Assembly: GCF_001697185.1 (NCBI RefSeq)
Contig: NZ_CP014224.1
Coordinates: 1,240,001 to 1,304,000, forward strand
DNA: 64,000 nucleotides
Source: Wenyingzhuangia fucanilytica
GTDB lineage: Bacteria; Bacteroidota; Bacteroidia; Flavobacteriales; Flavobacteriaceae
Direction: 5' to 3'
The first letter of the stretch is position 1. Each line of letters opens with the position of its first letter. Below, in pieces: positions 1 through 64,000 of this stretch. The translations under genes and the position numbers were made by a program. The notes under the pieces were generated by a model, which was not told the DNA's origin, searched no databases, and saw only the letters and a program-made list of their open reading frames with translations.

Positions 1-287
1 AAGGTAAAAAGTTGTACAAGCGTAATTGTGCTGTTTGTCATGCAATTGATGGTGGTGGTAAAATTGGACCAAACTTAACTGATGATTATTGGATCTTAGG
101 AGGTAGTATAGAAGATATTTACAATACTATTTCTGAAGGAGGTAGAGCTGGAAAAGGAATGATTGCTTGGAAAAATAGTTTTAGTTCTCAAGACCGACAA
201 TTGTTAGCGGCTTATGTAAAAAGTTTACAAGGAACTACTCCTGCAGAACCAAAAGAAGCACAAGGGGAATTATACAAAGAAGAATAA
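1..287 (+). CDS. ccoP: cbb3 cytochrome c oxidase diheme subunit III, C-terminal part
   Basis: This is the C-terminal end of a c-type cytochrome; the frame is open from base 3 and the rest lies left of the window. It shows one haem c motif, CAVCH, at about bases 27-41, and a later GMIAW segment near base 159 whose Met is the likely distal haem ligand. The fragment matches the last haem domain of CcoP, which passes electrons to the CcoN/CcoO catalytic core of the high-affinity cbb3 oxidase. The call depends on ccoG and fixH following directly, the standard order in Bacteroidetes. The TTG at base 12 is internal and not a real start. A generic cytochrome c is possible but unlikely in this context. 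Confidence 0.87.
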   Translation, partial: GKKLYKRNCAVCHAIDGGGKIGPNLTDDYWILGGSIEDIYNTISEGGRAGKGMIAWKNSFSSQDRQLLAAYVKSLQGTTPAEPKEAQGELYKEE

Positions 288-300
288 GTACCAAGTATAA

Positions 301-1722
301 ATGGCAACAGACAACAAAGAAGTTTTTAGAGACTCAATAGCAACCATCGATGATCAAGGAAAAAGATCATGGATTTATCCTAAAAAGCCTAAAGGTAAGT
401 TTTACTCTTTAAGAACATGGGTAAGTGTTTTTTTACTGACTACTTTGTTGTCTTCTCCGTTTATAAAAATAAATGGCAATCAATTATTTTTATTTAATGT
501 AATTGATAGAAAATTTAACATTTTAGGATTTCCTTTTTGGCCACAAGACTTCTATTTAGTGGTTTTGTCTATGCTTATAGGGGTTGTTTTTGTAATCCTC
601 TTTACTGTAGTTTACGGACGTGTATTTTGTGGATGGATTTGTCCTCAAACTATTTTTATGGAAATGGTTTTTCGCAAAATTGAATATTGGATTGATGGAG
701 ACAAAGGAGCCCAAAAAAGATTGGCAAAACAACCTTGGAATGCCGAGAAAATTAGAAAAAGAGTACTAAAACATACAGTTTTTTTATTGATTTCTTTTAT
801 CATCTCAAATGTGTTTTTGGCTTATATAATTGGAAGTGATGAGTTGATTGATATTATTACATCACCCATTAATGAGCATGTTGGTGGTTTTATAGGTATT
901 TGGACTTTTACAGGAGTATTTTATTTTATCTTTTCGTGGTTTAGAGAGCAAGTATGTATTATTGCTTGTCCTTATGGGCGCTTACAAGGAGTGCTTTTAG
1001 ACAATAAATCTATTATTGTTGCTTATGACTATATAAGAGGTGAAAGCAAAAAAGGAAGAGCCAAATTTAAAAAGAATGAGGATAGAGAAAAAGAGGGGAA
1101 AGGAGCTTGTATAGATTGTAATCAATGTGTAGAAGTTTGTCCTACAGGTATCGATATCAGACATGGAACTCAATTGGAGTGTGTAAACTGTACTGCTTGT
1201 ATGGATGCCTGTGATTTTATGATGGTTAAAACCCATCAGCCTAAAGGATTGATTCGTTATGCCTCAGAAGAAAATATCGAAAAAAATAAACCTTTTGAAG
1301 TAACAGTAAGAATTAAAGCATACACTATTATTTTAGGAATTTTAACAGTGGTGTTAATTGCCTTGCTAACAGTAAGAAGCAATGTTCAGGCAAACTTTTT
1401 TAGGGTGCCAGGAGAGTTGTATCAAGTAAAAGAGGGGAGATTAATTAGTAATGTTTACACTTATAAACTGGTAAATAAAACTACAAAAGATATTGATTCT
1501 TTGTCTTTTAAAATTGTTTCTCACAAAGGGGAAATTCAATTGGTAGGAACCACTCATTTGTTACTAAAAAGACAAGATATTTATGAAGGAACTGTTTTTA
1601 TAGAAATCCCCGAGGGAATGTTAGAAGATAGTAATGAAAAAATTAAGATTGGTGTTTTTAAAGGGGATAAAGAAATAACCACCACAACCACTAATTTTTT
1701 AAGTCCTAAAAATAAGTGGTAA
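301..1722 (+). CDS. ccoG: cbb3 oxidase accessory iron-sulfur protein CcoG (FixG/RdxA)
   Basis: This 473-residue polyferredoxin-like membrane protein is needed for copper handling during cbb3 oxidase assembly. Hydrophobic helices lie near residues 40-55, 85-105, 158-178, 195-215 and 338-358. Cys110 and Cys114 sit in a CGWICP motif at the end of a helix. A two-cluster ferredoxin domain follows, with Cys270/273/276/280 and Cys294/297/300/304. The C-terminal 110 residues form an Ig-like periplasmic domain typical of FixG. It starts 14 bp after ccoP and is followed 21 bp later by fixH, so it is almost certainly in the cbb3 operon. The length is normal for the family. Confidence 0.95.
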   Translation: MATDNKEVFRDSIATIDDQGKRSWIYPKKPKGKFYSLRTWVSVFLLTTLLSSPFIKINGNQLFLFNVIDRKFNILGFPFWPQDFYLVVLSMLIGVVFVILFTVVYGRVFCGWICPQTIFMEMVFRKIEYWIDGDKGAQKRLAKQPWNAEKIRKRVLKHTVFLLISFIISNVFLAYIIGSDELIDIITSPINEHVGGFIGIWTFTGVFYFIFSWFREQVCIIACPYGRLQGVLLDNKSIIVAYDYIRGESKKGRAKFKKNEDREKEGKGACIDCNQCVEVCPTGIDIRHGTQLECVNCTACMDACDFMMVKTHQPKGLIRYASEENIEKNKPFEVTVRIKAYTIILGILTVVLIALLTVRSNVQANFFRVPGELYQVKEGRLISNVYTYKLVNKTTKDIDSLSFKIVSHKGEIQLVGTTHLLLKRQDIYEGTVFIEIPEGMLEDSNEKIKIGVFKGDKEITTTTTNFLSPKNKW

Positions 1723-1743
1723 TAAACAATTAAAAAGTGAATT

Positions 1744-2196
1744 ATGAAGATTAATTGGGGTACAAGTATAGTATTGGCTTTTGTCTGTTTTATTGTGTTT
1801 ATTTTATTCTTTGTGGTAAAAACATTTACACAAAAAGAATATGAGTTTGATTTGGTTTCAAATCAATATTACGAAGATGAATTAGCTTTTCAAAAGACCA
1901 TTAATAATGCTGAAAATACAGAGAAGTTAGAAAACAAAGTTGAGTTTGTTTTGTTAAATAATGAATTAAAAATTAACATTCCTAACGCTAAAAACGAATT
2001 AATTATTGGAGAGATTCATTTTTATAGACCATCAAACAAAAAATTAGATTTTATCAAAAAAATAGCCTCAAAAAATAATGTTTTAACTTTTACTAGTGAG
2101 GAGTTGGTAAAGGGTAGATGGGATGTGTCTGTTACTTGGTATTATGAAAATGAACCTCAAAATCAATTTTTTAAAAAGGAACAAATATATTTTTAG
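1744..2196 (+). CDS. fixH: FixH family protein (cbb3 oxidase assembly)
   Basis: This 150-residue protein has a single N-terminal transmembrane helix (about residues 7-28) and a periplasmic beta-rich domain. It matches FixH/CcoH, a single-helix protein required for stable cbb3 oxidase assembly. It lies between ccoG and a TauE/DsbD_2-like gene, the usual Bacteroidetes arrangement. Its stop codon directly abuts the next ATG, which implies translational coupling. Sequence conservation in this family is low, so the call rests mainly on topology, length and position. Confidence 0.85.
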   Translation: MKINWGTSIVLAFVCFIVFILFFVVKTFTQKEYEFDLVSNQYYEDELAFQKTINNAENTEKLENKVEFVLLNNELKINIPNAKNELIIGEIHFYRPSNKKLDFIKKIASKNNVLTFTSEELVKGRWDVSVTWYYENEPQNQFFKKEQIYF

Positions 2197-2898
2197 ATGA
2201 TATTATCAGCCTTTATATTTGGTTTGCTTAGTAGTTTACACTGTGTAGGTATGTGTGGACCCATTGCTTTTGCTTTGCCAGTACATGCTGGTACTAAAAG
2301 TCAAAAATGGTCTAAAATTATTGCCTATCATTTTGGGAGATTACTTACTTATGCTTGTATAGGCTTTGTTTTTGGTTTGTTTGGAAAAACTTTTGTTTTG
2401 TTAGGCTTACAACAAACACTTTCTATTGTAGCAGGTGTTATTCTTATTCTTATTGCTTTATTTCAAAAAAAAATACTGAATTATTTAGAGCAAAAATCCT
2501 CATCAAAAATAGTTGGGTTGATTAAGAATACTTATCAAAAAATTTCAAAATCTAATACAGTACTAAATTTTATGAGTTTAGGAATGCTAAACGGATTGTT
2601 ACCATGCGGTACTGTTTATATTGCTTTAATTGGAGCCATTGCTATTGGTAACATGGCTTATAGCAGCTTATATATGTTTGTTTTTGGATTGGGTACTTTG
2701 CCCTTAATGCTTTTGTTAATGGGAGCTAAGATTTTAAGTAGAGAACGATTTAGAACTGTTTTTAAAAGAGCGGTTCCGGTAATGTTACTAGTTGTAGGAG
2801 TATTATTTGTTTTAAGGGGAATGGGCTTAGGAATTGCCTTTGTATCTCCTACAGATATGAGTTTACAAATTCAATTTGTGCCTGTTGGTTGTCATTAA
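2197..2898 (+). CDS. TauE/SafE (DsbD_2-like) membrane protein of the cbb3 cluster
   Basis: This 233-residue protein has about six hydrophobic helices. The first contains SSLHCVGMCGP with a Cys pair, and a second Cys lies in LNGLLPCGT near residue 139. These are hallmarks of the DsbD_2/UreH-like group usually annotated as sulfite exporter TauE/SafE. In Bacteroidetes this gene follows fixH and probably moves reductant or copper for oxidase maturation; that role is inferred from context and the Cys pair, and sulfite export is not supported. It begins immediately after the fixH stop and is the last gene of the operon, followed by a hairpin terminator. Confidence 0.8.
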   Translation: MILSAFIFGLLSSLHCVGMCGPIAFALPVHAGTKSQKWSKIIAYHFGRLLTYACIGFVFGLFGKTFVLLGLQQTLSIVAGVILILIALFQKKILNYLEQKSSSKIVGLIKNTYQKISKSNTVLNFMSLGMLNGLLPCGTVYIALIGAIAIGNMAYSSLYMFVFGLGTLPLMLLLMGAKILSRERFRTVFKRAVPVMLLVVGVLFVLRGMGLGIAFVSPTDMSLQIQFVPVGCH

Positions 2899-2914
2899 AT
2901 TTATTTTCAATCAT

Positions 2915-2950
2915 AAAAAAAGCAGTAATTATAAATTACTGCTTTTTTTA
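2915..2950. terminator. bidirectional intrinsic terminator
   Basis: A perfect hairpin (AGCAGTAATT paired with AATTACTGCT) is flanked by an A-run on the left and a T-run on the right. It lies between the convergent TauE-like gene and hemN and can end transcription from both sides. Confidence 0.85.
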
Positions 2951-2960
2951 TGGAGTTACT

Positions 2961-4310
2961 TTAAACTGTTTTAGAAAATTGTAACTGATTGTTATCTCCT
3001 AAATATTGGTCTATGGCCATACAAATATTTCTTATAAAAGGTCTTCCTTTATCGGTTACTATTATTTTTGATTTTTTAATGGTAACCAAACCATCATGTA
3101 CTAAAGGAAACATTTTTAAAGGAGCTTTTTCAAGAGATTTATTTTCTGTACTCCATGTTGTTTCGTAATGACACATTAAGTTTAAAATATGTTGTCTAAT
3201 GATTAAATCTTCGTTAGATGAAATATGTCCTTTGGCAATAGGGAATATTCTATTGTTTACCAATTGTTGATATTCTTCAATACTTTTTACATTCTGATAA
3301 AAACTATTCCAACTATCACCTATAGAAGAAACTCCTAATCCAATCATTAAATCAGTTTTGGCATGGGTATATCCCATAAAGTTTCTGTGTAGTGTATGGT
3401 TAACTAAAGCTTTGTATAAAGAGTCTGTAGGTAATGCAAAATGATCCATACCTATGTTGTGATATCCAAATTCTTGAAGCAATAATTTTCCTTCTTCGTA
3501 CATTAATAACTTTTCTTTACCAGAAGGTAAATTTTCTTCGGAATATCCTCTTTGTCCATTTCCTTTTAACCAAGGTACATGTGCATAGCTATAAAATGCT
3601 ATTCTATCAGGACTTAATTCTTTGGTTTTTTCTATGGTATTAATAACATCATCTATGGTTTGAAATGGCAATCCATAAATAATATCATGTCCTACAGATG
3701 TATAACCAACTTCTCTAGCCAATTCGGTTACTTTTTTTACTTTTTCAAAAGGTTGCATTCTATGAATGGCTTTTTGGACAGTTTCATTATAATCTTGTAC
3801 TCCGAAAGAAACACGTCTAAATCCTAAGTTATATAAGGTTTGTAAATGTTCTTTAGTAGTGTTGTTAGGATGTCCTTCAAAACTAAACTCATAATCCTCT
3901 GCCAATCGAGAAGTATTGATGATACAAGTTAAAAGGTAATGTAGGTTTTCAGAACTAAAAAAAGTAGGAGTCCCACCACCAATATGCAATTCCTTAATTA
4001 CTGGTTTTTCATCAAAAAGATTTAAGTACATAGACCATTCCTTTAAAACGGCATTGATGTATGGTGTTTCAACATCGTGTCTTTTGGTAATTCTTTTGTT
4101 ACATCCACAAAAAGTACATAGACTTTCACAAAAAGGTAAATGGATATAAACACTAATTCCTTGTGTATTATTGGTTTTGGTAAAAGTGTCAATCATTTTA
4201 CTCTTCCAAGTTTTAAGTCTAAAATCTTGAACATTCCAATGCGGAACCGTAGGGTAACTTGTATACCTTGGGCCTGGAACATTGTATTTGTTAATTAGGT
4301 TAATATCCAT
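2961..4310 (-). CDS. hemN: oxygen-independent coproporphyrinogen III dehydrogenase HemN
   Basis: This radical SAM enzyme converts coproporphyrinogen III to protoporphyrinogen IX without oxygen in haem synthesis. The 449-residue length is normal. Cys61, Cys65 and Cys68 form the CxxxCxxC cluster (HLPFCESLCTFCGC), with the extra Cys70 typical of true HemN, and GGGTPTF follows near residue 110. The N-terminal YNVPGPRYTSYPTVP signature separates HemN from HemW. It lies 13 bp downstream of the flavoprotein-like gene at 4324-6099 and is probably transcribed from that gene's FNR-type promoter, which fits a low-oxygen role beside the cbb3 cluster. Confidence 0.95.
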   Translation of the reverse strand: MDINLINKYNVPGPRYTSYPTVPHWNVQDFRLKTWKSKMIDTFTKTNNTQGISVYIHLPFCESLCTFCGCNKRITKRHDVETPYINAVLKEWSMYLNLFDEKPVIKELHIGGGTPTFFSSENLHYLLTCIINTSRLAEDYEFSFEGHPNNTTKEHLQTLYNLGFRRVSFGVQDYNETVQKAIHRMQPFEKVKKVTELAREVGYTSVGHDIIYGLPFQTIDDVINTIEKTKELSPDRIAFYSYAHVPWLKGNGQRGYSEENLPSGKEKLLMYEEGKLLLQEFGYHNIGMDHFALPTDSLYKALVNHTLHRNFMGYTHAKTDLMIGLGVSSIGDSWNSFYQNVKSIEEYQQLVNNRIFPIAKGHISSNEDLIIRQHILNLMCHYETTWSTENKSLEKAPLKMFPLVHDGLVTIKKSKIIVTDKGRPFIRNICMAIDQYLGDNNQLQFSKTV

Positions 4311-4323
4311 AGCTTTTTATTTT

Positions 4324-6099
4324 TTAAAGAGTTTGTAGCTTTAATTGTAGATCGATTACTTTTTGATATTTATCTGATAAACTATCTAAAGCTTGTTTGT
4401 TTTGCTCTACAAGTTCATTAAAGTTGTTTTGAAATAATTGTTGGTAGTATGAAATACCAGACAATAAATTACTTGTAAACCTTGTTAAGGTTTTGTTTTG
4501 CTTAGGGTTAAATTGCTCATTTATTTGATTAGATAAATAAGTAACATACATATCTAATTCTTTAATAAACATGTTAGGTCTATCATTTCTTTTGATGATG
4601 TTTATTTTACCATATATATGGTCTATCATGTTAGATAGGCTAACTTTTTCGCTAAAATAAGCTAGGTTAGGACCAGGGCATACAGAAACACCTTTACCTT
4701 CGGTTTTGGTTTCTATACCGTAATTTAATAGGGCAGTTGTCCCTAAACCTACACAGATACATGACTTTTCGGTTACCTTATCAATTTCTTTTTGCTGTTC
4801 AATAAGGCTCAACTCATTATTTTCTTGAAGCTGTTTTATTTTTAAATATTGATATTCCCTAGAAGCAATACATTGTCCTTCTGCTTTAAATTCTTGATTT
4901 AAGGCAACATGTCTTTTAGGACAAGCACTACCAGGTCTGTTTTTAGTAATATTTAATTCTTTTTGTTCGTCTTTAGTATTTCCTTTTAAATTGTTAAAAG
5001 GAACTCCTAAGGGAGAAATATTACTTAAATACAAATCTTTTTCTTTGGCATGCGCTAGTTTGTCAAGGGTTTCAACATCTACAGTAGTAGCTTCTGGAAC
5101 CAATAAAAAAGGGGAGCCCCATCCAATAGAATCTAAATCGTAGTTTTTTAATAAAAATTTGTGTTCTTCTGCCGTACCCACACCACCTTGAGCAGATATT
5201 TTTAAATCGGGCATATTTGCAGAAATCTCTTTGTTTTTTTGTGCTAAAGCTTTAGTAAACAAATCATAAGTAATATTGTATAATTCTTTTCTGTTGGTTT
5301 TAAACTCTTCTAGAACAGGGCCTAATAAGTATCCATCGGTTGCAAAAGCATGTCCACCGCAATTTAATCCAGATTCAATTCTATACTCAGTTACCCATAA
5401 ACCTTTTTTGGCTAAATATTTTCCTTGGATTAGTGCAGAGCGATAATCACTAACTTTTAAAATTATTTTCTTTTTAATGTATCCATTTTCATCAGGATAA
5501 AAATCTTCAAAGTTTTCTAGGTAATTATAAAGTCTTGGGTTCATACCAGCAGAAAAAACAATTGAAGAGTCTAAATTAGATTTTGCATAACCTCTTAAAG
5601 CTGCATGAGCATCATTATATTCAACAGGCAAAGCTTCGTGGTCTACATAGTTTGTTTTATCAATTTTGGTCATAATATTTACATCTATACGACCTGGTTT
5701 TAAGTTGTGTTTTATTAATAATTTGATTTCTGTTAAATCATCACTTTGTATTAAGCGTTGTTTTAATTCAGAACCAGAAGGTAGATGTTTGATGAAATCA
5801 ACAAAAATAGCGTCCTTAATACTTGATATATTTTTAAGCTTTTTAATTTTGGTTTGAATTAAATCATTCATCATATTAAGATAAGATGTAATTCTTAACG
5901 CTCTGTAATCAATAGTTTTATCGCTGATTTCTATGTATTTAAGCTGATTTAATTCAGAATAATATTTACGCAGTTTTTCAAGTAAAATATCATCAACTAA
6001 AGAAATTACAGAGTTAATTCCATAAGCTGCAACTTTTAGCGGACTGTCTGCCGTAAAACCAATTCCCATTACAGGAATATGAAAGGTGTGTTTTTCCAT
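4324..6099 (-). CDS. uncharacterised protein, distant nitronate-monooxygenase-like TIM barrel
   Basis: This protein of about 591 residues has no firm family name that I recognise. Some segments resemble nitronate monooxygenase/2-nitropropane dioxygenase flavoproteins. An ESGLNCGGHAF stretch near residue 250 resembles the EAGGHxG loop. AQGGVG followed by DSIGWGSPFLLVPEAT near residues 303-337 resembles the GGI...GTRF phosphate-binding end of that barrel. The C-terminal third adds a Cys-containing region (SCICVG, SVCPGP) with no match I know. A longer reading from 6126 is open, but its first codons overlap the predicted -7 box at 6124-6131, so the Met at 6099 is the better start. It precedes hemN by 13 bp and has an FNR-like site upstream, suggesting low-oxygen expression. 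FMN binding is inference. Confidence 0.7.
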   Translation of the reverse strand: MEKHTFHIPVMGIGFTADSPLKVAAYGINSVISLVDDILLEKLRKYYSELNQLKYIEISDKTIDYRALRITSYLNMMNDLIQTKIKKLKNISSIKDAIFVDFIKHLPSGSELKQRLIQSDDLTEIKLLIKHNLKPGRIDVNIMTKIDKTNYVDHEALPVEYNDAHAALRGYAKSNLDSSIVFSAGMNPRLYNYLENFEDFYPDENGYIKKKIILKVSDYRSALIQGKYLAKKGLWVTEYRIESGLNCGGHAFATDGYLLGPVLEEFKTNRKELYNITYDLFTKALAQKNKEISANMPDLKISAQGGVGTAEEHKFLLKNYDLDSIGWGSPFLLVPEATTVDVETLDKLAHAKEKDLYLSNISPLGVPFNNLKGNTKDEQKELNITKNRPGSACPKRHVALNQEFKAEGQCIASREYQYLKIKQLQENNELSLIEQQKEIDKVTEKSCICVGLGTTALLNYGIETKTEGKGVSVCPGPNLAYFSEKVSLSNMIDHIYGKINIIKRNDRPNMFIKELDMYVTYLSNQINEQFNPKQNKTLTRFTSNLLSGISYYQQLFQNNFNELVEQNKQALDSLSDKYQKVIDLQLKLQTL

Positions 6100-6123
6100 T
6101 ATAATTAATTGATGGTTATATGG

Positions 6124-6131
6124 CAAATTTA
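6124..6131 (-). promoter_or_regulatory. -7 promoter element (TAAATTTG) of the flavoprotein-hemN operon
   Basis: On the minus strand this matches the flavobacterial -7 consensus TAnnTTTG. It puts the transcription start near 6119-6120 and shows that translation begins at 6099, not 6126. Confidence 0.6.
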
Positions 6132-6152
6132 TGGGGTTATGTACTTTATTAA

Positions 6153-6168
6153 AATGATAAATATCATT
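6153..6168. promoter_or_regulatory. FNR/CRP-type operator (AATGAT-N4-ATCATT)
   Basis: This is a perfect inverted repeat with the core TGAT-N4-ATCA, as in the FNR box TTGAT-N4-ATCAA. Its centre (6160.5) is about 41 bp upstream of the start site predicted from the -7 element at 6124-6131, the classical class II activator position. It most likely drives the minus-strand flavoprotein-hemN operon. Which regulator of the family binds is not known from this window. Confidence 0.65.
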
Positions 6169-6214
6169 AGTACATAATTATTAGTCAACCTCTTATTATT
6201 AAATGCTTATTAAG

Positions 6215-6222
6215 TACTTTTG
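6215..6222 (+). promoter_or_regulatory. -7 promoter element (TACTTTTG) of the YkgJ-type gene
   Basis: This matches TAnnTTTG and predicts transcription from about 6226, which rules out the upstream in-frame ATG at 6203 as a start. Confidence 0.55.
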
Positions 6223-6238
6223 CAGTATGAGTATATTG

Positions 6239-6760
6239 ATGGAAGAATTTTTACAAGACTTACCTAATAAAGCCCAAAAGGTTAAAAAGGAAAACGTTTC
6301 TTATTTTAAGAGATTAAAAAAAAGAACGCCTAAAAACTTAGATTATGTAATGCAAGATTTACATGATAAAGAGTTTGAGAGTACAGATTGTTTAACTTGT
6401 GCCAATTGTTGTAAAACCACAAGTCCCATGTTTTTTGCTAAAGACATAGAGCGTATTGCCAAGCATTTTAGAATGAAAGAGCAAAAGTTTATGGACACTT
6501 ATTTAGAAAGAGATGAGGATGATTGTTATGTGTTAAAAAGTTCTCCTTGTGTGTTTTTAGATGAAAATGATAATACTTGTACTATTTACGATGTTCGCCC
6601 TAGAGCTTGTGCAGAGTACCCTCATACCAATAGAAAAAAGTTTATTCAGCTAACAGATTTAACCATTACCAATTCCGAAATCTGTCCTGCGGCATATAAT
6701 ATTGTAGAGGCCTTAAAAAAAGCAATTCCATTAGGTAGTACCCCTAAGAAACACAGATAA
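6239..6760 (+). CDS. YkgJ family cysteine-cluster protein
   Basis: This soluble protein of about 173 residues has the CxxCxxCC motif of the YkgJ/UPF0153 group (CLTCANCCK) and a second Cys-rich part (SSPCVFL, DNTCTIYDVRPRAC). The family probably binds iron-sulfur or zinc; its biochemical role is unsettled. Possible starts are 6203, 6227 and 6239. The promoter element at 6215-6222 excludes the first and would leave the second leaderless, so 6239 was chosen. The next gene begins after one base, so the two are probably cotranscribed. Confidence 0.82.
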   Translation: MEEFLQDLPNKAQKVKKENVSYFKRLKKRTPKNLDYVMQDLHDKEFESTDCLTCANCCKTTSPMFFAKDIERIAKHFRMKEQKFMDTYLERDEDDCYVLKSSPCVFLDENDNTCTIYDVRPRACAEYPHTNRKKFIQLTDLTITNSEICPAAYNIVEALKKAIPLGSTPKKHR

Positions 6761-6761
6761 T

Positions 6762-7103
6762 ATGAAGACGCTTAGAACTTCTAAGTTTTTTGGTTTTTGC
6801 TATGCTGATGAAATTCAGGAATGTGAATTTTTTGCTAAAAACTTTAAAGTTTTAGTTCAAGAAAATAGTTTGGTTTTTTCTTTTGATTTTATGAGAGGTT
6901 TAGATGTATTAAAAATAAAACCTCAGTTAACATTATATCGTTTTTTTGAAATAGAAGATGTTTATTTAAGAGATAAACTGATTGACACCATAAAAGAAAA
7001 TAGTGAAATTAAAAAGTTGTCTTTTAAAATTGATGATTACAAAGCACATATAAAGTCGCTAAAGTTTACTAGTAACGGTTTTGTTATAAAACTTATAGCA
7101 TAA
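6762..7103 (+). CDS. hypothetical protein, 113 residues
   Basis: I do not recognise this gene. It encodes a small soluble protein without signal peptide, membrane helix or obvious motif; it is rich in Phe and Lys and looks like a compact alpha/beta domain. It starts one base after the YkgJ-type gene stop and ends just before a terminator, so it is the second gene of that short operon and may act with that protein. Codon use looks like the neighbours. Confidence 0.7.
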   Translation: MKTLRTSKFFGFCYADEIQECEFFAKNFKVLVQENSLVFSFDFMRGLDVLKIKPQLTLYRFFEIEDVYLRDKLIDTIKENSEIKKLSFKIDDYKAHIKSLKFTSNGFVIKLIA

Positions 7104-7132
7104 AAAAGCCATACAATTTGTATGGCTTTTTT
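7102..7132. terminator. bidirectional intrinsic terminator
   Basis: The hairpin AAAAAAGCCATACAA/TTGTATGGCTTTTTT has a run on each side and separates the convergent 113-residue gene and the sulfatase. Confidence 0.85.
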
Positions 7133-7137
7133 GTTGT

Positions 7138-8643
7138 TTATGCTTTGTTTTTCTTTTTCTTCGCTTTCTTCTCTTTGTTTTCTTTTTTCTTTTTAGGTTT
7201 CATAGGAGCTTGAATTTTTACCTCTCCATGATTGTTTAACCATTCTTTAGCCATTAACCTAAACTCTTTAATTACTTTAGGGTTTTCTTTGGCAATGTTT
7301 GTCTTTTCGTTAGGATCCTTTTTTAAATCAAATAAAACTTCAAATCCATCTTTTTGGTATTCAAAAGGAGCAATGTATTTATACTCTTTAGTAACGAGCG
7401 TATAATACCCAGGAGATTCTGCAACAGCAAATGTTTTAGTATATCCTTTTTTGTTTTGTAATAAAGGAGCTAAAGATTCTCCATATGGTGTGTTGATGTC
7501 TTTTTTTGATGCACCTGCCCATTCCATGGTTGTTTTTAAAATATCTTGTAATTCTACTGGAGTATCAACAGTTCTTCCGTTGTTATTACTTCTAGGATCA
7601 TAGACAATTAAACTAGGATTGATTACTTCTTTATATAAAGTAGATTTATGGTTTAATCCGTGGTCTCCAACTAAAATTCCATGATCGCTAAAAAATACAA
7701 TAATGGTATTGTCTGTTTTTCCAAGTTCTTTAATTTTATTTAGTACAATATTTACTTGGGTATCCATGTAATAAATATTGGCAAAATTCCCTAATTGCTC
7801 TTTTTCTATTTCATGAGCATCGGTCATTGGGTATGGACGTAATAAAGCTGGAATATCAGTTCCTGGATCTTCAACATAATTAGGTGTTGGCATCATTTTT
7901 TTAGTAAAAGGATCGTGATATTTTTGAGCAACATCATAAGGACCGTGAGGTACAGAATAATTAAGCCATAAGAAAAAAGGCTGCTCTTTTTGGTTAGACA
8001 TAAACTCTAAAGCTAGTTTGGTGTATAAACCATCTAAATAAACATCCGTTGGTAAAGTAGAATTTTTTCTTCGTTCCTTTTTCATCTGCTCAAAGTAACC
8101 GTTATCAAGTAAAAAATCTACATAAGCATCTTTTCCTCTTACAGGTTCTTTACCACCTACAACAGATCTACCTAAAGATTGCCATACATAATCAAATCCT
8201 AAACGTTTGTGGGCCTCTCTACCTTTTTCTACTTTACTTCCTTTTAAACCTTTTTCACTGGGATGAATATGACTTTTACCTACATGTGCTGTGTAATATC
8301 CTGCGCGTTGTAGTGCTGCCGGTAATGCCCATGTATTTAACTCTAATCCATCAAAAGGACCATTTTGATAAAATCCTATGTTATGTGGGTAAACTCCTGT
8401 GATTAATGAATTTCTTGAAGGGCCACACATAGTTCCTTGAGAAACGGCATTACTAAAAAAGATTCCTTCTTTTGCCAATTTATCAATAGTAGGTGTTTTT
8501 GCATTTTTTTGTCCTAAAATGCTAGTGTAGTGAGCTGGTAAATCATCTACTTCTATAAATACAATATTTGGCTTTTGTTGTGCATGTACACTACCAATAA
8601 ATCCGATTAATGATAGGGTAATTAAAATGTTTTTTAATTTCAT
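7138..8643 (-). CDS. S1-family sulfatase (iduronate-2-sulfatase-like), secreted
   Basis: This 501-residue sulfatase has a signal peptide (residues 1-21, cleavage after VHA). The formylglycine site is C73-G-P-S-R77, matching CxPSR of S1 sulfatases, so it needs a maturase. Metal ligands are visible as D33-D34 and a later FFSDHG near residue 320. Iduronate-2-sulfatase-like features place it among enzymes that desulfate algal or animal polysaccharides; the substrate is not readable from sequence. The last 20 or so residues are a Lys-rich tail (KPKKKK, KAKKKKNKA), unusual for the family. It lies 44 bp downstream of the NamZ-like gene on the same strand, and no SusC/D pair or other polysaccharide-utilisation genes surround it. 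Confidence 0.92.
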   Translation of the reverse strand: MKLKNILITLSLIGFIGSVHAQQKPNIVFIEVDDLPAHYTSILGQKNAKTPTIDKLAKEGIFFSNAVSQGTMCGPSRNSLITGVYPHNIGFYQNGPFDGLELNTWALPAALQRAGYYTAHVGKSHIHPSEKGLKGSKVEKGREAHKRLGFDYVWQSLGRSVVGGKEPVRGKDAYVDFLLDNGYFEQMKKERRKNSTLPTDVYLDGLYTKLALEFMSNQKEQPFFLWLNYSVPHGPYDVAQKYHDPFTKKMMPTPNYVEDPGTDIPALLRPYPMTDAHEIEKEQLGNFANIYYMDTQVNIVLNKIKELGKTDNTIIVFFSDHGILVGDHGLNHKSTLYKEVINPSLIVYDPRSNNNGRTVDTPVELQDILKTTMEWAGASKKDINTPYGESLAPLLQNKKGYTKTFAVAESPGYYTLVTKEYKYIAPFEYQKDGFEVLFDLKKDPNEKTNIAKENPKVIKEFRLMAKEWLNNHGEVKIQAPMKPKKKKENKEKKAKKKKNKA

Positions 8644-8687
8644 TATATATGATATTAAGGGGTTAGTTTGGTTTTAGACTTATAGAT

Positions 8688-9890
8688 TTAAGGATAGTTT
8701 AAATACTTTGCTCTAATTATTTTAAATTTTTCAATTTCTTTTTGCCAACTATTTTCAATTTCTTTGGCTGATAATCCTTGTTCTAGTTGATGTTGTAAAA
8801 GGGTATCACCAGTATGAATGGTAAACGTAGCTCCAAAGAATTTTTCTTTGTTTGGGTATTTTTGATAAGCATCTACCAACCATTCTATATTCACTTTATT
8901 TAAATAAGGAGTGTTTTTTAAATCTACTCCAAAACACAATTTATTTTCATCTTTAGGATGTTTACTCCCGTTATTGGGTTGAGGTGTGTAGCTAAAATCT
9001 GAAGTAGAAAATAATGCACTTCCATATTGTTGAAATTGATGTTCTGTTCCTCTTCCTGCATTAATTGGGGTTCCTTCAAAAAAACCAAGACTAGGGTAAA
9101 GGTTAATAGATTTGTTGTTAGGCAAGTTTGGTGATGGTTTTATAGGTAGATGATAATTACTCAAGTGGGTGTAGTTTATTAGTGGAATCACCTTTAAATT
9201 ACATTGAATTCCATTGTTTAACCAATTTTCTCCATTAATCATTTGTGCATATTCTCCAATAGTCATTCCGTAAACTAAAGGAACAGGGTGTTTTCCTACA
9301 AAAGAACTGTATTTAGGGTTTAACATAGGTCCATCAACATAATGTCCGTTTGGGTTGGGTCTATCAAAAACAATTAAAGGAATGTTGTTTTCTGCACAGG
9401 CTTCCATAACATAATGTAATGTAGATATATAGGTGTAAAATCTTACTCCAACATCTTGTATGTCAAAAATCATCAAATCAATATTTTCTAAATCTTTTGC
9501 CGTTGGTTTTTTATGGTTTCCGTATAAAGAAATAATAGGTAAGCCCGTTTTTGCATCTACACTATTATCTACTTTTTCGGCAGCATCGGCTTTACCTCTA
9601 AATCCGTGTTCAGGAGAAAATACTTTACTTATTTTAATGTTTAATTGTAATAAAGAATCAATAAGGTGAGTGTGTCCATCTTTTTTAAAAATTACAGATG
9701 TTTGATTGGCCACTACACCAATTTTATAATTTTTTAACAAAGGCAAATAGGCTTTTGTATGGTTTGCAGCCACTATAATTTCGTTTTTTATAGATTTATT
9801 TTGTGCTTTACACGAGGATAGTGTAGCAAAGGAGAAAAATACAAGAATTAAAAATGTATTTTTGAAAACCAATTTAAAAGGCATAAGCAT
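8688..9890 (-). CDS. DUF1343 exo-beta-N-acetylmuramidase NamZ-like lipoprotein
   Basis: This 400-residue protein has a lipoprotein signal (lipobox ATLSSC, Cys near residue 27) and the DUF1343 signatures FSPEHGFRG, FDIQDVGVRFYTY and FDRPNPNG. DUF1343 proteins such as B. subtilis NamZ (GH171) remove MurNAc from the non-reducing end of peptidoglycan fragments, so this is probably a periplasmic cell-wall recycling enzyme. No acidic surface-export signal follows the Cys. Starts at 9890 and 9884 are both possible. It is divergent from the permease gene with no intergenic space, and the sulfatase follows 44 bp downstream in a likely operon. Confidence 0.88.
   Translation of the reverse strand: MLMPFKLVFKNTFLILVFFSFATLSSCKAQNKSIKNEIIVAANHTKAYLPLLKNYKIGVVANQTSVIFKKDGHTHLIDSLLQLNIKISKVFSPEHGFRGKADAAEKVDNSVDAKTGLPIISLYGNHKKPTAKDLENIDLMIFDIQDVGVRFYTYISTLHYVMEACAENNIPLIVFDRPNPNGHYVDGPMLNPKYSSFVGKHPVPLVYGMTIGEYAQMINGENWLNNGIQCNLKVIPLINYTHLSNYHLPIKPSPNLPNNKSINLYPSLGFFEGTPINAGRGTEHQFQQYGSALFSTSDFSYTPQPNNGSKHPKDENKLCFGVDLKNTPYLNKVNIEWLVDAYQKYPNKEKFFGATFTIHTGDTLLQHQLEQGLSAKEIENSWQKEIEKFKIIRAKYLNYP
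9857..9864 (+). promoter_or_regulatory. -7 promoter element (TATTTTTG) of the permease gene
   Basis: This matches TAnnTTTG, 26 bp before the TTG start of the permease. It lies inside the coding region of the divergent NamZ-like gene because there is no intergenic space. Confidence 0.5.
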
Positions 9891-11126
9891 TTGAATTTCG
9901 AATTATTTATAGCTAATAGACTTACAAAGTCTCAGGAATATAAAAATAGTGTTTCATCCCCAATCATAAAAATAGCAATAATAGCTATAGCATTGGGTAT
10001 GATGATGATGTTAATTTCTATTGCTACAGGAGTTGGGTTACAGAGAAGAATTAGAGATAAAGTAGCAGGGTTTAACGGTCATATTGTAATTAGTAACTAC
10101 GATAACAATCAATCTAAAACCACACAGAAACCTATAGATATTCATCAAAAGTTTTATCCAAAGTTTACTACCGTTTCTGGAATTAATCACGTTCAAGTTT
10201 TTGCAACAAGAGCCGGAATTATTAGAACAGAAAAATCTTTTGAAGGCGTTGTTTTAAAAGGAGTTGATAAAGATTATGATTGGTCTTTTTTTAAAGAATA
10301 TTTAGTAGCAGGAAAAGTACCTGTTTTTGGTGATAAGATTTCTAAAGAAGTAATAGTTTCTAAATTGATAGCCGATAGAATGCACTTTAAAGTAGGGGAT
10401 TCTTTTGATACTTTTTTTATTAAAGAAGATCCTAATACTTTACCAAGCCGAAGAGTTTATAAAATTTCAGGAATTTATGATACCGGTTTTGAGGAGTTTG
10501 ATAAAAACATCATGATTGGAGATATCAATCAAGTTAGGGGATTAAATAAATGGAAAAATGATCAAGTAGGTGGTTTTGAGGTTTTTGTAAACGATTTTAA
10601 TGAAATTGATAAAAAATCAAAAGAAATTTATCAAGAGATTGATGTTACTTTAGATAGCCAAAGTTTATTTGAACAGTATCCACAAATTTTTGAATGGTTA
10701 CAGTTGTTTGATGGCAACATTGCGGTCATCATTATTATTATGATTATTGTAGCTGGGATTAATATGATTACAGCTTTGTTGGTATTAATTTTAGAGAGAA
10801 CCCAAATTATAGGTGTTTTAAAAACCTTAGGAGCTAAGAGTTGGTCTATTCGTAAAATATTTTTATACAATGCTTCGTATATTATTGGTAGAGGCTTGTT
10901 AATAGGAAATGTTGTGGGCTTATTATTTATTTACTTACAATATCAGTTTAAGTTTATCACTTTAGATCCTCAGAACTATTATGTACATGTAGCACCGGTG
11001 TATATTACATTCTCACAAATTATTTTACTAAACATTGGAACACTGGTTTTATGTGTTTTAATGATGTTGATTCCTTCTTATATTATTACAAGAATTAGTC
11101 CGGCACAATCTGTAAAATTCTCATAA
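9891..11126 (+). CDS. ABC transporter permease, LolC/FtsX (MacB) type
   Basis: This 411-residue permease has one N-terminal helix (residues 25-48), a large periplasmic domain, and three C-terminal helices (about 278-300, 322-345, 372-398), the FtsX/MacB topology. The N-terminal region (MNFELFIANRL, SPIIKIAI) resembles flavobacterial LolC/E-like permeases that move lipoproteins out of the inner membrane; that substrate is inferred. The start is a TTG, supported by the conserved N-terminus and the promoter at 9857-9864. No ATPase gene is adjacent, so the partner is encoded elsewhere. It ends in the first hairpin of the repeat array. Confidence 0.88.
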   Translation: MNFELFIANRLTKSQEYKNSVSSPIIKIAIIAIALGMMMMLISIATGVGLQRRIRDKVAGFNGHIVISNYDNNQSKTTQKPIDIHQKFYPKFTTVSGINHVQVFATRAGIIRTEKSFEGVVLKGVDKDYDWSFFKEYLVAGKVPVFGDKISKEVIVSKLIADRMHFKVGDSFDTFFIKEDPNTLPSRRVYKISGIYDTGFEEFDKNIMIGDINQVRGLNKWKNDQVGGFEVFVNDFNEIDKKSKEIYQEIDVTLDSQSLFEQYPQIFEWLQLFDGNIAVIIIIMIIVAGINMITALLVLILERTQIIGVLKTLGAKSWSIRKIFLYNASYIIGRGLLIGNVVGLLFIYLQYQFKFITLDPQNYYVHVAPVYITFSQIILLNIGTLVLCVLMMLIPSYIITRISPAQSVKFS

Positions 11127-11202
11127 AAAAACCTCCATTGGGGATGGAGGTTTTTTCAAACTAAACTATCTAAACTATGAAAAACTATTTTGTTTTTATA
11201 CT
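11124..11202 (-). ncRNA. putative small RNA, array copy 1
   Basis: Transcription starting about 12 nt after the copy 1 promoter would give an RNA of about 79 nt: a U- and A-rich 5' part with TAGTTT repeats, then a terminator hairpin with loop UCCCCAA and a U tract. The start is estimated from promoter geometry. Confidence 0.5.
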
Positions 11203-11213
11203 TAATAGATATT

Positions 11214-11227
11214 CAAGTACTATGCCA
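11214..11227 (-). promoter_or_regulatory. sigma-54-like promoter, array copy 1
   Basis: The minus strand reads TGGCATAGTACTTG. GG and the G of TTG are 10 nt apart, as in the sigma-54 consensus TGGCAC-N5-TTGC; the final C is replaced by A. Confidence 0.5.
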
Positions 11228-11279
11228 AGAATTACTTTTGGGATAAAATAAACCAATATTTTATTTGACTAAAATTCAT

Positions 11280-11359
11280 AAAAAAACCTCCATTGGGGCT
11301 GGAGGTTTTTTTAACTAACTAAACTATTTAAACTATGAAAAACTATTTTGTTTTATACT
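11280..11359 (-). ncRNA. putative small RNA, array copy 2
   Basis: The organisation matches copy 1, with loop GCCCCAA in the terminator hairpin. A one-base deletion relative to copy 1 in the T run of the plus strand breaks any shared reading frame, which argues for RNA rather than peptide function. Confidence 0.5.
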
Positions 11360-11370
11360 TAATAGATATT

Positions 11371-11384
11371 CAAGTACTATGCCA
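11371..11384 (-). promoter_or_regulatory. sigma-54-like promoter, array copy 2
   Basis: The sequence is identical to the copy 1 element, TGGCATAGTACTTG on the minus strand. Confidence 0.5.
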
Positions 11385-11436
11385 AGAATTACTTTTGGGA
11401 TAAAATAAACCAATATTTTATCTGACTAAAATTCAT

Positions 11437-11522
11437 AAAAAAACCTCCATTGGGGGTGGAGGTTTTTTCAAACTAACTAAAACTATTTAAACTATGAAAA
11501 AACTAATGTTGTTTTAACATAA
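11437..11522 (-). ncRNA. putative small RNA, array copy 3
   Basis: The 5' part is diverged from copies 1 and 2. The TAGTTT-rich tract and the terminator hairpin are retained, with loop CCCCCAA, the most C-rich of the four. Confidence 0.5.
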
Positions 11523-11533
11523 ACTGTAAACAA

Positions 11534-11547
11534 CAATTACTGTGCCA
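11534..11547 (-). promoter_or_regulatory. sigma-54-like promoter, array copy 3
   Basis: The minus strand reads TGGCACAGTAATTG preceded by six T. The -24 half TGGCAC matches the sigma-54 consensus exactly; the base after TTG is T instead of C. Confidence 0.5.
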
Positions 11548-11601
11548 AAAAATCAAAACAAGAATTTTTTTAATGAAAATTGATGTAAATTTTTAGGGCA
11601 T

Positions 11602-11684
11602 AAAAAAAACTCCATTGGGGATGGAGGTTTTTTTTAAACTAACTAAACTATCTAAACTATGAAAAACTATTTTGTTTTCTATAA
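11602..11684 (-). ncRNA. putative small RNA, array copy 4
   Basis: This is the first unit met by transcription from lipA. The hairpin loop is UCCCCAA, and one stem base pair is lost compared with the other copies (CTCCA/TGGAG), so termination may be slightly weaker. Confidence 0.5.
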
Positions 11685-11695
11685 TTATAGTTAAA

Positions 11696-11709
11696 CAAGT
11701 ATCGTGCCA
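11696..11709 (-). promoter_or_regulatory. sigma-54-like promoter, array copy 4
   Basis: The minus strand reads TGGCACGATACTTG after six T, the best match of the four (TGGCACG-N4-TTG). It begins five bases past the lipA stop codon, so the array may be fed both by read-through from lipA and by this promoter. Confidence 0.5.
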
Positions 11710-11714
11710 AAAAA

Positions 11715-12638
11715 TTAATTTACGTGTTTTTTTGCGTGATAAGAAGATCTTACCAAGGCAGAACTTTCTACGTGTTTAAAACCTAAAGATTTTGCGTAGA
11801 CTTCATATTCTTTAAAAAGTTCTGGTGTAATATATTCTTTAACAGGTAAATGTTTTTTACTTGGTTGTAAATATTGTCCTAAAGTCACAACATCTACGTT
11901 AGCATTTGCTAAATCTCTAAGACTTTCAAAAACTTCTTCTTTCTTTTCTCCTAAACCTAGCATAATACCAGATTTGGTTCTGCGCTGTCCTTGTGCTTTA
12001 ATATATCTTAATACTTCTAAACTTCTGTCGTATTGTGCTTGTATACGCACTTCACGAGTTAACCTACGAACTGTTTCTAGGTTATGAGAAATTACTTCAG
12101 GAGCAGCAGTAATTAATCTGTCAATATTTTTAGTGTCTCCTTGGAAATCTGGAATTAAAGTTTCCATGGTAGTGTTAGGGTTTGCTCTACGGATTGCAGC
12201 TATTGTTTCTGCCCAAATAATAGAACCACCATCTTTTAAATCATCTCTATCTACAGAGGTAATAACGGCATGTTCAATACTCATAATTTTTATAGAACGA
12301 GCAACTTTTTCTGGTTCATCCCATTCAACCGTTTCTGGTTTTCCCGTTTTTACACCACAAAAACCACAAGATCTTGTACAAATATTTCCTAAAATCATAA
12401 AGGTAGCAGTTCCATCACCCCAACATTCACCCATGTTAGGACAACTACCACTAGTACAAATAGTGTTTAGTTTGTATTTATCTACCAATCCACGTAATTC
12501 AGTGTATTTTTTTCCAACAGGTAATTTAACTCTTAGCCAATCTGGTTTTTTATTTCCAACAGGAATAGTTCCTGGATTTGTTGTGTTATTTGCTTTGTTT
12601 GGTAATACAGATTTAAATGTAGTTGATTCCGTACTCAT
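11715..12638 (-). CDS. lipA: lipoyl synthase
   Basis: This radical SAM enzyme inserts two sulfurs into octanoyl groups on the 2-oxoacid dehydrogenase and glycine-cleavage carrier proteins. The protein has 307 residues. The auxiliary cluster cysteines are Cys61, Cys66 and Cys72 (CTSGSCPNMGEC), and the radical SAM cluster is Cys87, Cys91 and Cys94 (CTRSCGFC). The C-terminal RSSYHA motif supplying the auxiliary-cluster serine is present. It is a single gene, and the four-copy repeat array begins directly after its stop codon. Confidence 0.97.
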   Translation of the reverse strand: MSTESTTFKSVLPNKANNTTNPGTIPVGNKKPDWLRVKLPVGKKYTELRGLVDKYKLNTICTSGSCPNMGECWGDGTATFMILGNICTRSCGFCGVKTGKPETVEWDEPEKVARSIKIMSIEHAVITSVDRDDLKDGGSIIWAETIAAIRRANPNTTMETLIPDFQGDTKNIDRLITAAPEVISHNLETVRRLTREVRIQAQYDRSLEVLRYIKAQGQRRTKSGIMLGLGEKKEEVFESLRDLANANVDVVTLGQYLQPSKKHLPVKEYITPELFKEYEVYAKSLGFKHVESSALVRSSYHAKKHVN

Positions 12639-12788
12639 ATCTTTTTATTTGGGCAGTAAAGATACAAAAAGTGAATAGGATGAAGTAAAAACTACAGGAA
12701 TAAAGAAACTTCTAACGAGATTCTCTTTTTTTGTATAAATCTTTATAAAATATGATTTAATATTTAGCAATCTATATTCAGGAGTTTA

Positions 12789-14015
12789 CTAAAACAAAGT
12801 GGTTAAATACCAAGCGCTAAAGGCAATTAAAAAAAGAATTCCTAACAAAGAAAGTATTTTTAAAAATAATTTTGGTTGATAGGCTACAGGTGTGTACTCA
12901 CTTGTAATTAGTTTGTAATTTAAAATTGCAAAGAAAGGAGCTGTTAAAAAACTTAAAATAGTTGCTATTTTAATTAAGGTTAACATTTGGTCTGTAAAAA
13001 AGGAAATTATAATAATGGTTCCTATGGATAAAAATAAAATCCACAAAGTATAAGCGTGTTTGGTCTTTTTAAAGTTTAAGAGTTCTGCAGTGGTTTGCAT
13101 AGCTCTTGGGGAGGCATCTAAAGCAGTAATAGTAGTACTAAACATGGTGGTAAATGCAGCTACGGCAATAAATATAAAGGCGGTTCCTCCAATGTTTTTG
13201 GTGTACATTTCTATCAATTGTTTGCTAAAACCTAAAGCTCCGTTAGAAAAAACTTCTCCACTGTTAAACATAACCAAAGCCCCCATGCCTAAAAAACATA
13301 CTCCAAGAATTAAGGTTGATATATATCCTGCATTAAAATCTAATAAAGTAGTTTTTAAACTTCTTTTTTGTGGACATTGATTTTGTTTGGCTTGTGACCA
13401 AAGTGATTGCCAAATAGAAACATCTAAAGGAGCGGGCATCCAACCTAAAAAGGCAATTAGAAATGCTATTTCTACACCTTCAAAATGAAATTTTTGAGTC
13501 CAATTTACAGGAATGTTATTTTTGCTTGAAGCTATAAATAATGCCCCAATTGTGGTGATGGTTAAAGTTAAAACAATAATTTTCATCACCTTATCTAAAA
13601 ATTGATAACGACCAATTAAAAGTATAATAGCACTAATGAATGTGATGATGATGCTTATTGTTGTTGCATTTCCATCAAGTCCAAAGATATTCATAGCCAG
13701 TCCGGCAGTAACCAAAGTAACAGCAGCTTGAATGGTAAACATAGAAGCAAGGTTAATCATGTAATATGCAACTAAAGTTCCTTTGTGTAGTTTACCATAT
13801 CCGTTTAATAAATTTTCTCCTGTGGCATTGGCATATCTTGCACCAAACTGAAAGAACGGATATTTAACAATGTGTACAGCTATTAAAGCCCACAAGAGGC
13901 TAAATCCAAAATCTGCTCCAGCCCTTGTAGATTGTACCAAATGAGACACACCAATAGCGGCTCCGGCAAATAATAATCCAGGGCCTAAAGCTTGAATTTT
14001 ATTTTTAATTTTCAT
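12789..14015 (-). CDS. Nramp-family transporter homologue lacking canonical metal motifs
   Basis: This 408-residue protein has about eleven hydrophobic helices and starts with the Nramp-like ALGPGLLFAGAAIGVSH. The canonical metal-site motifs are changed: the helix 1 DPGN position reads AIGVSH, and the helix 6 MPH region reads GWMPAPLDVS. It may therefore carry another ion, such as Mg2+ in the Nramp-related magnesium transporters, or another solute; this is inference. Its start overlaps the end of the ECF sigma gene by 11 bp, so both are probably cotranslated. Confidence 0.8.
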   Translation of the reverse strand: MKIKNKIQALGPGLLFAGAAIGVSHLVQSTRAGADFGFSLLWALIAVHIVKYPFFQFGARYANATGENLLNGYGKLHKGTLVAYYMINLASMFTIQAAVTLVTAGLAMNIFGLDGNATTISIIITFISAIILLIGRYQFLDKVMKIIVLTLTITTIGALFIASSKNNIPVNWTQKFHFEGVEIAFLIAFLGWMPAPLDVSIWQSLWSQAKQNQCPQKRSLKTTLLDFNAGYISTLILGVCFLGMGALVMFNSGEVFSNGALGFSKQLIEMYTKNIGGTAFIFIAVAAFTTMFSTTITALDASPRAMQTTAELLNFKKTKHAYTLWILFLSIGTIIIISFFTDQMLTLIKIATILSFLTAPFFAILNYKLITSEYTPVAYQPKLFLKILSLLGILFLIAFSAWYLTTLF

Positions 14016-14574
14016 TTTCGGAGTTGGTAATAATTTCAGCCAATAATTTTTTTGCTCTTAATAATTTTACCTTAACGTTATTAATTGGCTCATCAAGGTG
14101 GTTGGCAATTTCAATATAAGTCATGTCCTGAAAGTATCTTAGGTTGATAACTTTTTGATATTTAACTTTTAACTTTTTTATGTTTCTTTTAAGTTCTGCT
14201 AAATTTTGCTCAATAATAATTTTATCCTCTGGAGATGGATTTGCATCTGACAAGCCATAAACTTCATTATTTTGATCTTGTAAAGAAATAGTAATGTTTT
14301 TTTGCTTTCTTAACTCATCAATCAACAAGTTTTTTGCAATGGTAAAAATCCATGTTCTAAAGCCATAGTCATCATTATAAGTATCTATTTTATCAAAAGC
14401 TTTAGAAAAAGTAATAATGGTAATGTCTTCTGCATCAATAGTATCATCACTAATTTTAGATTGTAAAAATGTAAAGACATCATTCCAATATAAATTTAGT
14501 AGATAATTATATGCAGTTTGATCTCCTCTTTTGGCAGCTTTGATATGAGTAAATAAAATATCTTCTGAGGTCAT
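14005..14574 (-). CDS. ECF-type sigma-70 family RNA polymerase sigma factor
   Basis: This protein of about 189 residues has an N-terminal sigma-70 region 2 (DAEDITIITFSKAFDKID, FRTWIFTIAKN) and a C-terminal region 4 helix-turn-helix (MTYIEIANHLDEPINNVK). The ATG at 14574 overlaps the glycosyltransferase stop in an ATGA arrangement, so it is preferred over the GTG at 14580. No anti-sigma gene is next to it. The Nramp homologue overlaps its 3' end, so a link to membrane or ion stress is possible but unproven. Confidence 0.88.
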   Translation of the reverse strand: MTSEDILFTHIKAAKRGDQTAYNYLLNLYWNDVFTFLQSKISDDTIDAEDITIITFSKAFDKIDTYNDDYGFRTWIFTIAKNLLIDELRKQKNITISLQDQNNEVYGLSDANPSPEDKIIIEQNLAELKRNIKKLKVKYQKVINLRYFQDMTYIEIANHLDEPINNVKVKLLRAKKLLAEIITNSENEN

Positions 14575-15686
14575 GACCACTTTTGAGGTTTGTGAATATT
14601 ATTGTAAATAAAAATGTATAGCTGAAAAAACAACAAGCATATGTCTAAAATAGGTGTAAAAAGTACAAGTCCTTTTTCTTTTAGTTTTTTGGCTGCAATT
14701 CCTACAACAATATATTCACTTATAAGTTTAATTGCAATTAATCCTGCAATAATTAATTGATAATTAGTATTGTCTACATATATAAGACTAGCAGGCAATA
14801 CCAACCAAAACAATAATCTATTAAATGTATAAAGTCCTAAAAGGAATTTATGTAATGGTTTATATAGGTTTGCTGTGCTTATATGTCTCCTTTTTTGTGT
14901 TGTCCAGCTTTTTCTATCTAATTTGGGAGGAGATGTAGTATGTGCATTTTCATCAAAACAAATGGCGGTATTTTGCTTGTTGGCAATTTGGTTGATTAAC
15001 AAATCATCATCACCCGACATTACTCTAATGTGTTGATGAAATCCTTTGTTCTTTAAAAACAAAGTTTTGCTATACATTAAATTTCTCCCAACACCCATAT
15101 ATGGAATTCCTATTTGTGCAAATGAAAAATATTGTAAAGCAGTCATTAAAGTTTCATAACGAATCATTTTGTTGATAAAACTTTTTGGAATGTCTTGGTA
15201 GGCACCATAACCTAAAACTACTTCTTTGTTTTGGGTAAATTGATTAGCCATTTCTTGAATCCAATACTCGCTATTGGGTTGACAATCGGCATCGGTTAAT
15301 AATAAGCAATCGTGTTTAGCAGCTTTTATTCCTAGTGTTAAGGCATATTTTTTATTTCCATAAAAATAATCTGTTTCTTGAATGGTAACTACTTTTACAA
15401 AATCATATTGTTGCTCATATGTTTCAAAAATATCAGCAGTTTCATCATAAGATCTATCATTAATCAAAACCAATTCAAACTCATCGTATTTTTGATTGAT
15501 TAAATAAGGTAAATAGTTTTTTAAGTTTTCAGCTTCGTTTTTGGCACAAACAATTACAGAAACAGGAATGTTGTTGTTTGCTTTTTGAGAGGTTTTTGTA
15601 AAGTTAAAAAAGTTGAACACAATAGTGTAGTAACCAAAATGTATCATCGTAATGAGTATACATATTGATAAAAGTATAATGGTCAT
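14571..15686 (-). CDS. family 2 glycosyltransferase, membrane-anchored
   Basis: This 371-residue GT-A enzyme has an N-terminal helix (residues 3-25), a catalytic domain and two to three C-terminal helices. Visible motifs are VSVIVCAKNEAENL near residue 42, NDRSYDET, the DXD-type TDADCQP, MSGDDD and a QKRRH box typical of processive GT2 enzymes. It probably makes a cell-surface glycan or glycolipid; the acceptor is unknown. It is the first gene of a three-gene overlapping operon with the sigma factor and the Nramp homologue. Confidence 0.88.
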   Translation of the reverse strand: MTIILLSICILITMIHFGYYTIVFNFFNFTKTSQKANNNIPVSVIVCAKNEAENLKNYLPYLINQKYDEFELVLINDRSYDETADIFETYEQQYDFVKVVTIQETDYFYGNKKYALTLGIKAAKHDCLLLTDADCQPNSEYWIQEMANQFTQNKEVVLGYGAYQDIPKSFINKMIRYETLMTALQYFSFAQIGIPYMGVGRNLMYSKTLFLKNKGFHQHIRVMSGDDDLLINQIANKQNTAICFDENAHTTSPPKLDRKSWTTQKRRHISTANLYKPLHKFLLGLYTFNRLLFWLVLPASLIYVDNTNYQLIIAGLIAIKLISEYIVVGIAAKKLKEKGLVLFTPILDICLLFFQLYIFIYNNIHKPQKWS

Positions 15687-15711
15687 AAAAGCTTATGCTG
15701 TATTATTTAAG

Positions 15712-15897
15712 TTATTTGTTTTCGCAGTCTTCTGGCATTTTACCACAAAAACCACATGGTTCTCCAGATTCGTTAAATTGAGAGTTTTGACTGGCACAAG
15801 TACCAGAAAATTTACCATCTTTTTTACCCCATATTTTAATGGCAATTCCTGCAAAAGCTAAGGCTAATAAACCAAGTGAAATTAAGAATAGTTTCAT
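15712..15897 (-). CDS. small Cys-rich membrane-anchored protein, 61 residues
   Basis: This has an N-terminal hydrophobic helix (residues 2-22) followed by a short Lys-rich turn and a Cys-rich tail (GTCASQ, EPCGFCGKMPEDC). It resembles small flavobacterial 'membrane or secreted' proteins of unknown function. The four Cys could bind a metal or form disulfides. A -7 element lies upstream at 15912-15919. It lies 25 bp before the glycosyltransferase on the same strand and may be cotranscribed. Confidence 0.7.
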   Translation of the reverse strand: MKLFLISLGLLALAFAGIAIKIWGKKDGKFSGTCASQNSQFNESGEPCGFCGKMPEDCENK

Positions 15898-15911
15898 AAA
15901 ATTAATTTTAA

Positions 15912-15919
15912 CAAAGATA
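15912..15919 (-). promoter_or_regulatory. -7 promoter element (TATCTTTG)
   Basis: This minus-strand TAnnTTTG match is 14 bp upstream of the 61-residue gene. Confidence 0.5.
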
Positions 15920-16012
15920 CAATTTTTTACGGTTATTCCTTTTTTAGAACCTATACTTTTAAGTGTTATATTTTGTAGAATTTTTAATTCTATAGAGTTT
16001 AAATACAGTTAT

Positions 16013-16026
16013 AAACACTAGTGTTT
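16013..16026. promoter_or_regulatory. 14-bp perfect palindrome AAACACTAGTGTTT, possible operator
   Basis: A perfect inverted repeat without spacer lies in the divergent gap between the 61-residue gene and the YwqK-type gene. The size fits a dimeric repressor site. No T-run follows on the left side, so it is not an obvious terminator. Confidence 0.3.
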
Positions 16027-16121
16027 TTTATGCAAGTAGCTAATAAATAATGAGGGTTTAATATGATTTGTAAATCAAAAACAAATTGATTAGTTTTATT
16101 AACCCCCAAATTACCCCAGTC

Positions 16122-16652
16122 ATGAAAAATATACTCCTATTATTACTTATAATAATCTTTTCTTGCGCTAAAGAAAAAGAGACTGTTTTTGACAACACTT
16201 TTAAAAAGAATAACAATCTTTTATACAGAAATGATGTTTTGTATACAGGCATCGTGTATAATAACTATCAAAACGGTCAACATAAATATCAACGAGAATT
16301 TAAAAACGGACTACTTGATGGTGTTTATAATAAATGGTATCAAAATGGTCAATTAGCAGAAGAAAGAATATATAGTAAAGGAAAAAGAGTTGGAGTTCAT
16401 AAAGGATGGTGGGAAAATGGTGTGCAACGTTTTGAGTATGTTTTTAATGAAAATGGTGAGTACGAGGGAGAGATAAAAGAATGGTATAGAACAGGTGATA
16501 TTTATAAAAAATATAATTATATCAATGGACGTGAAGAGGGGCATCAGCAAATGTGGGATCTTGATGGAGATTTATTAGCGAATTATATAATAGTTAACGG
16601 CGAACGTTTTGGTAGGTTAAGAGCAAAAGGTTGCGATTTAAAACAGTTTTAA
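16122..16652 (+). CDS. YwqK/MORN-repeat lipoprotein
   Basis: This protein of about 176 residues has a lipoprotein signal peptide (KNILLLLLIIIFSC) and at least five degenerate repeats of the MORN/YwqK type (G.Y..WY.NGQL, G..KGWWENG, GEIKEWYRTG). Automated annotation often calls such proteins 'toxin-antitoxin system YwqK family antitoxin'; nothing here supports a toxin partner. A longer frame opens at 16086, but the lipoprotein signal fixes the start at 16122. It ends one base before the SCO gene and is probably cotranscribed with it. Confidence 0.82.
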   Translation: MKNILLLLLIIIFSCAKEKETVFDNTFKKNNNLLYRNDVLYTGIVYNNYQNGQHKYQREFKNGLLDGVYNKWYQNGQLAEERIYSKGKRVGVHKGWWENGVQRFEYVFNENGEYEGEIKEWYRTGDIYKKYNYINGREEGHQQMWDLDGDLLANYIIVNGERFGRLRAKGCDLKQF

Positions 16653-16653
16653 T

Positions 16654-17319
16654 ATGAAAGTGATAAAAACGATTTGGCTAATTTCTATAATGATTATTGT
16701 GGGATGTAGTTCTAAAAATGAGAAGAAAACAGTTCGTAAGAACCCAGATGTTTTACCTTATTTTAATTCTTATGATTTAACTCCTCAATGGGGAGAGGGA
16801 AAAGAAGTAAAAAAGCATAAAATAGCTCCTTTTAGCTTTACCAATCAAGATGGAAAAAAAGTGTCTAAACAAGACTATGATGGTAAAATATATGTATCTC
16901 ATTTTTTCTTTACAAGTTGTACAAGCATTTGTAAGGTGTTAATTAATAATATGTCTCTTTTACAAGAAAATTTTGAAGGTGATGAAAACGTAAAGTTTAT
17001 ATCTCATTCTGTTACTCCCGAAATAGATTCTGTTCAAAAGTTAAAAGAGTATGCAGATTATCATCAAATAAATAGTAAACAATGGAGTTTGGTTACTGGA
17101 AATAAAGATGAGATTTATAAAATAGCTAGAGAATCATATTTTTCTGATGATGATTTTAAAGAATCAAAAAAAGCAAGCACATTTATTCATAGTGAAAACT
17201 TTTTGTTGGTAGATCCAACGGGGCACATCAGGGGAGTTTATAATGGAACTTTGAATATAGAAATTGATAGGATAACCAATCATATAAAGCTCTTAAAGAA
17301 AGAGTTTAACATTAAGTAA
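16654..17319 (+). CDS. SCO family copper chaperone lipoprotein
   Basis: This 221-residue lipoprotein (lipobox IIVGC) has a thioredoxin-like SCO1/SenC domain. Copper ligands are Cys89 and Cys93 (CTSIC) and a distal His in STFIHSEN. SCO proteins deliver copper to the CuA site of cytochrome oxidases or act as thiol reductants. It is the second gene of an operon with the YwqK-type lipoprotein. Together with the cbb3 cluster at the left edge it shows investment in respiratory copper enzymes. Confidence 0.9.
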   Translation: MKVIKTIWLISIMIIVGCSSKNEKKTVRKNPDVLPYFNSYDLTPQWGEGKEVKKHKIAPFSFTNQDGKKVSKQDYDGKIYVSHFFFTSCTSICKVLINNMSLLQENFEGDENVKFISHSVTPEIDSVQKLKEYADYHQINSKQWSLVTGNKDEIYKIARESYFSDDDFKESKKASTFIHSENFLLVDPTGHIRGVYNGTLNIEIDRITNHIKLLKKEFNIK

Positions 17320-17364
17320 TGTTAAATTTATTCAGTATACAAGGCTTGTTTGCTTGTGTTTTTG

Positions 17365-17372
17365 TAAATTTG
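17365..17372 (+). promoter_or_regulatory. proB promoter, -7 element TAAATTTG
   Basis: This TAnnTTTG match is 26 bp before proB. A TTG at 17346-17348 with 16-bp spacing could be the -33 element, one base short of the usual range. Confidence 0.5.
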
Positions 17373-17398
17373 TGTAAATTTTAACAAAAAAATAATTT

Positions 17399-18181
17399 AT
17401 GTACGATCAATTAATAGTTGTAAAAGTAGGAACCAATGTAATGAAAAACAAGAACAATAGAATTGTTCGCCCTGTACTTCAAAACTTGGTCTCTCAAATT
17501 GCTGATTTATATGAGCGTAATATTATGACCATTTTAGTTTCTTCAGGATCTGCAATTGCAGGAAAAGAGGTTTTAGGACCCTCAATCATTAAAGATCCAT
17601 CTATTAGAAGACAAGTTTATTCTTCTATCGGTCAACCAAGAATGATGCGTTTATATTACAATATTTTCCATGATTTTGGAATTAATTGTGCGCAAGTATT
17701 ACCAACTAAAAGAGATTTTCAACCTGGAGTTCACCGTGATAATATGGTAAACTGTTATAAAGGTTTATTAGAAGAAGGAGTGATTCCTGTAGCAAATGAA
17801 GATGATACAGTTTCTTTAACTTCTACAATGTTTACAGATAATGATGAAATGGCTAGTTTAATTGCTGAGTTAGTAGAGGCAGATAAATTAATTATTTTAA
17901 CAGATATTGACGGTGTTTATACAGGTAATCCTGCCGATGAAGGTACTGAGTTGATAGAAGAAGTAACTTCTACAGAAAACTTAGACCAATACATTCAACC
18001 TAACAAAAAAGGTGAAGGTGAAGGTAGAGGAGGAATGAGATCTAAAATTAGTGTTGCTCAAAAATCAGCAAAAAATAATATTCCTACTTATATTGTAAAC
18101 GGAAAAACAGAAAATATCATTTTAGATATTATAGATGATGAGTATGTTGGAACAAGAATTTCTAATGATTTAGAAAAGTAA
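17399..18181 (+). CDS. proB: glutamate 5-kinase
   Basis: This 260-residue amino acid kinase catalyses the first step of proline synthesis. It opens with VVKVGTNVM, contains VSSGSAIAGK, NEDDTVS and TDIDGVYTGNP, and keeps the Lys-rich GGMRSKISVA loop. It lacks the C-terminal PUA domain of the E. coli enzyme (about 100 residues shorter), as in other short ProB proteins. The proA gene is not adjacent; proC is 8 kb away on the other strand. Confidence 0.92.
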   Translation: MYDQLIVVKVGTNVMKNKNNRIVRPVLQNLVSQIADLYERNIMTILVSSGSAIAGKEVLGPSIIKDPSIRRQVYSSIGQPRMMRLYYNIFHDFGINCAQVLPTKRDFQPGVHRDNMVNCYKGLLEEGVIPVANEDDTVSLTSTMFTDNDEMASLIAELVEADKLIILTDIDGVYTGNPADEGTELIEEVTSTENLDQYIQPNKKGEGEGRGGMRSKISVAQKSAKNNIPTYIVNGKTENIILDIIDDEYVGTRISNDLEK

Positions 18182-18188
18182 TATTACT

Positions 18189-19190
18189 CTAAAAAACATT
18201 AACTTCTATTTCCAGAGGAATTTCAAATTCAGTTTTGATTTTTCTCTGGATTTTTTTTGCAATTTCGTAAACCTCTTTTCCGGTTGCATCTCCATAATTA
18301 ACCAACACTAAAGCTTGTTTACTATGTACTCCAGCAGCTCCAAAACGTTTTCCTTTAAATCCAGCTTTTTCAATTAACCAACCAGCAGGAACTTTTACAA
18401 GTGTTTCAGAAACTGGGTATGATGGAATTTCTGGATATTGATTTTTTAGTTTGTTAAACAAAGTAATATCAATCACAGGGTTTTTAAAAAAGCTACCACT
18501 ATTACCAATTTCTTTAGGGTTTGGAAGTTTACTATTTCGGATGGCAATAACAGCGTTACTAATGTCTTTTAAGCTTGGGTTACTAATGTTTTTTAGTTCT
18601 TCTTGTATGGCTCCGTAAGAGGTATTTGTGTTGTGGTTTTTAGTAGTAAGCTTAAAAGTTACACTAATAATAGCGTATTGATCTTTTGCTTTGTTTTTAA
18701 AAATTGAATTCCTGTATCCAAACTCACATTCAGCATTAGTAAAGGTTTCAATTTTTAAAGTTTTTTTGTTTAATGCTTCAAGAGAAGTAATGGTATCTTT
18801 TACTTCAAAACCGTAGGCTCCAATGTTTTGAATAGGACATGTTCCTACGTTTCCTGGAATTAAAGATAGGTTTTCTAAACCTCCATAATTTTGATCAATA
18901 CACCACAAAACAAATTCATGCCAGTTTTCTCCAGCCGAAGCAGTAACTTCAACAGTATTTTCTGTTTGATTGTTTACAATTACTCCATTTAAATTTAAGT
19001 GAACTACAGTAGCATCAATATTCTGAGTTAGTAACATATTACTTCCTCCGCCTAATAAAAATACATCGTTGTTTTCTTGTAATACAGTTTTTAATTGTTG
19101 AACTGTAGTTACAGAAATAAACTTTTTAGCCATAACATCTATGCCAAAAGTATTGTAGTTTTTAAGAGAGAAATCTGTGTGGTATTGCAT
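18189..19190 (-). CDS. murB: UDP-N-acetylenolpyruvoylglucosamine reductase
   Basis: This 333-residue FAD enzyme makes UDP-MurNAc for peptidoglycan. FAD-binding LGGGSNMLLT near residue 46, SLIPGNVGTCPIQNIGAYG near residue 111 and the catalytic GNSGSFFKNP Ser region near residue 220 are all present. It is a type I MurB by the YR..IFK motif (FGYRNSIFKNK). It is convergent with proB, with seven bases between the stops. Confidence 0.95.
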   Translation of the reverse strand: MQYHTDFSLKNYNTFGIDVMAKKFISVTTVQQLKTVLQENNDVFLLGGGSNMLLTQNIDATVVHLNLNGVIVNNQTENTVEVTASAGENWHEFVLWCIDQNYGGLENLSLIPGNVGTCPIQNIGAYGFEVKDTITSLEALNKKTLKIETFTNAECEFGYRNSIFKNKAKDQYAIISVTFKLTTKNHNTNTSYGAIQEELKNISNPSLKDISNAVIAIRNSKLPNPKEIGNSGSFFKNPVIDITLFNKLKNQYPEIPSYPVSETLVKVPAGWLIEKAGFKGKRFGAAGVHSKQALVLVNYGDATGKEVYEIAKKIQRKIKTEFEIPLEIEVNVF

Positions 19191-19221
19191 GGGTTAAAGA
19201 TGCAGATTTTGTGTGGAATCT

Positions 19222-19252
19222 CAAATTTATTTTAAAACTTTAGGTTTAACAA
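19222..19252 (-). promoter_or_regulatory. murB promoter (TTG-20-TAAATTTG)
   Basis: On the minus strand a -33 TTG (19250-19252) is followed after 20 bp by TAAATTTG (19222-19229), within the flavobacterial 17-23 spacing. It lies inside the 3' end of the upstream tolC-like gene. Confidence 0.6.
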
Positions 19253-20542
19253 TTCACCACTTAATTGTAGCAATTGTAATTCGGCAAACTTAGTTTCGTA
19301 TTTGGCCTGATTTCTACTCAATTCAGCGTTTAACAAATTAAGTTGAGCTTGTCTAAATTCAATAGAAGTAGCTTGTCCAATTTGAAATTTCTCTAAAGTT
19401 CTATCAAAATTGTTTTTAGAGGTGTTAATGTTTCTTTCTTGTATCAAATAAATTTGATATTTATTGTGATAATCATCCCAAGCATTGTTAAAATCTCGTT
19501 CTATATTAAGAATGTTATTTTGTTGTTGTAATTTTTGGTTTTCTATATTGATTTTAGCGTTTTTGGCAGCTGTAATATTACTACCACCATCAAATAAATT
19601 CCACGATACAGTTAAGCCAGCAGTTAATCCAGTGTTGGTTGCCACAGATAAAAATGAAGCCGCGTTGTTGTTGTTTTTACTCCATCCGTAACTACCATTT
19701 ACACCAATTACAGGTAAAAATCCAGCTTTGGTTATTTTCATGTTTAACTCACTAATAGCTATGTTTTTTTCTGTTTTTAATAAAGTAGTGTTGTTTTGTT
19801 TTGCGCTCTCCAACATCTCTTCTTTGTTAGCATACATAGAAAAGTCAACATCTGTATTTATGTCAAAATCTTCTTTTAGAGTATTTCCAATAATCACATT
19901 TAGGTTACGTTTTGCATTTTTTAATTGTTGAATAGCGTTAATAATATTAATGCTATCATTATTAATATCAACCTCTGCATTTAAAACGCCTAATTTTGTG
20001 TTTTGTCCATATTCAAATTGATACTCAGTTCTTGATAATCTCTTTTTTGATATATCAAGTGTTTCTGTTAAAGACTTTACATTTTCTTTTAATTGAGCCA
20101 CGCTGTAATAAACACTAAAAAGTTCTATAAGTGTGTTTTCTATAGTTTCTTTGGCTTCTAATTCAGATAAATTATACTGTTCTTTTAAACGTTTGTAATT
20201 GTATTCTCTTCCAAAACCATCAAAAATGGTGTAGTTTAAATTGATAGAGGCATTGTAATTAGAACTTTTAGCATTGGTTAAACTAGTGCTGGTACCGTTA
20301 GAAAATTCCGCATCAATATTGTTTAAATTAGCTACAGCCCCTCCATTAGCAGTAATGGTTGGTAAATAATCAGAGTTAAGGATGTCTGTATTATTTTTTT
20401 CAATCTCTACATTATTATTGGCCATTTTAACGCCAAAGTTATTTTCTAAAGCAAGTTCTATAGCTTTTTGTTGTGTTAATACTTCTTGAGCTTGTAAACT
20501 GATAAAACTTAAAAAGAATAATATGATGATTTTAGTGTTCAT
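19232..20542 (-). CDS. TolC family outer-membrane efflux protein
   Basis: This protein of about 436 residues has a signal peptide ending LQAQ and two repeats of the outer-membrane efflux fold with long coiled-coil helices (for example NTKLGVLNAEVDINN, QATSIEFRQAQLNLL). It forms the outer channel of the RND pump encoded just upstream. The ATG at 20542 gives a clean signal peptide and overlaps the RND stop by 11 bp; the longer reading from 20569 adds charged residues before the signal and is unlikely. Confidence 0.92.
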   Translation of the reverse strand: MNTKIIILFFLSFISLQAQEVLTQQKAIELALENNFGVKMANNNVEIEKNNTDILNSDYLPTITANGGAVANLNNIDAEFSNGTSTSLTNAKSSNYNASINLNYTIFDGFGREYNYKRLKEQYNLSELEAKETIENTLIELFSVYYSVAQLKENVKSLTETLDISKKRLSRTEYQFEYGQNTKLGVLNAEVDINNDSINIINAIQQLKNAKRNLNVIIGNTLKEDFDINTDVDFSMYANKEEMLESAKQNNTTLLKTEKNIAISELNMKITKAGFLPVIGVNGSYGWSKNNNNAASFLSVATNTGLTAGLTVSWNLFDGGSNITAAKNAKINIENQKLQQQNNILNIERDFNNAWDDYHNKYQIYLIQERNINTSKNNFDRTLEKFQIGQATSIEFRQAQLNLLNAELSRNQAKYETKFAELQLLQLSGELLNLKF

Positions 20543-23500
20543 TTTCTTCGATTTGTTCTTTAATAGCACGTTCTACTTCTTCTTTTGTAACATTTTTACC
20601 TGTTGCTAACCATTTAACGTTTTTCTTAATACTGTTGCTAAATGATAATAATAAAGGCAAGGCAAGTAGTGTTAAAATGGTGGCATAAGCAATACCAAAA
20701 GAAATAGAAATGGCCATAGGTTTTAAAAACTGTGCTTGTCTACTTTTTTCTAATAATAAAGGAGCTAAACCTGCAATGGTGGTTAAAGAGGTTAAGAAAA
20801 TGGCTCTAAATCTTGATTTTCCTGCTTCGGATAAAGCAAGGTCAAAAGGCATTCCTTCTTTTAAGTTAGAATTAAACTTACCAATTAAAACCAATCCATC
20901 ATTTACCATAATTCCAATCAATGCAATAATTCCTAATAGCGATAATATGTTAACTGGGAATCCTAAAATCCAATGTCCCCAAGCAACAGCAGTTAAACTA
21001 AAAGGAACCAAAATAAGTAGTAAAATAGGTTGGCTATAACTTCTAAAAGTAAAAGCGATGGTAATATATATCAATAATAAAATGATGGTTCCGGCACTGT
21101 TTAGTGAACTAGAAAGTTTACTAGCTTCTCTATTTTGTCCTTCAAAAGAGGCACTAATTGTAGGATATTTAGATTGTATTTTAGGAATAAACTCTGTTCT
21201 AATATCGTCTAAAATTTCCGTGTTACTAGTACTAGGATCTTTTAAATCTGCAGATACTTGTATTTCTCTTTGTCCTTCTAAGTGATTGATGGCAACATCA
21301 CCTCTTATGATACTATAAGTAGCGATATCTTTTAAGGTAACACGTTCGTTGTTTGGTGTTACAATTCTCATATCATCTAAATCGTTGATAGAATTTCTGT
21401 TTGTTCTATCGTAACGAACCCATACTTTAATTTCATCTTGTCCACGCTGAAAACGCTGCGCTTGAGTACCAAAAAATCCAGCTCTAATTTGAGTCATTAC
21501 CGTGTTTAAATCCAAGCCTAACAAATAAGCATTGTTTTTTAATTCTAAACGAATCTCTTTGATTCCCTGAGGATCGTTGTCTTCAATATCTTTTAAAAGT
21601 GGGTTAGATTCTAAATATTTTTTTAATTCAACCTTAGAAGCTTTAAGTTCTTCAATATTATTACTTAATAAAGAAACAGATACAGGACTTCCTCCAAAAT
21701 TACCTCCAGAACCATAAATTAGTTTTTCTGTACCCACTATAGGGCCTACTAATTCTTCTAATCTGTTAGTTACCATAAAGGATTTAATCACATCTGGTCT
21801 TTCTTCTCCAGGTAAAAGGTTGATACGTAAGCTGGCACTAGAACTGCTATTGATGTTGACAATAGTGTTTTCAAATAATTGCTTTCCAGTTCCTTTTAAG
21901 TATTTATCTGTTAATTCTTTATTTACTATGAAAGATTTTTCTTCTATTAAAGAAATAATAGAGTCGGTGATTTTTTCATTGGTTCCTGCAGGCATTTCTA
22001 ATTCAATAATAGCAGTATCACTAGCCACTCTTGGGAAAAGAGTTACGTTAATAATTCCTCCTTGAATAGATCCAATTGTAAGAATTAATAAACCAATAAA
22101 AACACTAAAGGATAAAATTTTATATTTTAAAATCCAGTCTAAAATAGGGCTGTAAATACGATCTCTTAAAAAAGACATCAATCTGTCACCTATTTTGTTA
22201 ATCCCTCTCATTTTGTTAAAAAACTGTTTAACTTTTGATGGATTTTCTTCTGCTACATCTGGCTTTAAAGCTTTAGAATGTGCTAGGTGAGCAGGTAAAA
22301 TAATTAAGGCCTCTACCAAAGAAACCACTAAAGTTAGAATTACAATAACGGAAACTTCTCCAAAAAACTCCCCAATTCTACTATCTAAAAATAAGAATAG
22401 AGAAAAGGCTAATAGGGTAGTGATGATGGCAGAAACTACAGGAGGAATAACCTCTAAAGTTCCATCTATTGCAGCTTGTATAGGTGTTTTTCCTTTTTCG
22501 TAATGTTGATAAATGTTTTCGGCAATTACAATTCCATCATCTACCAAAATACCAATAACGATGATCATTCCGAATAGTGACAAAATATTGATGGTTACAT
22601 CAAACTGGCTAGCAAAAATAAACATTCCTAAGAAAGAAATAGGAAGACCAAATGCTACCCAAAAAGCCAAACGAGTATTTAGGAATAATGATAAAAATAC
22701 CAATACCAATATCATTCCCACAATAGCGTTTTCGGTCAATAAATCTGTACGCTGTTGTAAAGTAACAGACATATCTCTTACAATGCTTATGTTTACATTG
22801 TTATGCTGTTCATTGTATGTTTCAATATATTCCTTTACTTTTTCTGCGGAAGAGAGTAAGTCTTCATTGTTAGTACTTGTAATACTAATATTTACCGCTA
22901 ATTCTTGATTAAAATATGTAGCATTTGGAGTTTCGGAAAAGCGATCTCTAATAATAGAAACATCTTTTAATCTCACAACTTTTCCATCAGCATCCGCTTT
23001 AACAATGGTGTTAGATAGTTCTTTACCGTAATAAGATTTATTATTTGCTCTAATTAAATACTCCTCGGCATTGGTTTTAATATTTCCTCCAGTAACTAGT
23101 ATATTTGAAGAACTCACTGCTTTAGAAACGTCATCAAAAGTAATGTTGTAAGCCAATAATTTTAGTTCATCAACGGCTATTTCAATTTCTTCATCAGGAA
23201 AACCAGAAATGGCTATTTGCGAAATTCCATCAATAGCTCTTAAATCATTTTCTACTTGTCTAGATAAGGTTTTTAAAGTTGCCAAGGGAATATCTTTACC
23301 GCTTAAAGCAAATGATATGGTTTCTCTAATTTCTTCGTTTTTAGAAACCACAAGTGGTTCCATTCCAGATGGAAAGGTTGGAACTCTATCTACAGCATTT
23401 TTTACTTCTAAAAGCATAAAATCTATATCTTCCCCTTTTTCAATTTCTACACTAATGCTTCCACTATTTTCTTTAGAAACCGAAGTAACTCTATCTACAC

Positions 23501-23729
23501 CTTTAAGTCCTTTTAAATTGTCTTCTATTTGTAAAACAATACCTTCTTCTATTTCTTGAGGTGAGGCCCCAGGATAGTTAATGTTGATGGAAATTAATTT
23601 AGAATCTACCAATGGAAAAAAGGAAGATTTTAAAGAGCGCATTCCTATAAAACCAAATAAAGCAAAAGCAAGAATAAATATGTTTACTGCTATGTGGTAT
23701 TTGATAAAATAACTAATTATTTTTTTCAT
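20532..23729 (-). CDS. RND efflux pump, inner-membrane permease (AcrB/MMPL superfamily)
   Basis: This 1065-residue protein has the RND plan of twelve helices, with helix 1 at residues 12-30 and two large periplasmic loops. Motifs include NYPGASPQEIEEGI near residue 50, GILVDDGIVIAENI near residue 396 with the proton-relay Asp pair, and GIMVNDGLVLIGKFN in the second half. The second copy has an Asn in place of one Asp, common in Bacteroidetes pumps. It is the middle gene of the adaptor-pump-TolC operon; the substrate is unknown. Confidence 0.95.
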   Translation of the reverse strand: MKKIISYFIKYHIAVNIFILAFALFGFIGMRSLKSSFFPLVDSKLISININYPGASPQEIEEGIVLQIEDNLKGLKGVDRVTSVSKENSGSISVEIEKGEDIDFMLLEVKNAVDRVPTFPSGMEPLVVSKNEEIRETISFALSGKDIPLATLKTLSRQVENDLRAIDGISQIAISGFPDEEIEIAVDELKLLAYNITFDDVSKAVSSSNILVTGGNIKTNAEEYLIRANNKSYYGKELSNTIVKADADGKVVRLKDVSIIRDRFSETPNATYFNQELAVNISITSTNNEDLLSSAEKVKEYIETYNEQHNNVNISIVRDMSVTLQQRTDLLTENAIVGMILVLVFLSLFLNTRLAFWVAFGLPISFLGMFIFASQFDVTINILSLFGMIIVIGILVDDGIVIAENIYQHYEKGKTPIQAAIDGTLEVIPPVVSAIITTLLAFSLFLFLDSRIGEFFGEVSVIVILTLVVSLVEALIILPAHLAHSKALKPDVAEENPSKVKQFFNKMRGINKIGDRLMSFLRDRIYSPILDWILKYKILSFSVFIGLLILTIGSIQGGIINVTLFPRVASDTAIIELEMPAGTNEKITDSIISLIEEKSFIVNKELTDKYLKGTGKQLFENTIVNINSSSSASLRINLLPGEERPDVIKSFMVTNRLEELVGPIVGTEKLIYGSGGNFGGSPVSVSLLSNNIEELKASKVELKKYLESNPLLKDIEDNDPQGIKEIRLELKNNAYLLGLDLNTVMTQIRAGFFGTQAQRFQRGQDEIKVWVRYDRTNRNSINDLDDMRIVTPNNERVTLKDIATYSIIRGDVAINHLEGQREIQVSADLKDPSTSNTEILDDIRTEFIPKIQSKYPTISASFEGQNREASKLSSSLNSAGTIILLLIYITIAFTFRSYSQPILLLILVPFSLTAVAWGHWILGFPVNILSLLGIIALIGIMVNDGLVLIGKFNSNLKEGMPFDLALSEAGKSRFRAIFLTSLTTIAGLAPLLLEKSRQAQFLKPMAISISFGIAYATILTLLALPLLLSFSNSIKKNVKWLATGKNVTKEEVERAIKEQIEENEH

Positions 23730-23751
23730 TATGAAAAGTCTTTATGTTGGT

Positions 23752-24861
23752 TTATTTTGAAATAGGTGTTACCAACATTCCTGCATAGGCTCCAGGAATT
23801 GGGCTTTTTAAGATTACAGTTCCGTTAGGTACATTTTGTAAAATAACTGTAGTGTCCGAAAAATGAACTGGTTTTACAGGCATTAGGTTTAACATACCAT
23901 CTTTTATGATAAAAATTTCATGACTTTCCAAAAGTAGATTTCTATCTATTTCTATAGCATTGTCTATACTTTTTGCATTGATGTTTGCATCTAAATAAAG
24001 TCCTTCTTTTAGGTTGTTGTTTTCTACTTCTATAAAAACAGCTATGGTTTGTGTGGCTGTATTAATACTACCATTTACACGTGTAATGGTTCCTGTGTAA
24101 TCTTCTGTTTTTTCTAAGTTGGTTAAAGCTACTTGCTTTCCTGTTTTTAAAATACTAGCATAAGATTTACTAATAGATACTTCCATCTCAAATATAGATG
24201 GGTTTATAAATTCTCCTAATTTTTGACCACTTCTTACCAAAGTTCCCTCTGTAACTAAAGCTTCGGTTAATACTCCATTAAAAGGAGCTTTAATGGAGTA
24301 TTTTGATAAGCGTTGTTCTAAGTTTTTTACGTTGTAATATTCTTTTACAATTTCTCTACCTGTAATAAAGTAATTTTCTTTTTCACTTTCTATTTTTGGT
24401 AGGGAAGGAGTGCTGCTTTCAATATTAAAATTGTCTAAGTATTTTTTCCATTTAGGATAAATTTCAGGAAAATCTAACCTTAAATCAGGCATGATAGAAG
24501 CAATGATATTGTATAAATTACTTTTGGCAGATTGCACAGAAGCATAGTATTCTACATCATCGGCTTTAATTAAAACATTTCCTTTTTTATAGGTTTGTCC
24601 TGTTTTAAATAAATGAGTTCCTTTTTTTAAAACTCCTTGTACTTCTGAATATAATTCAATTCTTTCTTTGGCTTTTAAACTTCCATTTCCTTGAATAACA
24701 ATAGGAACTGTTGTGTTTTGTATGGTATCTGTAAAAACAGTTTTTACTATTTTTTTTGCAACAGGTTTGGGTTTTGTTTTATTGTCTATTAAAGTTTTTG
24801 AAATAAAAATAGATAAAGCAATAAATAATATACCAATAATGGAGAGTATTGTTTTTCTCAT
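23752..24861 (-). CDS. RND efflux periplasmic adaptor (HlyD/MFP family)
   Basis: This 369-residue adaptor has an N-terminal signal or anchor helix (residues 5-22), a lipoyl/barrel-sandwich half (GSLKAKERIELYSEVQGVL), a hairpin region, and the second lipoyl half (YSIKAPFNGVLTEALVTEG). It links the inner pump to TolC. It is the first gene of the operon, 22 bp before the pump. No TAnnTTTG element was found upstream. Confidence 0.92.
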   Translation of the reverse strand: MRKTILSIIGILFIALSIFISKTLIDNKTKPKPVAKKIVKTVFTDTIQNTTVPIVIQGNGSLKAKERIELYSEVQGVLKKGTHLFKTGQTYKKGNVLIKADDVEYYASVQSAKSNLYNIIASIMPDLRLDFPEIYPKWKKYLDNFNIESSTPSLPKIESEKENYFITGREIVKEYYNVKNLEQRLSKYSIKAPFNGVLTEALVTEGTLVRSGQKLGEFINPSIFEMEVSISKSYASILKTGKQVALTNLEKTEDYTGTITRVNGSINTATQTIAVFIEVENNNLKEGLYLDANINAKSIDNAIEIDRNLLLESHEIFIIKDGMLNLMPVKPVHFSDTTVILQNVPNGTVILKSPIPGAYAGMLVTPISK

Positions 24862-24988
24862 GTTATATAAAATAATTTAAGCTAAATTAAAAGCACTAGC
24901 TATTAAAAGAATGTTTATTGGGTAGATTTGTCCATATTTATCAATAACCTTACCAATTTTGTAATAAAAATGAAACGGGTTATAAAAA

Positions 24989-25885
24989 TTAATGAAGAGG
25001 TCTTTTTTTAATAATTCCTCCTTTTAAATCTTTTACACTATTCATCACAATGAAAGCTTTAGGATCAATTTTGTCAATTTCGTTATTAACTCTACTTAAT
25101 TCAAGTCTAGTAATTACAGTGTATAAAATATCAATTTTGTTTGTATCTCCGTTTTTGTTATAGCCTCCTTGACCATTATAAATGGTAACTCCTCTACCTA
25201 GTTTATCTGTAATCATATTTTTGATTTCATTATTTTTAGAAGAAATAATAGTCACTCCTATATACTCTTCAATACCTTCAATAATAAAATCTAAAGTTTT
25301 AGAAGCGGAGATATAAGTAATCATAGAGTATAGGGCTATCTCAATAGATAGTAAGTAAGCGGCAATAGAAAAGATAAGAACGTTAATTAGTATGATAATA
25401 TCTCCAATAGTTGTTCCTAGCTTTTTACTTAAATAAATAGCAAGTATTTCTGTTCCATCAATTACAGCACCACCACGCACAGCCAATCCAATTCCTGCTC
25501 CAAGAAAAAAACCTCCAAATATAGCTACCAATAAATCATCATTTGTAACGTTAGGAAAACTAACAGTTGCAACACAAAGTGCTAACCCAGCTATGGCAAA
25601 TGCGGTTTTAACAGCAAAGTGTTTTCCCATAGTTTTGTATCCCATAAAAATAAAAGGAAGGTTTACTGCAATAATCAAGATGTATAAAGGAACTCCAGAA
25701 ATAGCGGATATTAACAAAGAAATTCCTGTAGCACCTCCATCAATAAAATCATTGGTTAAAAGAAATCCTTTAAAGCCAAATGATGCAGAGAATATACCGA
25801 TGATAATTAAAAGAACATCTTTGATATTATTTTTTAAAGATGTCATAAAACGTGATTGTTTTTGGTTTGTCATAGCAATGGTCAT
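24989..25885 (-). CDS. YitT family membrane protein (DUF161 + DUF2179)
   Basis: This 298-residue protein has five to six N-terminal helices (DUF161 halves, GGATGISLL and GGAVIDGTEIL) and a C-terminal soluble DUF2179 domain. The family is widespread in Firmicutes and Bacteroidetes and has no firmly proven substrate. Met codons at 25885, 25873 and 25846 are all possible starts. It stands alone between the RND operon and proC. Confidence 0.88.
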   Translation of the reverse strand: MTIAMTNQKQSRFMTSLKNNIKDVLLIIIGIFSASFGFKGFLLTNDFIDGGATGISLLISAISGVPLYILIIAVNLPFIFMGYKTMGKHFAVKTAFAIAGLALCVATVSFPNVTNDDLLVAIFGGFFLGAGIGLAVRGGAVIDGTEILAIYLSKKLGTTIGDIIILINVLIFSIAAYLLSIEIALYSMITYISASKTLDFIIEGIEEYIGVTIISSKNNEIKNMITDKLGRGVTIYNGQGGYNKNGDTNKIDILYTVITRLELSRVNNEIDKIDPKAFIVMNSVKDLKGGIIKKRPLH

Positions 25886-25925
25886 AAAATAAAAAATATG
25901 ATTGTTTTTATTAGGTATTAAAAAT

Positions 25926-25957
25926 ACAAAACCCTTTGCATCAGCAAAGGGTTTTGT
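25926..25957 (-). terminator. intrinsic terminator of the aminotransferase-proC operon
   Basis: A 14-bp perfect stem (ACAAAACCCTTTGC and its complement, loop ATCA) lies 26 bp after the proC stop. The stem ends in an A/T-rich base, giving a short U tract. Confidence 0.8.
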
Positions 25958-25982
25958 AGCGTGTTTTGTGTAAATAATTATA

Positions 25983-26780
25983 TTATTTATCAGCGGCTAA
26001 TTCTTTAGCTCTGTTAACACATGCAACAGTTCCCTCTTTAATTAAATTGTGAACATTGTTATCATCAAAATTGTTAAGAGCTGCTCTAGTTGTTCCTCCT
26101 TTAGAAGCTACTCGGTTCATCCATTCTTCTAAAGAGATGTCGTTTTGTTTGTACAATTCTACTGCACCTTCAAAAGTTTGAGCGGTTAATGTTTTTGCTT
26201 CTTCTCTAGAAAAACCAAAATCTTCAGCTGCCTCAGCCAAAGCATTCATAAAGTAAAAGATATAAGCAGATCCACTTCCAGAAATTCCAGTGGTGTTATC
26301 AATCATATCTTCTGTTTTTACTTCAAAAGCTTTACCAGTAGATTTTAAGATGTTTCCAACCAAGTCTAAATTTTCTTTAGCAACTTCTTTAGATCCAACA
26401 TAAGTAGTCATCCCTAATTGAATAGAAGCTGGTAAATTAGGCATACATCTAATTACTTTGTCTATTCCTAATCCTTGTTGAATGGTTTCAATAGTCATTC
26501 CTGCCATTACAGAAACAAATAATTGATCCTTATTCACAATAGATTTGATGTCATTAAATACTAATGGTGCAATTTGTGGCTTTACCGCCAAGAATATGAT
26601 ATCAGCATTTTTTAAAACATCGTAACTAGTCGTTGCTTTCATTTTATTCATTCCATTGATTTCTGCAATTCTGTCTTCAGATTTGTCAATAATTTCAATG
26701 TTTGCAATTTTTGCATTGTAAATTCCTTCTGCGTAGGTGAAACCCATGTTTCCACCACCAATAACAACTATATTTTTCAT
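25983..26780 (-). CDS. proC: pyrroline-5-carboxylate reductase
   Basis: This 265-residue NAD(P)H enzyme makes the last step of proline synthesis. It has an N-terminal Rossmann motif (VIGGGNMGFTYAEG), AVKPQ, CMPNLPASIQ, and the P5CR signature region GISGSGSAYIFYFMNALAEAA. It lies 23 bp downstream of the aminotransferase and is probably cotranscribed with it. Confidence 0.96.
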   Translation of the reverse strand: MKNIVVIGGGNMGFTYAEGIYNAKIANIEIIDKSEDRIAEINGMNKMKATTSYDVLKNADIIFLAVKPQIAPLVFNDIKSIVNKDQLFVSVMAGMTIETIQQGLGIDKVIRCMPNLPASIQLGMTTYVGSKEVAKENLDLVGNILKSTGKAFEVKTEDMIDNTTGISGSGSAYIFYFMNALAEAAEDFGFSREEAKTLTAQTFEGAVELYKQNDISLEEWMNRVASKGGTTRAALNNFDDNNVHNLIKEGTVACVNRAKELAADK

Positions 26781-26803
26781 AAAATATATTTTAGTTTTTA
26801 AGG

Positions 26804-27997
26804 TTATTGTGCGTTGTATTTCTCAATAGCGTCTTTAAGTATAGCAACAGCACGAATTAATTTTTCTTTTTTTAGCACGTAAGCAATTCTTACTTGGCTA
26901 AGCGCAATGTTTGGAGTTGAATAAAACCCACTACCAGGAGCAACCATTACTGTTTGTCCATTATTGCTATAACTTTCTAGCAACCATTTGGCAAATTTAT
27001 CGGCATTGTCAACAGGTAAATCTGCCAAACAATAAAATGCTCCATTAGGTTTTACTACTTGAACTCCGTCTATTTTTAGTAGTTCTTCAACTAATATATT
27101 TCTACGTTCTATATATTCTTTTTTAACATCATCAAAATAACTTTGTGGTGTTTCTAATGCGGCTTCTGCAGCAATTTGAGCAATAGTAGGAGGGCATAAA
27201 CGAGATTGAGCCATTTTCATTACCGTACTAATAAGTTCCGGGTTACGAGAAACTACACATCCAATTCTAGCACCACACATACTGTAGCGTTTAGAGGTTG
27301 AGTCTATCATAATGGCGTTCATATCCATTCCTTTTTCTTCCATTACAGAGTAGTGCCCATCGTTGGTATATACAAATTCACGATAAACTTCATCAGCAAT
27401 TAAGAATAGATTATACTTAACAACTAATTTTTTTAATTGTTTAATTTCTTCTTTAGAATATAAAGTTCCCGTAGGATTTCCTGGATTACAAATTAAAATA
27501 GCACGAGTTCTAGGAGTAATTAAAGCTTCAAACTCATCAATCTTAGGCAAAGCAAAACCGTTCTCTATACTGGTATTAATAGGTACTACATTAACCCCAG
27601 CAGCAATTGAAAAACTTGTATAGTTAGCATAAAAAGGTTCAGGAATGATGATTTCATCTTGAGGGTCTGTAATACTCGCTATGGTAAAATATAGAGCTTC
27701 GGATCCTCCTGTAGTTACTAAAATTTGTTCATTTGTAATATTGATATTATGCTTTTTATAATAATCAACCAATTTGTTTCTGTATTGCTCAGAACCATTA
27801 GAGGTGGAGTATTCCAAGACTTCCATATCTATATTACGAATTGCATCTAAAGCAACTTTAGGGGTCTTTATATCTGGTTGTCCAATATTTAAATAAAATA
27901 TTTCAGTACCACGTTTCTTGGCGGCTTCTGCATAAGGAACCAATTTACGAATTGGAGACTCAGGAATAGCACGACCTTTGTTAGAAACTCTAAGCAT
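26804..27997 (-). CDS. class I/II pyridoxal-phosphate aminotransferase (aspartate type)
   Basis: This 397-residue fold-type I aminotransferase has YLNIGQPD, the NPGNPTG motif, ADEVYREFVY and the PLP lysine in STSKRYSMCGARIG. It is close to AspC-like enzymes acting on aspartate or aromatic amino acids; the exact donor cannot be read from sequence. It is the first gene of an operon with proC. Confidence 0.9.
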   Translation of the reverse strand: MLRVSNKGRAIPESPIRKLVPYAEAAKKRGTEIFYLNIGQPDIKTPKVALDAIRNIDMEVLEYSTSNGSEQYRNKLVDYYKKHNINITNEQILVTTGGSEALYFTIASITDPQDEIIIPEPFYANYTSFSIAAGVNVVPINTSIENGFALPKIDEFEALITPRTRAILICNPGNPTGTLYSKEEIKQLKKLVVKYNLFLIADEVYREFVYTNDGHYSVMEEKGMDMNAIMIDSTSKRYSMCGARIGCVVSRNPELISTVMKMAQSRLCPPTIAQIAAEAALETPQSYFDDVKKEYIERRNILVEELLKIDGVQVVKPNGAFYCLADLPVDNADKFAKWLLESYSNNGQTVMVAPGSGFYSTPNIALSQVRIAYVLKKEKLIRAVAILKDAIEKYNAQ

Positions 27998-28031
27998 TTA
28001 TTTAATTTTTATTTTATTGATTTAAGGGGAA

Positions 28032-28039
28032 CAAAAGTA
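28032..28039 (-). promoter_or_regulatory. -7 promoter element (TACTTTTG) of the aminotransferase gene
   Basis: This minus-strand TAnnTTTG match is 34 bp upstream of the aminotransferase start. Confidence 0.5.
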
Positions 28040-28113
28040 CAAATTTCTAATCTTCTTAAAGAATACTAGTGGTATTATCTCTTGTTTGTCTTTATTTTGT
28101 GTTATTGCAAAAA

Positions 28114-28144
28114 AAAAACTGCTTATTCTAAAATAAGCAGTTTT
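28114..28144 (-). terminator. intrinsic terminator of the DUF1573 gene
   Basis: The stem AAAACTGCTTATT/AATAAGCAGTTTT is followed on the minus strand by a long T run, 24 bp after the stop. Confidence 0.85.
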
Positions 28145-28167
28145 GAGTTTTATTAGGAGTATATTAA

Positions 28168-28569
28168 TTAATCTTTTAATACTTCTCCCTTAATTCTAAC
28201 TACTTTAGGATGTTCCGTGGCGTTAGAAATTATAGTAACTGTTTTGGTAAATCTACCTACACGATCTGTAGCATATTTTACTTTAATTTGTCCAGATTTT
28301 CCTGGCATAATTGGTTCTTCTGGCTTAGTAGGTACTGTACATCCACAGCTTCCTTTTACGCTTTTTATAATTAAAGGAGCGCTTCCTACATTTTTAAAAT
28401 TAAAATAACGTACACCATCAGCATTATGAGCAATGGTTCCGTAGTCTATTACTTCTTTTTCAAATTTAATAATAGGTTTTAAAGTGTTATCTGTACTAGC
28501 AGTTGCTTGTTGTGCAAATGTTAACATTGGAGCTAAGGCCATACAGATGATAAAAGCTAATTTCTTCAT
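28168..28569 (-). CDS. DUF1573 domain secreted protein
   Basis: This 133-residue protein has a signal peptide (KKLAFIICMALAPMLTFAQ) and one Ig-like DUF1573 domain with its typical VDYGTIAHN, SCGCTVP and IKGEV segments. DUF1573 proteins are abundant periplasmic or secreted proteins of Bacteroidetes with unknown function. It is divergent from valS and ends with its own terminator. Confidence 0.88.
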   Translation of the reverse strand: MKKLAFIICMALAPMLTFAQQATASTDNTLKPIIKFEKEVIDYGTIAHNADGVRYFNFKNVGSAPLIIKSVKGSCGCTVPTKPEEPIMPGKSGQIKVKYATDRVGRFTKTVTIISNATEHPKVVRIKGEVLKD

Positions 28570-28656
28570 GTTGATTAAATTTTAAGTAAAAATAAATTTT
28601 ATATTGAAACTTTCAATAACTATACCGTTATTTTTTTTAGTCGTAGGGATATTTAG

Positions 28657-28664
28657 TATTTTTG
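28657..28664 (+). promoter_or_regulatory. -7 promoter element (TATTTTTG) of valS
   Basis: This TAnnTTTG match is 28 bp before the valS start. Confidence 0.55.
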
Positions 28665-28692
28665 GCGTCCTGTTATTTAACAAAAATAAAGA

Positions 28693-31326
28693 ATGAGTAT
28701 TCCTAATACATATAATGCTACTGCGGTAGAAGAAAAATGGTACGATTACTGGATGAAAAACAACTACTTTCATTCAACACCTAACGACAAAAAACCTTAT
28801 ACAATTGTAATTCCTCCGCCAAATGTTACAGGAGTGTTACACATGGGACACATGCTTAACAATACTATTCAAGATGTATTGATTCGTAGAGCTCGTTTAA
28901 GAGGTTACAACGCTTGTTGGGTACCCGGTACAGACCATGCTTCTATTGCTACAGAAGCTAAAGTGGTTGCTAAGTTAAAATCTGAAGGAATTAACAAAGA
29001 GGATTTAACTCGTGATGAGTTCTTGAAACACGCTTGGGAGTGGACAGATAAACATGGGGGAATTATTTTAGATCAGCTTAAAAAATTAGGTGCTTCTTGC
29101 GATTGGGAACGTACAAAGTTTACTATGGATGCAGATTTAAGTGAATCTGTAACCAAAGTTTTTGTTGATTTATACAAAAAAGGAGATATCTATAGAGGGT
29201 ATCGTATGGTAAACTGGGATCCAGAAGCAAAAACTACTTTATCTGATGAAGAAGTGATTTTTGAAGAAAAACAAGGAAACTTTTACCACATCAATTATAA
29301 AATAGAAGGAACTGATGAAGTAGTAACTATTGCTACCACTCGTCCAGAAACATTGTTAGGAGATACTGCTATTTGTATCAATCCTAACGATGAAAGATAC
29401 ACACATCTTAAAGGAAAAAAAGCTATTGTACCTATTGCCAATAGAGTAATTCCTATCATAGAAGATGAATATGTAGATATTGAGTTTGGAACAGGTTGTT
29501 TAAAAATAACCCCTGCACACGATCAAAATGATAAAGTTTTAGGAGAAAAGCACAACCTAGAGGTTATTGATATTTTAAATGATGATGCTACTTTAAATGA
29601 AAACGGATTGCATTACAATGGTAAAGATCGTTTTGTAGTTCGTAAAGAAATTACTAAAGAGTTAGAAGAAATTGGAGCTTTGGTAAAAGTAGAGCAACAC
29701 ATGCACAAAGTTGGAACTTCTGAAAGAACCAAAGCGGTAATTGAACCTAAAATTTCTGCTCAGTGGTTTTTACGTATGGAAGAAATCGTAAAACCAGCTT
29801 TAGATGCGGTGTTAAAAGATGAAGATATTAAATTATACCCTAAACGTTACAACAACACGTATCGTCATTGGTTAGAAAATATTCGCGATTGGAATATTTC
29901 TCGTCAATTGTGGTGGGGACATCAAATTCCTGCTTTTTTCTATGGTGATGGAGTAGAAGATTTTGTAGTGGCAACTTCAGTAGAAGAAGCATTGCCATTG
30001 GCAATAGAAAAAACTGGAAACACTGCTTTAACAGTTGCCAACTTAAAACAAGATGAAGATGCTTTAGATACTTGGTTTTCTTCTTGGTTATGGCCAATTT
30101 CTGTTTTTGATGGAATTAACAATCCTGATAACGAAGAAATTAATTACTATTACCCAACCAACGATTTGGTTACAGGTCCAGATATTATTTTCTTTTGGGT
30201 AGCTAGAATGGTGTTTGCAGGGTATGAATTTAGAAATGATAAACCATTTAGCAACGTATATTTTACAGGAATTGTTCGTGATAAGCAAAGACGTAAAATG
30301 TCTAAATCTTTAGGGAACTCTCCAGATCCAATTGAGTTGATGAAACAATACGGAGCAGATGGTGTTCGTGTAGGATTATTATTATCTGCTGCAGCAGGTA
30401 ACGACTTAATGTTTGATGAAGATTTATGTGCACAAGGGCGTAATTTTGCTAATAAAATATGGAATGCCTTTAAATTGATTAAAGGTTGGGAAGTTTCAGA
30501 AACAGAAGCACAACCAGAAGCTTCTAAAATAGCGATTGATTGGTACAAAGCTAAATTCCAAAAAACATTAGCAGAAATAGATGCTAATTTTGAAGTATAC
30601 AGATTGAGTGACTCTTTGATGAGTATTTATAAATTGGTTTGGGAAGATTTCTGTGCTTGGTTCTTAGAAATGATTAAACCAGCCTTTGGTTCTCCAATGA
30701 ATGCTGTTACTTTTAAAGAAGTAATAGGGATCTTAGAAGATAATTTAAAGATTTTACATCCTTTTATGCCTCACTTAACAGAAGAAGTTTGGCAGTTAAT
30801 TTCTGATAGAACTCCAGAAGAAGCTTTAATTATTGCAGAATATCCTAAAGCTACAGAGTATAACAAAGACATCATTGCTAATTTTGAAATTGCATCAGAA
30901 GTAATTTCAGGAATTAGAACCATTAGAAAAGACAAAAATATTTCATTTAAAGAAACGATTGATTTGTCTGTTTTAAATAATGATAACACTTCTAAAGACT
31001 TTGATGCTGTTATTGTTAAAATGGGGAATTTAGCTGAGTTATCTTATGTAGATGCTGCTGTAGATGGAGCATTGAGTTTCCGTGTGAAATCTAATGAATA
31101 CTTTGTGCCAATGGCAGGAGCTATTGATATTGAAGCAGAAGTAGCCAAGTTAAACGAAGAATTAAAGTATACAGAAGGTTTCTTAAAATCTGTTCAAAAG
31201 AAATTATCTAACGAGCGTTTTGTAAGCAATGCTCCAGAGCAAGTTATTGCTAGTGAACGTAAAAAAGAATCGGATGCTTTATCTAAAATAGAAACCATAA
31301 AAGCTAGTTTGGCTTCATTGGTATAA
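28693..31326 (+). CDS. valS: valine--tRNA ligase
   Basis: This 877-residue class Ia synthetase charges tRNA-Val. It has the HIGH-like motif in PPNVTGVLHMGHML (near residue 52), the editing domain (ATTRPETLLGDTA), KMSKS in RRKMSKSLGNSPDP, the anticodon domain and a C-terminal coiled coil (EVAKLNEELKYTEGFLKS). Length is standard for the family. It is a single gene with its own promoter and terminator. Confidence 0.97.
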   Translation: MSIPNTYNATAVEEKWYDYWMKNNYFHSTPNDKKPYTIVIPPPNVTGVLHMGHMLNNTIQDVLIRRARLRGYNACWVPGTDHASIATEAKVVAKLKSEGINKEDLTRDEFLKHAWEWTDKHGGIILDQLKKLGASCDWERTKFTMDADLSESVTKVFVDLYKKGDIYRGYRMVNWDPEAKTTLSDEEVIFEEKQGNFYHINYKIEGTDEVVTIATTRPETLLGDTAICINPNDERYTHLKGKKAIVPIANRVIPIIEDEYVDIEFGTGCLKITPAHDQNDKVLGEKHNLEVIDILNDDATLNENGLHYNGKDRFVVRKEITKELEEIGALVKVEQHMHKVGTSERTKAVIEPKISAQWFLRMEEIVKPALDAVLKDEDIKLYPKRYNNTYRHWLENIRDWNISRQLWWGHQIPAFFYGDGVEDFVVATSVEEALPLAIEKTGNTALTVANLKQDEDALDTWFSSWLWPISVFDGINNPDNEEINYYYPTNDLVTGPDIIFFWVARMVFAGYEFRNDKPFSNVYFTGIVRDKQRRKMSKSLGNSPDPIELMKQYGADGVRVGLLLSAAAGNDLMFDEDLCAQGRNFANKIWNAFKLIKGWEVSETEAQPEASKIAIDWYKAKFQKTLAEIDANFEVYRLSDSLMSIYKLVWEDFCAWFLEMIKPAFGSPMNAVTFKEVIGILEDNLKILHPFMPHLTEEVWQLISDRTPEEALIIAEYPKATEYNKDIIANFEIASEVISGIRTIRKDKNISFKETIDLSVLNNDNTSKDFDAVIVKMGNLAELSYVDAAVDGALSFRVKSNEYFVPMAGAIDIEAEVAKLNEELKYTEGFLKSVQKKLSNERFVSNAPEQVIASERKKESDALSKIETIKASLASLV

Positions 31327-31347
31327 TTTAAAAAAGATATAATTTTA

Positions 31348-31378
31348 AAATCCCAACATTTTATGTTGGGATTTTTTT
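31348..31378 (+). terminator. intrinsic terminator of valS
   Basis: The stem AAATCCCAACAT/ATGTTGGGATTT is followed by a T run, 21 bp after the stop. Confidence 0.88.
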
Positions 31379-31472
31379 TGTCATTTTTTTATAAAGTTGC
31401 TGGTTATTTTATGGATTGTTAATGTAAAATATATATTTTTAGATTTTTACTAATTAAATCTAATAATCTATA

Positions 31473-32918
31473 ATGAATCATAAAAACTATAAGGAAAAAA
31501 GAAAGAAATCATCAGAATTTAAAAGTAGAAAAGAATATTTGGAGCATGAACTCTCTATATTAAATTTTAGAAAATGGCGAATAAACTTACCTTTTAGAGA
31601 TTATTCCATTGAAATAGAAGATATAGCACCTGGAATTGCAGCAACTATAGGTAAAGTAGTGATGGTAACAGCCATTGTTGCTGCTTTAGCTTCACAGTTT
31701 GGTTTGTCTCCAGAGTTTGTGGCCGAAAATGTACGCTTTGAGTTGTTAATTGCAGGTGGTTTTTTTGTGATTTTATTTTCTGCTATTTTAAATCCTAATG
31801 CAAACTTATCTGGAACTCATGGGCCAATGCTTCCATTAATTCCCATTATAGCAGCTGCAGGTGGGCACCCATTGGCTTTGGGAATTTTAATTGGAGTTTT
31901 TGGTATTGCATTAAGTATAACCAAGGGAGGTTCTAAATTAATGAACTTGACTGGAATTGGGGTGAGAGGTGGATTACTTATTTATTTAGGAGCGATGGGG
32001 CTTTTAAGTCAGATTGATAAATTAGAAGGTTGGGCTGCTAATGCTGGGCAAAGCACTATATCTTTTGTAATTATAGGTCTGATTATTTTGATATATGCAT
32101 ATTTAGCAAGAATAGGAAAAAGATGGGTAGCAATTCCGTTGTGTTCAACCATAGCAGGATTAGTAGCCTATTTTATGGGAGCTCATTTTGAATTTACTAC
32201 AGCTCCAGGTTTACCACATATGAACCCTATGTGGTGGTGGGGAGAAACTACAGGTTGGCAAATGGGATGGCCAAAAATAGAGCATTATATTGCTGTAATT
32301 CCTTTTGCAATTTTAGCGGTGGTTATGTGGTCTCCAGATTTTTTAGGTCATAGAGTTTTTCAGGAAATTAATTATCCTAAAGGATCAGAAAAGGTGTTGA
32401 TGGACGTAGATGATACCATGTCAATAGCATCAGTAAGACAAATTGTAGGTTCTTTTTTAGGAGGAGGAAACATAGCTTCTTCTTGGGGAACTTACATGAT
32501 TCCTGCAGCTATTGCCAAAAGACCAATTCCTGGGGGAGCTTTAATTACCGCAATACTATGTGTGTTGGCTTCTGTTTTTGGTTACCCTATGGATTTAGCC
32601 ATGTGGGAACCAGTGTTAAGAGTAGCTTTAATTGTGGGAGTATTTTTACCTTTACTTGAAGCAGGAATGCAAATGGTAAAAAAACAAAAAGATTCTGTAA
32701 GTGCAGGAACCTGTATTTTTGCTTGTGCTTTTGTAAATCCTGTTTTTGGATGGGCCTTGGCAATGTTGTTAGACAATATGGGATTGATAGGGGATAGAGA
32801 AAGAGCAAAAGGAATGTCTTGGAAAGAAAAACTTGTAATACCTGGGGTGATGTTTGTTGTTTGTGTAGTATCGTTAGCTTTAGCTGGGCAATTACCTGGA
32901 ATTCCTAGGTTGTTATAA
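31473..32918 (+). CDS. DUF3360-like multi-pass membrane protein
   Basis: This 481-residue protein starts with a Lys/Arg-rich cytoplasmic stretch of about 50 residues, then has ten or more hydrophobic helices. Segments such as LSGTHGPMLPLIPIIAAAGG and GVRGGLLIYLGAMGL resemble the SLC26/nucleobase-transporter fold, and the overall plan matches DUF3360 membrane proteins. A transport role is inferred from topology; the substrate is unknown. It is convergent with the aldo/keto reductase across a shared terminator. Confidence 0.68.
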   Translation: MNHKNYKEKRKKSSEFKSRKEYLEHELSILNFRKWRINLPFRDYSIEIEDIAPGIAATIGKVVMVTAIVAALASQFGLSPEFVAENVRFELLIAGGFFVILFSAILNPNANLSGTHGPMLPLIPIIAAAGGHPLALGILIGVFGIALSITKGGSKLMNLTGIGVRGGLLIYLGAMGLLSQIDKLEGWAANAGQSTISFVIIGLIILIYAYLARIGKRWVAIPLCSTIAGLVAYFMGAHFEFTTAPGLPHMNPMWWWGETTGWQMGWPKIEHYIAVIPFAILAVVMWSPDFLGHRVFQEINYPKGSEKVLMDVDDTMSIASVRQIVGSFLGGGNIASSWGTYMIPAAIAKRPIPGGALITAILCVLASVFGYPMDLAMWEPVLRVALIVGVFLPLLEAGMQMVKKQKDSVSAGTCIFACAFVNPVFGWALAMLLDNMGLIGDRERAKGMSWKEKLVIPGVMFVVCVVSLALAGQLPGIPRLL

Positions 32919-32931
32919 AACAATAATAAAT

Positions 32932-32967
32932 AAAAAAAGCATCAATATTTTATTGATGCTTTTTTTT
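32932..32967. terminator. bidirectional intrinsic terminator
   Basis: The hairpin AAAGCATCAATA/TATTGATGCTTT has runs on both sides and lies between convergent genes. Confidence 0.85.
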
Positions 32968-33892
32968 ATTCCCATGATAAAGATTTTCTTTCTTTCCAAT
33001 AATGGATAGGTTCCTTTTTTAAGGATTTTAGTAATTCAATTTCATCTGCGGTTAGTTGAAAATTTAATGTCTTTAAGTTTGATTTTAATTGTTTTTTAGA
33101 AAATGCTCCGCTTAAAACAATTGATGGGTTTATACTGTCAACAATAAAACGTAAGGCAATAGCATCTATACCAACATTATATTTTTTAGATAGTTGATTT
33201 AATAAATCGGGAGTATTGGTAAATATTCTTCCATTAGCAACCCCTTCTTTAATAACCACTTTTTTGTCATTTTTAATCAAATCAACTAAAGTGTTATAAG
33301 TGCTTTGTTCAAAAATATTATAGGTTACTTGAAAAACATCAAATAAAAATTGAGTGTTTAATTTAATTTGCATGGCTTCTTTAAGAACTGTGCTTTGGTT
33401 GGCTCCACTAGTAGTCAGCCCAATTAAAAGACCAGTTTCTTTTTTAATTTCTGCTAATTTTTTTAATACTTTCTCATTTTCTAAAACTCCACTTTCTATG
33501 GTTGCAGAGTGTATTTGATAAACTTTTAAATTGGGTAACATTTTCTTAGAAGTTTCCCATTGTTCTATCAATTTTTCTATACTATGTTCCTTGATTTCAT
33601 GGTCTCCTTTATAGCCTAATTCCCAATTGGCCACATAGGTATAACCCCATTTTGTTGCTAAAGTACTGTCTGTGTGTTTATTGTTTTCTTGCCAAGTTTT
33701 TAATAGCTCTTCTCCTTTACCATAAGAGGGAGCAGTGTCAAAATAACGAATTCCTAAATCATAAGCAGTATTAAGCATATCGTAGGCATTGTTTTTAAAG
33801 GCCTCTTTACTTTTATCTATGTTTTTATCTTCTCTAATATTAATATATTCAGGTCTACCTAAGGCGGCTAGTCCAAGTCCGATTTTTGTCAT
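32966..33892 (-). CDS. aldo/keto reductase
   Basis: This 308-residue TIM-barrel oxidoreductase has the AKR tetrad: Asp and Tyr in YFDTAPSYGKGEELL (near residues 51-62), Lys in LATKWGY and His in YQIHSAT. NADPH-binding residues lie in the C-terminal part (GAFSKKQLKSNL). The substrate is unknown. It lies 63 bp downstream of selO on the same strand and may be transcribed with it. Confidence 0.88.
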   Translation of the reverse strand: MTKIGLGLAALGRPEYINIREDKNIDKSKEAFKNNAYDMLNTAYDLGIRYFDTAPSYGKGEELLKTWQENNKHTDSTLATKWGYTYVANWELGYKGDHEIKEHSIEKLIEQWETSKKMLPNLKVYQIHSATIESGVLENEKVLKKLAEIKKETGLLIGLTTSGANQSTVLKEAMQIKLNTQFLFDVFQVTYNIFEQSTYNTLVDLIKNDKKVVIKEGVANGRIFTNTPDLLNQLSKKYNVGIDAIALRFIVDSINPSIVLSGAFSKKQLKSNLKTLNFQLTADEIELLKSLKKEPIHYWKERKSLSWE

Positions 33893-33955
33893 TGCTCTTT
33901 TTCTTTTAGTTTGATGGTTTTCTAAACAGATTTTAAAATAAAACTTTTAAGCGTA

Positions 33956-35497
33956 TTATGAACTACAACTAAGCATAGAACAGCCTACTTTTTTCTTAGC
34001 CCAATCGGGTCTTTTAGCAAACCATTTTTGATATTCTGGTTGTTCATCATAAGGATTTTGAATTACTTGATATAATTCTTCAACCAGACTATAGTCTTTT
34101 TGTTCTGCTGCTTCTATGGCTAGTTGAGACATGTAATTACGCAATACATATTTTGGGTTCACAGCATTCATTTTTAAAACTCTATCTTCTTTAGAAATAT
34201 CTTCGCTTTCTAATCTTGTTTGATATTGGTCAAACCAAGCTTGCCATTCTGTTAATACCTCACCTTTTAGTTGTTCGGGAATGTAAAAAGCTTCCAAACA
34301 ATCTTCAATACTATTAGCGGTGGAAAGTAATCTAAAGAAGATGGTCATGTCTGTTTCTATCAGCTTTAAATTGGTTTCTAGTGACTGTATTAAAATATAA
34401 TCTTGTTTGTTTGGAGTTTGAATTCCAATTTTAGCACACATCATTTGTAGGTTTTGCTCTTCAAATTGAGTTTTATAACTGTTTAATGCTGTTTCTAAAG
34501 GGGCTGCATCTTCTGTTAAGGTGTAAAAAGTATTGGCTAATTGATATAAATTCCACAAACCAATATTAGGTTGTTGACCGTATCGGTAACGCCTGTTTTG
34601 TCTGTCGGTTGTGTTTGGAGTCCAGTCAGGATCGTAATTGTCTAGCCAACCATAAGGACCATAATCAATAGTTAACCCTAGAATAGACATATTATCTGTA
34701 TTCATTACCCCATGTACAAAGCCTACACGTTGCCAGTGTACAATCATTTTTACAGTAGCATCTACAATTTCTTGAAAAAGTTTAGCGTAATCTTCTTTGT
34801 TGTTTTCTTCAAGATGTGGAAAATGATGACGAATGGTATAGTTCATCAAAGCAGCTAGAGTAGTTTTATCATTTCTTGATGCAAATATTTGAAAATTTCC
34901 AAAACGGATAAAGCTTTCTGCTACTCTACAAACAATGGCTCCAGGTTCATAAGCAGGATTTCCATTGTATAAAATATCTCTTAATACATCATCACCAGAA
35001 AGAGCCAAAGATAAAGATCGAGTAGTGGGAACTCCTAAATGATACATGGCTTCTGCACATAAATATTCACGAATAGAAGAACGCAACACGGCCAAACCAT
35101 CTGCTGTTCTAGAGTAAGGAGTTTTACCAGCACCTTTAAGCTGTAAAGTATAAGATTTATCGGTTTTTACTTGAAATAAATTAATAGCTCTACCATCTCC
35201 TAACTGTCCTGCCCAATTTCCAAATTGATGTCCTCCATAACACATGGCATAAGGTTCTGTATTTGGGTAAATACTATTCCCTGTAATTAATTTTTCAAAG
35301 TCTTTAGTTGTTAAATCTTCTTTAGAGAATCCTAATTTTTTAGCAACTTCTTTGTTTACGTGTATTAATTTAGGTGCTTTTGTTTTAATGGGAGTGGCTA
35401 GGGAATAACAAGCATTTTCTACCTGACGTGTAAAGTTTTCAGGATTATTATCAGCAGGTAATTCGCTAGTAAAGGTATTTTGTATGTTTAATTTCAT
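33956..35497 (-). CDS. selO: protein adenylyltransferase SelO (YdiU family)
   Basis: This 513-residue pseudokinase AMPylates proteins in redox homeostasis. Typical motifs are GGHQFGNWAGQLGDGRA near residue 88, LKGAGKTPYSRTADG near residue 120, VHGVMNTDNMS and DYGPYGWLD. The C-terminus ends CSMLSCSS, so Cys stands where eukaryotic SelO has selenocysteine before SS. It lies near the msrA/msrB genes, in keeping with a redox role. Confidence 0.94.
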   Translation of the reverse strand: MKLNIQNTFTSELPADNNPENFTRQVENACYSLATPIKTKAPKLIHVNKEVAKKLGFSKEDLTTKDFEKLITGNSIYPNTEPYAMCYGGHQFGNWAGQLGDGRAINLFQVKTDKSYTLQLKGAGKTPYSRTADGLAVLRSSIREYLCAEAMYHLGVPTTRSLSLALSGDDVLRDILYNGNPAYEPGAIVCRVAESFIRFGNFQIFASRNDKTTLAALMNYTIRHHFPHLEENNKEDYAKLFQEIVDATVKMIVHWQRVGFVHGVMNTDNMSILGLTIDYGPYGWLDNYDPDWTPNTTDRQNRRYRYGQQPNIGLWNLYQLANTFYTLTEDAAPLETALNSYKTQFEEQNLQMMCAKIGIQTPNKQDYILIQSLETNLKLIETDMTIFFRLLSTANSIEDCLEAFYIPEQLKGEVLTEWQAWFDQYQTRLESEDISKEDRVLKMNAVNPKYVLRNYMSQLAIEAAEQKDYSLVEELYQVIQNPYDEQPEYQKWFAKRPDWAKKKVGCSMLSCSS

Positions 35498-35577
35498 ATG
35501 ATGTAGTATAAGGTTTAAAAGTAGAAAGTAAAAAGTTAATCTAAACTCATAATAACTACTAGGAGAGTGAGAGGCGA

Positions 35578-35585
35578 CAAACTTA
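35578..35585 (-). promoter_or_regulatory. -7 promoter element (TAAGTTTG), possible selO promoter
   Basis: This minus-strand TAnnTTTG match is 80 bp upstream of selO, in the gap after the GNAT gene. Confidence 0.4.
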
Positions 35586-35608
35586 TAAGAATTTTAAATA
35601 AAACTGGG

Positions 35609-35878
35609 TTAGGAAATAATCTGTTTCCATTTTTCACTGCGTTGAACAACTATTTTTACATAACCACAAACAGCTACAGCTTGATAGCCTTCTTGAGTTA
35701 GTTTTTCAAAAGTTTTTTCAACCAGTATTTTTCCAATGCCCTGACCTCTTAAATTCTCTGGAACTTCGGAATGGGTTAAATACATTTTATTGTTTTTGAT
35801 GCTATATTCTACAAAAGCAGTTGCGTCTTTTACCTTTAAAATATATCTATTTTTATCTTTTTGATGTACTATTTCCAA
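35609..35878 (-). CDS. small GNAT family N-acetyltransferase (YjdJ type)
   Basis: This compact 89-residue GNAT domain has the acetyl-CoA loop RGQGIGKILVEK near residue 44. Proteins of this single-domain type are common beside redox genes; substrates are unknown. It starts three bases after the msrA stop and is the last gene of the msrB-msrA-GNAT operon. Confidence 0.85.
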   Translation of the reverse strand: MEIVHQKDKNRYILKVKDATAFVEYSIKNNKMYLTHSEVPENLRGQGIGKILVEKTFEKLTQEGYQAVAVCGYVKIVVQRSEKWKQIIS

Positions 35879-35881
35879 ATC

Positions 35882-36421
35882 TTAAAAATCTTTTAATTTA
35901 TCGGCATGTAGTTTTCTTAATTTGTTCAATTTGGGCCCTACTACCATGGCACAATATCCTTGATCAGGATTTTGTTTATAGTAATTTTGATGGTAATCTT
36001 CTGCATCAAAATAATTAATTAATGGACTTATTTCTGTCACAATAGGATTGTCAAAATATTGTTGAACATCTTTAACAATTTGTTCTGCAATTAATTTTTG
36101 TTCCTTGTTGTGATAAAATATAGCAGAACGATATTGAGTTCCAACATCTGCTCCTTGTCTGTTTAGGGTAGTGGGGTCATGAGCAGTAAAGAATAAGAAC
36201 AAAATTTCTTCAAAAGAAATGATATCTGCATCAAACTCAACTCTTACCACCTCTGCATGTCCCGTTAAGCCAGAACATACTTCTCTGTATGTTGGAGTAC
36301 CTGGTACGGTTCCTCCACTATAACCAGAAATGGCTTTTTTTACTCCTTTTATTTCGTTAAAAAATGTTTCTATACACCAAAAACATCCTGCTCCAAGTGT
36401 AGCTTGCTCTATGTTTGCCAT
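35882..36421 (-). CDS. msrA: peptide-methionine (S)-S-oxide reductase
   Basis: This 179-residue enzyme reduces methionine-S-sulfoxide. The catalytic motif GCFWC has Cys13 as nucleophile, followed by GYSGG and the conserved GHAEVVRVEFD. The resolving Cys is probably in QGYCAMVV near the C-terminus. It starts one base after msrB ends, so the two repair enzymes are made together. Confidence 0.96.
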   Translation of the reverse strand: MANIEQATLGAGCFWCIETFFNEIKGVKKAISGYSGGTVPGTPTYREVCSGLTGHAEVVRVEFDADIISFEEILFLFFTAHDPTTLNRQGADVGTQYRSAIFYHNKEQKLIAEQIVKDVQQYFDNPIVTEISPLINYFDAEDYHQNYYKQNPDQGYCAMVVGPKLNKLRKLHADKLKDF

Positions 36422-36422
36422 G

Positions 36423-36866
36423 TTATTTTTTAATTAAAGATTCTGAATTTACACAGTAGCGTAATCCACTTGGTTCTGGTCCATCGGGAAAAACATGCCC
36501 TAAATGGCTATCACAATTATTACATTGAATTTCTACTCTAATCATACCATGTGATTCATCTTTAATATATTTTATGGCATTGGTTTTTATAGGTTGAGTA
36601 AAACTTGGCCATCCTGTACCAGATTCAAATTTAATAGTAGAATCAAATAACTCATTTTCGCAACAAACACAATTGTATATTCCTGCTTCGTGACTACTAC
36701 AATACGCTCCTGTATGTGGCATTTCTGTTCCAGATAAACGAGTAATTTTAAACTGATGAGGTGTTAAGATTTGTTTCCATTCCTCAGTTGTTTTTTCTAT
36801 TCTTTTGTCTGGTGTTGGATTTCCGTTTACAGTAAAATGCATGATGTCTTTCCAAGTAATTGTCAT
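36423..36866 (-). CDS. msrB: peptide-methionine (R)-S-oxide reductase
   Basis: This 147-residue enzyme reduces methionine-R-sulfoxide. Zinc ligands are in NCVCCENE and CNNCDSHLGH, and the catalytic Cys is in RYCVNS. The core fold markers SGTGWPSF and HVFPDGP are present. There is no signal peptide, so it is cytoplasmic. It is the first gene of the msrB-msrA-GNAT operon. Confidence 0.96.
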   Translation of the reverse strand: MTITWKDIMHFTVNGNPTPDKRIEKTTEEWKQILTPHQFKITRLSGTEMPHTGAYCSSHEAGIYNCVCCENELFDSTIKFESGTGWPSFTQPIKTNAIKYIKDESHGMIRVEIQCNNCDSHLGHVFPDGPEPSGLRYCVNSESLIKK

Positions 36867-37018
36867 GAAATAAATTTTATGTGATTGGTAGTAAAAATAA
36901 ATAATTACTTACAGTTCTAGCCCTATTGACCAAGTTTATATAAATTAAAGAATGTTTTAGGATAGGAGTGTTTATATTTTATAAAACTCATAAAAATTGT
37001 ATATTTAATTAAAAAGAA

Positions 37019-38107
37019 ATGATTCTACTGTTTTTGTACTTGTTTTTAGCCTTGTTTGTTTCATTTGTATGTTCAATATTAGAATCGGTACTTTTGTCTA
37101 TTCCTCAGTCATTCTTAATTGTTAAGCAAGAAAAAGGAGCTAGTTGGGCTACCACTTTTATAGGGTATAAAAGTAATATAGACAAACCTTTGTCTGCTAT
37201 TTTATCTATGAATACTGTTGCTCATACTATTGGAGCGGCAGGGGTTGGAGCACAAGCTGTTAAAATATACGGAGAGGCTTCTTTTGGAATGGTATCGGCG
37301 GTGTTAACCATACTAATTCTTGTGTTTACAGAAATTATTCCTAAAACAATGGGAGCTAATTATTGGAGACAATTGGCTGTGATTTCTGTACATGTTATTA
37401 GTGGAATGGTGTTTTTAACTTATCCGTTGGTAATGATGTCTGCATTGATTACCAAACTATTTTCATCTGATAAAAAAGAACAAACCACTAGTAGAGAAGA
37501 AATTGCTGCTTTGGCAAGTATTGGAGCAGATGAAGGAGTTTTTTCGGAAAAAGAACACAAAATTATTCATAACATTTTAAGATTAAAAAATGTAAAAGTA
37601 GTAGAGATCATGACTCCAAGAGTTGTGGTAGTTGTTGCTGATGAAAACTTATTATTAAATGATTTTTTAAAAAGTAAAGATTATTTAAAGTATTCAAGAA
37701 TTCCTGTTTATTCTGATAATGAAGAAAATATCACGGGATATGTGTTTAGGCAAGAGGTTTTTGAAAAGTTAGCAGAAAATAAATATGAGTTAAAATTAAA
37801 AGATATTAAAAGAGATATTTATGTAGTTTCTAATGATATTGTGTTGTTTTCTCTTTGGGAAAATTTGTTAGAGAAAAAAGAACACATTGCTTTAATTGTG
37901 GATCAATACGGTGGAGTAGATGGTGTTGTAACTATGGAAGACATTATAGAAACGCTATTAGGTTTAGAAATTATGGATGAAAAAGATACCATTATTGATA
38001 TGCAAAAATTTGCAAGAGAAAGATGGAAAACACGCCAAGCAAAATATAAATTACTTTATAAATTAAATAGAGAAATTAGATCTGATGATGATAAAAATGA
38101 TGCTTAA
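37019..38107 (+). CDS. CNNM/CBS-domain membrane protein (hemolysin/CorC-like)
   Basis: This 362-residue protein has a DUF21 (CNNM) membrane part with three to four helices (residues 1-150), followed by two CBS domains (MTPRVVVVVADENL to TMEDIIETLLGLE). The short C-terminal tail lacks the CorC_HlyC domain of longer homologues. CNNM proteins take part in magnesium or divalent-cation handling. It stands alone on the plus strand. Confidence 0.88.
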   Translation: MILLFLYLFLALFVSFVCSILESVLLSIPQSFLIVKQEKGASWATTFIGYKSNIDKPLSAILSMNTVAHTIGAAGVGAQAVKIYGEASFGMVSAVLTILILVFTEIIPKTMGANYWRQLAVISVHVISGMVFLTYPLVMMSALITKLFSSDKKEQTTSREEIAALASIGADEGVFSEKEHKIIHNILRLKNVKVVEIMTPRVVVVVADENLLLNDFLKSKDYLKYSRIPVYSDNEENITGYVFRQEVFEKLAENKYELKLKDIKRDIYVVSNDIVLFSLWENLLEKKEHIALIVDQYGGVDGVVTMEDIIETLLGLEIMDEKDTIIDMQKFARERWKTRQAKYKLLYKLNREIRSDDDKNDA

Positions 38108-38146
38108 CTTCTTATAGAATAGTGTTATAAATCATACAGTATATCG

Positions 38147-38154
38147 TATATTTG
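38147..38154 (+). promoter_or_regulatory. -7 promoter element (TATATTTG) of the SDR gene
   Basis: This TAnnTTTG match is 22 bp before the SDR start codon. Confidence 0.55.
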
Positions 38155-38176
38155 CATTCGATTTTTACACAAACAA

Positions 38177-39724
38177 ATGTCAGAGAATTCTAAACAATCA
38201 TCTGTAAATGAAGCAGAAGTAAAGCAATGTATTCAAACAATTGAATCTTTGTTAGAAGATACCAATCAACTTTTTGAAATGCCAGAAGAACAACGTGTGG
38301 CTTTAATGAAAGTAGCAGGATTGTTGAGTAGGCCTACCAAAGAAGAGCAAGACAAGCGTAGAAAAAACGCAAAGAAAGCAGCAAAACGTAAACAACAAGA
38401 GAGAGATAAACATGCTCGAAAAGAAACAGGAATTCGTTCTGCTAGAGAATCGGCTGTTTTTGAAGCTCCAAAAATGTTGACTTTTACCGAGGTTAAAAAA
38501 GAGGATACTCCGGAGTTAGAGTCTCCTAGAAACTGTTATGTGTGTAAAACGTTGTATACCAAACTACATCATTTTTATGATAGTATGTGTACCGAGTGTG
38601 GAGATTTTAATTATGCTAAACGTTTCCAAACTGCTGATTTAACTGGTCAAGTAGCTATTATGACGGGATCTCGTTTAAAAATAGGTTATCATATCACTTT
38701 AATGATGTTACGTTCAGGAGCTACGGTAATTGCTACGACTCGTTTTCCTGCAGATTCTGCCATTCGTTTTGCCAAAGAAGCAGATTTTCACGAATGGGGA
38801 CATCGTTTAAAAATTCACGGGTTGGATTTAAGGCATATTCCAAGTGTAGAAATTTTCTGTAACTATATAGAGCAAAAATACGATAGATTAGATATTTTAA
38901 TAAATAATGCCGCACAAACGGTAAGAAGACCAGCAGGTTTCTATACTCATATGATGGAAACAGAAGAGAAACCTTTGTCTGCTTTGCCTGTGAATGCTCA
39001 AGAACTATTAAGTGATCACTACGGTTGTTTAGAAGAGTTGAGTTTATTAAGCGGTAGTGTAGTAGCAACCAATAAGAATGCACCAGTAAGTTGGCATGGA
39101 GAACAACCAGGAGTTGGATTAAGAGCTTCGGCTAAATTATCTCAAATTCCTTATAGTTTTGATAATTCTTTAGTAACTAATGAAGTGTTTCCTGAAGGGG
39201 AATTAGATGCAGATTTACAACAAGTTGATTTACGTAAAACCAATAGTTGGCGTTTAAAAATAGGAGAGATAGAAACTACTGAAATGGTAGAGGTTCAGTT
39301 GGTAAATTCTGTAGCACCTTTTGTGTTAATTAACCGTTTGGGTGAGTTGATGAAAAAGGAAAATACAGGAATGAAGCATATTATTAATGTATCTGCTATG
39401 GAAGGGAAGTTCTATCGATTTAAAAAAGAAGATAGACATCCACATACCAATATGGCAAAGGCAGCCTTAAATATGTTAACTCATACTTCCGCATCAACAT
39501 TTGCAAAACATGGAATTTACATGAATGCTGTGGACACAGGTTGGGTAACCGATGAAGATCCTGCTGAATTATCTAAGAAAAAAGTAGAAGTACACGATTT
39601 TCAGCCTCCGTTAGATATTGTTGATGGTGCAGCTCGTGTAATAGACCCGTTGTTTGATGGAATAAACACTGGAAAACATTGGTGTGGTAAGTTTTTAAAA
39701 GATTATAAGCCTATTGATTGGTAG
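38177..39724 (+). CDS. atypical SDR oxidoreductase with zinc knuckle
   Basis: This 515-residue protein is twice the usual SDR length. Residues 1-115 are charged and helical with a Lys/Arg-rich coiled coil. Cys121/Cys124 and Cys138/Cys141 then form a CxxC-x13-CxxC knuckle, probably zinc-binding. An SDR Rossmann domain starts with TGSRLKIG near residue 162, and [12 protein letters not shown] follows. At the active site the YxxxK position reads TNMAK, so the catalytic Tyr appears to be Thr. A long insert of about 100 residues separates the NNAA and Ser regions. The reaction is unknown; loss of the Tyr may mean another mechanism or a binding role. Confidence 0.85.
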
Positions 39725-39866
39725 TTTTGGAAGATGGTCGTTGGTAAAAGGTAAAAAGATGGAATGATTGAGAAAGTAATATTTGTTTAAATATATTCTT
39801 GATTCCGCTTAAACACCAATTCATTAGGGCATCGAACGGAGTAGAGATGTTAATATGGGAAAATAT

Positions 39867-39898
39867 AAGAAAGAGTAGCTAAACAGCTACTCTTTCTT
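39867..39898. terminator. bidirectional hairpin terminator overlapping the globin stop
   Basis: A 14-bp perfect stem AAGAAAGAGTAGCT/AGCTACTCTTTCTT has loop AAAC. The stop codon of the minus-strand globin gene lies in its right arm, so it can serve both the SDR gene and the globin. Confidence 0.65.
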
Positions 39899-40291
39899 GT
39901 TTTTGGGTTTATTTCTGGCAATAACTACATTCTGAATGTGAGCAATACTAAAAGCTGCCATTTGAGCTCTAGTGGCCAAATCACCTTCGTACAAACCATC
40001 AATTGTTTTTTTCCAGATACTTAACCAATGATCAAAATGTTTTTGAGTAATCATGTGGTTAAAAGTAGCATCTGTTGCTAAGTGTTTTTGGGTAGGATTT
40101 CCTTTAAACTTTGGAATTCCAAACAAATTTGTTTCCCAAAAATCAGTTAATTTTTCTAGGTGTGCTGGCCAATCTTCATTAGGAATCATTCTGTTAAAAA
40201 TAGGGCCTAATAAATCATCTTTTCTGATTTCATCATAAAAGGCACAAACCAATTTATTGATGTCTACTCTGTTTTGAATATCTGTTTTCAT
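39887..40291 (-). CDS. group III truncated haemoglobin
   Basis: This 134-residue globin has the group III pattern of a short 2-over-2 fold: LVCAFYDEIRKDDLLGPIF, the NLFGIPKFKGNP loop and a proximal His in ITQKHFDHW near residue 80. Group III globins are thought to bind O2 or NO and occur in microaerobic bacteria; the function here is inferred. Three bases separate its start from the stop of the FemAB-like gene upstream. Confidence 0.92.
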   Translation of the reverse strand: MKTDIQNRVDINKLVCAFYDEIRKDDLLGPIFNRMIPNEDWPAHLEKLTDFWETNLFGIPKFKGNPTQKHLATDATFNHMITQKHFDHWLSIWKKTIDGLYEGDLATRAQMAAFSIAHIQNVVIARNKPKNKKE

Positions 40292-40294
40292 AGG

Positions 40295-41398
40295 TTAAAG
40301 ATACTGTTCTTTATATTGATATAAGTCGTAAAATTCTTTGTCGTATGGATAATCCCAACATCCCATTCTGTGATAAAGATCTCCACCAAATCCTTTTTTA
40401 TAAATATGTACACCGTGCAAAGGATGTGTTTTTTCTAAATTTGGTGCCGATCCAAACATGTCGTATTCTATACATCCCCAATTTTTAGAAATTTTTATAG
40501 ATTCCCATTGAAGTGCATAACTAGCCATTTGGTTGTTTTTACAAGAAGAAGATGCTCCATATAAATAAGTTCCTCGTTCTTTGGATAAAACTAAAAACAT
40601 AGAAGCAAGGAACTCCCCATCTAAATCAGCCATTAGCATTTTAACGGTTACTCCTTTATTGTGATGATCTTGATTGGTAAATATAGTTGTAAAAAAATCT
40701 TCACTTTGTAAGGGGATATCGTGCCTAACAGCAGTGTCGTGGTAAAGTTTGTACCAATCTTTAATGTGTTCAATACCATATTCTTTTACACGAATTCCAT
40801 TCTTAAAAGCTTTTTTGATGTTGTATCGCGTATTATATCTCATGTTTTTAAGTAATTCTTTTTCCGATAATGTTAAATCAAGAAAAAAAGTATTTTTAGG
40901 TAACACATCTCCTATACTTTTTTTTAAATTCCAATGATTGGTTTTAAAGTTTACACGATATTCCTGTGTTTTTGAGATGGGAGGGCCAATCCAATTTCCA
41001 GATTTATCAAAATATTCATCTTCTACCGCCCATTGGTTTTCCCAAATTAAATCATAACGAATAAACATACAATTTGAGGGAAGATGCGGTTTTATAGCTT
41101 CTGATAATTGTTCTAAAAACAATCCTTGGTTTTCAAAAGAGGGTTCTAATTTTGGACCATAAGGAACATAAGCAAAACAGGTATTGTCATCAATTTTTTT
41201 TGTGAGTATCAATAAATCTTCTCCTGTTTTTACATCAGCATCTTCATTTACATCTAATAAATCTTTTGAAACAGTTAATTCGAATCCGAGTGGAAGTAAA
41301 CCTTGATTTTTTTTAATTCGACCCCAAAAAGGAGTTTGTGTAATGATATTTGTTGTGTTGAGTTCTTCTATTTTTTTTGATTCTAACTTACAAATCAT
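40295..41398 (-). CDS. FemAB/GNAT-like aminoacyl- or acyltransferase
   Basis: This protein of about 367 residues resembles the FemAB (lipid II:amino acid transferase) fold of two GNAT-like halves, with features such as QTPFWGRIKK near residue 20, KTNHWNLKKS, MRYNTRYNIKKA and ASYALQWESIKISK. It may add amino acids to a peptidoglycan or other envelope substrate; this is family inference. The reading frame is open to 41425, but a -7 element at 41410-41417 puts the transcript start near 41405, so the ATG at 41398 is the likely start. Confidence 0.8.
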   Translation of the reverse strand: MICKLESKKIEELNTTNIITQTPFWGRIKKNQGLLPLGFELTVSKDLLDVNEDADVKTGEDLLILTKKIDDNTCFAYVPYGPKLEPSFENQGLFLEQLSEAIKPHLPSNCMFIRYDLIWENQWAVEDEYFDKSGNWIGPPISKTQEYRVNFKTNHWNLKKSIGDVLPKNTFFLDLTLSEKELLKNMRYNTRYNIKKAFKNGIRVKEYGIEHIKDWYKLYHDTAVRHDIPLQSEDFFTTIFTNQDHHNKGVTVKMLMADLDGEFLASMFLVLSKERGTYLYGASSSCKNNQMASYALQWESIKISKNWGCIEYDMFGSAPNLEKTHPLHGVHIYKKGFGGDLYHRMGCWDYPYDKEFYDLYQYKEQYL

Positions 41399-41409
41399 AC
41401 TTTTTTTTG

Positions 41410-41417
41410 CAAAGCTA
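41410..41417 (-). promoter_or_regulatory. -7 promoter element (TAGCTTTG) deciding the FemAB-like start
   Basis: This minus-strand TAnnTTTG match lies inside the over-extended reading frame and supports the ATG at 41398. Confidence 0.55.
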
Positions 41418-41486
41418 AAAATCAATTATTGAATATGAAATATTTTAGAAGTTCTTCTTTTTAAAACTAATCTTTGTTGATGACAA

Positions 41487-42188
41487 TTAAAATAAAGCAA
41501 TTGCCATCCCTAATAAAATGGCAATAAATTTAGGGTAACTAAACTTGTGGTTTTCTGAACTTTCGAAAAGAATTACAGTAGATATATGTAAGAAAATACC
41601 AATGATTAACGCTGTAATTTGATGTTGATAATCTTGAAAAAAGTAAATTTTAGAGGCTAAAAAACTTCCCAAAGGACTCATCAAAGCAAAAGTGGTCATA
41701 AAAAACACAACTTTTTTTAAATCGTATTCATGTTTTAAAAAGAAAGAAGTTAATACAATTCCTACAGGAACTTTGTGAATAACAATAGCCCATAAAAAAG
41801 ATTGATTATTTGCGTATCCTAAAGGAATTCCTTCGGAAAAAGCATGAATACACAAACTAATAAACAACATCCAAGGAAATTGTTTTTTTGAATCGTGAAT
41901 ATGAACATGTCCGTGTTCTGCTCCTTTAGAAAAAGATTCTAAAACCAATTGTATGATAATACCAATAAGTATAAAAACACCAACCATTTTAGAATCTATG
42001 GTGTTTGAATGCTCGTGATTGTGATCTAAAATTCCAAAAGCTTCGGGTAATAAATGACTAATCGTCATTGATAATAAATACGCACCACTAAACGAAAGTA
42101 GTAGTTGTATAAACTTTTTGTTTGGTTGACTGATGCTTACAAATAATACACTTGCTAAGACAGAAACAATTAAATAAACGTATATCAT
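41487..42188 (-). CDS. ZIP family metal transporter
   Basis: This 233-residue protein has seven to eight helices. The His-rich segments DHNHEHSN and HGHVHIHDSKK resemble ZIP metal-binding loops. Conserved IHAFSEGIPLG and IHKVPVGIVL contain the helix 4 and 5 metal site (H, E, H). It probably imports zinc or iron into the cytoplasm. Its ATG overlaps the upstream methyltransferase stop by four bases. Confidence 0.88.
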   Translation of the reverse strand: MIYVYLIVSVLASVLFVSISQPNKKFIQLLLSFSGAYLLSMTISHLLPEAFGILDHNHEHSNTIDSKMVGVFILIGIIIQLVLESFSKGAEHGHVHIHDSKKQFPWMLFISLCIHAFSEGIPLGYANNQSFLWAIVIHKVPVGIVLTSFFLKHEYDLKKVVFFMTTFALMSPLGSFLASKIYFFQDYQHQITALIIGIFLHISTVILFESSENHKFSYPKFIAILLGMAIALF

Positions 42189-42916
42189 TTTGTTAAAATC
42201 AAGATAAGTCTATCTGAGTTTTCTACATCAAAATCAGATAAATTATAGTCGCCAAAGATATGTTTAATTTTTAAATTGGCTTGCTTAGAATAGTGTTTGA
42301 ATTTTTCTAAATCTATGGCTTTTACACGCTCTTGAAAATGAAGGGTTTCATCATTTTCGTTAAGAGATATTTCTTTGGTAATAAATCCATCAGTTACGTG
42401 TCTTTTGATATTAAATTCAATATCATCACGTGTTACCACTTCAGCATTTACCAAGTTTTTTATCACTTTGTTTACATTCATGTAATCAATTACCGCAACT
42501 CCTTCATCATTTAAACAGTCTTCAATATTTTGTAAAACCTTAATATCATCGCTGTCTTCATCAAAATATCCAAAACTGGTAAACATATTAAAAACGGCAT
42601 CAACCTTAATGTTAAAAGGCTTACGCATATCTTGTACAATAAACTTTAAAGTATTATTGGCAAATTGATTGGCGTAATCTATACTGTTTTTAGACAAATC
42701 TGCTCCAATTACAGGATATCCAAGTGTGTTTAAAAAAATAGAATGCCTTCCTTTTCCACAGGCTAAATCTAAAATTGAATTGTTTTTAGGAAGTTTTAAA
42801 AAGGAAACCAAGTTTTGCATAAATGCTTTGGCTTCATCGTTGTTTCTGTTTTTGTATAAAATATGGTAATAACGCGTGTTGAACCATTCGCCAAACCAAG
42901 TTTTAGTGTTTTCCAT
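42185..42916 (-). CDS. class I SAM-dependent methyltransferase
   Basis: This 243-residue Rossmann methyltransferase has the SAM motif I ILDLACGKGRHS near residue 45, motif II VIGADLSKNSI, and motif IV FNMFTSFGYFDED. The substrate is unknown. It is cotranscribed with the ZIP gene and divergent from the THUMP methyltransferase. Confidence 0.85.
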   Translation of the reverse strand: MENTKTWFGEWFNTRYYHILYKNRNNDEAKAFMQNLVSFLKLPKNNSILDLACGKGRHSIFLNTLGYPVIGADLSKNSIDYANQFANNTLKFIVQDMRKPFNIKVDAVFNMFTSFGYFDEDSDDIKVLQNIEDCLNDEGVAVIDYMNVNKVIKNLVNAEVVTRDDIEFNIKRHVTDGFITKEISLNENDETLHFQERVKAIDLEKFKHYSKQANLKIKHIFGDYNLSDFDVENSDRLILILTK

Positions 42917-42936
42917 GTACTTTTTTAATTGAAGTT

Positions 42937-42944
42937 CAAATTTA
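42937..42944 (-). promoter_or_regulatory. -7 promoter element (TAAATTTG) of the methyltransferase-ZIP operon
   Basis: This minus-strand TAnnTTTG match is 20 bp upstream of the methyltransferase start. Confidence 0.5.
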
Positions 42945-42992
42945 GTTAATTTATTCTTTAGTAGTTTTATTCAAAAGACATTACAATCAATT

Positions 42993-43000
42993 ACTTTTGT
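42993..43000 (+). promoter_or_regulatory. -7 promoter element (TACTTTTG) of the THUMP methyltransferase
   Basis: This TAnnTTTG match predicts a start site near 43005, after the TTG at 42997 that opens the frame, so translation begins at the ATG at 43021 or 43039. Confidence 0.55.
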
Positions 43001-43020
43001 GGTCTAAAATATACAAGTAT

Positions 43021-44190
43021 ATGGGAGTTAACTTTAAAATGGTAGCCATTACCTTACAAGGTTTAGAAGAAGTTTTAAGTAATGAGTTAAAGCAACTTGG
43101 TGCTCAAGATGTTAAAGCTGGGGTTAGGATGGTTGAATTTGTTGGTGATGAGGGATTTATGTACAAAGCAAATTTGTATTTAAGAACCGCTATTAGAATT
43201 TTAAAACCTATTATAAAGTTTAAGGTTAAAAACGAAGATGATTTATATAAGAATTTATTAAAAATTCGTTGGGAAAAATATTTAGATGTAAGGGGAACTT
43301 TTGCAACCAAAGGAACCAATCAATTTAGTGGAATAACTAGTAACACACATTATTTGGCTTTAAAAACTAAAGATGCTATTGCAGATTATTTTAAAGCTAA
43401 ATACGATGCTAGACCCGATGTAGATATTAAACATCCAGATTTAAAGGTAAATGTACACATAGATAGATATGGGTTTTGTACGGTTTCTTTAGATAGTTCA
43501 GGAGATTCTTTACACAAAAGAGGATATAGAATGAATACCAACTTGGCACCAATCAACGAGGTATTGGCTGCTGGTTTGGTTTTGTTATCGGGGTATACGG
43601 GAGAACAAAATTTTATTGATCCTATGTGTGGATCTGCTACAATTTTAATTGAGGCAGCAATGGTGGCTTGTAATATTCCGGCAAACATCAATAGAAAAGA
43701 GTTTGCTTTTGAAAAATGGAAAGATTATGATGAAAATTTATTTTTTGCCATTCAAGATTCATTAATTAAAAAAATTAGAGATCCTCAATGTAAAATAATG
43801 GGGTTTGATAAAGCTCCATCTGCAGTAAGAAAGGCCAACGAAAATATTGCGAGTGCTAATTTAGAGGAGTTTATAGGAGTACATCATATCAACTTTTTTA
43901 ATTCTAAAAAGGAAGTATTTGGTCCGACCACTATATTGTTTAATCCACCTTATGGAGAGCGATTAAAATTGGATGATATAGAAGGTTTTTACAAGAGTAT
44001 AGGAGATACTTTAAAGCATAATTATCACAATTCAACAGCTTGGTTTATTACTTCGGATATTGAAGCTTTAAAGCATGTTGGATTGAGAACTAGTAGAAGA
44101 ATAGCAATTAAAAACAGTGATTTAGATTGTAAGTTTGTAAAGTACGATATTTACGAAGGGAGCAAAAAAGCATCTAAAAACGATTATTAA
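43021..44190 (+). CDS. THUMP-domain class I RNA methyltransferase
   Basis: This protein of about 389 residues has an N-terminal ferredoxin-like/THUMP RNA-binding region and a C-terminal methyltransferase with DPMCGSATILIEAA (SAM site, near residue 200) and FNPPYGERL (catalytic NPPY). It resembles the RlmL N-terminal half (23S rRNA m2G2445) and related RNA guanine-N2 methyltransferases. The start at 43021 is chosen from the upstream -7 element; 43039 is an alternative. Confidence 0.88.
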   Translation: MGVNFKMVAITLQGLEEVLSNELKQLGAQDVKAGVRMVEFVGDEGFMYKANLYLRTAIRILKPIIKFKVKNEDDLYKNLLKIRWEKYLDVRGTFATKGTNQFSGITSNTHYLALKTKDAIADYFKAKYDARPDVDIKHPDLKVNVHIDRYGFCTVSLDSSGDSLHKRGYRMNTNLAPINEVLAAGLVLLSGYTGEQNFIDPMCGSATILIEAAMVACNIPANINRKEFAFEKWKDYDENLFFAIQDSLIKKIRDPQCKIMGFDKAPSAVRKANENIASANLEEFIGVHHINFFNSKKEVFGPTTILFNPPYGERLKLDDIEGFYKSIGDTLKHNYHNSTAWFITSDIEALKHVGLRTSRRIAIKNSDLDCKFVKYDIYEGSKKASKNDY

Positions 44191-44207
44191 TTAAGAATCA
44201 TATTTAT

Positions 44208-44246
44208 AAAAAAAGAGCTTTCTAAATTTTAGAAAGCTCTTTTTTT
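44208..44246. terminator. bidirectional intrinsic terminator
   Basis: A long stem (AAAGAGCTTTCTAA and complement, loop ATT) with A and T runs lies between convergent genes and reaches the stop of the FtsB-like gene. Confidence 0.88.
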
Positions 44247-44538
44247 AATCTATAGTATCATACTCTATTAAATACAAAAATTCATCGTCTTTTTTGTAGT
44301 GATATTTTTCTCGTGCATAGTTATTGATGTTTTCTTGCACGGCATGTTCTTCAATTGTTTTTCTATTCTTTTTGATTTCAGATTTATAAAAATCAATTGT
44401 CTTTTCTAACTTATTAATTTCTCTATTGTATTCTAGTTGATACAAATAAGAGTTAGAATCAAAAAATAGCATCCAAACAATAAAGACAACAATAACAGTT
44501 GGTCCTATTATTTTTTTGTTTTTTAAATTCAACTTCAT
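44245..44538 (-). CDS. FtsB/DivIC family septum formation protein
   Basis: This 97-residue protein has one N-terminal helix (residues 10-28) and a coiled coil (YNREINKLEKTIDFYKSEI), the layout of FtsB/DivIC, which links the division proteins FtsL and FtsQ in the septum. The C-terminal YAREKYHYKKDDEFLYLIE matches the family. It follows the Wzc-like gene with no gap and may be cotranscribed with the capsule export genes. Confidence 0.85.
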   Translation of the reverse strand: MKLNLKNKKIIGPTVIVVFIVWMLFFDSNSYLYQLEYNREINKLEKTIDFYKSEIKKNRKTIEEHAVQENINNYAREKYHYKKDDEFLYLIEYDTID

Positions 44539-47013
44539 TTATATTCCTTTTTTAGGATTAAGAATGTTTTTAATTCGAGTTCTTAAAGATAGCTTTTCTT
44601 CTGCGTGATATCCGTATGAATAAGAACCGTATCCGTAACCGTAACCATATCCGTATCTGTATCCATATTTAGAGGTTTGTGCAAAATCATTAATAATAAA
44701 AGCAATGTTTTTTACTTCATTGTTCGTGTATTTTTGATCTATCATTTTCATCATTCCTTTTTTGGTGTAGCCTTGCCTAGTAACATAGATATTGGCATCA
44801 GAATAATCCATCAAATCTAAAGCATCAGAAACAAGTCCAATAGGTGGAGTATCAATAATAATATAATCGTATTTTCTCTTTAAATTTACAAACAAGTCTT
44901 TAGTCGCTTGACTAAGAATTAATTCCGAAGGGTTAGGAGGGATGGTTCCTGTTACAATAATGTCAAGGTTTTCGACCTCTGTTTTTTGAGTCACTTGATC
45001 TAATGATTGTTGCCCAATAATATAATCTACCAAACCAAACTCATTTTCTAAATCAAAATCTCTATGAATTTTAGGTTTTCTTAAATCAAACCCTAACAAA
45101 ATAGTTTTTTTACCACTTAGTGCAAAAGAACTAGCAATGTTCATAGAGGTTACTGTTTTTCCTTCACCACTAATAGAGGAAGTACAAAGAATGGTTTTGT
45201 TTGGTTTTTGAACATCTTCTTTGTGAAATAAATAAGGAATGTTTGATCTTAAAGCTCTGTACGATTCTGATACCGATGATTTAGGACTATTTAACAATAC
45301 CAAATTAGATTTGTTTTTGTTTTTTCCTACAACTCCTAATACAGGAATATGATATAAACGTTCTAGTTGCTCTACAGTATAAATATTATCGTCTAAAGCT
45401 TCTATAATAGTGATAAAAATCAATGGTAATATAATGGCTAATAAAATAGCAACTATATAATTAAATGATGATTTTTTAGCTAAAGGACCTTGACCAATAT
45501 CTTTTGCATTATCAATAATCTTAATGCTAGAAGAATTGGCTGCAATGGCCGCTCCTGCTTCGTAACTTTTTTGTTTTAAAAGGTTAAAGTTACTTTCAGA
45601 AATAGTGTAATTTTTTTCTAATTGTATAAGTTGATATTCTTTAAGTGGTAAATCTTTAATAGAGGTTTTAACCTTGTTTAGTTCCTCGGTTGCTTTGTTA
45701 GATTTAATAGCGTTGTATTCTATTAAAGCATCAATTCTACTTTTAATGTTTTGTTTAGAAAGTTTTATTTTATTCTCTAAATCTATAAACTCTGGATGAG
45801 TAGGGTAAATGTGATTAGATAGTAGTTTTTCTTTTAACAATAAAAAATTAATCAACTCAGAAATGCTAGTTTGTAATCCTACATCTCCTAACTCGGTTAA
45901 AGGAATGTTTTTAATATCAACATCATTGGTAAGGGCATTGTTTTTAAGCCTCAACAATAATTCTGTATTGTTTTTTATTTCCTTTTGTAGGTTGGTGTAA
46001 TTTAAAATTTCTTGATAAGCTTGTTCTCCTTCACTAGATAAATTAAGAGCGTTTTTAGATTTAAAACTAATTAATTGATCTTCTATGTTTTGTAAGTTTT
46101 TAGACTCTATACCAAACAAAGAATCTATAAAAGTTTTGGTTTTTACAGCGTATTCAATTTTGGTTTCTTTTTCAGCTTCTCCAAGTAGGTAAATGGTTTT
46201 GTTGATATAATCAATCAAACGTTTTTTGTTAGCACCTTGTATACTTAAGTTTAGTAAAGAAGTACCTGTAACAGCAGTATTGATATCAATTCTTTGGTAT
46301 GAAGCTACAGTTCCATTAAAAGAGCTAAAACTAATATAGTAAGGGGTGTTTAAAGTTGGTTTATTTACCAAATGGATGTCAAAATCACAAAAAGGAGTGA
46401 TAATACTTTTTTTAAGATCAAAAGATTGAGTGTAGTTGTTCGTGTTTAAATCAATTGATTTTGATGTGTGATTTGTGTAGTTGTATAAGTTAAGAAAACT
46501 ACTTTGTTCATTTAAATCTAAAGATACTTCTACAGTATTTTCATCGGTAAAAATAAGTTGAATTTTATGCCCTTGTACTTGATACCCATCAGGATTGTTA
46601 ATTCTAATAACAAAAGGAGTGTAACCATAAACATCTTTGTACCTAGTTTCTAAAAGTATTTTTTCTTTTTGTAAATAGTTAGTGTAAAACTGTAATTCAG
46701 AAACTACTTTTTCGTTATGAGTTCTCGATTTAAAATCGGCTTTAATAGACTCAACCATATCGCTCGCTCCACCCCATTTAAAAGAAATGTTGGTGCTAGA
46801 TGATAACATTGGGTTAGATTTTTCATCAATAGTAATTAAACTAGAGATTTTATAAGTATCAGTACCCATCATGTTTTTATACTTAGCAAATGCTAGCGAT
46901 ATCACAACAGATAGAACAAAAAGTTTCCAATAACTAAAAACTTTTAGTAGGTAACTTTTTATATCAATAGATCCAAATTCCTTGGTTAGGTCTTTTATGT
47001 TTTTGGTAGACAT
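44539..47013 (-). CDS. capsular polysaccharide tyrosine autokinase (Wzc-like)
   Basis: This 824-residue inner-membrane copolymerase and bacterial tyrosine kinase has a Wzz domain with helices near residues 30-45 and 515-535, a long periplasmic coiled coil, and a C-terminal kinase with Walker A (SISGEGKTVTS), Walker A' (ILLGFDLRKPKIHRD) and Walker B (YIIIDTPPIG). The C-terminal tail is a dense run of Tyr and Gly (YGYRYGYGYGYG and similar), the autophosphorylation cluster. It lies 9 bp downstream of the Wza-like gene. Confidence 0.93.
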   Translation of the reverse strand: MSTKNIKDLTKEFGSIDIKSYLLKVFSYWKLFVLSVVISLAFAKYKNMMGTDTYKISSLITIDEKSNPMLSSSTNISFKWGGASDMVESIKADFKSRTHNEKVVSELQFYTNYLQKEKILLETRYKDVYGYTPFVIRINNPDGYQVQGHKIQLIFTDENTVEVSLDLNEQSSFLNLYNYTNHTSKSIDLNTNNYTQSFDLKKSIITPFCDFDIHLVNKPTLNTPYYISFSSFNGTVASYQRIDINTAVTGTSLLNLSIQGANKKRLIDYINKTIYLLGEAEKETKIEYAVKTKTFIDSLFGIESKNLQNIEDQLISFKSKNALNLSSEGEQAYQEILNYTNLQKEIKNNTELLLRLKNNALTNDVDIKNIPLTELGDVGLQTSISELINFLLLKEKLLSNHIYPTHPEFIDLENKIKLSKQNIKSRIDALIEYNAIKSNKATEELNKVKTSIKDLPLKEYQLIQLEKNYTISESNFNLLKQKSYEAGAAIAANSSSIKIIDNAKDIGQGPLAKKSSFNYIVAILLAIILPLIFITIIEALDDNIYTVEQLERLYHIPVLGVVGKNKNKSNLVLLNSPKSSVSESYRALRSNIPYLFHKEDVQKPNKTILCTSSISGEGKTVTSMNIASSFALSGKKTILLGFDLRKPKIHRDFDLENEFGLVDYIIGQQSLDQVTQKTEVENLDIIVTGTIPPNPSELILSQATKDLFVNLKRKYDYIIIDTPPIGLVSDALDLMDYSDANIYVTRQGYTKKGMMKMIDQKYTNNEVKNIAFIINDFAQTSKYGYRYGYGYGYGYGSYSYGYHAEEKLSLRTRIKNILNPKKGI

Positions 47014-47022
47014 TAACTTGTT

Positions 47023-47802
47023 TTATAATGAATTAATGAATAAAAATGTAGTCACTATAACAGTGAATGTTGATAAAACAGTGTTAAACACACTCAAGCC
47101 AGTAGTACCAACCCCAATAGGCTTTTGTTTAATAGGTTTGATATTAATGATATCATTGTTTTTAATTAAAAAAACATCTGAATTAAAGGTATTGATATCA
47201 GTTAAATCTATTTCGTATTTTCTTAAACCATCTTCTTCTTGTCTAATAACTTCTACATTGGTTCTGTTACCATATTCTGTAACATCACCAGAGTTTGCAA
47301 TGGCATCAATAATATTTGCTTCGTATTGCATTAAATAGTTGGTTCCAGGCTTTCCAATTTCTCCAAGAATAGTGTATTTAATTCCTGCATATTTTACATC
47401 AACAAAATAGCTATCGGTGTTTTGAATGTATTTAGAAAGTTCTTTTTCAATTTTAATTCTAATTTCATCTATGCTAAATCCCAAAACATTCATTTCTCCA
47501 ATATAAGGAAGTCTAATGTTTCCATGAGTATCAATTCGGTATCCTGTTAAATAAGGATTGATGTTTATTCCACCACCAGCTTGTTGGCTGCTATTGGCTA
47601 AAGAATTAAAGAACTCGGTTAGCTCAGTGTCTTTAGAAGAAACTTTAATAATAAGGATATCATTAACCTGTGTCTTAAAAGTTTTGTGCTGTAAATTGTA
47701 TATTTTTTCAGAAGTGTTCCCTTGTAAATAGGTGATTCTTTTGTTGCTAACACAAGAAATTAAAAAACTTAATGATAGAAAGGCAATAAGGAGTTTTTTC
47801 AT
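47023..47802 (-). CDS. polysaccharide export outer-membrane lipoprotein (Wza-like)
   Basis: This 259-residue lipoprotein (signal FLISC, Cys17) has the Poly_export and SLBB domains (DILIIKVSSKDTEL, GYRIDTHGNIRLPYIG, YTILGEIGKPGTNYL) and a C-terminal hydrophobic helix that may form the outer-membrane alpha-barrel as in Wza. It is the first gene of the export operon with the Wzc-like kinase. No polymerase or flippase genes are in the window. Confidence 0.92.
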   Translation of the reverse strand: MKKLLIAFLSLSFLISCVSNKRITYLQGNTSEKIYNLQHKTFKTQVNDILIIKVSSKDTELTEFFNSLANSSQQAGGGININPYLTGYRIDTHGNIRLPYIGEMNVLGFSIDEIRIKIEKELSKYIQNTDSYFVDVKYAGIKYTILGEIGKPGTNYLMQYEANIIDAIANSGDVTEYGNRTNVEVIRQEEDGLRKYEIDLTDINTFNSDVFLIKNNDIINIKPIKQKPIGVGTTGLSVFNTVLSTFTVIVTTFLFINSL

Positions 47803-47827
47803 TTAACTTAAATAATGGCTCTAAGCA

Positions 47828-47835
47828 CAAATATA
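47828..47835 (-). promoter_or_regulatory. -7 promoter element (TATATTTG) of the capsule export operon
   Basis: This minus-strand TAnnTTTG match is 25 bp upstream of the Wza-like gene. Confidence 0.5.
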
Positions 47836-47899
47836 AAATTATAAATTTGAGTATGTAACATTAATTTGCTTTACTTTTACGCTTGTTTTATTGTGATAT

Positions 47900-48670
47900 A
47901 TGGTTAAAAAATACATAAAATACTTAACAAAATCTACCAATGAGCATGGGGTGCATTCTCCATTTGTTTTTAAATTGGTAACAGAGTGCATTTATAAAAA
48001 ATCATCCAGTACTGTTGTTCATCAATATAAGGAATATAGAGAAGGTTTAAAAAAATCTTCTAAAACTATAAAGGTTAAAGATTTAGGAGCTGGATCTAGA
48101 GTGTTTAAAAATGATACAAGAAAAGTATCAGATTTGGTTGATAAAGTAAGTGTTTCTAAAAAATACGGATTGTTATTAAATAGGTTGATGAATCATTTAC
48201 ATATTCAATCTGTTTTAGAGTTAGGAACTTCAGTAGGTTTAGGTACTGCTGCCATGTGTATTAATAATTCAGAAGTTAAAATTGATACTATTGAGGGTTG
48301 TAAAGAAACTTTAGAGGTTGCTAAAAACCAATTTGAAAAGCATGATTTTCAATCACAAATTACTTCTTACAACTCGGGTTTTGATGAGGTGTTGCCATCG
48401 TTAGTGTCTCAAAAAAAGTATGATTTAATTTATTTTGATGGGAATCATCAAAAAGAAGCTACTTTAAAATATTTTGAAGAATGTTTAGAAAGTACTCACA
48501 ACGATTCTGTTTTTATTTTTGATGATATTTATTGGTCTGATGGAATGGAAGAAGCTTGGGAAGTGATTAAAAATCATCCTAAGGTAAAAGTAACAGTAGA
48601 TTTATTTAAATGGGGATTGGTGTTTTTTAGAAGAGAACAAGCTAAAGAACATTTTAAAATTAGATTTTAA
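47900..48670 (+). CDS. class I SAM-dependent methyltransferase
   Basis: This 256-residue protein begins with VKKYIKYLTKSTNEHGVHSP, shared by a flavobacterial methyltransferase group, and has SAM motif I LELGTSVGLGTAAM near residue 112, then IEGCKET and YDLIYFDGNHQKE, which resemble O-methyltransferase folds. The substrate is unknown. It ends two bases before the corrinoid adenosyltransferase and is probably cotranscribed with it. Confidence 0.82.
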   Translation: MVKKYIKYLTKSTNEHGVHSPFVFKLVTECIYKKSSSTVVHQYKEYREGLKKSSKTIKVKDLGAGSRVFKNDTRKVSDLVDKVSVSKKYGLLLNRLMNHLHIQSVLELGTSVGLGTAAMCINNSEVKIDTIEGCKETLEVAKNQFEKHDFQSQITSYNSGFDEVLPSLVSQKKYDLIYFDGNHQKEATLKYFEECLESTHNDSVFIFDDIYWSDGMEEAWEVIKNHPKVKVTVDLFKWGLVFFRREQAKEHFKIRF

Positions 48671-48672
48671 AA

Positions 48673-49248
48673 ATGAAGATTTATACAAAAACAGGTGATG
48701 CTGGAGAAACCTCATTATTTGGAGGAAAAAGAGTTCCAAAATCGCATATTAGAATTGATGCTTACGGTACTGTAGATGAATTAAATTCTTATATAGGATT
48801 GCTAAGAGATTTAGAAATAGATAATCATCATAAAACGTTTTTAATCAACATTCAAGAAGAATTATTCGTTATCGGAGCTTTTTTAGCTACTCCAGAGGAG
48901 AGTGAAACTTTAAAAAACGGTAAAAGTAGGTTAAGATTAGATGTATTTGGAGAAAAAGAAGTGGCTGTGTTAGAAAAGGAAATTGATGCGCTTGATGGTC
49001 AACTAGAACCTATGACACATTTTATTTTACCAGGAGGAAATGTAGTGGTGTCACATTGTCACATTGCTAGAACAATTTGTCGTAGGGCAGAGAGAATCTG
49101 TGTTTTGTTGCAGTCAGAAGAAACTGTCAATGTTGGTATTCTAAAATATTTAAATAGACTATCAGACTATTTATTTGTGTTGGCACGAATGTTGTCTAAA
49201 CAGTTACAGGTGGTTGAAACCAAGTGGATTCCATCAAAAAATAAATAA
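48673..49248 (+). CDS. ATP:cob(I)alamin adenosyltransferase, PduO/MMAB type
   Basis: This 191-residue five-helix bundle makes adenosylcobalamin. The N-terminal TKTGDAGETSLFGGKRVPKS is the ATP-binding signature, and CRRAERICVLL carries the conserved Arg/Glu pair. An adenosylcobalamin-dependent enzyme such as methylmalonyl-CoA mutase is expected elsewhere in the genome. Confidence 0.94.
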   Translation: MKIYTKTGDAGETSLFGGKRVPKSHIRIDAYGTVDELNSYIGLLRDLEIDNHHKTFLINIQEELFVIGAFLATPEESETLKNGKSRLRLDVFGEKEVAVLEKEIDALDGQLEPMTHFILPGGNVVVSHCHIARTICRRAERICVLLQSEETVNVGILKYLNRLSDYLFVLARMLSKQLQVVETKWIPSKNK

Positions 49249-49272
49249 GTTCTTTAAAAGACTAAAAAAAAC

Positions 49273-49302
49273 TTGACTTTTTTAATTAAAAAATTATTTT
49301 TG
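49273..49302 (+). promoter_or_regulatory. complete flavobacterial promoter (TTG-19-TATTTTTG)
   Basis: A -33 TTG at 49273-49275 and a -7 TATTTTTG at 49295-49302 are 19 bp apart. This is the clearest consensus promoter in the window and drives the DUF2795 gene. Confidence 0.7.
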
Positions 49303-49326
49303 CAATAATTATAATTTGATAAAGAA

Positions 49327-49548
49327 ATGTATTGGACTTTAGAATTAGCTAATTATTTAGCAGATGCACCTTGGCCAGCCTCGAAAGATGAATTGATAGA
49401 TTTTGCAATAAGAACGGGAGCACCATTAGAAGTTGTAGAAAATTTACAAAGTTTAGAGGACGAGGGTGAAATCTACGATGATATTGTAGAAATTTGGCCT
49501 GATTATCCTACTGAAGAAGACTATCTTTGGAACGAGGAAGAATATTAA
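49327..49548 (+). CDS. DUF2795 family small acidic protein
   Basis: This 73-residue acidic protein has a small helical DUF2795 fold (LANYLADAPWPASKDELIDFA, GAPLEVVENLQSL). It is widespread in Bacteroidetes and its function is unknown. It has a strong promoter and a terminator, and stands between the adenosyltransferase and secA as in related genomes. Confidence 0.88.
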   Translation: MYWTLELANYLADAPWPASKDELIDFAIRTGAPLEVVENLQSLEDEGEIYDDIVEIWPDYPTEEDYLWNEEEY

Positions 49549-49570
49549 AATATTTGAATATTAAATAAAG

Positions 49571-49597
49571 AAAAAGTCTCATTAGAGGCTTTTTTTT
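49571..49597 (+). terminator. intrinsic terminator of the DUF2795 gene
   Basis: The stem AAAAAGTCTC/GAGGCTTTTT (one G-T pair, loop ATTA) is followed by a T run. Confidence 0.8.
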
Positions 49598-49628
49598 TAT
49601 TTATTTTTAAAACATAAAACAATAAATG

Positions 49629-52600
49629 ATGGGCATATTAGACTCAGTATTAAAAGTATTTGTTGGAGATAAACAACAAAAAGATTTAAAATTATTACAA
49701 CCAATAGTTGGTGAAGTAAGAGCTTTTGAAGAAGCTTTTAAAAAATTAACGATTGATGAATTAAGGGCGAAAACAGTTGAGTTTAAAGATTTAATTGCCA
49801 AAGAAACCAAAACTATAGAAGATGAAATTGCTGCTTTAGAAGAAAAAGCAAAAACAGCGGCTATAGACGATAAAGAAGCAATCTATAATCAAATTGATGT
49901 TTTACAAGATCAAGCTTATGAAGCTTCTGAAAAAGTACTAAGTAACATTCAAGCAGAAGCTTTTGCTGTTATTAAAGAAACTGCTAGAAGATTTACAGAA
50001 AACACTCAAATAGAGGTTACTGCAAGTGCATATGATAGAGAGTTGTCTGCTAACAATAGTTATGTGGAGTTAGTAGGAGAGGACAAAGCGGTTTGGCATA
50101 ACTCATGGGATGCTTCTGGAACTCAAGTAACTTGGAACATGGTTCATTACGATGTTCAGTTAATTGGTGGTTCTGTATTACATCAAGGTAAAATTGCCGA
50201 AATGATGACTGGGGAAGGTAAGACATTGGTAGCAACCTTACCAATTTACTTAAACGCATTATCAGGAAAAGGAGTACACGTTGTAACTGTAAACGATTAC
50301 TTAGCAAAGCGTGATAGTGCTTGGATGGCACCTTTATTTCAGTTCCACGGATTAACGATTGACTGTATAGATAATCACAAATCTAATTCTCCAGAAAGAA
50401 GAAAAGCTTATAACGCTGATATTACTTACGGAACAAATAATGAATTTGGTTTTGATTATTTACGTGATAATATGGCTAGTACTATGGAAGACTTGGTACA
50501 ACGTAAGCCAAATTATGCTATTGTAGATGAGGTGGATTCTGTATTAATTGATGATGCTCGTACACCATTAATTATTTCTGGTCAAGTTCAAGATGGAGAT
50601 AGACACGAATTTAACGAGTTAAAACCTAAAGTTGCAGATATTGTTGCTTTACAAAGTAAATATTTGGTTGGAGTTTTAGCAAATGCTAAAAAATTAATCA
50701 AAGAAGGAGATACTAAAGAAGGAGCTTTTCAATTATTAAGAGTTTATAGAGGTTTACCTAAAAACAAAGCCTTAATTAAGTTTTTGTCTCAAGAAGGGAT
50801 TAGACAGTTATTACAAAAAACTGAAAATCACTACATGGCAGACAACAACAAAGAAATGCCTGTGGTTGATAAAGAATTGTATTTTGTGATTGAAGAAAAG
50901 AACAATTCTATTGAGTTAACAGAAAAAGGTATTGCTACTTTATCAGGAGACCAAGGAGGAGACTTTTTTGTGTTACCAGATATTGGAGTAAAAATTGGAG
51001 AGTTAGATCAACAAGATATTTCTGAAGAAGAAAAAGTAGCTCAAAAAGAAGAATTATACAGAGACTTTAGTATTAAGAGTGAAAGAATTCACACTTTAAA
51101 TCAATTGCTAAAAGCTTATACTTTGTTTGAAAAAGATACAGAGTATGTAGTAATGGATAATAAGGTGAAAATTGTTGATGAGCAAACAGGACGTATCATG
51201 GAAGGACGTCGTTACTCTGATGGTTTACACCAAGCAATTGAGGCTAAAGAAAATGTAAAGATTGAAGCAGCTTCTCAAACATACGCAACAGTAACTTTAC
51301 AAAATTACTTTAGAATGTATCGCAAACTTTCTGGTATGACTGGTACTGCGATTACAGAAGCTGGAGAATTTTGGCAAATTTATGAGTTGGATGTAGTGGA
51401 AATTCCAACCAATAAACCTATTGCAAGAGAAGATAAAGAAGATTTAATTTATAAGACACAGCGAGAAAAGTACAATGCTGTTATAGAAGATATTGTAAAA
51501 CTTGTAGAAGCAGGTAGACCAGTCTTAGTAGGTACAACCTCTGTAGAAATTTCTGAATTATTAGGTAGAATGTTATCTATCAGAAAAATTAAACACAATG
51601 TATTAAACGCTAAGTTGCACAAAAAAGAAGCAGATATTGTTGCAGAAGCTGGTAAGCCAGGAATTGTAACTATTGCAACCAACATGGCAGGTCGTGGTAC
51701 CGATATTAAATTGTCTGATGAAGTAAAAGCAGCAGGTGGTTTGGCTATTATTGGTACAGAACGTCACGATTCTCGTCGTGTAGACCGTCAGTTACGTGGT
51801 CGTGCAGGTCGTCAAGGAGATGTAGGTTCTTCTCAATTCTACGTATCTTTAGAAGATAACTTAATGCGTTTGTTTGGTTCTGATAGAATTGCCAAAATGA
51901 TGGATAGAATGGGATTAGAAGAAGGAGAAGTAATTCAACACTCTATGATTACCAAGTCTATTGAAAGAGCACAGAAAAAAGTAGAAGAAAACAACTTTGG
52001 TATACGTAAGCGTTTGTTAGAATATGATGATATTATGAACTCTCAGCGTGAAGTAGTTTACAAACGTAGACGTCATGCTTTAGATGGTAAACGTTTACAA
52101 GTAGACATTGCTAACATGGTTTATGATGCTTGTGCAACGATAGTTGATGATAATAAATTAACTAATGATTTTCAGAATTTTGAATTTGAGTTAATTTTAA
52201 ACACTTCTATGAGTTCTCCTTTTTCTAAAGAAGAATTTACCAATACGCCACCACAAGAATTATCAGATAAGTTGTACGAAATAGTGATGAAACACTATAC
52301 TGATAAAATGGCTAGAAATGCTAATTCGGCTTATCCAATTATCAAAAATGTTTTTGAAAACGAAGGAGATAGATACGAGCGTATTGTAGTTCCTTTTAGT
52401 GATGGAGTAAAAACGTTAAGAGTGGTTACAGATTTAAAAAAATCATATGAATCACAAGGAGCAGAGTTAATTTCTGATTTTGAGAAAAACATCACTTTAG
52501 CTATTATTGATGATGAATGGAAAGATCATTTACGTAAAATGGATGATTTAAAGCAATCTGTTCAAAATGCATCATACGAGCAAAAAGATCCTTTATTAAT

Positions 52601-52985
52601 TTATAAGTTTGAAGCTTTTGAGTTGTTCAAAAAGATGTTGGATAAAATAAACAAAGAAGTTTTATCATTCTTGTTTAAAGGAGAATTGCCAGAAAGTAAT
52701 CAACAGATTTCTGAAGCTAAAGAGCAAAAAGTACAACAGAATGTACAAGTTTCTAAGCAAGAAGTATTAAATTCTTCAGAAGCTGCAAATAGACAAGCTA
52801 TTCAAAACTCTCAAGGAGCAGAACAGGCTAGACCAGAAACAATGGTGAGAGAGCAGCCAAAAATTGGTAGAAATGATAAAGTAATCATTCAGAATGTGCA
52901 AACTGGAGAAAAAAAGGAAACCAAGTTTAAACAAGCAATTCCTTTATTAGAAACAGGTAAGTGGGTTATTACAGGATTGGCTTAA
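49629..52985 (+). CDS. secA: preprotein translocase ATPase subunit SecA
   Basis: This protein of about 1118 residues drives Sec export. Walker A is in [13 protein letters not shown] near residue 198, the DEAD-type box is [11 protein letters not shown], and the second RecA domain has GRGTDIKL and [11 protein letters not shown]. It is longer than the E. coli protein because of an insert in the preprotein-binding region (residues about 330-480), as usual in Bacteroidetes. The C-terminus ends in the Bacteroidetes-type tail without the Cys-rich zinc motif. The second Met (49629) is preferred over 49626. Confidence 0.97.
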
Positions 52986-53006
52986 ACCCAAATGATATAA
53001 TTAAGA

Positions 53007-53047
53007 AATACCTCTTTGAATTTATTTTCAAAGAGGTATTTTTTTTG
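53007..53047 (+). terminator. intrinsic terminator of secA
   Basis: The stem AAATACCTCTTTGAA/TTCAAAGAGGTATTT has loop TTTATT and a T run. Confidence 0.9.
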
Positions 53048-53096
53048 AAAGACTTTAAGTTATTTATAATACCCAAAACAAACTCATAAAATTGTT

Positions 53097-53104
53097 TAGT
53101 TTTG
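53097..53104 (+). promoter_or_regulatory. -7 promoter element (TAGTTTTG) of trmL
   Basis: This TAnnTTTG match overlaps the first in-frame TTG (53102), so the real start must be downstream, at the TTG at 53126. Confidence 0.55.
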
Positions 53105-53125
53105 CGATTTTTAAAAGAGGAAAAT

Positions 53126-53587
53126 TTGAGCGATAAGAATTCTTTAAACATCGTATTGGTACATCCACAAATTCCCAATAATACGGGAAATATAGGAAGA
53201 CTTTGCGTAGGCTGTAACGCAAAATTACATTTGGTAAAACCTTTGGGGTTTGAAATTACGGACACTAAAGTAAAACGAGCTGGTTTAGATTATTGGAAAG
53301 ATTTAGATCTTACTATTCATGAATCTTTTGATGATTTGTTAAAGCTGATAGATCATGAAGAGAGAATGTTTTTATTGTCTGCAAGAGCAGAAACTTCTAT
53401 CTATGAAACAACTTTTAAAAATGGAGATTGGTTAGTATTTGGAAAAGAGGCAAAGGGTTTATCTGCAGAAATTCAAGAACAATACCCAAACCAATTAAGA
53501 ACGATACCTTTTCCGGGACCTATCAGAAGTTTTAATTTAGGAAATGCTGTAGCTATGGTTTTAGGGGAATGTTTAAGACAGTTTTGA
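53126..53587 (+). CDS. trmL: tRNA (cytidine/uridine-34-2'-O)-methyltransferase
   Basis: This SPOUT enzyme of about 153 residues methylates the ribose of wobble base 34 in tRNA-Leu. The NNTGNIGRLC, VFGKEAKGLS and PFPGPIRSFNLGNAVAMVL motifs form the knot and SAM site. The TTG start at 53126 is preceded by AGAGGA, a rare purine-rich ribosome site here, and lies after the promoter box. Its 3' end overlaps the convergent glycosyltransferase gene by 15 bp. Confidence 0.92.
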   Translation: MSDKNSLNIVLVHPQIPNNTGNIGRLCVGCNAKLHLVKPLGFEITDTKVKRAGLDYWKDLDLTIHESFDDLLKLIDHEERMFLLSARAETSIYETTFKNGDWLVFGKEAKGLSAEIQEQYPNQLRTIPFPGPIRSFNLGNAVAMVLGECLRQF

Positions 53588-54577
53588 TTTAGAGGAATGT
53601 GTAGATAAAATCAAATCAATAATTTTTTCTGTTTCATCTGGGTAATCAACAGGAATGTTTTGCTCTTCAACAATCCATTTGTGAACTATTTGGGTGTGTT
53701 TGTCTTTTAGTTTTTTAATGACTGGTACTCCCAATGTTTTTAATGCTGCGGCATTGCATTGTTGTTCGTATTGATTTTTCATAGGAATAACCAATAATTT
53801 CTTTTTTAAATACAAAGCTTCTGCGGGAGTTTCAAAACCAGCACCACAAATAATTCCTTTACAAGTTTCAAAACTTTTTATAAAAGCTTCGTTGTTTACA
53901 GGCTCAATCAGTAGGTTTTTATGATAATATGAGGTTTTGGTGTGTTTTGAAAAAATATGCCAAACGGTATTTTCAAATTGACCAAAAAACTCAATGAGTT
54001 TGTCATCACCATAGGCGGGTAAATAAATGGTATAATGTCGCCCACTAATAGGATGCAAATCTCTTATTTCTTTACGGATAACAGGAGTAAATGTATGAGA
54101 GTTGTATTTTTTAAAATGAAATCCGTAATAGGTATTTGTTGGAGCGTAACGTTTTAAAATACGTTCTCCTATAAAATCTCTTTTCTTAGGTTTTGGACTT
54201 TCTTTAGCTTTTACAGCTGCTTGGTGGCTCATAGAAACACATGGAATGTTGTTTAATTTAGCAGCCCAAGCAGAAAGAGGTTCAAAATCATTAATCACCA
54301 AATCATATTGTTGAATATTGATCTTGTTCATTTCCTTTCGGAATTTATTAAAATCAGAATTTTTAACTGTTTTCCATAAATCAACCCCACCTTTTTTTCC
54401 AAAAATAAAACTTAAACCTTGTAGTTGATATTTTATGTTAAAAGGAAGTGTAATATCTGCTTGAACTCCACTAACCAAAACATCTAAGTCTACTTTTTTT
54501 TGTAGTATGGGTACAATGTCTTTAGCACGACTTAAATGTCCGTTACCAGTTCCTTGTATAGCGTAAAGAACTTTCAT
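53573..54577 (-). CDS. MJ1255-type glycosyltransferase family protein
   Basis: This 334-residue GT-B-like protein starts with VLYAIQGTGNGHLSRA and has CGAGFETPAEALYLKKKLLVIPMKNQYEQQ in the donor-binding half. It resembles the MJ1255/VC2487 family of predicted glycosyltransferases related to MurG. The product is unknown. Its ATG overlaps the stop of the phosphoesterase gene by one base, so it is the second gene of a two-gene operon. Confidence 0.85.
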   Translation of the reverse strand: MKVLYAIQGTGNGHLSRAKDIVPILQKKVDLDVLVSGVQADITLPFNIKYQLQGLSFIFGKKGGVDLWKTVKNSDFNKFRKEMNKINIQQYDLVINDFEPLSAWAAKLNNIPCVSMSHQAAVKAKESPKPKKRDFIGERILKRYAPTNTYYGFHFKKYNSHTFTPVIRKEIRDLHPISGRHYTIYLPAYGDDKLIEFFGQFENTVWHIFSKHTKTSYYHKNLLIEPVNNEAFIKSFETCKGIICGAGFETPAEALYLKKKLLVIPMKNQYEQQCNAAALKTLGVPVIKKLKDKHTQIVHKWIVEEQNIPVDYPDETEKIIDLILSTHSSKSKLS

Positions 54578-55476
54578 TATGGAATAAGTTTATTGTCTAT
54601 CACATTCATTTCTTGCATCAATTGCTGAAATAGGTCTTTGTTTTTTAAATCGGCTTTTCCCAAATCATTTTCGTGATCGTGGTCTGTTGGATTTAATTTT
54701 TGAGCAATTTCATCTTCTTGATAATGGTAAATTTTCCACTTCTTTTTATGATATTCTAAAGCCGTTAAGTTTTCTATCCAATCACCAGAGTTTAAATATT
54801 CTACGGATTGATTTTTATCGTTGCTAATGGTTTTGTGTTGTGGTTGATGAATATGTCCACAGATTACATAATCATATTGATTTAAGATGGCAATATCAGC
54901 AGCAGTATCTTCAAAATTATTGATGTGTTTTACAGCTGATTTTACACTGTTTTTTATTTTTTTAGAAAAAGATATTCTTCCTTTTCCTAATATTTTTTCA
55001 CTTATCCAATTGACAAGAGTGTTAATCATAATCAATAAATCATAACCAACGCCACCTAATTTTGCCAGCCATTTGGAGTGTTGCATGGTTACATCAAAAA
55101 CATCACCATGAAAAAACCAGGCCTTTTTACCATCTAATTCTAAAACAAGTTTGTTAACTAGTTGAAAGTTTCCTAATTCAAAACCAACAAACTTTCTTAA
55201 CATTTCATCGTGATTTCCAGTAATATAATAAACCTCTGTTCCTTTGGTTACCAAAGAAGTAATGTATTTTATTACTTTCATATGTGCTTTAGGAAAATAA
55301 CTTTTCTTAAACTGCCATATGTCTATAATATCTCCGTTAAGAATTAATGTTTTAGGGTTAATGGTTTTTAAGTAGTTCAATAGTTCTTTTGCTCTTGAAC
55401 CATAAGTACCTAAGTGTATGTCTGAAACAACAACTACATCTACCTTTCTTTTGTGTTTCTTTTTTGTTGTAGGCAT
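54577..55476 (-). CDS. LpxH-like metallophosphoesterase (UDP-2,3-diacylglucosamine hydrolase group)
   Basis: This protein of about 299 residues has the calcineurin-like metal motifs VSDIHLG, LNGDIIDIW, ITGNHDE, FFHGDVFD and CGHIHQP. It resembles LpxH/LpxI-type lipid A enzymes and is often annotated as UDP-2,3-diacylglucosamine diphosphatase, but homologues of this length have other proposed roles. The frame is open to 55503; the -7 element at 55501-55508 points to the ATG at 55476. Confidence 0.82.
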   Translation of the reverse strand: MPTTKKKHKRKVDVVVVSDIHLGTYGSRAKELLNYLKTINPKTLILNGDIIDIWQFKKSYFPKAHMKVIKYITSLVTKGTEVYYITGNHDEMLRKFVGFELGNFQLVNKLVLELDGKKAWFFHGDVFDVTMQHSKWLAKLGGVGYDLLIMINTLVNWISEKILGKGRISFSKKIKNSVKSAVKHINNFEDTAADIAILNQYDYVICGHIHQPQHKTISNDKNQSVEYLNSGDWIENLTALEYHKKKWKIYHYQEDEIAQKLNPTDHDHENDLGKADLKNKDLFQQLMQEMNVIDNKLIP

Positions 55477-55500
55477 ATAAATTGTAAAAATTAATAAAGA

Positions 55501-55508
55501 CAAACCTA
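55501..55508 (-). promoter_or_regulatory. -7 promoter element (TAGGTTTG) of the LpxH-like operon
   Basis: This minus-strand TAnnTTTG match is 24 bp upstream of the ATG at 55476 and overlaps the first codon of the longer reading. Confidence 0.55.
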
Positions 55509-55680
55509 TCTTATTATTGTTAAAGCCAGCTTAACTAAAAGTTAAATAATTGGTTTTAGGTGTTTTTACTAAAAAAAAGCCACTTTTTGGGTGAATATGA
55601 ATTGTTTTTATCCTGTTTGATGAAATTCTATAAAATTTAAATTGATGTGCCTTTTTAAAAAATGATCTGTGTTAATTTTT

Positions 55681-55688
55681 TATATTTG
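55681..55688 (+). promoter_or_regulatory. -7 promoter element (TATATTTG) of the DUF4954-glmS operon
   Basis: This TAnnTTTG match is 23 bp before the TTG start of the DUF4954 gene. Confidence 0.55.
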
Positions 55689-55711
55689 ATGCGCATAGAA
55701 AAACTAAACTT

Positions 55712-57703
55712 TTGAACAACTATAGAGGTATAACTAAGGAGGAAATAAAACAACTTATCCAGCAAGGATGTCAATCTGATGATTGGGATAAGCTTTACAT
55801 AAAACCTACCACAGATTTACTAAAAATTGAATCTGTTACTTTTTCTGGAGAAAATTATATTGGACATATAGAGGGAACTAGAACGTTTTATGGAGGTATA
55901 ATAAAACAAAATAGTATAAAAAATGTTCATTTACACAACTGTAAAATAGGGGATAATGCCTTTATTAACAATGTTAAAAGCTATATAGCCAATTATAACA
56001 TTGGAGACAATGTAATGATTGACAATGTTGATATTATTGCAGTAGATGGTGAGTGTAGTTTTGGAAATGGTGTTACGGTTGATGTGATTAATGAAGGAGG
56101 TGGTAGAGATATTTTAATATTTAATCAACTTTCTGCTCAAATAGCATATTTATTAGCTTTATACAGACACAAAACAGTTCTGATTGACGAACTAAAGAGA
56201 ATGATAGAGGAATATACTTTATCAGTAACTTCTAGCGTAGGACATATTGGTGATGATGTTAAGATTTTAAATGCAAACACCATTAAGGGAGTTTGTATTG
56301 GTGATGGGGCTTATATTAACTCAGCATCTAAATTAATTAACGGAAGTATAAATTCTACCAAAGAATCGCAAGTATATATAGGAACAGATGTAATGGCAAC
56401 CAATTTTATCATTTCAAGTGATTCAAAAGTTGATAACTCTTCTATTTTAACCAATTGTTTTATAGGTCAAGGTTGTTTAATTGATAAACATTATTCTATT
56501 GAACATTCCATCTTTTTTGCCAATAGCCAAGGGTTTAATGGAGAAGCTTGTTCAATATTTGCTGGGCCATATACAGTTACACATCATAAATCTACCTTGT
56601 TAATAGCAGGATTATTTTCGTTTATGAATGCAGGTAGTGGTTCTAACCAAAGTAATCACATGTATAAGTTAGGGCCAATACATCAAGGAATTATGGAGCG
56701 TGGTGCCAAAACTACAAGTGATTCTTATGTATTGTGGCCATCTAAAATAGGACCATTTACTTTGGTTATGGGAAGACACTATCAACACGTAGATTCTTCT
56801 GATTTCCCATTTTCATATTTGATTGAAGGAAATAACAAATCGTATTTAATTCCAGGAGCCAATTTAAAAAGTGTTGGAACTGTTAGAGATGCACAAAAAT
56901 GGCCTAAACGTGATAATAGATCAAAAAACAATAGGTTAGATATTATCAACTTTAACTTATTAAGTCCTTATACTATTCACAAAGTATCAAAAGGATTAAG
57001 ACATTTATATGATATTTTAGATTTGTCTGGAGATAAATTAGATGAGTATAACTACAAAGATATGGTGGTTAAAAAATCTAGTTTACACAATGGTATTAAA
57101 ATGTATAACATTGTTATTAATAAGTTTTTGGGGAACTCTATAATTAGTAGAGTAGAGAACAAAAATATTAATACTGTTCAAGAGTTAAGAGAAGTGTTAA
57201 AACCAACATCAACAATAGGGCAAGGTAAATGGATTGATGTTTGTGGTTTGTTATGTCCTATTTCTGCTTTAAATCTTTTTGTAGATAAGGTAGAAAAGTT
57301 AGAGGTAAAAACAGTTGAAGATGCTATTAATGAGCTAAATGAAATCAATAATCATTATTATGAATATGAATGGAATTGGGCAGTAGAATTAATAGAGAGT
57401 TTTTATAAAATTAAAATTGAGGAAATTACCACAGAAAACTTTATTAATATTGTAAGTAATTGGAAAAAAGCGGTAGTAGACTTAGATAAAATGTTATATA
57501 AAGATGCTAGTAAAGAATTTGATTTACATTCTTATGTAGGGTTTGGTGCCGATGGTGAAGAAAAAGAAAAATTAGCAGATTTTAAAAATGTAAGAGGTGC
57601 TTTTGAAAGTAACTCAACAGTGTTAGAGATATTAAGTCATATAGACAGAAAAGAAAAATTAGGAGATAAAATAATTGCTCAAATTAAAGAGATTAAAGGA
57701 TAA
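55712..57703 (+). CDS. DUF4954 family left-handed beta-helix protein
   Basis: This 663-residue cytoplasmic protein has a long series of hexapeptide-like turns (VHLHNCKIGDNAFINN, YNIGDNVMIDNVDI, LTNCFIGQGCLIDK) over about residues 60-400, indicating a left-handed beta-helix similar to sugar-nucleotide acyl- or nucleotidyltransferases. The C-terminal 200 residues are helical. The function is unknown. It starts with TTG and ends three bases before glmS, so a role in UDP-sugar or amino-sugar metabolism is plausible. Confidence 0.82.
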   Translation: MNNYRGITKEEIKQLIQQGCQSDDWDKLYIKPTTDLLKIESVTFSGENYIGHIEGTRTFYGGIIKQNSIKNVHLHNCKIGDNAFINNVKSYIANYNIGDNVMIDNVDIIAVDGECSFGNGVTVDVINEGGGRDILIFNQLSAQIAYLLALYRHKTVLIDELKRMIEEYTLSVTSSVGHIGDDVKILNANTIKGVCIGDGAYINSASKLINGSINSTKESQVYIGTDVMATNFIISSDSKVDNSSILTNCFIGQGCLIDKHYSIEHSIFFANSQGFNGEACSIFAGPYTVTHHKSTLLIAGLFSFMNAGSGSNQSNHMYKLGPIHQGIMERGAKTTSDSYVLWPSKIGPFTLVMGRHYQHVDSSDFPFSYLIEGNNKSYLIPGANLKSVGTVRDAQKWPKRDNRSKNNRLDIINFNLLSPYTIHKVSKGLRHLYDILDLSGDKLDEYNYKDMVVKKSSLHNGIKMYNIVINKFLGNSIISRVENKNINTVQELREVLKPTSTIGQGKWIDVCGLLCPISALNLFVDKVEKLEVKTVEDAINELNEINNHYYEYEWNWAVELIESFYKIKIEEITTENFINIVSNWKKAVVDLDKMLYKDASKEFDLHSYVGFGADGEEKEKLADFKNVRGAFESNSTVLEILSHIDRKEKLGDKIIAQIKEIKG

Positions 57704-57706
57704 ATT

Positions 57707-59557
57707 ATGTGCGGAATTGTTGGATATATTGGAAAAAAGAAGGCTTCTGATATTTTAATTGATGGTTTAAAAAAATTAGAATATAGAGGTTACGATAGTG
57801 CAGGAATTGCTGTTTTAGATAACGATCAAGATATCTTGGTTTATAAACAGCCTGGGAAAGTAGTTAATCTTGAAGAGAGTGTTGATGAAAAGGTAGAAGG
57901 AAAAACAATAGGAATTGCACATACTCGTTGGGCTACACATGGAGAGCCTACAGTGGAAAATGCACATCCTCATAAATCTAATAATCAAGAAATAGTATTG
58001 GTTCATAACGGAATTATAGAGAACTATAAATTCTTAAAAGATGAATTAATTGATCATGGTTTTACTTTTTTAGGACAAACAGATACAGAAGTTTTGGTAA
58101 ATTATATCCAATACATTCAAGACAAACATCAATTAAATATTGATGATGCTGTTAAAAAAGCTTTGCAAAATGTAAATGGAGCTTATGCCTTAGCCATTAT
58201 AGATAAAAAAGAACCAAACAAAATGGTGGTAACCCGTAAAGGGAGTCCGTTAGCAATTGGTTTAACAGAAACAAACGATGAGTTTTACGTAGCTTCTGAT
58301 GCTATTCCTATTATAGAACATACACAATCTTTAGTGTATTTAAATGATAATGAAGTAGTGGTGTTAGAAAGAGGGCAGAAGATGAAAATTACTGACCTTT
58401 ATGGAGTAGAGAAATCATACAAGGTTAAAACTTTAGATTTAAACTTAGACAAGGTAAGTAAAGGAGATTATGAGCATTATATGCTTAAAGAAATTTTTGA
58501 ACAACCTTCAACTATTAAAAACACTTTATTTAGCCATTTAAACTTAGAAAATTCTAATATTCATTTTGAGAATTTAGATGAGTTAAAAGAAAAACTAGTA
58601 AAAGCTAGTAGAATTATTATTGTTTCTTGTGGTACTTCTTGGCATGCAGGAATTGTTGGAGAATATATTATAGAAGAATTGGCTAGAATTCCAGTTGAAG
58701 TGGAATATGCTTCGGAATTTAGATATAGAAATCCTATTATTACCAAAGATGACATTGTAATGGCTATTTCTCAGTCAGGAGAAACAGCAGATACATTAGC
58801 AGCTTTACGTTATTCTAAAGCACAAGGAGCAACTACATTTAGTATTTGTAATGTATTTAATTCTTCTATGGCTAGAGAGTGTGACTTTACCGCTTATACT
58901 TATGCTGGTGCAGAGATAGGAGTAGCGTCTACCAAGGCTTTTACAGCTCAAGTAGCAGTAGTTTCTTTATTAGCGATTCAATTAGGATTAGAAAGAAATG
59001 AAATAACTCAAGAGAGAGCAAATAGTTTGGTAGAAGAAATTAAAACACTTCCTTCTGTAGTAAATCATATTTTTAATACAGATGAACATATTAAAAGTGT
59101 TGCAAAAAATTATACACAAACTACTAGTTTCTTGTTTTTAGGTAGAGGAATCAATTTCCCTATTGCTTTAGAAGGAGCTTTAAAATTAAAAGAGATTTCT
59201 TATATACATGCAGAAGGATATCCAGCAGCAGAAATGAAACATGGACCTATTGCAATGATTGAAGAATCTTTACCAACGGTAATTATAGCAACCAATAATG
59301 AATATTACGATAAATTAGTTTCTAACGCTCAAGAAGTAAAAGCTCGTAAAGGGCCAATTATTGCTGTGGTAAATGAAGATGATAGTGAAATGATTCACAC
59401 GGCAGATTTTGTATTTAAAGTACCTAGAGTATCTGATATGTTACAGCCAATTGTAGCAGTGATTCCTTTACAATTATTCTCTTATCATGTAGCAGTTTTA
59501 AAAGGATGTAATGTAGATCAACCAAGAAACTTAGCAAAATCAGTAACGGTTGAATAA
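57707..59557 (+). CDS. glmS: glutamine--fructose-6-phosphate aminotransferase (isomerizing)
   Basis: This 616-residue enzyme makes glucosamine-6-phosphate for peptidoglycan and lipid A. Catalytic Cys2 follows the initiator Met (MCGIVGYIG), with HTRWATHGEP in the glutaminase half. Two SIS domains follow (CGTSWHAG, SQSGETADT), and it ends in the conserved RNLAKSVTVE. It is the second gene of the DUF4954 operon. No glmS ribozyme was seen, as expected in Bacteroidetes. Confidence 0.97.
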   Translation: MCGIVGYIGKKKASDILIDGLKKLEYRGYDSAGIAVLDNDQDILVYKQPGKVVNLEESVDEKVEGKTIGIAHTRWATHGEPTVENAHPHKSNNQEIVLVHNGIIENYKFLKDELIDHGFTFLGQTDTEVLVNYIQYIQDKHQLNIDDAVKKALQNVNGAYALAIIDKKEPNKMVVTRKGSPLAIGLTETNDEFYVASDAIPIIEHTQSLVYLNDNEVVVLERGQKMKITDLYGVEKSYKVKTLDLNLDKVSKGDYEHYMLKEIFEQPSTIKNTLFSHLNLENSNIHFENLDELKEKLVKASRIIIVSCGTSWHAGIVGEYIIEELARIPVEVEYASEFRYRNPIITKDDIVMAISQSGETADTLAALRYSKAQGATTFSICNVFNSSMARECDFTAYTYAGAEIGVASTKAFTAQVAVVSLLAIQLGLERNEITQERANSLVEEIKTLPSVVNHIFNTDEHIKSVAKNYTQTTSFLFLGRGINFPIALEGALKLKEISYIHAEGYPAAEMKHGPIAMIEESLPTVIIATNNEYYDKLVSNAQEVKARKGPIIAVVNEDDSEMIHTADFVFKVPRVSDMLQPIVAVIPLQLFSYHVAVLKGCNVDQPRNLAKSVTVE

Positions 59558-59578
59558 GGTTGTTAATTTAAAATAATA

Positions 59579-59611
59579 AAAAAGGCTATCTAAATTTTAG
59601 ATAGCCTTTTT
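59579..59611. terminator. bidirectional intrinsic terminator
   Basis: The stem AAAAGGCTATCTAA/TTAGATAGCCTTTT has runs on both sides and lies between glmS and the convergent lyase-like gene. Confidence 0.88.
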
Positions 59612-59634
59612 GTTATAGAATTATTAAGTGTGTT

Positions 59635-60549
59635 TTAATAATTATTAGCTGGTTTTACTTTGTTTAAGCTGTTTTGAACAGAACCACTTCTTAAAGATGA
59701 AGCAACATTTTCAAGATAAATAATTCTTGTTTCATTATCAGTATAGTTACTAGTATCATAGCAGTATAATCCCATTTTAACACCAGCAACAGAGGTTTCG
59801 GCCTCGTCGTTGCTATCAAAACTTCCAAAACCTAAATTGATATTGGTTTCATTAATTAAGGTAGTGTCATCCATTAATACGGTAATTCTTCCGTTGTTGT
59901 TTCCTGATAATACACATCTTATTTGAAAAGCTAATTCTACATCAGTATCAATATTATCAAGAATTTTTACTTCTGTTGCAGCTACACATGCGCTTCGATA
60001 ATCTAAGTAAAGATCGTTGTTTTTTAAAACCAAATGTGCTGTCCAGTTACTACATCCTGCAGAATTCCAATTGTATAATTGCCAAATAATAGTGTTTTTG
60101 TTTAGTAAATTATTGCTTTGACCAGATGGAATAAATAGATAAAACCCACTATATATTTCCTTGTTATCATTTACTCCAAGTTTAATTTCATGTCCACGTT
60201 CTCTACGTGTTCCATCATACTCAGATTCTTTCCAGGTAAGTTTAAGTCTTTTACCTCCCACAAAATCATTTTGGAAACTCATTCCTTCATTATATATATC
60301 TGAACCTGTAAAGCCTTGGTCTTCTGTAAATGGACCTAGGCTATTATCATCAAAATCGTGAACCTTATACGCTGTTGTGTTTGTGGTTTTAGAAGAAGAT
60401 TGTAAGTCTGATATTTCTGAGGGATTTATAATTTCTTCCTCACTTGAGCCTGTAACACTTTCATTACTACAGCTTAAACTAAATAGTAAGATTGTTGAAA
60501 AAACAGTTCCTTTTAAAAGTTTTTTCGTACTAAAGTTTGAATTTTTCAT
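59635..60549 (-). CDS. polysaccharide-lyase-like surface lipoprotein (heparin lyase I fold)
   Basis: This protein of about 304 residues has a lipoprotein signal (LLFSLSC, Cys near residue 27) followed by a Ser/Glu-rich linker (SSEEE), consistent with surface export in Bacteroidetes. The main domain looks like the beta-jelly-roll polysaccharide lyase fold (PF14099; heparin lyase I, glucuronan and alginate lyase relatives), with RRERGHEIKL, YSGFYLFIPSG and IIWQLYNW. Substrate and activity are unproven. It stands alone with no SusC/D genes; the start at 60549 gives the cleanest signal peptide. Confidence 0.68.
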   Translation of the reverse strand: MKNSNFSTKKLLKGTVFSTILLFSLSCSNESVTGSSEEEIINPSEISDLQSSSKTTNTTAYKVHDFDDNSLGPFTEDQGFTGSDIYNEGMSFQNDFVGGKRLKLTWKESEYDGTRRERGHEIKLGVNDNKEIYSGFYLFIPSGQSNNLLNKNTIIWQLYNWNSAGCSNWTAHLVLKNNDLYLDYRSACVAATEVKILDNIDTDVELAFQIRCVLSGNNNGRITVLMDDTTLINETNINLGFGSFDSNDEAETSVAGVKMGLYCYDTSNYTDNETRIIYLENVASSLRSGSVQNSLNKVKPANNY

Positions 60550-60698
60550 ATGCAATTAATTATTAAAATGTTTAGGGAGCAATTTTAATGATTAATTTAT
60601 GATTGATGTATAACTATTGTTGTTATATGTATAAATTAAAACCCGTTTTAATGAATATTTGACAGCAAAAAGCTTTTAAAGATGAATTATTGTTAGTT

Positions 60699-61610
60699 TT
60701 AGAGTCTATTTAGTGTTACTTTGTTTATGGAGTCTATGATGTTTTTCACATCTTCTAAATAATCAAACCAAAGCGTATTTTCATCTTTTTTAAACCAAGT
60801 AAGTTGTCTTTTGGCAAAACGTCTTGAGTTTTTTTTGATTTCAGAAATGGCAAAATCAAAATCAATAGTTCCATCTAAATATTGAAAAATCTCTCTGTAA
60901 CCAACCGTTTGTAAGGCGTTTAAATGTTTTTGGCTATATAATGATTCTACTTCTTTTAAAAGTCCTTTTTGTAGCATTATATCAACCCTGCGGTTAATTC
61001 GGTCGTAAATAATTTCTCTCTCTGCTTTTAATCCAACTTTAATAGGGGTAAAGTTTCTAGGCGTTTTAGGTTTGTTTTTAAAAGAACTATAAGTTTGTCC
61101 GCTACCAATACAAACCTCTAAAGCACGAATAATTCGATGAGGGTTTTCAATCGCAATTTCATGATAAGTTTCAGGGTCTAATTCTTTTAATTGTTTTTGT
61201 AAACTTTCTAAACCCTCTGATGCTAATCTTTTATTTAATTGTTCTCTAACAGAAGGGTCTATAGTAGGGAAGTGGTCAAGCCCATTGATAACAGCATCTA
61301 CATATAATCCACTACCACCAACCATAATAACAATGTTGTGTTTGGTAAAAAGGTCATGTAATTTTTCTAATGCTTCTCGTTCAAAATGACCAACGCTATA
61401 TTCTTCTTGTATGCTTTTGTTCTGAATAAAATGATGAGGAGCAGCAGCCAATTCTTCAGGCTCAGGAACGGCAGTACCAATAGTCATTTCTTTAAAAAAC
61501 TGTCTAGAATCGCAAGAAATTATTTCAGCATTAAAATGTTGTGCTAACTTAATACTCAAGGCTGTTTTTCCTATAGCTGTTGGACCTACAATGGTAATTA
61601 AATAATTCAT
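60699..61610 (-). CDS. miaA: tRNA dimethylallyltransferase
   Basis: This 303-residue enzyme prenylates A37 of tRNAs reading U-starting codons. Walker A is GPTAIGKTALS (residues 9-19), followed by SCDSRQFF and the conserved GGSGLYVDAV and TVGYREIFQYLDG motifs. It is the last gene of the nuclease-channel-miaA operon, four bases after the channel stop. Confidence 0.96.
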   Translation of the reverse strand: MNYLITIVGPTAIGKTALSIKLAQHFNAEIISCDSRQFFKEMTIGTAVPEPEELAAAPHHFIQNKSIQEEYSVGHFEREALEKLHDLFTKHNIVIMVGGSGLYVDAVINGLDHFPTIDPSVREQLNKRLASEGLESLQKQLKELDPETYHEIAIENPHRIIRALEVCIGSGQTYSSFKNKPKTPRNFTPIKVGLKAEREIIYDRINRRVDIMLQKGLLKEVESLYSQKHLNALQTVGYREIFQYLDGTIDFDFAISEIKKNSRRFAKRQLTWFKKDENTLWFDYLEDVKNIIDSINKVTLNRL

Positions 61611-61614
61611 TTAC

Positions 61615-62433
61615 TTAAAGTCTTTCTCCACATTGATGACAAAAATTAGCATCGTCACCATGGTTATTTTCGTTACAATTGTTACAAACTTGTGTGTTTG
61701 TTTTATATTTTTTAACATCACTGTATTCAGAGGAAACAATACCAGTTGGCACGGCAATAATTCCGTATCCCATAATCATTACTAAGGTTGCAAAAAATTG
61801 TCCTAAAGCAGTTACAGGAGCAATATCTCCATAACCAACGGTTGTCATGGTAACCACAATCCAATAAATACTTCTTGGAATACTGGTAAAACCACTGTTG
61901 GCAGTTCCTTCTATTAAATACATAATAGTTCCAAGGACTATAGAAAGAACTACTACCGCAAAAACAAAAACACCAATTTTGGCTCTACTAGCTTTTATAG
62001 CTCTTATTAAATGATTACTTGCACCAATATATCTTGCAATTTTAAGAATGGTAAAAATTCTTAATAATCTTAACGATCTTAAAATTAATAAAGCTTCGGT
62101 TTTACCAATAAACAGTCCTAAATACTTAGGTAAAGTAGCTGCTAAATCTATCAATCCATATGCGCTAAAAATATATTTAAGAGGAGATTTAACAGTAAAA
62201 ACTCTTAAAATATATTCAATGGTAAAAAGTATGGTGATGATCCATTCTATGATTTGAAAGTATGTTCCGTAAATAGCATTTAGAGACTCAACACTTTCTA
62301 ACATCACTACCAAAACACTAATTAAAATTAGTATTAAAAGTATTACATCAAACAATTTTCCAGCAGGAGTATCTGCTTCGTAAATAATTTCATGTAACCT
62401 TTTTTTTAAGGTTTTGTGTTCTTTGTTATTCAA
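61615..62433 (-). CDS. voltage-gated potassium channel-like ion transporter with zinc ribbon
   Basis: This 272-residue channel has six helices with an Arg-rich S4 (LRSLRLLRIFTILKIAR) and the selectivity filter TVGYGD near residue 198. After S6 a short linker leads to a C-terminal zinc ribbon (CNNCNENN, CHQCGE). The ribbon could bind metal or partners and is unusual for the Kv-like family. It overlaps the upstream nuclease by eight bases. Confidence 0.88.
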   Translation of the reverse strand: MNNKEHKTLKKRLHEIIYEADTPAGKLFDVILLILILISVLVVMLESVESLNAIYGTYFQIIEWIITILFTIEYILRVFTVKSPLKYIFSAYGLIDLAATLPKYLGLFIGKTEALLILRSLRLLRIFTILKIARYIGASNHLIRAIKASRAKIGVFVFAVVVLSIVLGTIMYLIEGTANSGFTSIPRSIYWIVVTMTTVGYGDIAPVTALGQFFATLVMIMGYGIIAVPTGIVSSEYSDVKKYKTNTQVCNNCNENNHGDDANFCHQCGERL

Positions 62434-63514
62434 AACGAATGATTTTTTTGAATTTACCTGTATCTAAATACTTTTTAACTTGTTCTCTGTTATAAAGATT
62501 ATCTTCTATAGGAGAGATAAGGTTTCTTACAATGTCTATATGTGTAATTTGATAGGCCAATTCTACATATCCATATCCTTTTAATTGTCCGTTTTCTAAT
62601 AAGAAAATAGACTTTTCGGCAGTTCCTCTACCATTATCAATAAACAAAGCATTGTTTGAGTTAAAAACAGTAGTGGGAATATTTTTTTTGGAAACAGTAT
62701 TAAATCTAGGTTTGTTTTTTTCTATGGCTTGGTAACTTTTAATGCTTGAAATTAATAAGCTACCGGTTTCTTCAAAAGTGATGTCGTAAATCTTTTTTTG
62801 TAAAGATTTTGAACGGTTTGATTTTCTCATCAATAATTGATTGACACCCGTTCTCATGTTTTTGTTTTTACCGATGTAAATCACATCACCTTGTTCATTA
62901 TGAACATAAAAAACACCGGTTTTTCTTGGAGATTTATCCAATAATTTTTGAAAATGGCTGCTCAGCTTGCTCTTGGTTTTTCCTTCGGCTTTTAAGTTTG
63001 CTTTAATAATAGTTTTATCAACATCTTTATTTAGCAACATTTTAAAAAGTTTGATGGTTGCCAAGGCATCTCCATTTGCTCTATGTCTTTCGCTCATTGG
63101 AATTCCAAGACTTTTGCAAAGTTTTCCTAAACTGTATGATTCTTGATCTGGAATTAGCTTTCTACTTAGTTCCACAGTACAAAGAGTATCTTTTACAAAA
63201 TTGTATCCTAAACGATTGAATTCATTTTTTAAAATTCTATAATCAAAACTAGAATTGTGAGCTACTATAACACAGTCTTCGGTAATTTCTATAATTTGTT
63301 TGGCTATTTCGTGAAACTTAGGAGCGTTACGCAACATTTTATTGTTAATACCTGTTAATTGTACCACAAAGGGTTGAATAGGAATTTCTGGATTGACCAA
63401 AGTAATAAATTTATCTACCACTTTTTTACCATCAAATTTATGAATGGCTATTTCAGTCATTCCTTCCTCATTATATTTTCCTCCAGTAGTTTCTATGTCT
63501 AGAATAGCGTACAT
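62426..63514 (-). CDS. DnaQ-like 3'-5' exonuclease fused to GIY-YIG domain
   Basis: This 362-residue protein has an N-terminal DEDDh exonuclease (AILDIETTG at residues 3-11, HNSSFDYRIL, ERHRANGDALAT) and a GIY-YIG nuclease domain (TGVFYVHNEQGDVIYIGK near residue 196) as in UvrC and Cho. Such fusions are seen in several phyla and may serve DNA repair or proofreading. It is the first gene of the operon with the channel and miaA. Confidence 0.9.
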   Translation of the reverse strand: MYAILDIETTGGKYNEEGMTEIAIHKFDGKKVVDKFITLVNPEIPIQPFVVQLTGINNKMLRNAPKFHEIAKQIIEITEDCVIVAHNSSFDYRILKNEFNRLGYNFVKDTLCTVELSRKLIPDQESYSLGKLCKSLGIPMSERHRANGDALATIKLFKMLLNKDVDKTIIKANLKAEGKTKSKLSSHFQKLLDKSPRKTGVFYVHNEQGDVIYIGKNKNMRTGVNQLLMRKSNRSKSLQKKIYDITFEETGSLLISSIKSYQAIEKNKPRFNTVSKKNIPTTVFNSNNALFIDNGRGTAEKSIFLLENGQLKGYGYVELAYQITHIDIVRNLISPIEDNLYNREQVKKYLDTGKFKKIIRFE

Positions 63515-63555
63515 TTAATCAATTAACGGTTAGTATTAAGCTCTGTGTTTTTTCA

Positions 63556-63563
63556 CAAATATA
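63556..63563 (-). promoter_or_regulatory. -7 promoter element (TATATTTG) of the nuclease-channel-miaA operon
   Basis: This minus-strand TAnnTTTG match is 41 bp upstream of the nuclease start. Confidence 0.45.
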
Positions 63564-63656
63564 ACATATCCTAGTTGATTCATGTTAGGACTAGCACAAC
63601 TATTTGAGATGCAGTACATATATGTTTTATAAATCATGGAGAACTTTTTGTTTTAG

Positions 63657-63664
63657 TACATTTG
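63657..63664 (+). promoter_or_regulatory. -7 promoter element (TACATTTG) of the AraC-like gene
   Basis: This TAnnTTTG match is 21 bp before the GTG start of the right-edge gene. Confidence 0.5.
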
Positions 63665-63685
63665 TATAGAACAAAACAAGATAAT

Positions 63686-64000
63686 GTGAAGATTTTTAAT
63701 ACGATTGATGAATTGTTAGTTGAATTAAACTTAACTAGAAAAAGTATTTCTCCTTATTTCTATATTTTTAAGTTTGAAGAAATTGATTATGCCAGGCGAA
63801 TTGAAAACTTTCCGCATTATAAAAGATTTTTTGAGATTTCTTTTTATGAAGAAAATAAGAATGAAATTCAAATAGGCCATACTACTTTACACGATTTAAA
63901 CAATACAATTACTTTTACTTCACCCATGCAATCCTTGTCTATTAACCGAATAGAAAGGCCTGTTGGGTATGCTATTTTTTTTAATGCTAAATTTTTTACT
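63686..64000 (+). CDS. AraC family transcriptional regulator, N-terminal part
   Basis: An open frame from a GTG at 63686 to the right edge encodes 105 residues (start MKIFNTIDELL). It looks like the N-terminal sensor domain of Bacteroidetes AraC-type regulators, with FPHYKRFFEISFYEE, TSPMQSLSIN and the VGYAIFFNAKFF segment that typically precedes the DNA-binding part. The helix-turn-helix domain lies outside the window, so the family call is moderate. Confidence 0.72.
   Translation, partial: MKIFNTIDELLVELNLTRKSISPYFYIFKFEEIDYARRIENFPHYKRFFEISFYEENKNEIQIGHTTLHDLNNTITFTSPMQSLSINRIERPVGYAIFFNAKFFT

Follow-up and report, generated by a model that had tools for sequence, protein, structure and literature searches.

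A lipA-linked tandem array of putative sigma-54-driven small RNAs in flavobacteria with complementarity to SusC start regions

Background

In enterobacteria, a stress sigma factor uses the small RNAs (sRNAs) RybB, MicA and MicL to stop the synthesis of abundant outer-membrane proteins. Flavobacteria break down a large share of algal-bloom polysaccharide, and take up glycans mainly through SusC porins. The FopS family of Bacteroides (RF04319) is described as 14 paralogues that act close to the start codon of SusC mRNAs and prevent their translation (PMC11697453), with members of approximately 65–70 nt, one of them derived from a 3′-UTR, a canonical sigma-ABfr promoter and an RRM protein, RbpB, as partner (PMC11697453). 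In Vibrio, the redundant sRNAs Qrr1-5 are reported to have separate sigma-54 promoters and quorum-sensing regulators as targets (PMC8043402). In F. psychrophilum, for which three encoded activators are described, promoters with sigma-54 motifs serve chaperone, envelope-stress and gliding genes as well as one sRNA, Rfp36, which is placed under the sigma-54 motif SM4 (PMC9723704).

Here, we analysed an array of repeats within a stretch of 64,000 nucleotides (the window, meaning the whole stretch of DNA that was analysed). An earlier note on this DNA had read the array as a multicopy sRNA locus under sigma-54-type promoters, and the comparative evidence supports that reading. As judged from sequence comparison, the array probably belongs to a family of flavobacterial sRNAs that are encoded in tandem behind lipA, driven by sigma-54 and directed at SusC starts; the extension of the RNA family to further genera and the SusC target both go beyond the earlier note. 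Among the top-ranked papers listed in searches of open-licence literature, none appears to describe a lipA-linked sRNA family, and FopS was the only case of Bacteroidota sRNAs repressing SusC at the start codon that was met in the literature searched.

Results

A tandem array of predicted sRNA genes downstream of lipA

Window positions 11123–11710 contain, on the minus strand, four direct repeats (r4, r3, r2 and r1, reading away from lipA), in each of which approximately 80 nt separate the element TTGGCAY-N5-TTG from a terminator hairpin with its T-run (Table 1). Successive promoter elements are spaced 162, 163 and 157 bp apart; the four minus-strand repeats with TGGCAY-N5-TTG had been described previously as 157–163 bp in size, and both this description and the 5′ ends proposed with it agree with what was found here, the latter matching the starts predicted from sigma-54 spacing. 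The array is approached by two converging genes that, from their sequences, we take to be lipA (lipoyl synthase) and a permease. When folded, each unit has a U-rich middle that stays open, followed by the terminator hairpin and its T-run, with z-scores of −4.2 for r1, −3.9 for r2, −4.1 for r3 and −2.7 for r4, the stem of which has one mismatched pair. Most units also have a weak 5′ hairpin, GAAAAC..GTTTTTC, that is much stronger in other genera, a feature absent from the earlier description of the units. A small peptide read by eye from the plus strand of r1/r2 (ATGAAAAAC) was rejected, since the frames differ between units.

Table 1 Features of the array and its borders in window coordinates; the predicted RNA starts (11684, 11522, 11359 and 11202) were derived from sigma-54 spacing
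Feature	Position	Strand	Basis or remark
Unit r4, sigma-54-type promoter TTGGCACGATACTTG	11696..11710	-	Motif search; element also present in relatives
Unit r4, predicted RNA, first after lipA	11602..11684	-	Start inferred from sigma-54 spacing
Unit r4, core (seed) and terminator (one mismatched pair)	11636-11669 (core); 11602-11635 (terminator)	-	Within predicted RNA
Unit r3, sigma-54-type promoter TTGGCACAGTAATTG	11534..11548	-	Motif search
Unit r3, predicted RNA	11437..11522	-	Core ~11469-11505; terminator 11437-11468
Unit r2, sigma-54-type promoter TTGGCATAGTACTTG	11371..11385	-	Motif search
Unit r2, predicted RNA	11280..11359	-	Core ~11312-11345; terminator 11280-11313
Unit r1, sigma-54-type promoter TTGGCATAGTACTTG (identical to r2)	11214..11228	-	Motif search
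Unit r1, predicted RNA	11125..11202	-	Core ~11157-11187; terminator 11125-11156
lipA, conserved upstream neighbour	11715..12638	-	Stop codon 4 nt ahead of r4 promoter
ABC-type permease, downstream border of array	9891..11126	+	Convergent; also in L086, L087, L092

A search of 99 relatives placed the array behind lipA in all seven genomes of the window's genus that were examined (the window's own and six others). The number of units seen was four in the own genome, four in G003, five in G001, four in G006 and one in G005, while G002 has three and a run of Ns and G004 has at least four, running into the contig end. lipA lies upstream in all seven genomes, as judged from sequence in G003 and G001 and from open-reading frames in the others, and the permease lies downstream wherever the contig allows. 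Units from the same genome share a mean identity of 87% (34 pairs), compared with 64% (242 pairs) for units from different genomes and 60% (21 pairs) for orthologous units in first position. This greater likeness within than between genomes indicates concerted evolution of the array units. Terminator stems change pairwise, with two compensatory changes separating units 1–3 from unit 4 in G006 and like changes in unit 5 of G001 and unit 3 of G002.

A second locus, at 3173136 in the own genome, combines the seed TAGTTTTTCATAGTTTTAGTTTA with a sigma-54-type promoter and a terminator. With counterparts in G001 (two tandem units), G002, G004, G005 and G006, it is present in six of the seven genus genomes; the pattern of seed, promoter and terminator found none in G003. 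The UUUUCAU seed has been lost behind lipA in G002, G005 and G006 and is retained in the second locus of the same three genomes.

Relatives of the array in other genera

To look beyond the genus, 80 lipA loci from named genomes were fetched, the top-scoring 80 among at least 589 relatives; these named relatives point to membership of the window's genome in the Flavobacteriaceae. A clear RNA relative was present downstream of lipA in 11 of the 80, including loci of Lutibacter, Tenacibaculum and Polaribacter; in L038, the RNA relative lies approximately 1 kb from lipA, and two further candidates, L064 at 29 bits and L077 with no more than motif and hairpin, are weaker. The scan of these loci had given motif plus hairpin in 14 of 80, from which L040, L051, L061 and one of two in L072 (upstream of the lipA end) were dropped. 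Eight of 45 unit matches, one each in L015, L034, L040, L041, L051, L067, L074 and L080, were also dropped as coding or unrelated, and 31 units from among the remaining matches and r4 were aligned. This 31-unit alignment, terminators included, yielded no consensus structure because the terminator stems differ in length, and the covariance model (R1) was therefore built without terminators, from 16 sequences, covering the 5′ hairpin and core and neither promoter nor terminator. The training sequences were picked by promoter and lipA linkage, and related matches are thus not fully independent; the scores of most lipA-locus relatives are given by construction, as those loci trained R1.

When R1 was run on 249 family genomes at E ≤ 0.001, with 22 candidates scored per genome, at least 48 had a match. 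All of the 65 matches listed were inspected, and 18 were RNA genes, 43 were antisense to SusC-like starts and four were neither. The RNA genes comprised three in the own genome, five in G001 and ten spread over seven genomes from six further genera (two each in G266, G031 and G177 and one each in G153, G282, G165 and G204). The four matches of neither class were L170, at the start of another exported protein, L420, with no long frame, and L173 and L458, at a SusC-type leader cut by the contig end. A unit stands behind lipA in all seven of the other-genus genomes, with lipA at most about 0.5 kb upstream in six and, by sequence, directly upstream in G204; the second G177 unit lies on another contig. 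No R1 match above 25 bits was found at the Flavobacterium lipA loci among the 80. Promoter, seed and hairpin occur together beside a gene other than lipA in G059 and G284, L088 and L089 have seed and terminator without the promoter, and one weaker match, L435, could represent an RNA gene that has diverged. In the search of 99 relatives, 34 genomes outside the genus gave weak matches (E 1e-6 to 1e-3), and those inspected were mostly other-strand start regions, terminators or chance.

Complementarity to SusC start regions

On the mRNA, the antisense R1 matches read GACUAAUUCAAAUAAUU(A)UAAAAUGAAAACAAAGUUU. As these matches lie at SusC starts, the RNA model also describes the antisense of the SusC leader, start codon and first codons. 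SusC-like frames were judged by N-terminal sequence, and the antisense matches of G031, G165 and G204 (two) lie at genes scored as SusC/RagA (TIGR04056). In silico, the predicted pairing between RNA and SusC mRNA falls over translation initiation regions.

In the own genome, 20 genes scored over the SusC cut-off, 19 of which were used (L186 has no ATG by the start rule), and the background consisted of 549 genes sampled in 40 stretches that together cover 800 kb of the 3.43 Mb. Duplex energies with the RNA core, which ignore accessibility and were calculated under a start rule that misplaced at least one SusC gene (L201, whose likelier start fits the seed at 15 of 16 positions), averaged −17.5 for the 19 SusC genes and −11.2 for the 549 others (AUC 0.886), and none of 100 shuffled cores did as well on SusC as the real core. 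With a subsample of 200 genes, the AUC was 0.899, compared to 0.73 for the best of 100 shuffled cores, and controls with the reversed core and the reverse-complement core both gave 0.40. Removal of the anti-AUG stretch left an AUC of 0.875, again with 0 of 100 shuffles as good. Ten of the 19 SusC genes rank within the top 23 of 568 start regions, the top four being other genes. The word ACTAACTAAACT is not enriched in the own genome (33 occurrences vs 79 for the reversed control), and the claim of a SusC target therefore rests on the start-region energies.

It is conceivable, though in our estimate unlikely, that the RNAs act more broadly against the start codons of exported proteins and lipoproteins with AUGAAAA-type starts and A/C-rich leaders, SusC being the most visible class. 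This would be consistent with the 20 weaker R1 matches fetched, 18 of which are antisense to open-reading frame starts and only six of these SusC-like, with the slightly better scores of background genes that have a crude signal-peptide pattern (p = 0.064), and with the ranking of start regions, in which the best score of the own genome belongs to a trkA-like gene and high places also go to a sulfatase and to lipoprotein-like frames. However, the signal-peptide effect is small, SusC genes stand apart from all other genes by the AUC given above, and 43 of the 47 strong R1 matches other than RNA genes are SusC-like.

The promoter element

The sigma-54 consensus, TGGCAY-N5-TTGC, has GG and GC ten bases apart (−24/−12). 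The motif TTGGCAYNNNNNTTG occurs five times in the 64-kb window compared with 0.33 expected, a number reached in none of 100 shuffles; four of the occurrences are the array units and the fifth (49180–49194) is inside a coding frame. Every unit seen has GG-N10-G, including the window's four, in which, as had been reported, TTG is followed by T or A and the final C is thus missing. The element precedes all 24 complete aligned units of the seven genus genomes; these units were located by the promoter motif, and the printed arrays with their regular spacing leave none without it. Relatives found with the promoter-free model also have GG-N10-G upstream, as seen in all ten other-genus units (TGGCAY in six and TGGTAY in four), and the full GG-N10-GC is present in six of nine model-found units from six genomes outside the genus (G204 left out). 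The own genome has one strong match to PF04552 (RpoN) and three to PF00158 (enhancer-binding protein). A TTAAC-N6-TTAAC repeat was also observed at a fixed distance upstream of the units in some genera.

The RNAs could be real and yet have a promoter that is not of the sigma-54 type, with TGGCAY-N5-TTG forming part of another promoter or an activator site, for example together with TTAAC-N6-TTAAC. The last C of the −12 element is missing in the window's units, no activator site shared by the genus units, and no classical distal one, was found upstream of them, and a repeat at a fixed upstream distance would be in keeping with another kind of activator. We nevertheless consider this quite improbable, given the retention of GG-N10-G in all units and of GG-N10-GC in six of the nine model-found units outside the genus, the RpoN and activators encoded in the own genome, and the description in F. 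psychrophilum of −24/−12 promoters driving an sRNA (PMC9723704).

Divergence of RNA cores and SusC leaders

Pairing was compared between genomes using 104 of the 118 SusC start regions over the cut-off in eight genomes; those without an ATG by the start rule (L186, eight stretches, and loci L285, L290 and L312) were dropped, and two fragmentary SusC genes of G153 were also left out. The three genus cores pair more strongly with SusC starts from the genus than with those from the five other genera, and the cores of these other genera show the opposite preference. The preference is in the expected direction for eight of eight cores, with p < 0.05 in seven and p = 0.14 for G204, values that are generous because SusC genes are related and not independent. 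The best cognate duplexes range from −26.3 to −36.9 kcal/mol in the five other genera (0 of 100 shuffles in each) and are −23.7, −24.4 and −25.5 kcal/mol in the window's genus, where one of 100 shuffles reached the best value of G003 and one of 100 the mean of G006. Among the five other genera, the best fit does not always come from the cognate core, as the G153 core gives −38.1 on a G031 SusC start and G031's own core −26.3. Between the window's genus on one side and the other genera on the other, RNA core and SusC leader thus diverge in step.

The SusC leader is kept in many genomes without a detected lipA-linked RNA, and its conservation alone is therefore no proof of pairing. A laxer search of 38 genomes, chosen for an R1 match not assigned to an RNA gene, revealed no RNA gene above 44.2 bits (matches above 37.7 bits were inspected). 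Other RNAs may serve genomes of this kind, or the leader may have another role. Leader conservation in such genomes would also fit an origin of the RNA gene as an inverted copy of the susC leader that is now a weak or vestigial regulator, with leaders conserved for translation itself, as would the RNA of other genera, which holds both the start antisense (ACTTTGTTTTCAT) and a sense copy (GAAACAAAGT). We regard this as very improbable, since the core changes along with the SusC leaders from the window's genus to the other genera, and since the gene has been amplified and has kept its promoter and its terminator, with compensatory changes, none of which would result from decay. That the array is a set of repeated bidirectional terminators insulating lipA from the permease, with no RNA function, is hardly credible: the hairpins do have U-tails on either strand and a position between convergent genes, but promoter and core are as strongly conserved as the hairpins, a second locus has the same seed elsewhere, and the target complementarity exceeds that of shuffles.

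Discussion

The best explanation for the array, and one that we hold to be reasonably probable, is that copy-amplified, lipA-linked sRNAs driven by sigma-54 block the translation of SusC. The window would encode four redundant trans-acting sRNAs, each transcribed on its own and each about 80 nt long, with a 5′ hairpin, a U-rich single-stranded core of approximately 30 nt and an intrinsic terminator. Promoter, RpoN and activators together point to sigma-54 RNA polymerase and an enhancer-binding activator, presumably one of the three, as turning on the units together. In the cell, the core would pair across the leader and start codon of mRNAs for SusC/RagA-type TonB-dependent porins, and, by analogy with FopS of Bacteroides, such pairing would block translation initiation, with the dose raised by tandem copies that concerted evolution holds alike. 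The 5′ hairpin of other genera copies the start of the target (GAAAACAAAGU) and may mask part of the seed, which could be freed when a better partner displaces the hairpin. A sigma-54 response would in this way shut down the main outer-membrane nutrient porins.

Analogy with the sigma-54-motif promoters of F. psychrophilum suggests that the inducing signal is envelope or folding stress. A more speculative extension, which we offer tentatively and with more doubt than conviction, is that sigma-54 acts as an envelope-stress sigma factor of flavobacteria, with tandem, dose-scaled, lipA-linked sRNAs and a second locus silencing SusC porins, a hairpin mimic of the start in some genera, and RNA and leader co-diverging, as a convergent counterpart of sigma-E with RybB and MicA. 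If SusC repression by these sRNAs is correct, a sigma-54 regulon would be linked to polysaccharide uptake through RNA. The fixed genomic address behind lipA makes the RNA gene findable and deletable in several cultured genera, and the RNA–leader pairs across genera make RNA–target co-evolution directly testable.

The Rfam covariance search that the earlier note had proposed gave no family at the gathering score in the window, Qrr included, and matches below the gathering threshold were at chance level; among the loci of 12 relatives, the single Flavo-1 match lies elsewhere in L080 and not at the array. The FopS model, for which the gathering score is 56, reached 25 bits (E = 0.21) and ranked behind several chance matches to unrelated families, no sigma-ABfr TAnnTTTG box was noticed by eye at the array, and PF00076 (RRM_1), the domain of the RRM partner, had 0 matches in the own genome, with a Bacteroides genome as positive control. 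Unlike the array, RybB, MicA and MicL are sigma-E-driven and Hfq-dependent and have other targets, and no shared sequence is claimed. The array is like Qrr1-5 in promoter logic only, with several redundant sRNAs that would each have a sigma-54 promoter; as described in PMC8043402, the Qrr genes lie dispersed, and porins are not what they target. It is also like Rfp36, as presented in PMC9723704, in being a putative flavobacterial sRNA locus with a promoter of the −24/−12 type. Compared to FopS as described in PMC11697453, the array differs in its sigma-54-type promoter at the −24/−12 position and in its tandem genes behind lipA, and, as far as can be judged from sequence, it shares with FopS a set of paralogous short RNAs, here predicted ones, in a Bacteroidota genome that are complementary to the start-codon region of SusC.

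Results

Besides the four tandem sRNA units predicted behind lipA, the genome of W. fucanilytica carries a second putative sRNA locus with a sigma-54-type promoter and the same seed. In this genome it precedes a gene of rhodanese type, a name given on sequence alone; counterparts occur in five relatives (loci L381-L385), in tandem in G001. The fifth exact TTGGCAY-N5-TTG of the window falls within a coding frame and is probably a chance occurrence.

When 38 promoters of sRNA units were compared, a TTAAC-N6-TTAAC direct repeat starting 31-33 nt before TGGCA was found at six, with a looser form at three more; it is absent from the promoters of the window's genus. Two further units, in loci L463 and L464, were read by eye to carry the repeat, which looks like a fixed activator site.

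Among 568 start regions of the window's own genome, the strongest duplex with the sRNA core (-26.6 kcal/mol) was that of a trkA-like potassium-uptake gene. The sequence ACTAACTAAACTATAAAAC, complementary to the core, immediately precedes a terminator in the same genome, placed as a sponge site might be.

Coordinates of the elements described
Feature	Location	Strand	Genome or basis
Second sRNA locus	G000:C1:3173136-3173183 (= L251 10136-10183)	minus	own genome (G000)
trkA-like gene	L250, ORF at 4603	minus	own genome
ACTAACTAAACTATAAAAC	L117, G000:C1:3310939-3310950		own genome
Fifth TTGGCAY-N5-TTG	window 49180-49194	plus	own genome
TTAAC-N6-TTAAC	upstream of promoters in L023 (two), L034, L038, L053, L260		G282 (L260)
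Flavo-1 RNA	L080 5112-5262	minus

In other genomes, a Flavo-1 RNA (RF01705) scored above the gathering score close to a Polaribacter lipA locus. Loci L264 (G059) and L265 (G284) combine a sigma-54-type promoter, UUUUCAU and a hairpin 3' of a UvrA-like frame; a second TTGGCAC-N5-TTG follows shortly after, suggesting possibly another tandem sRNA pair. In L089 (G021) and L088 (G049), the seed TTTTTCATAGTT.. is followed by a terminator and lacks TGGCAY-N5-TTG; in L089, the seed lies directly 3' of a coding frame, the layout expected of a 3'-UTR-derived sRNA.
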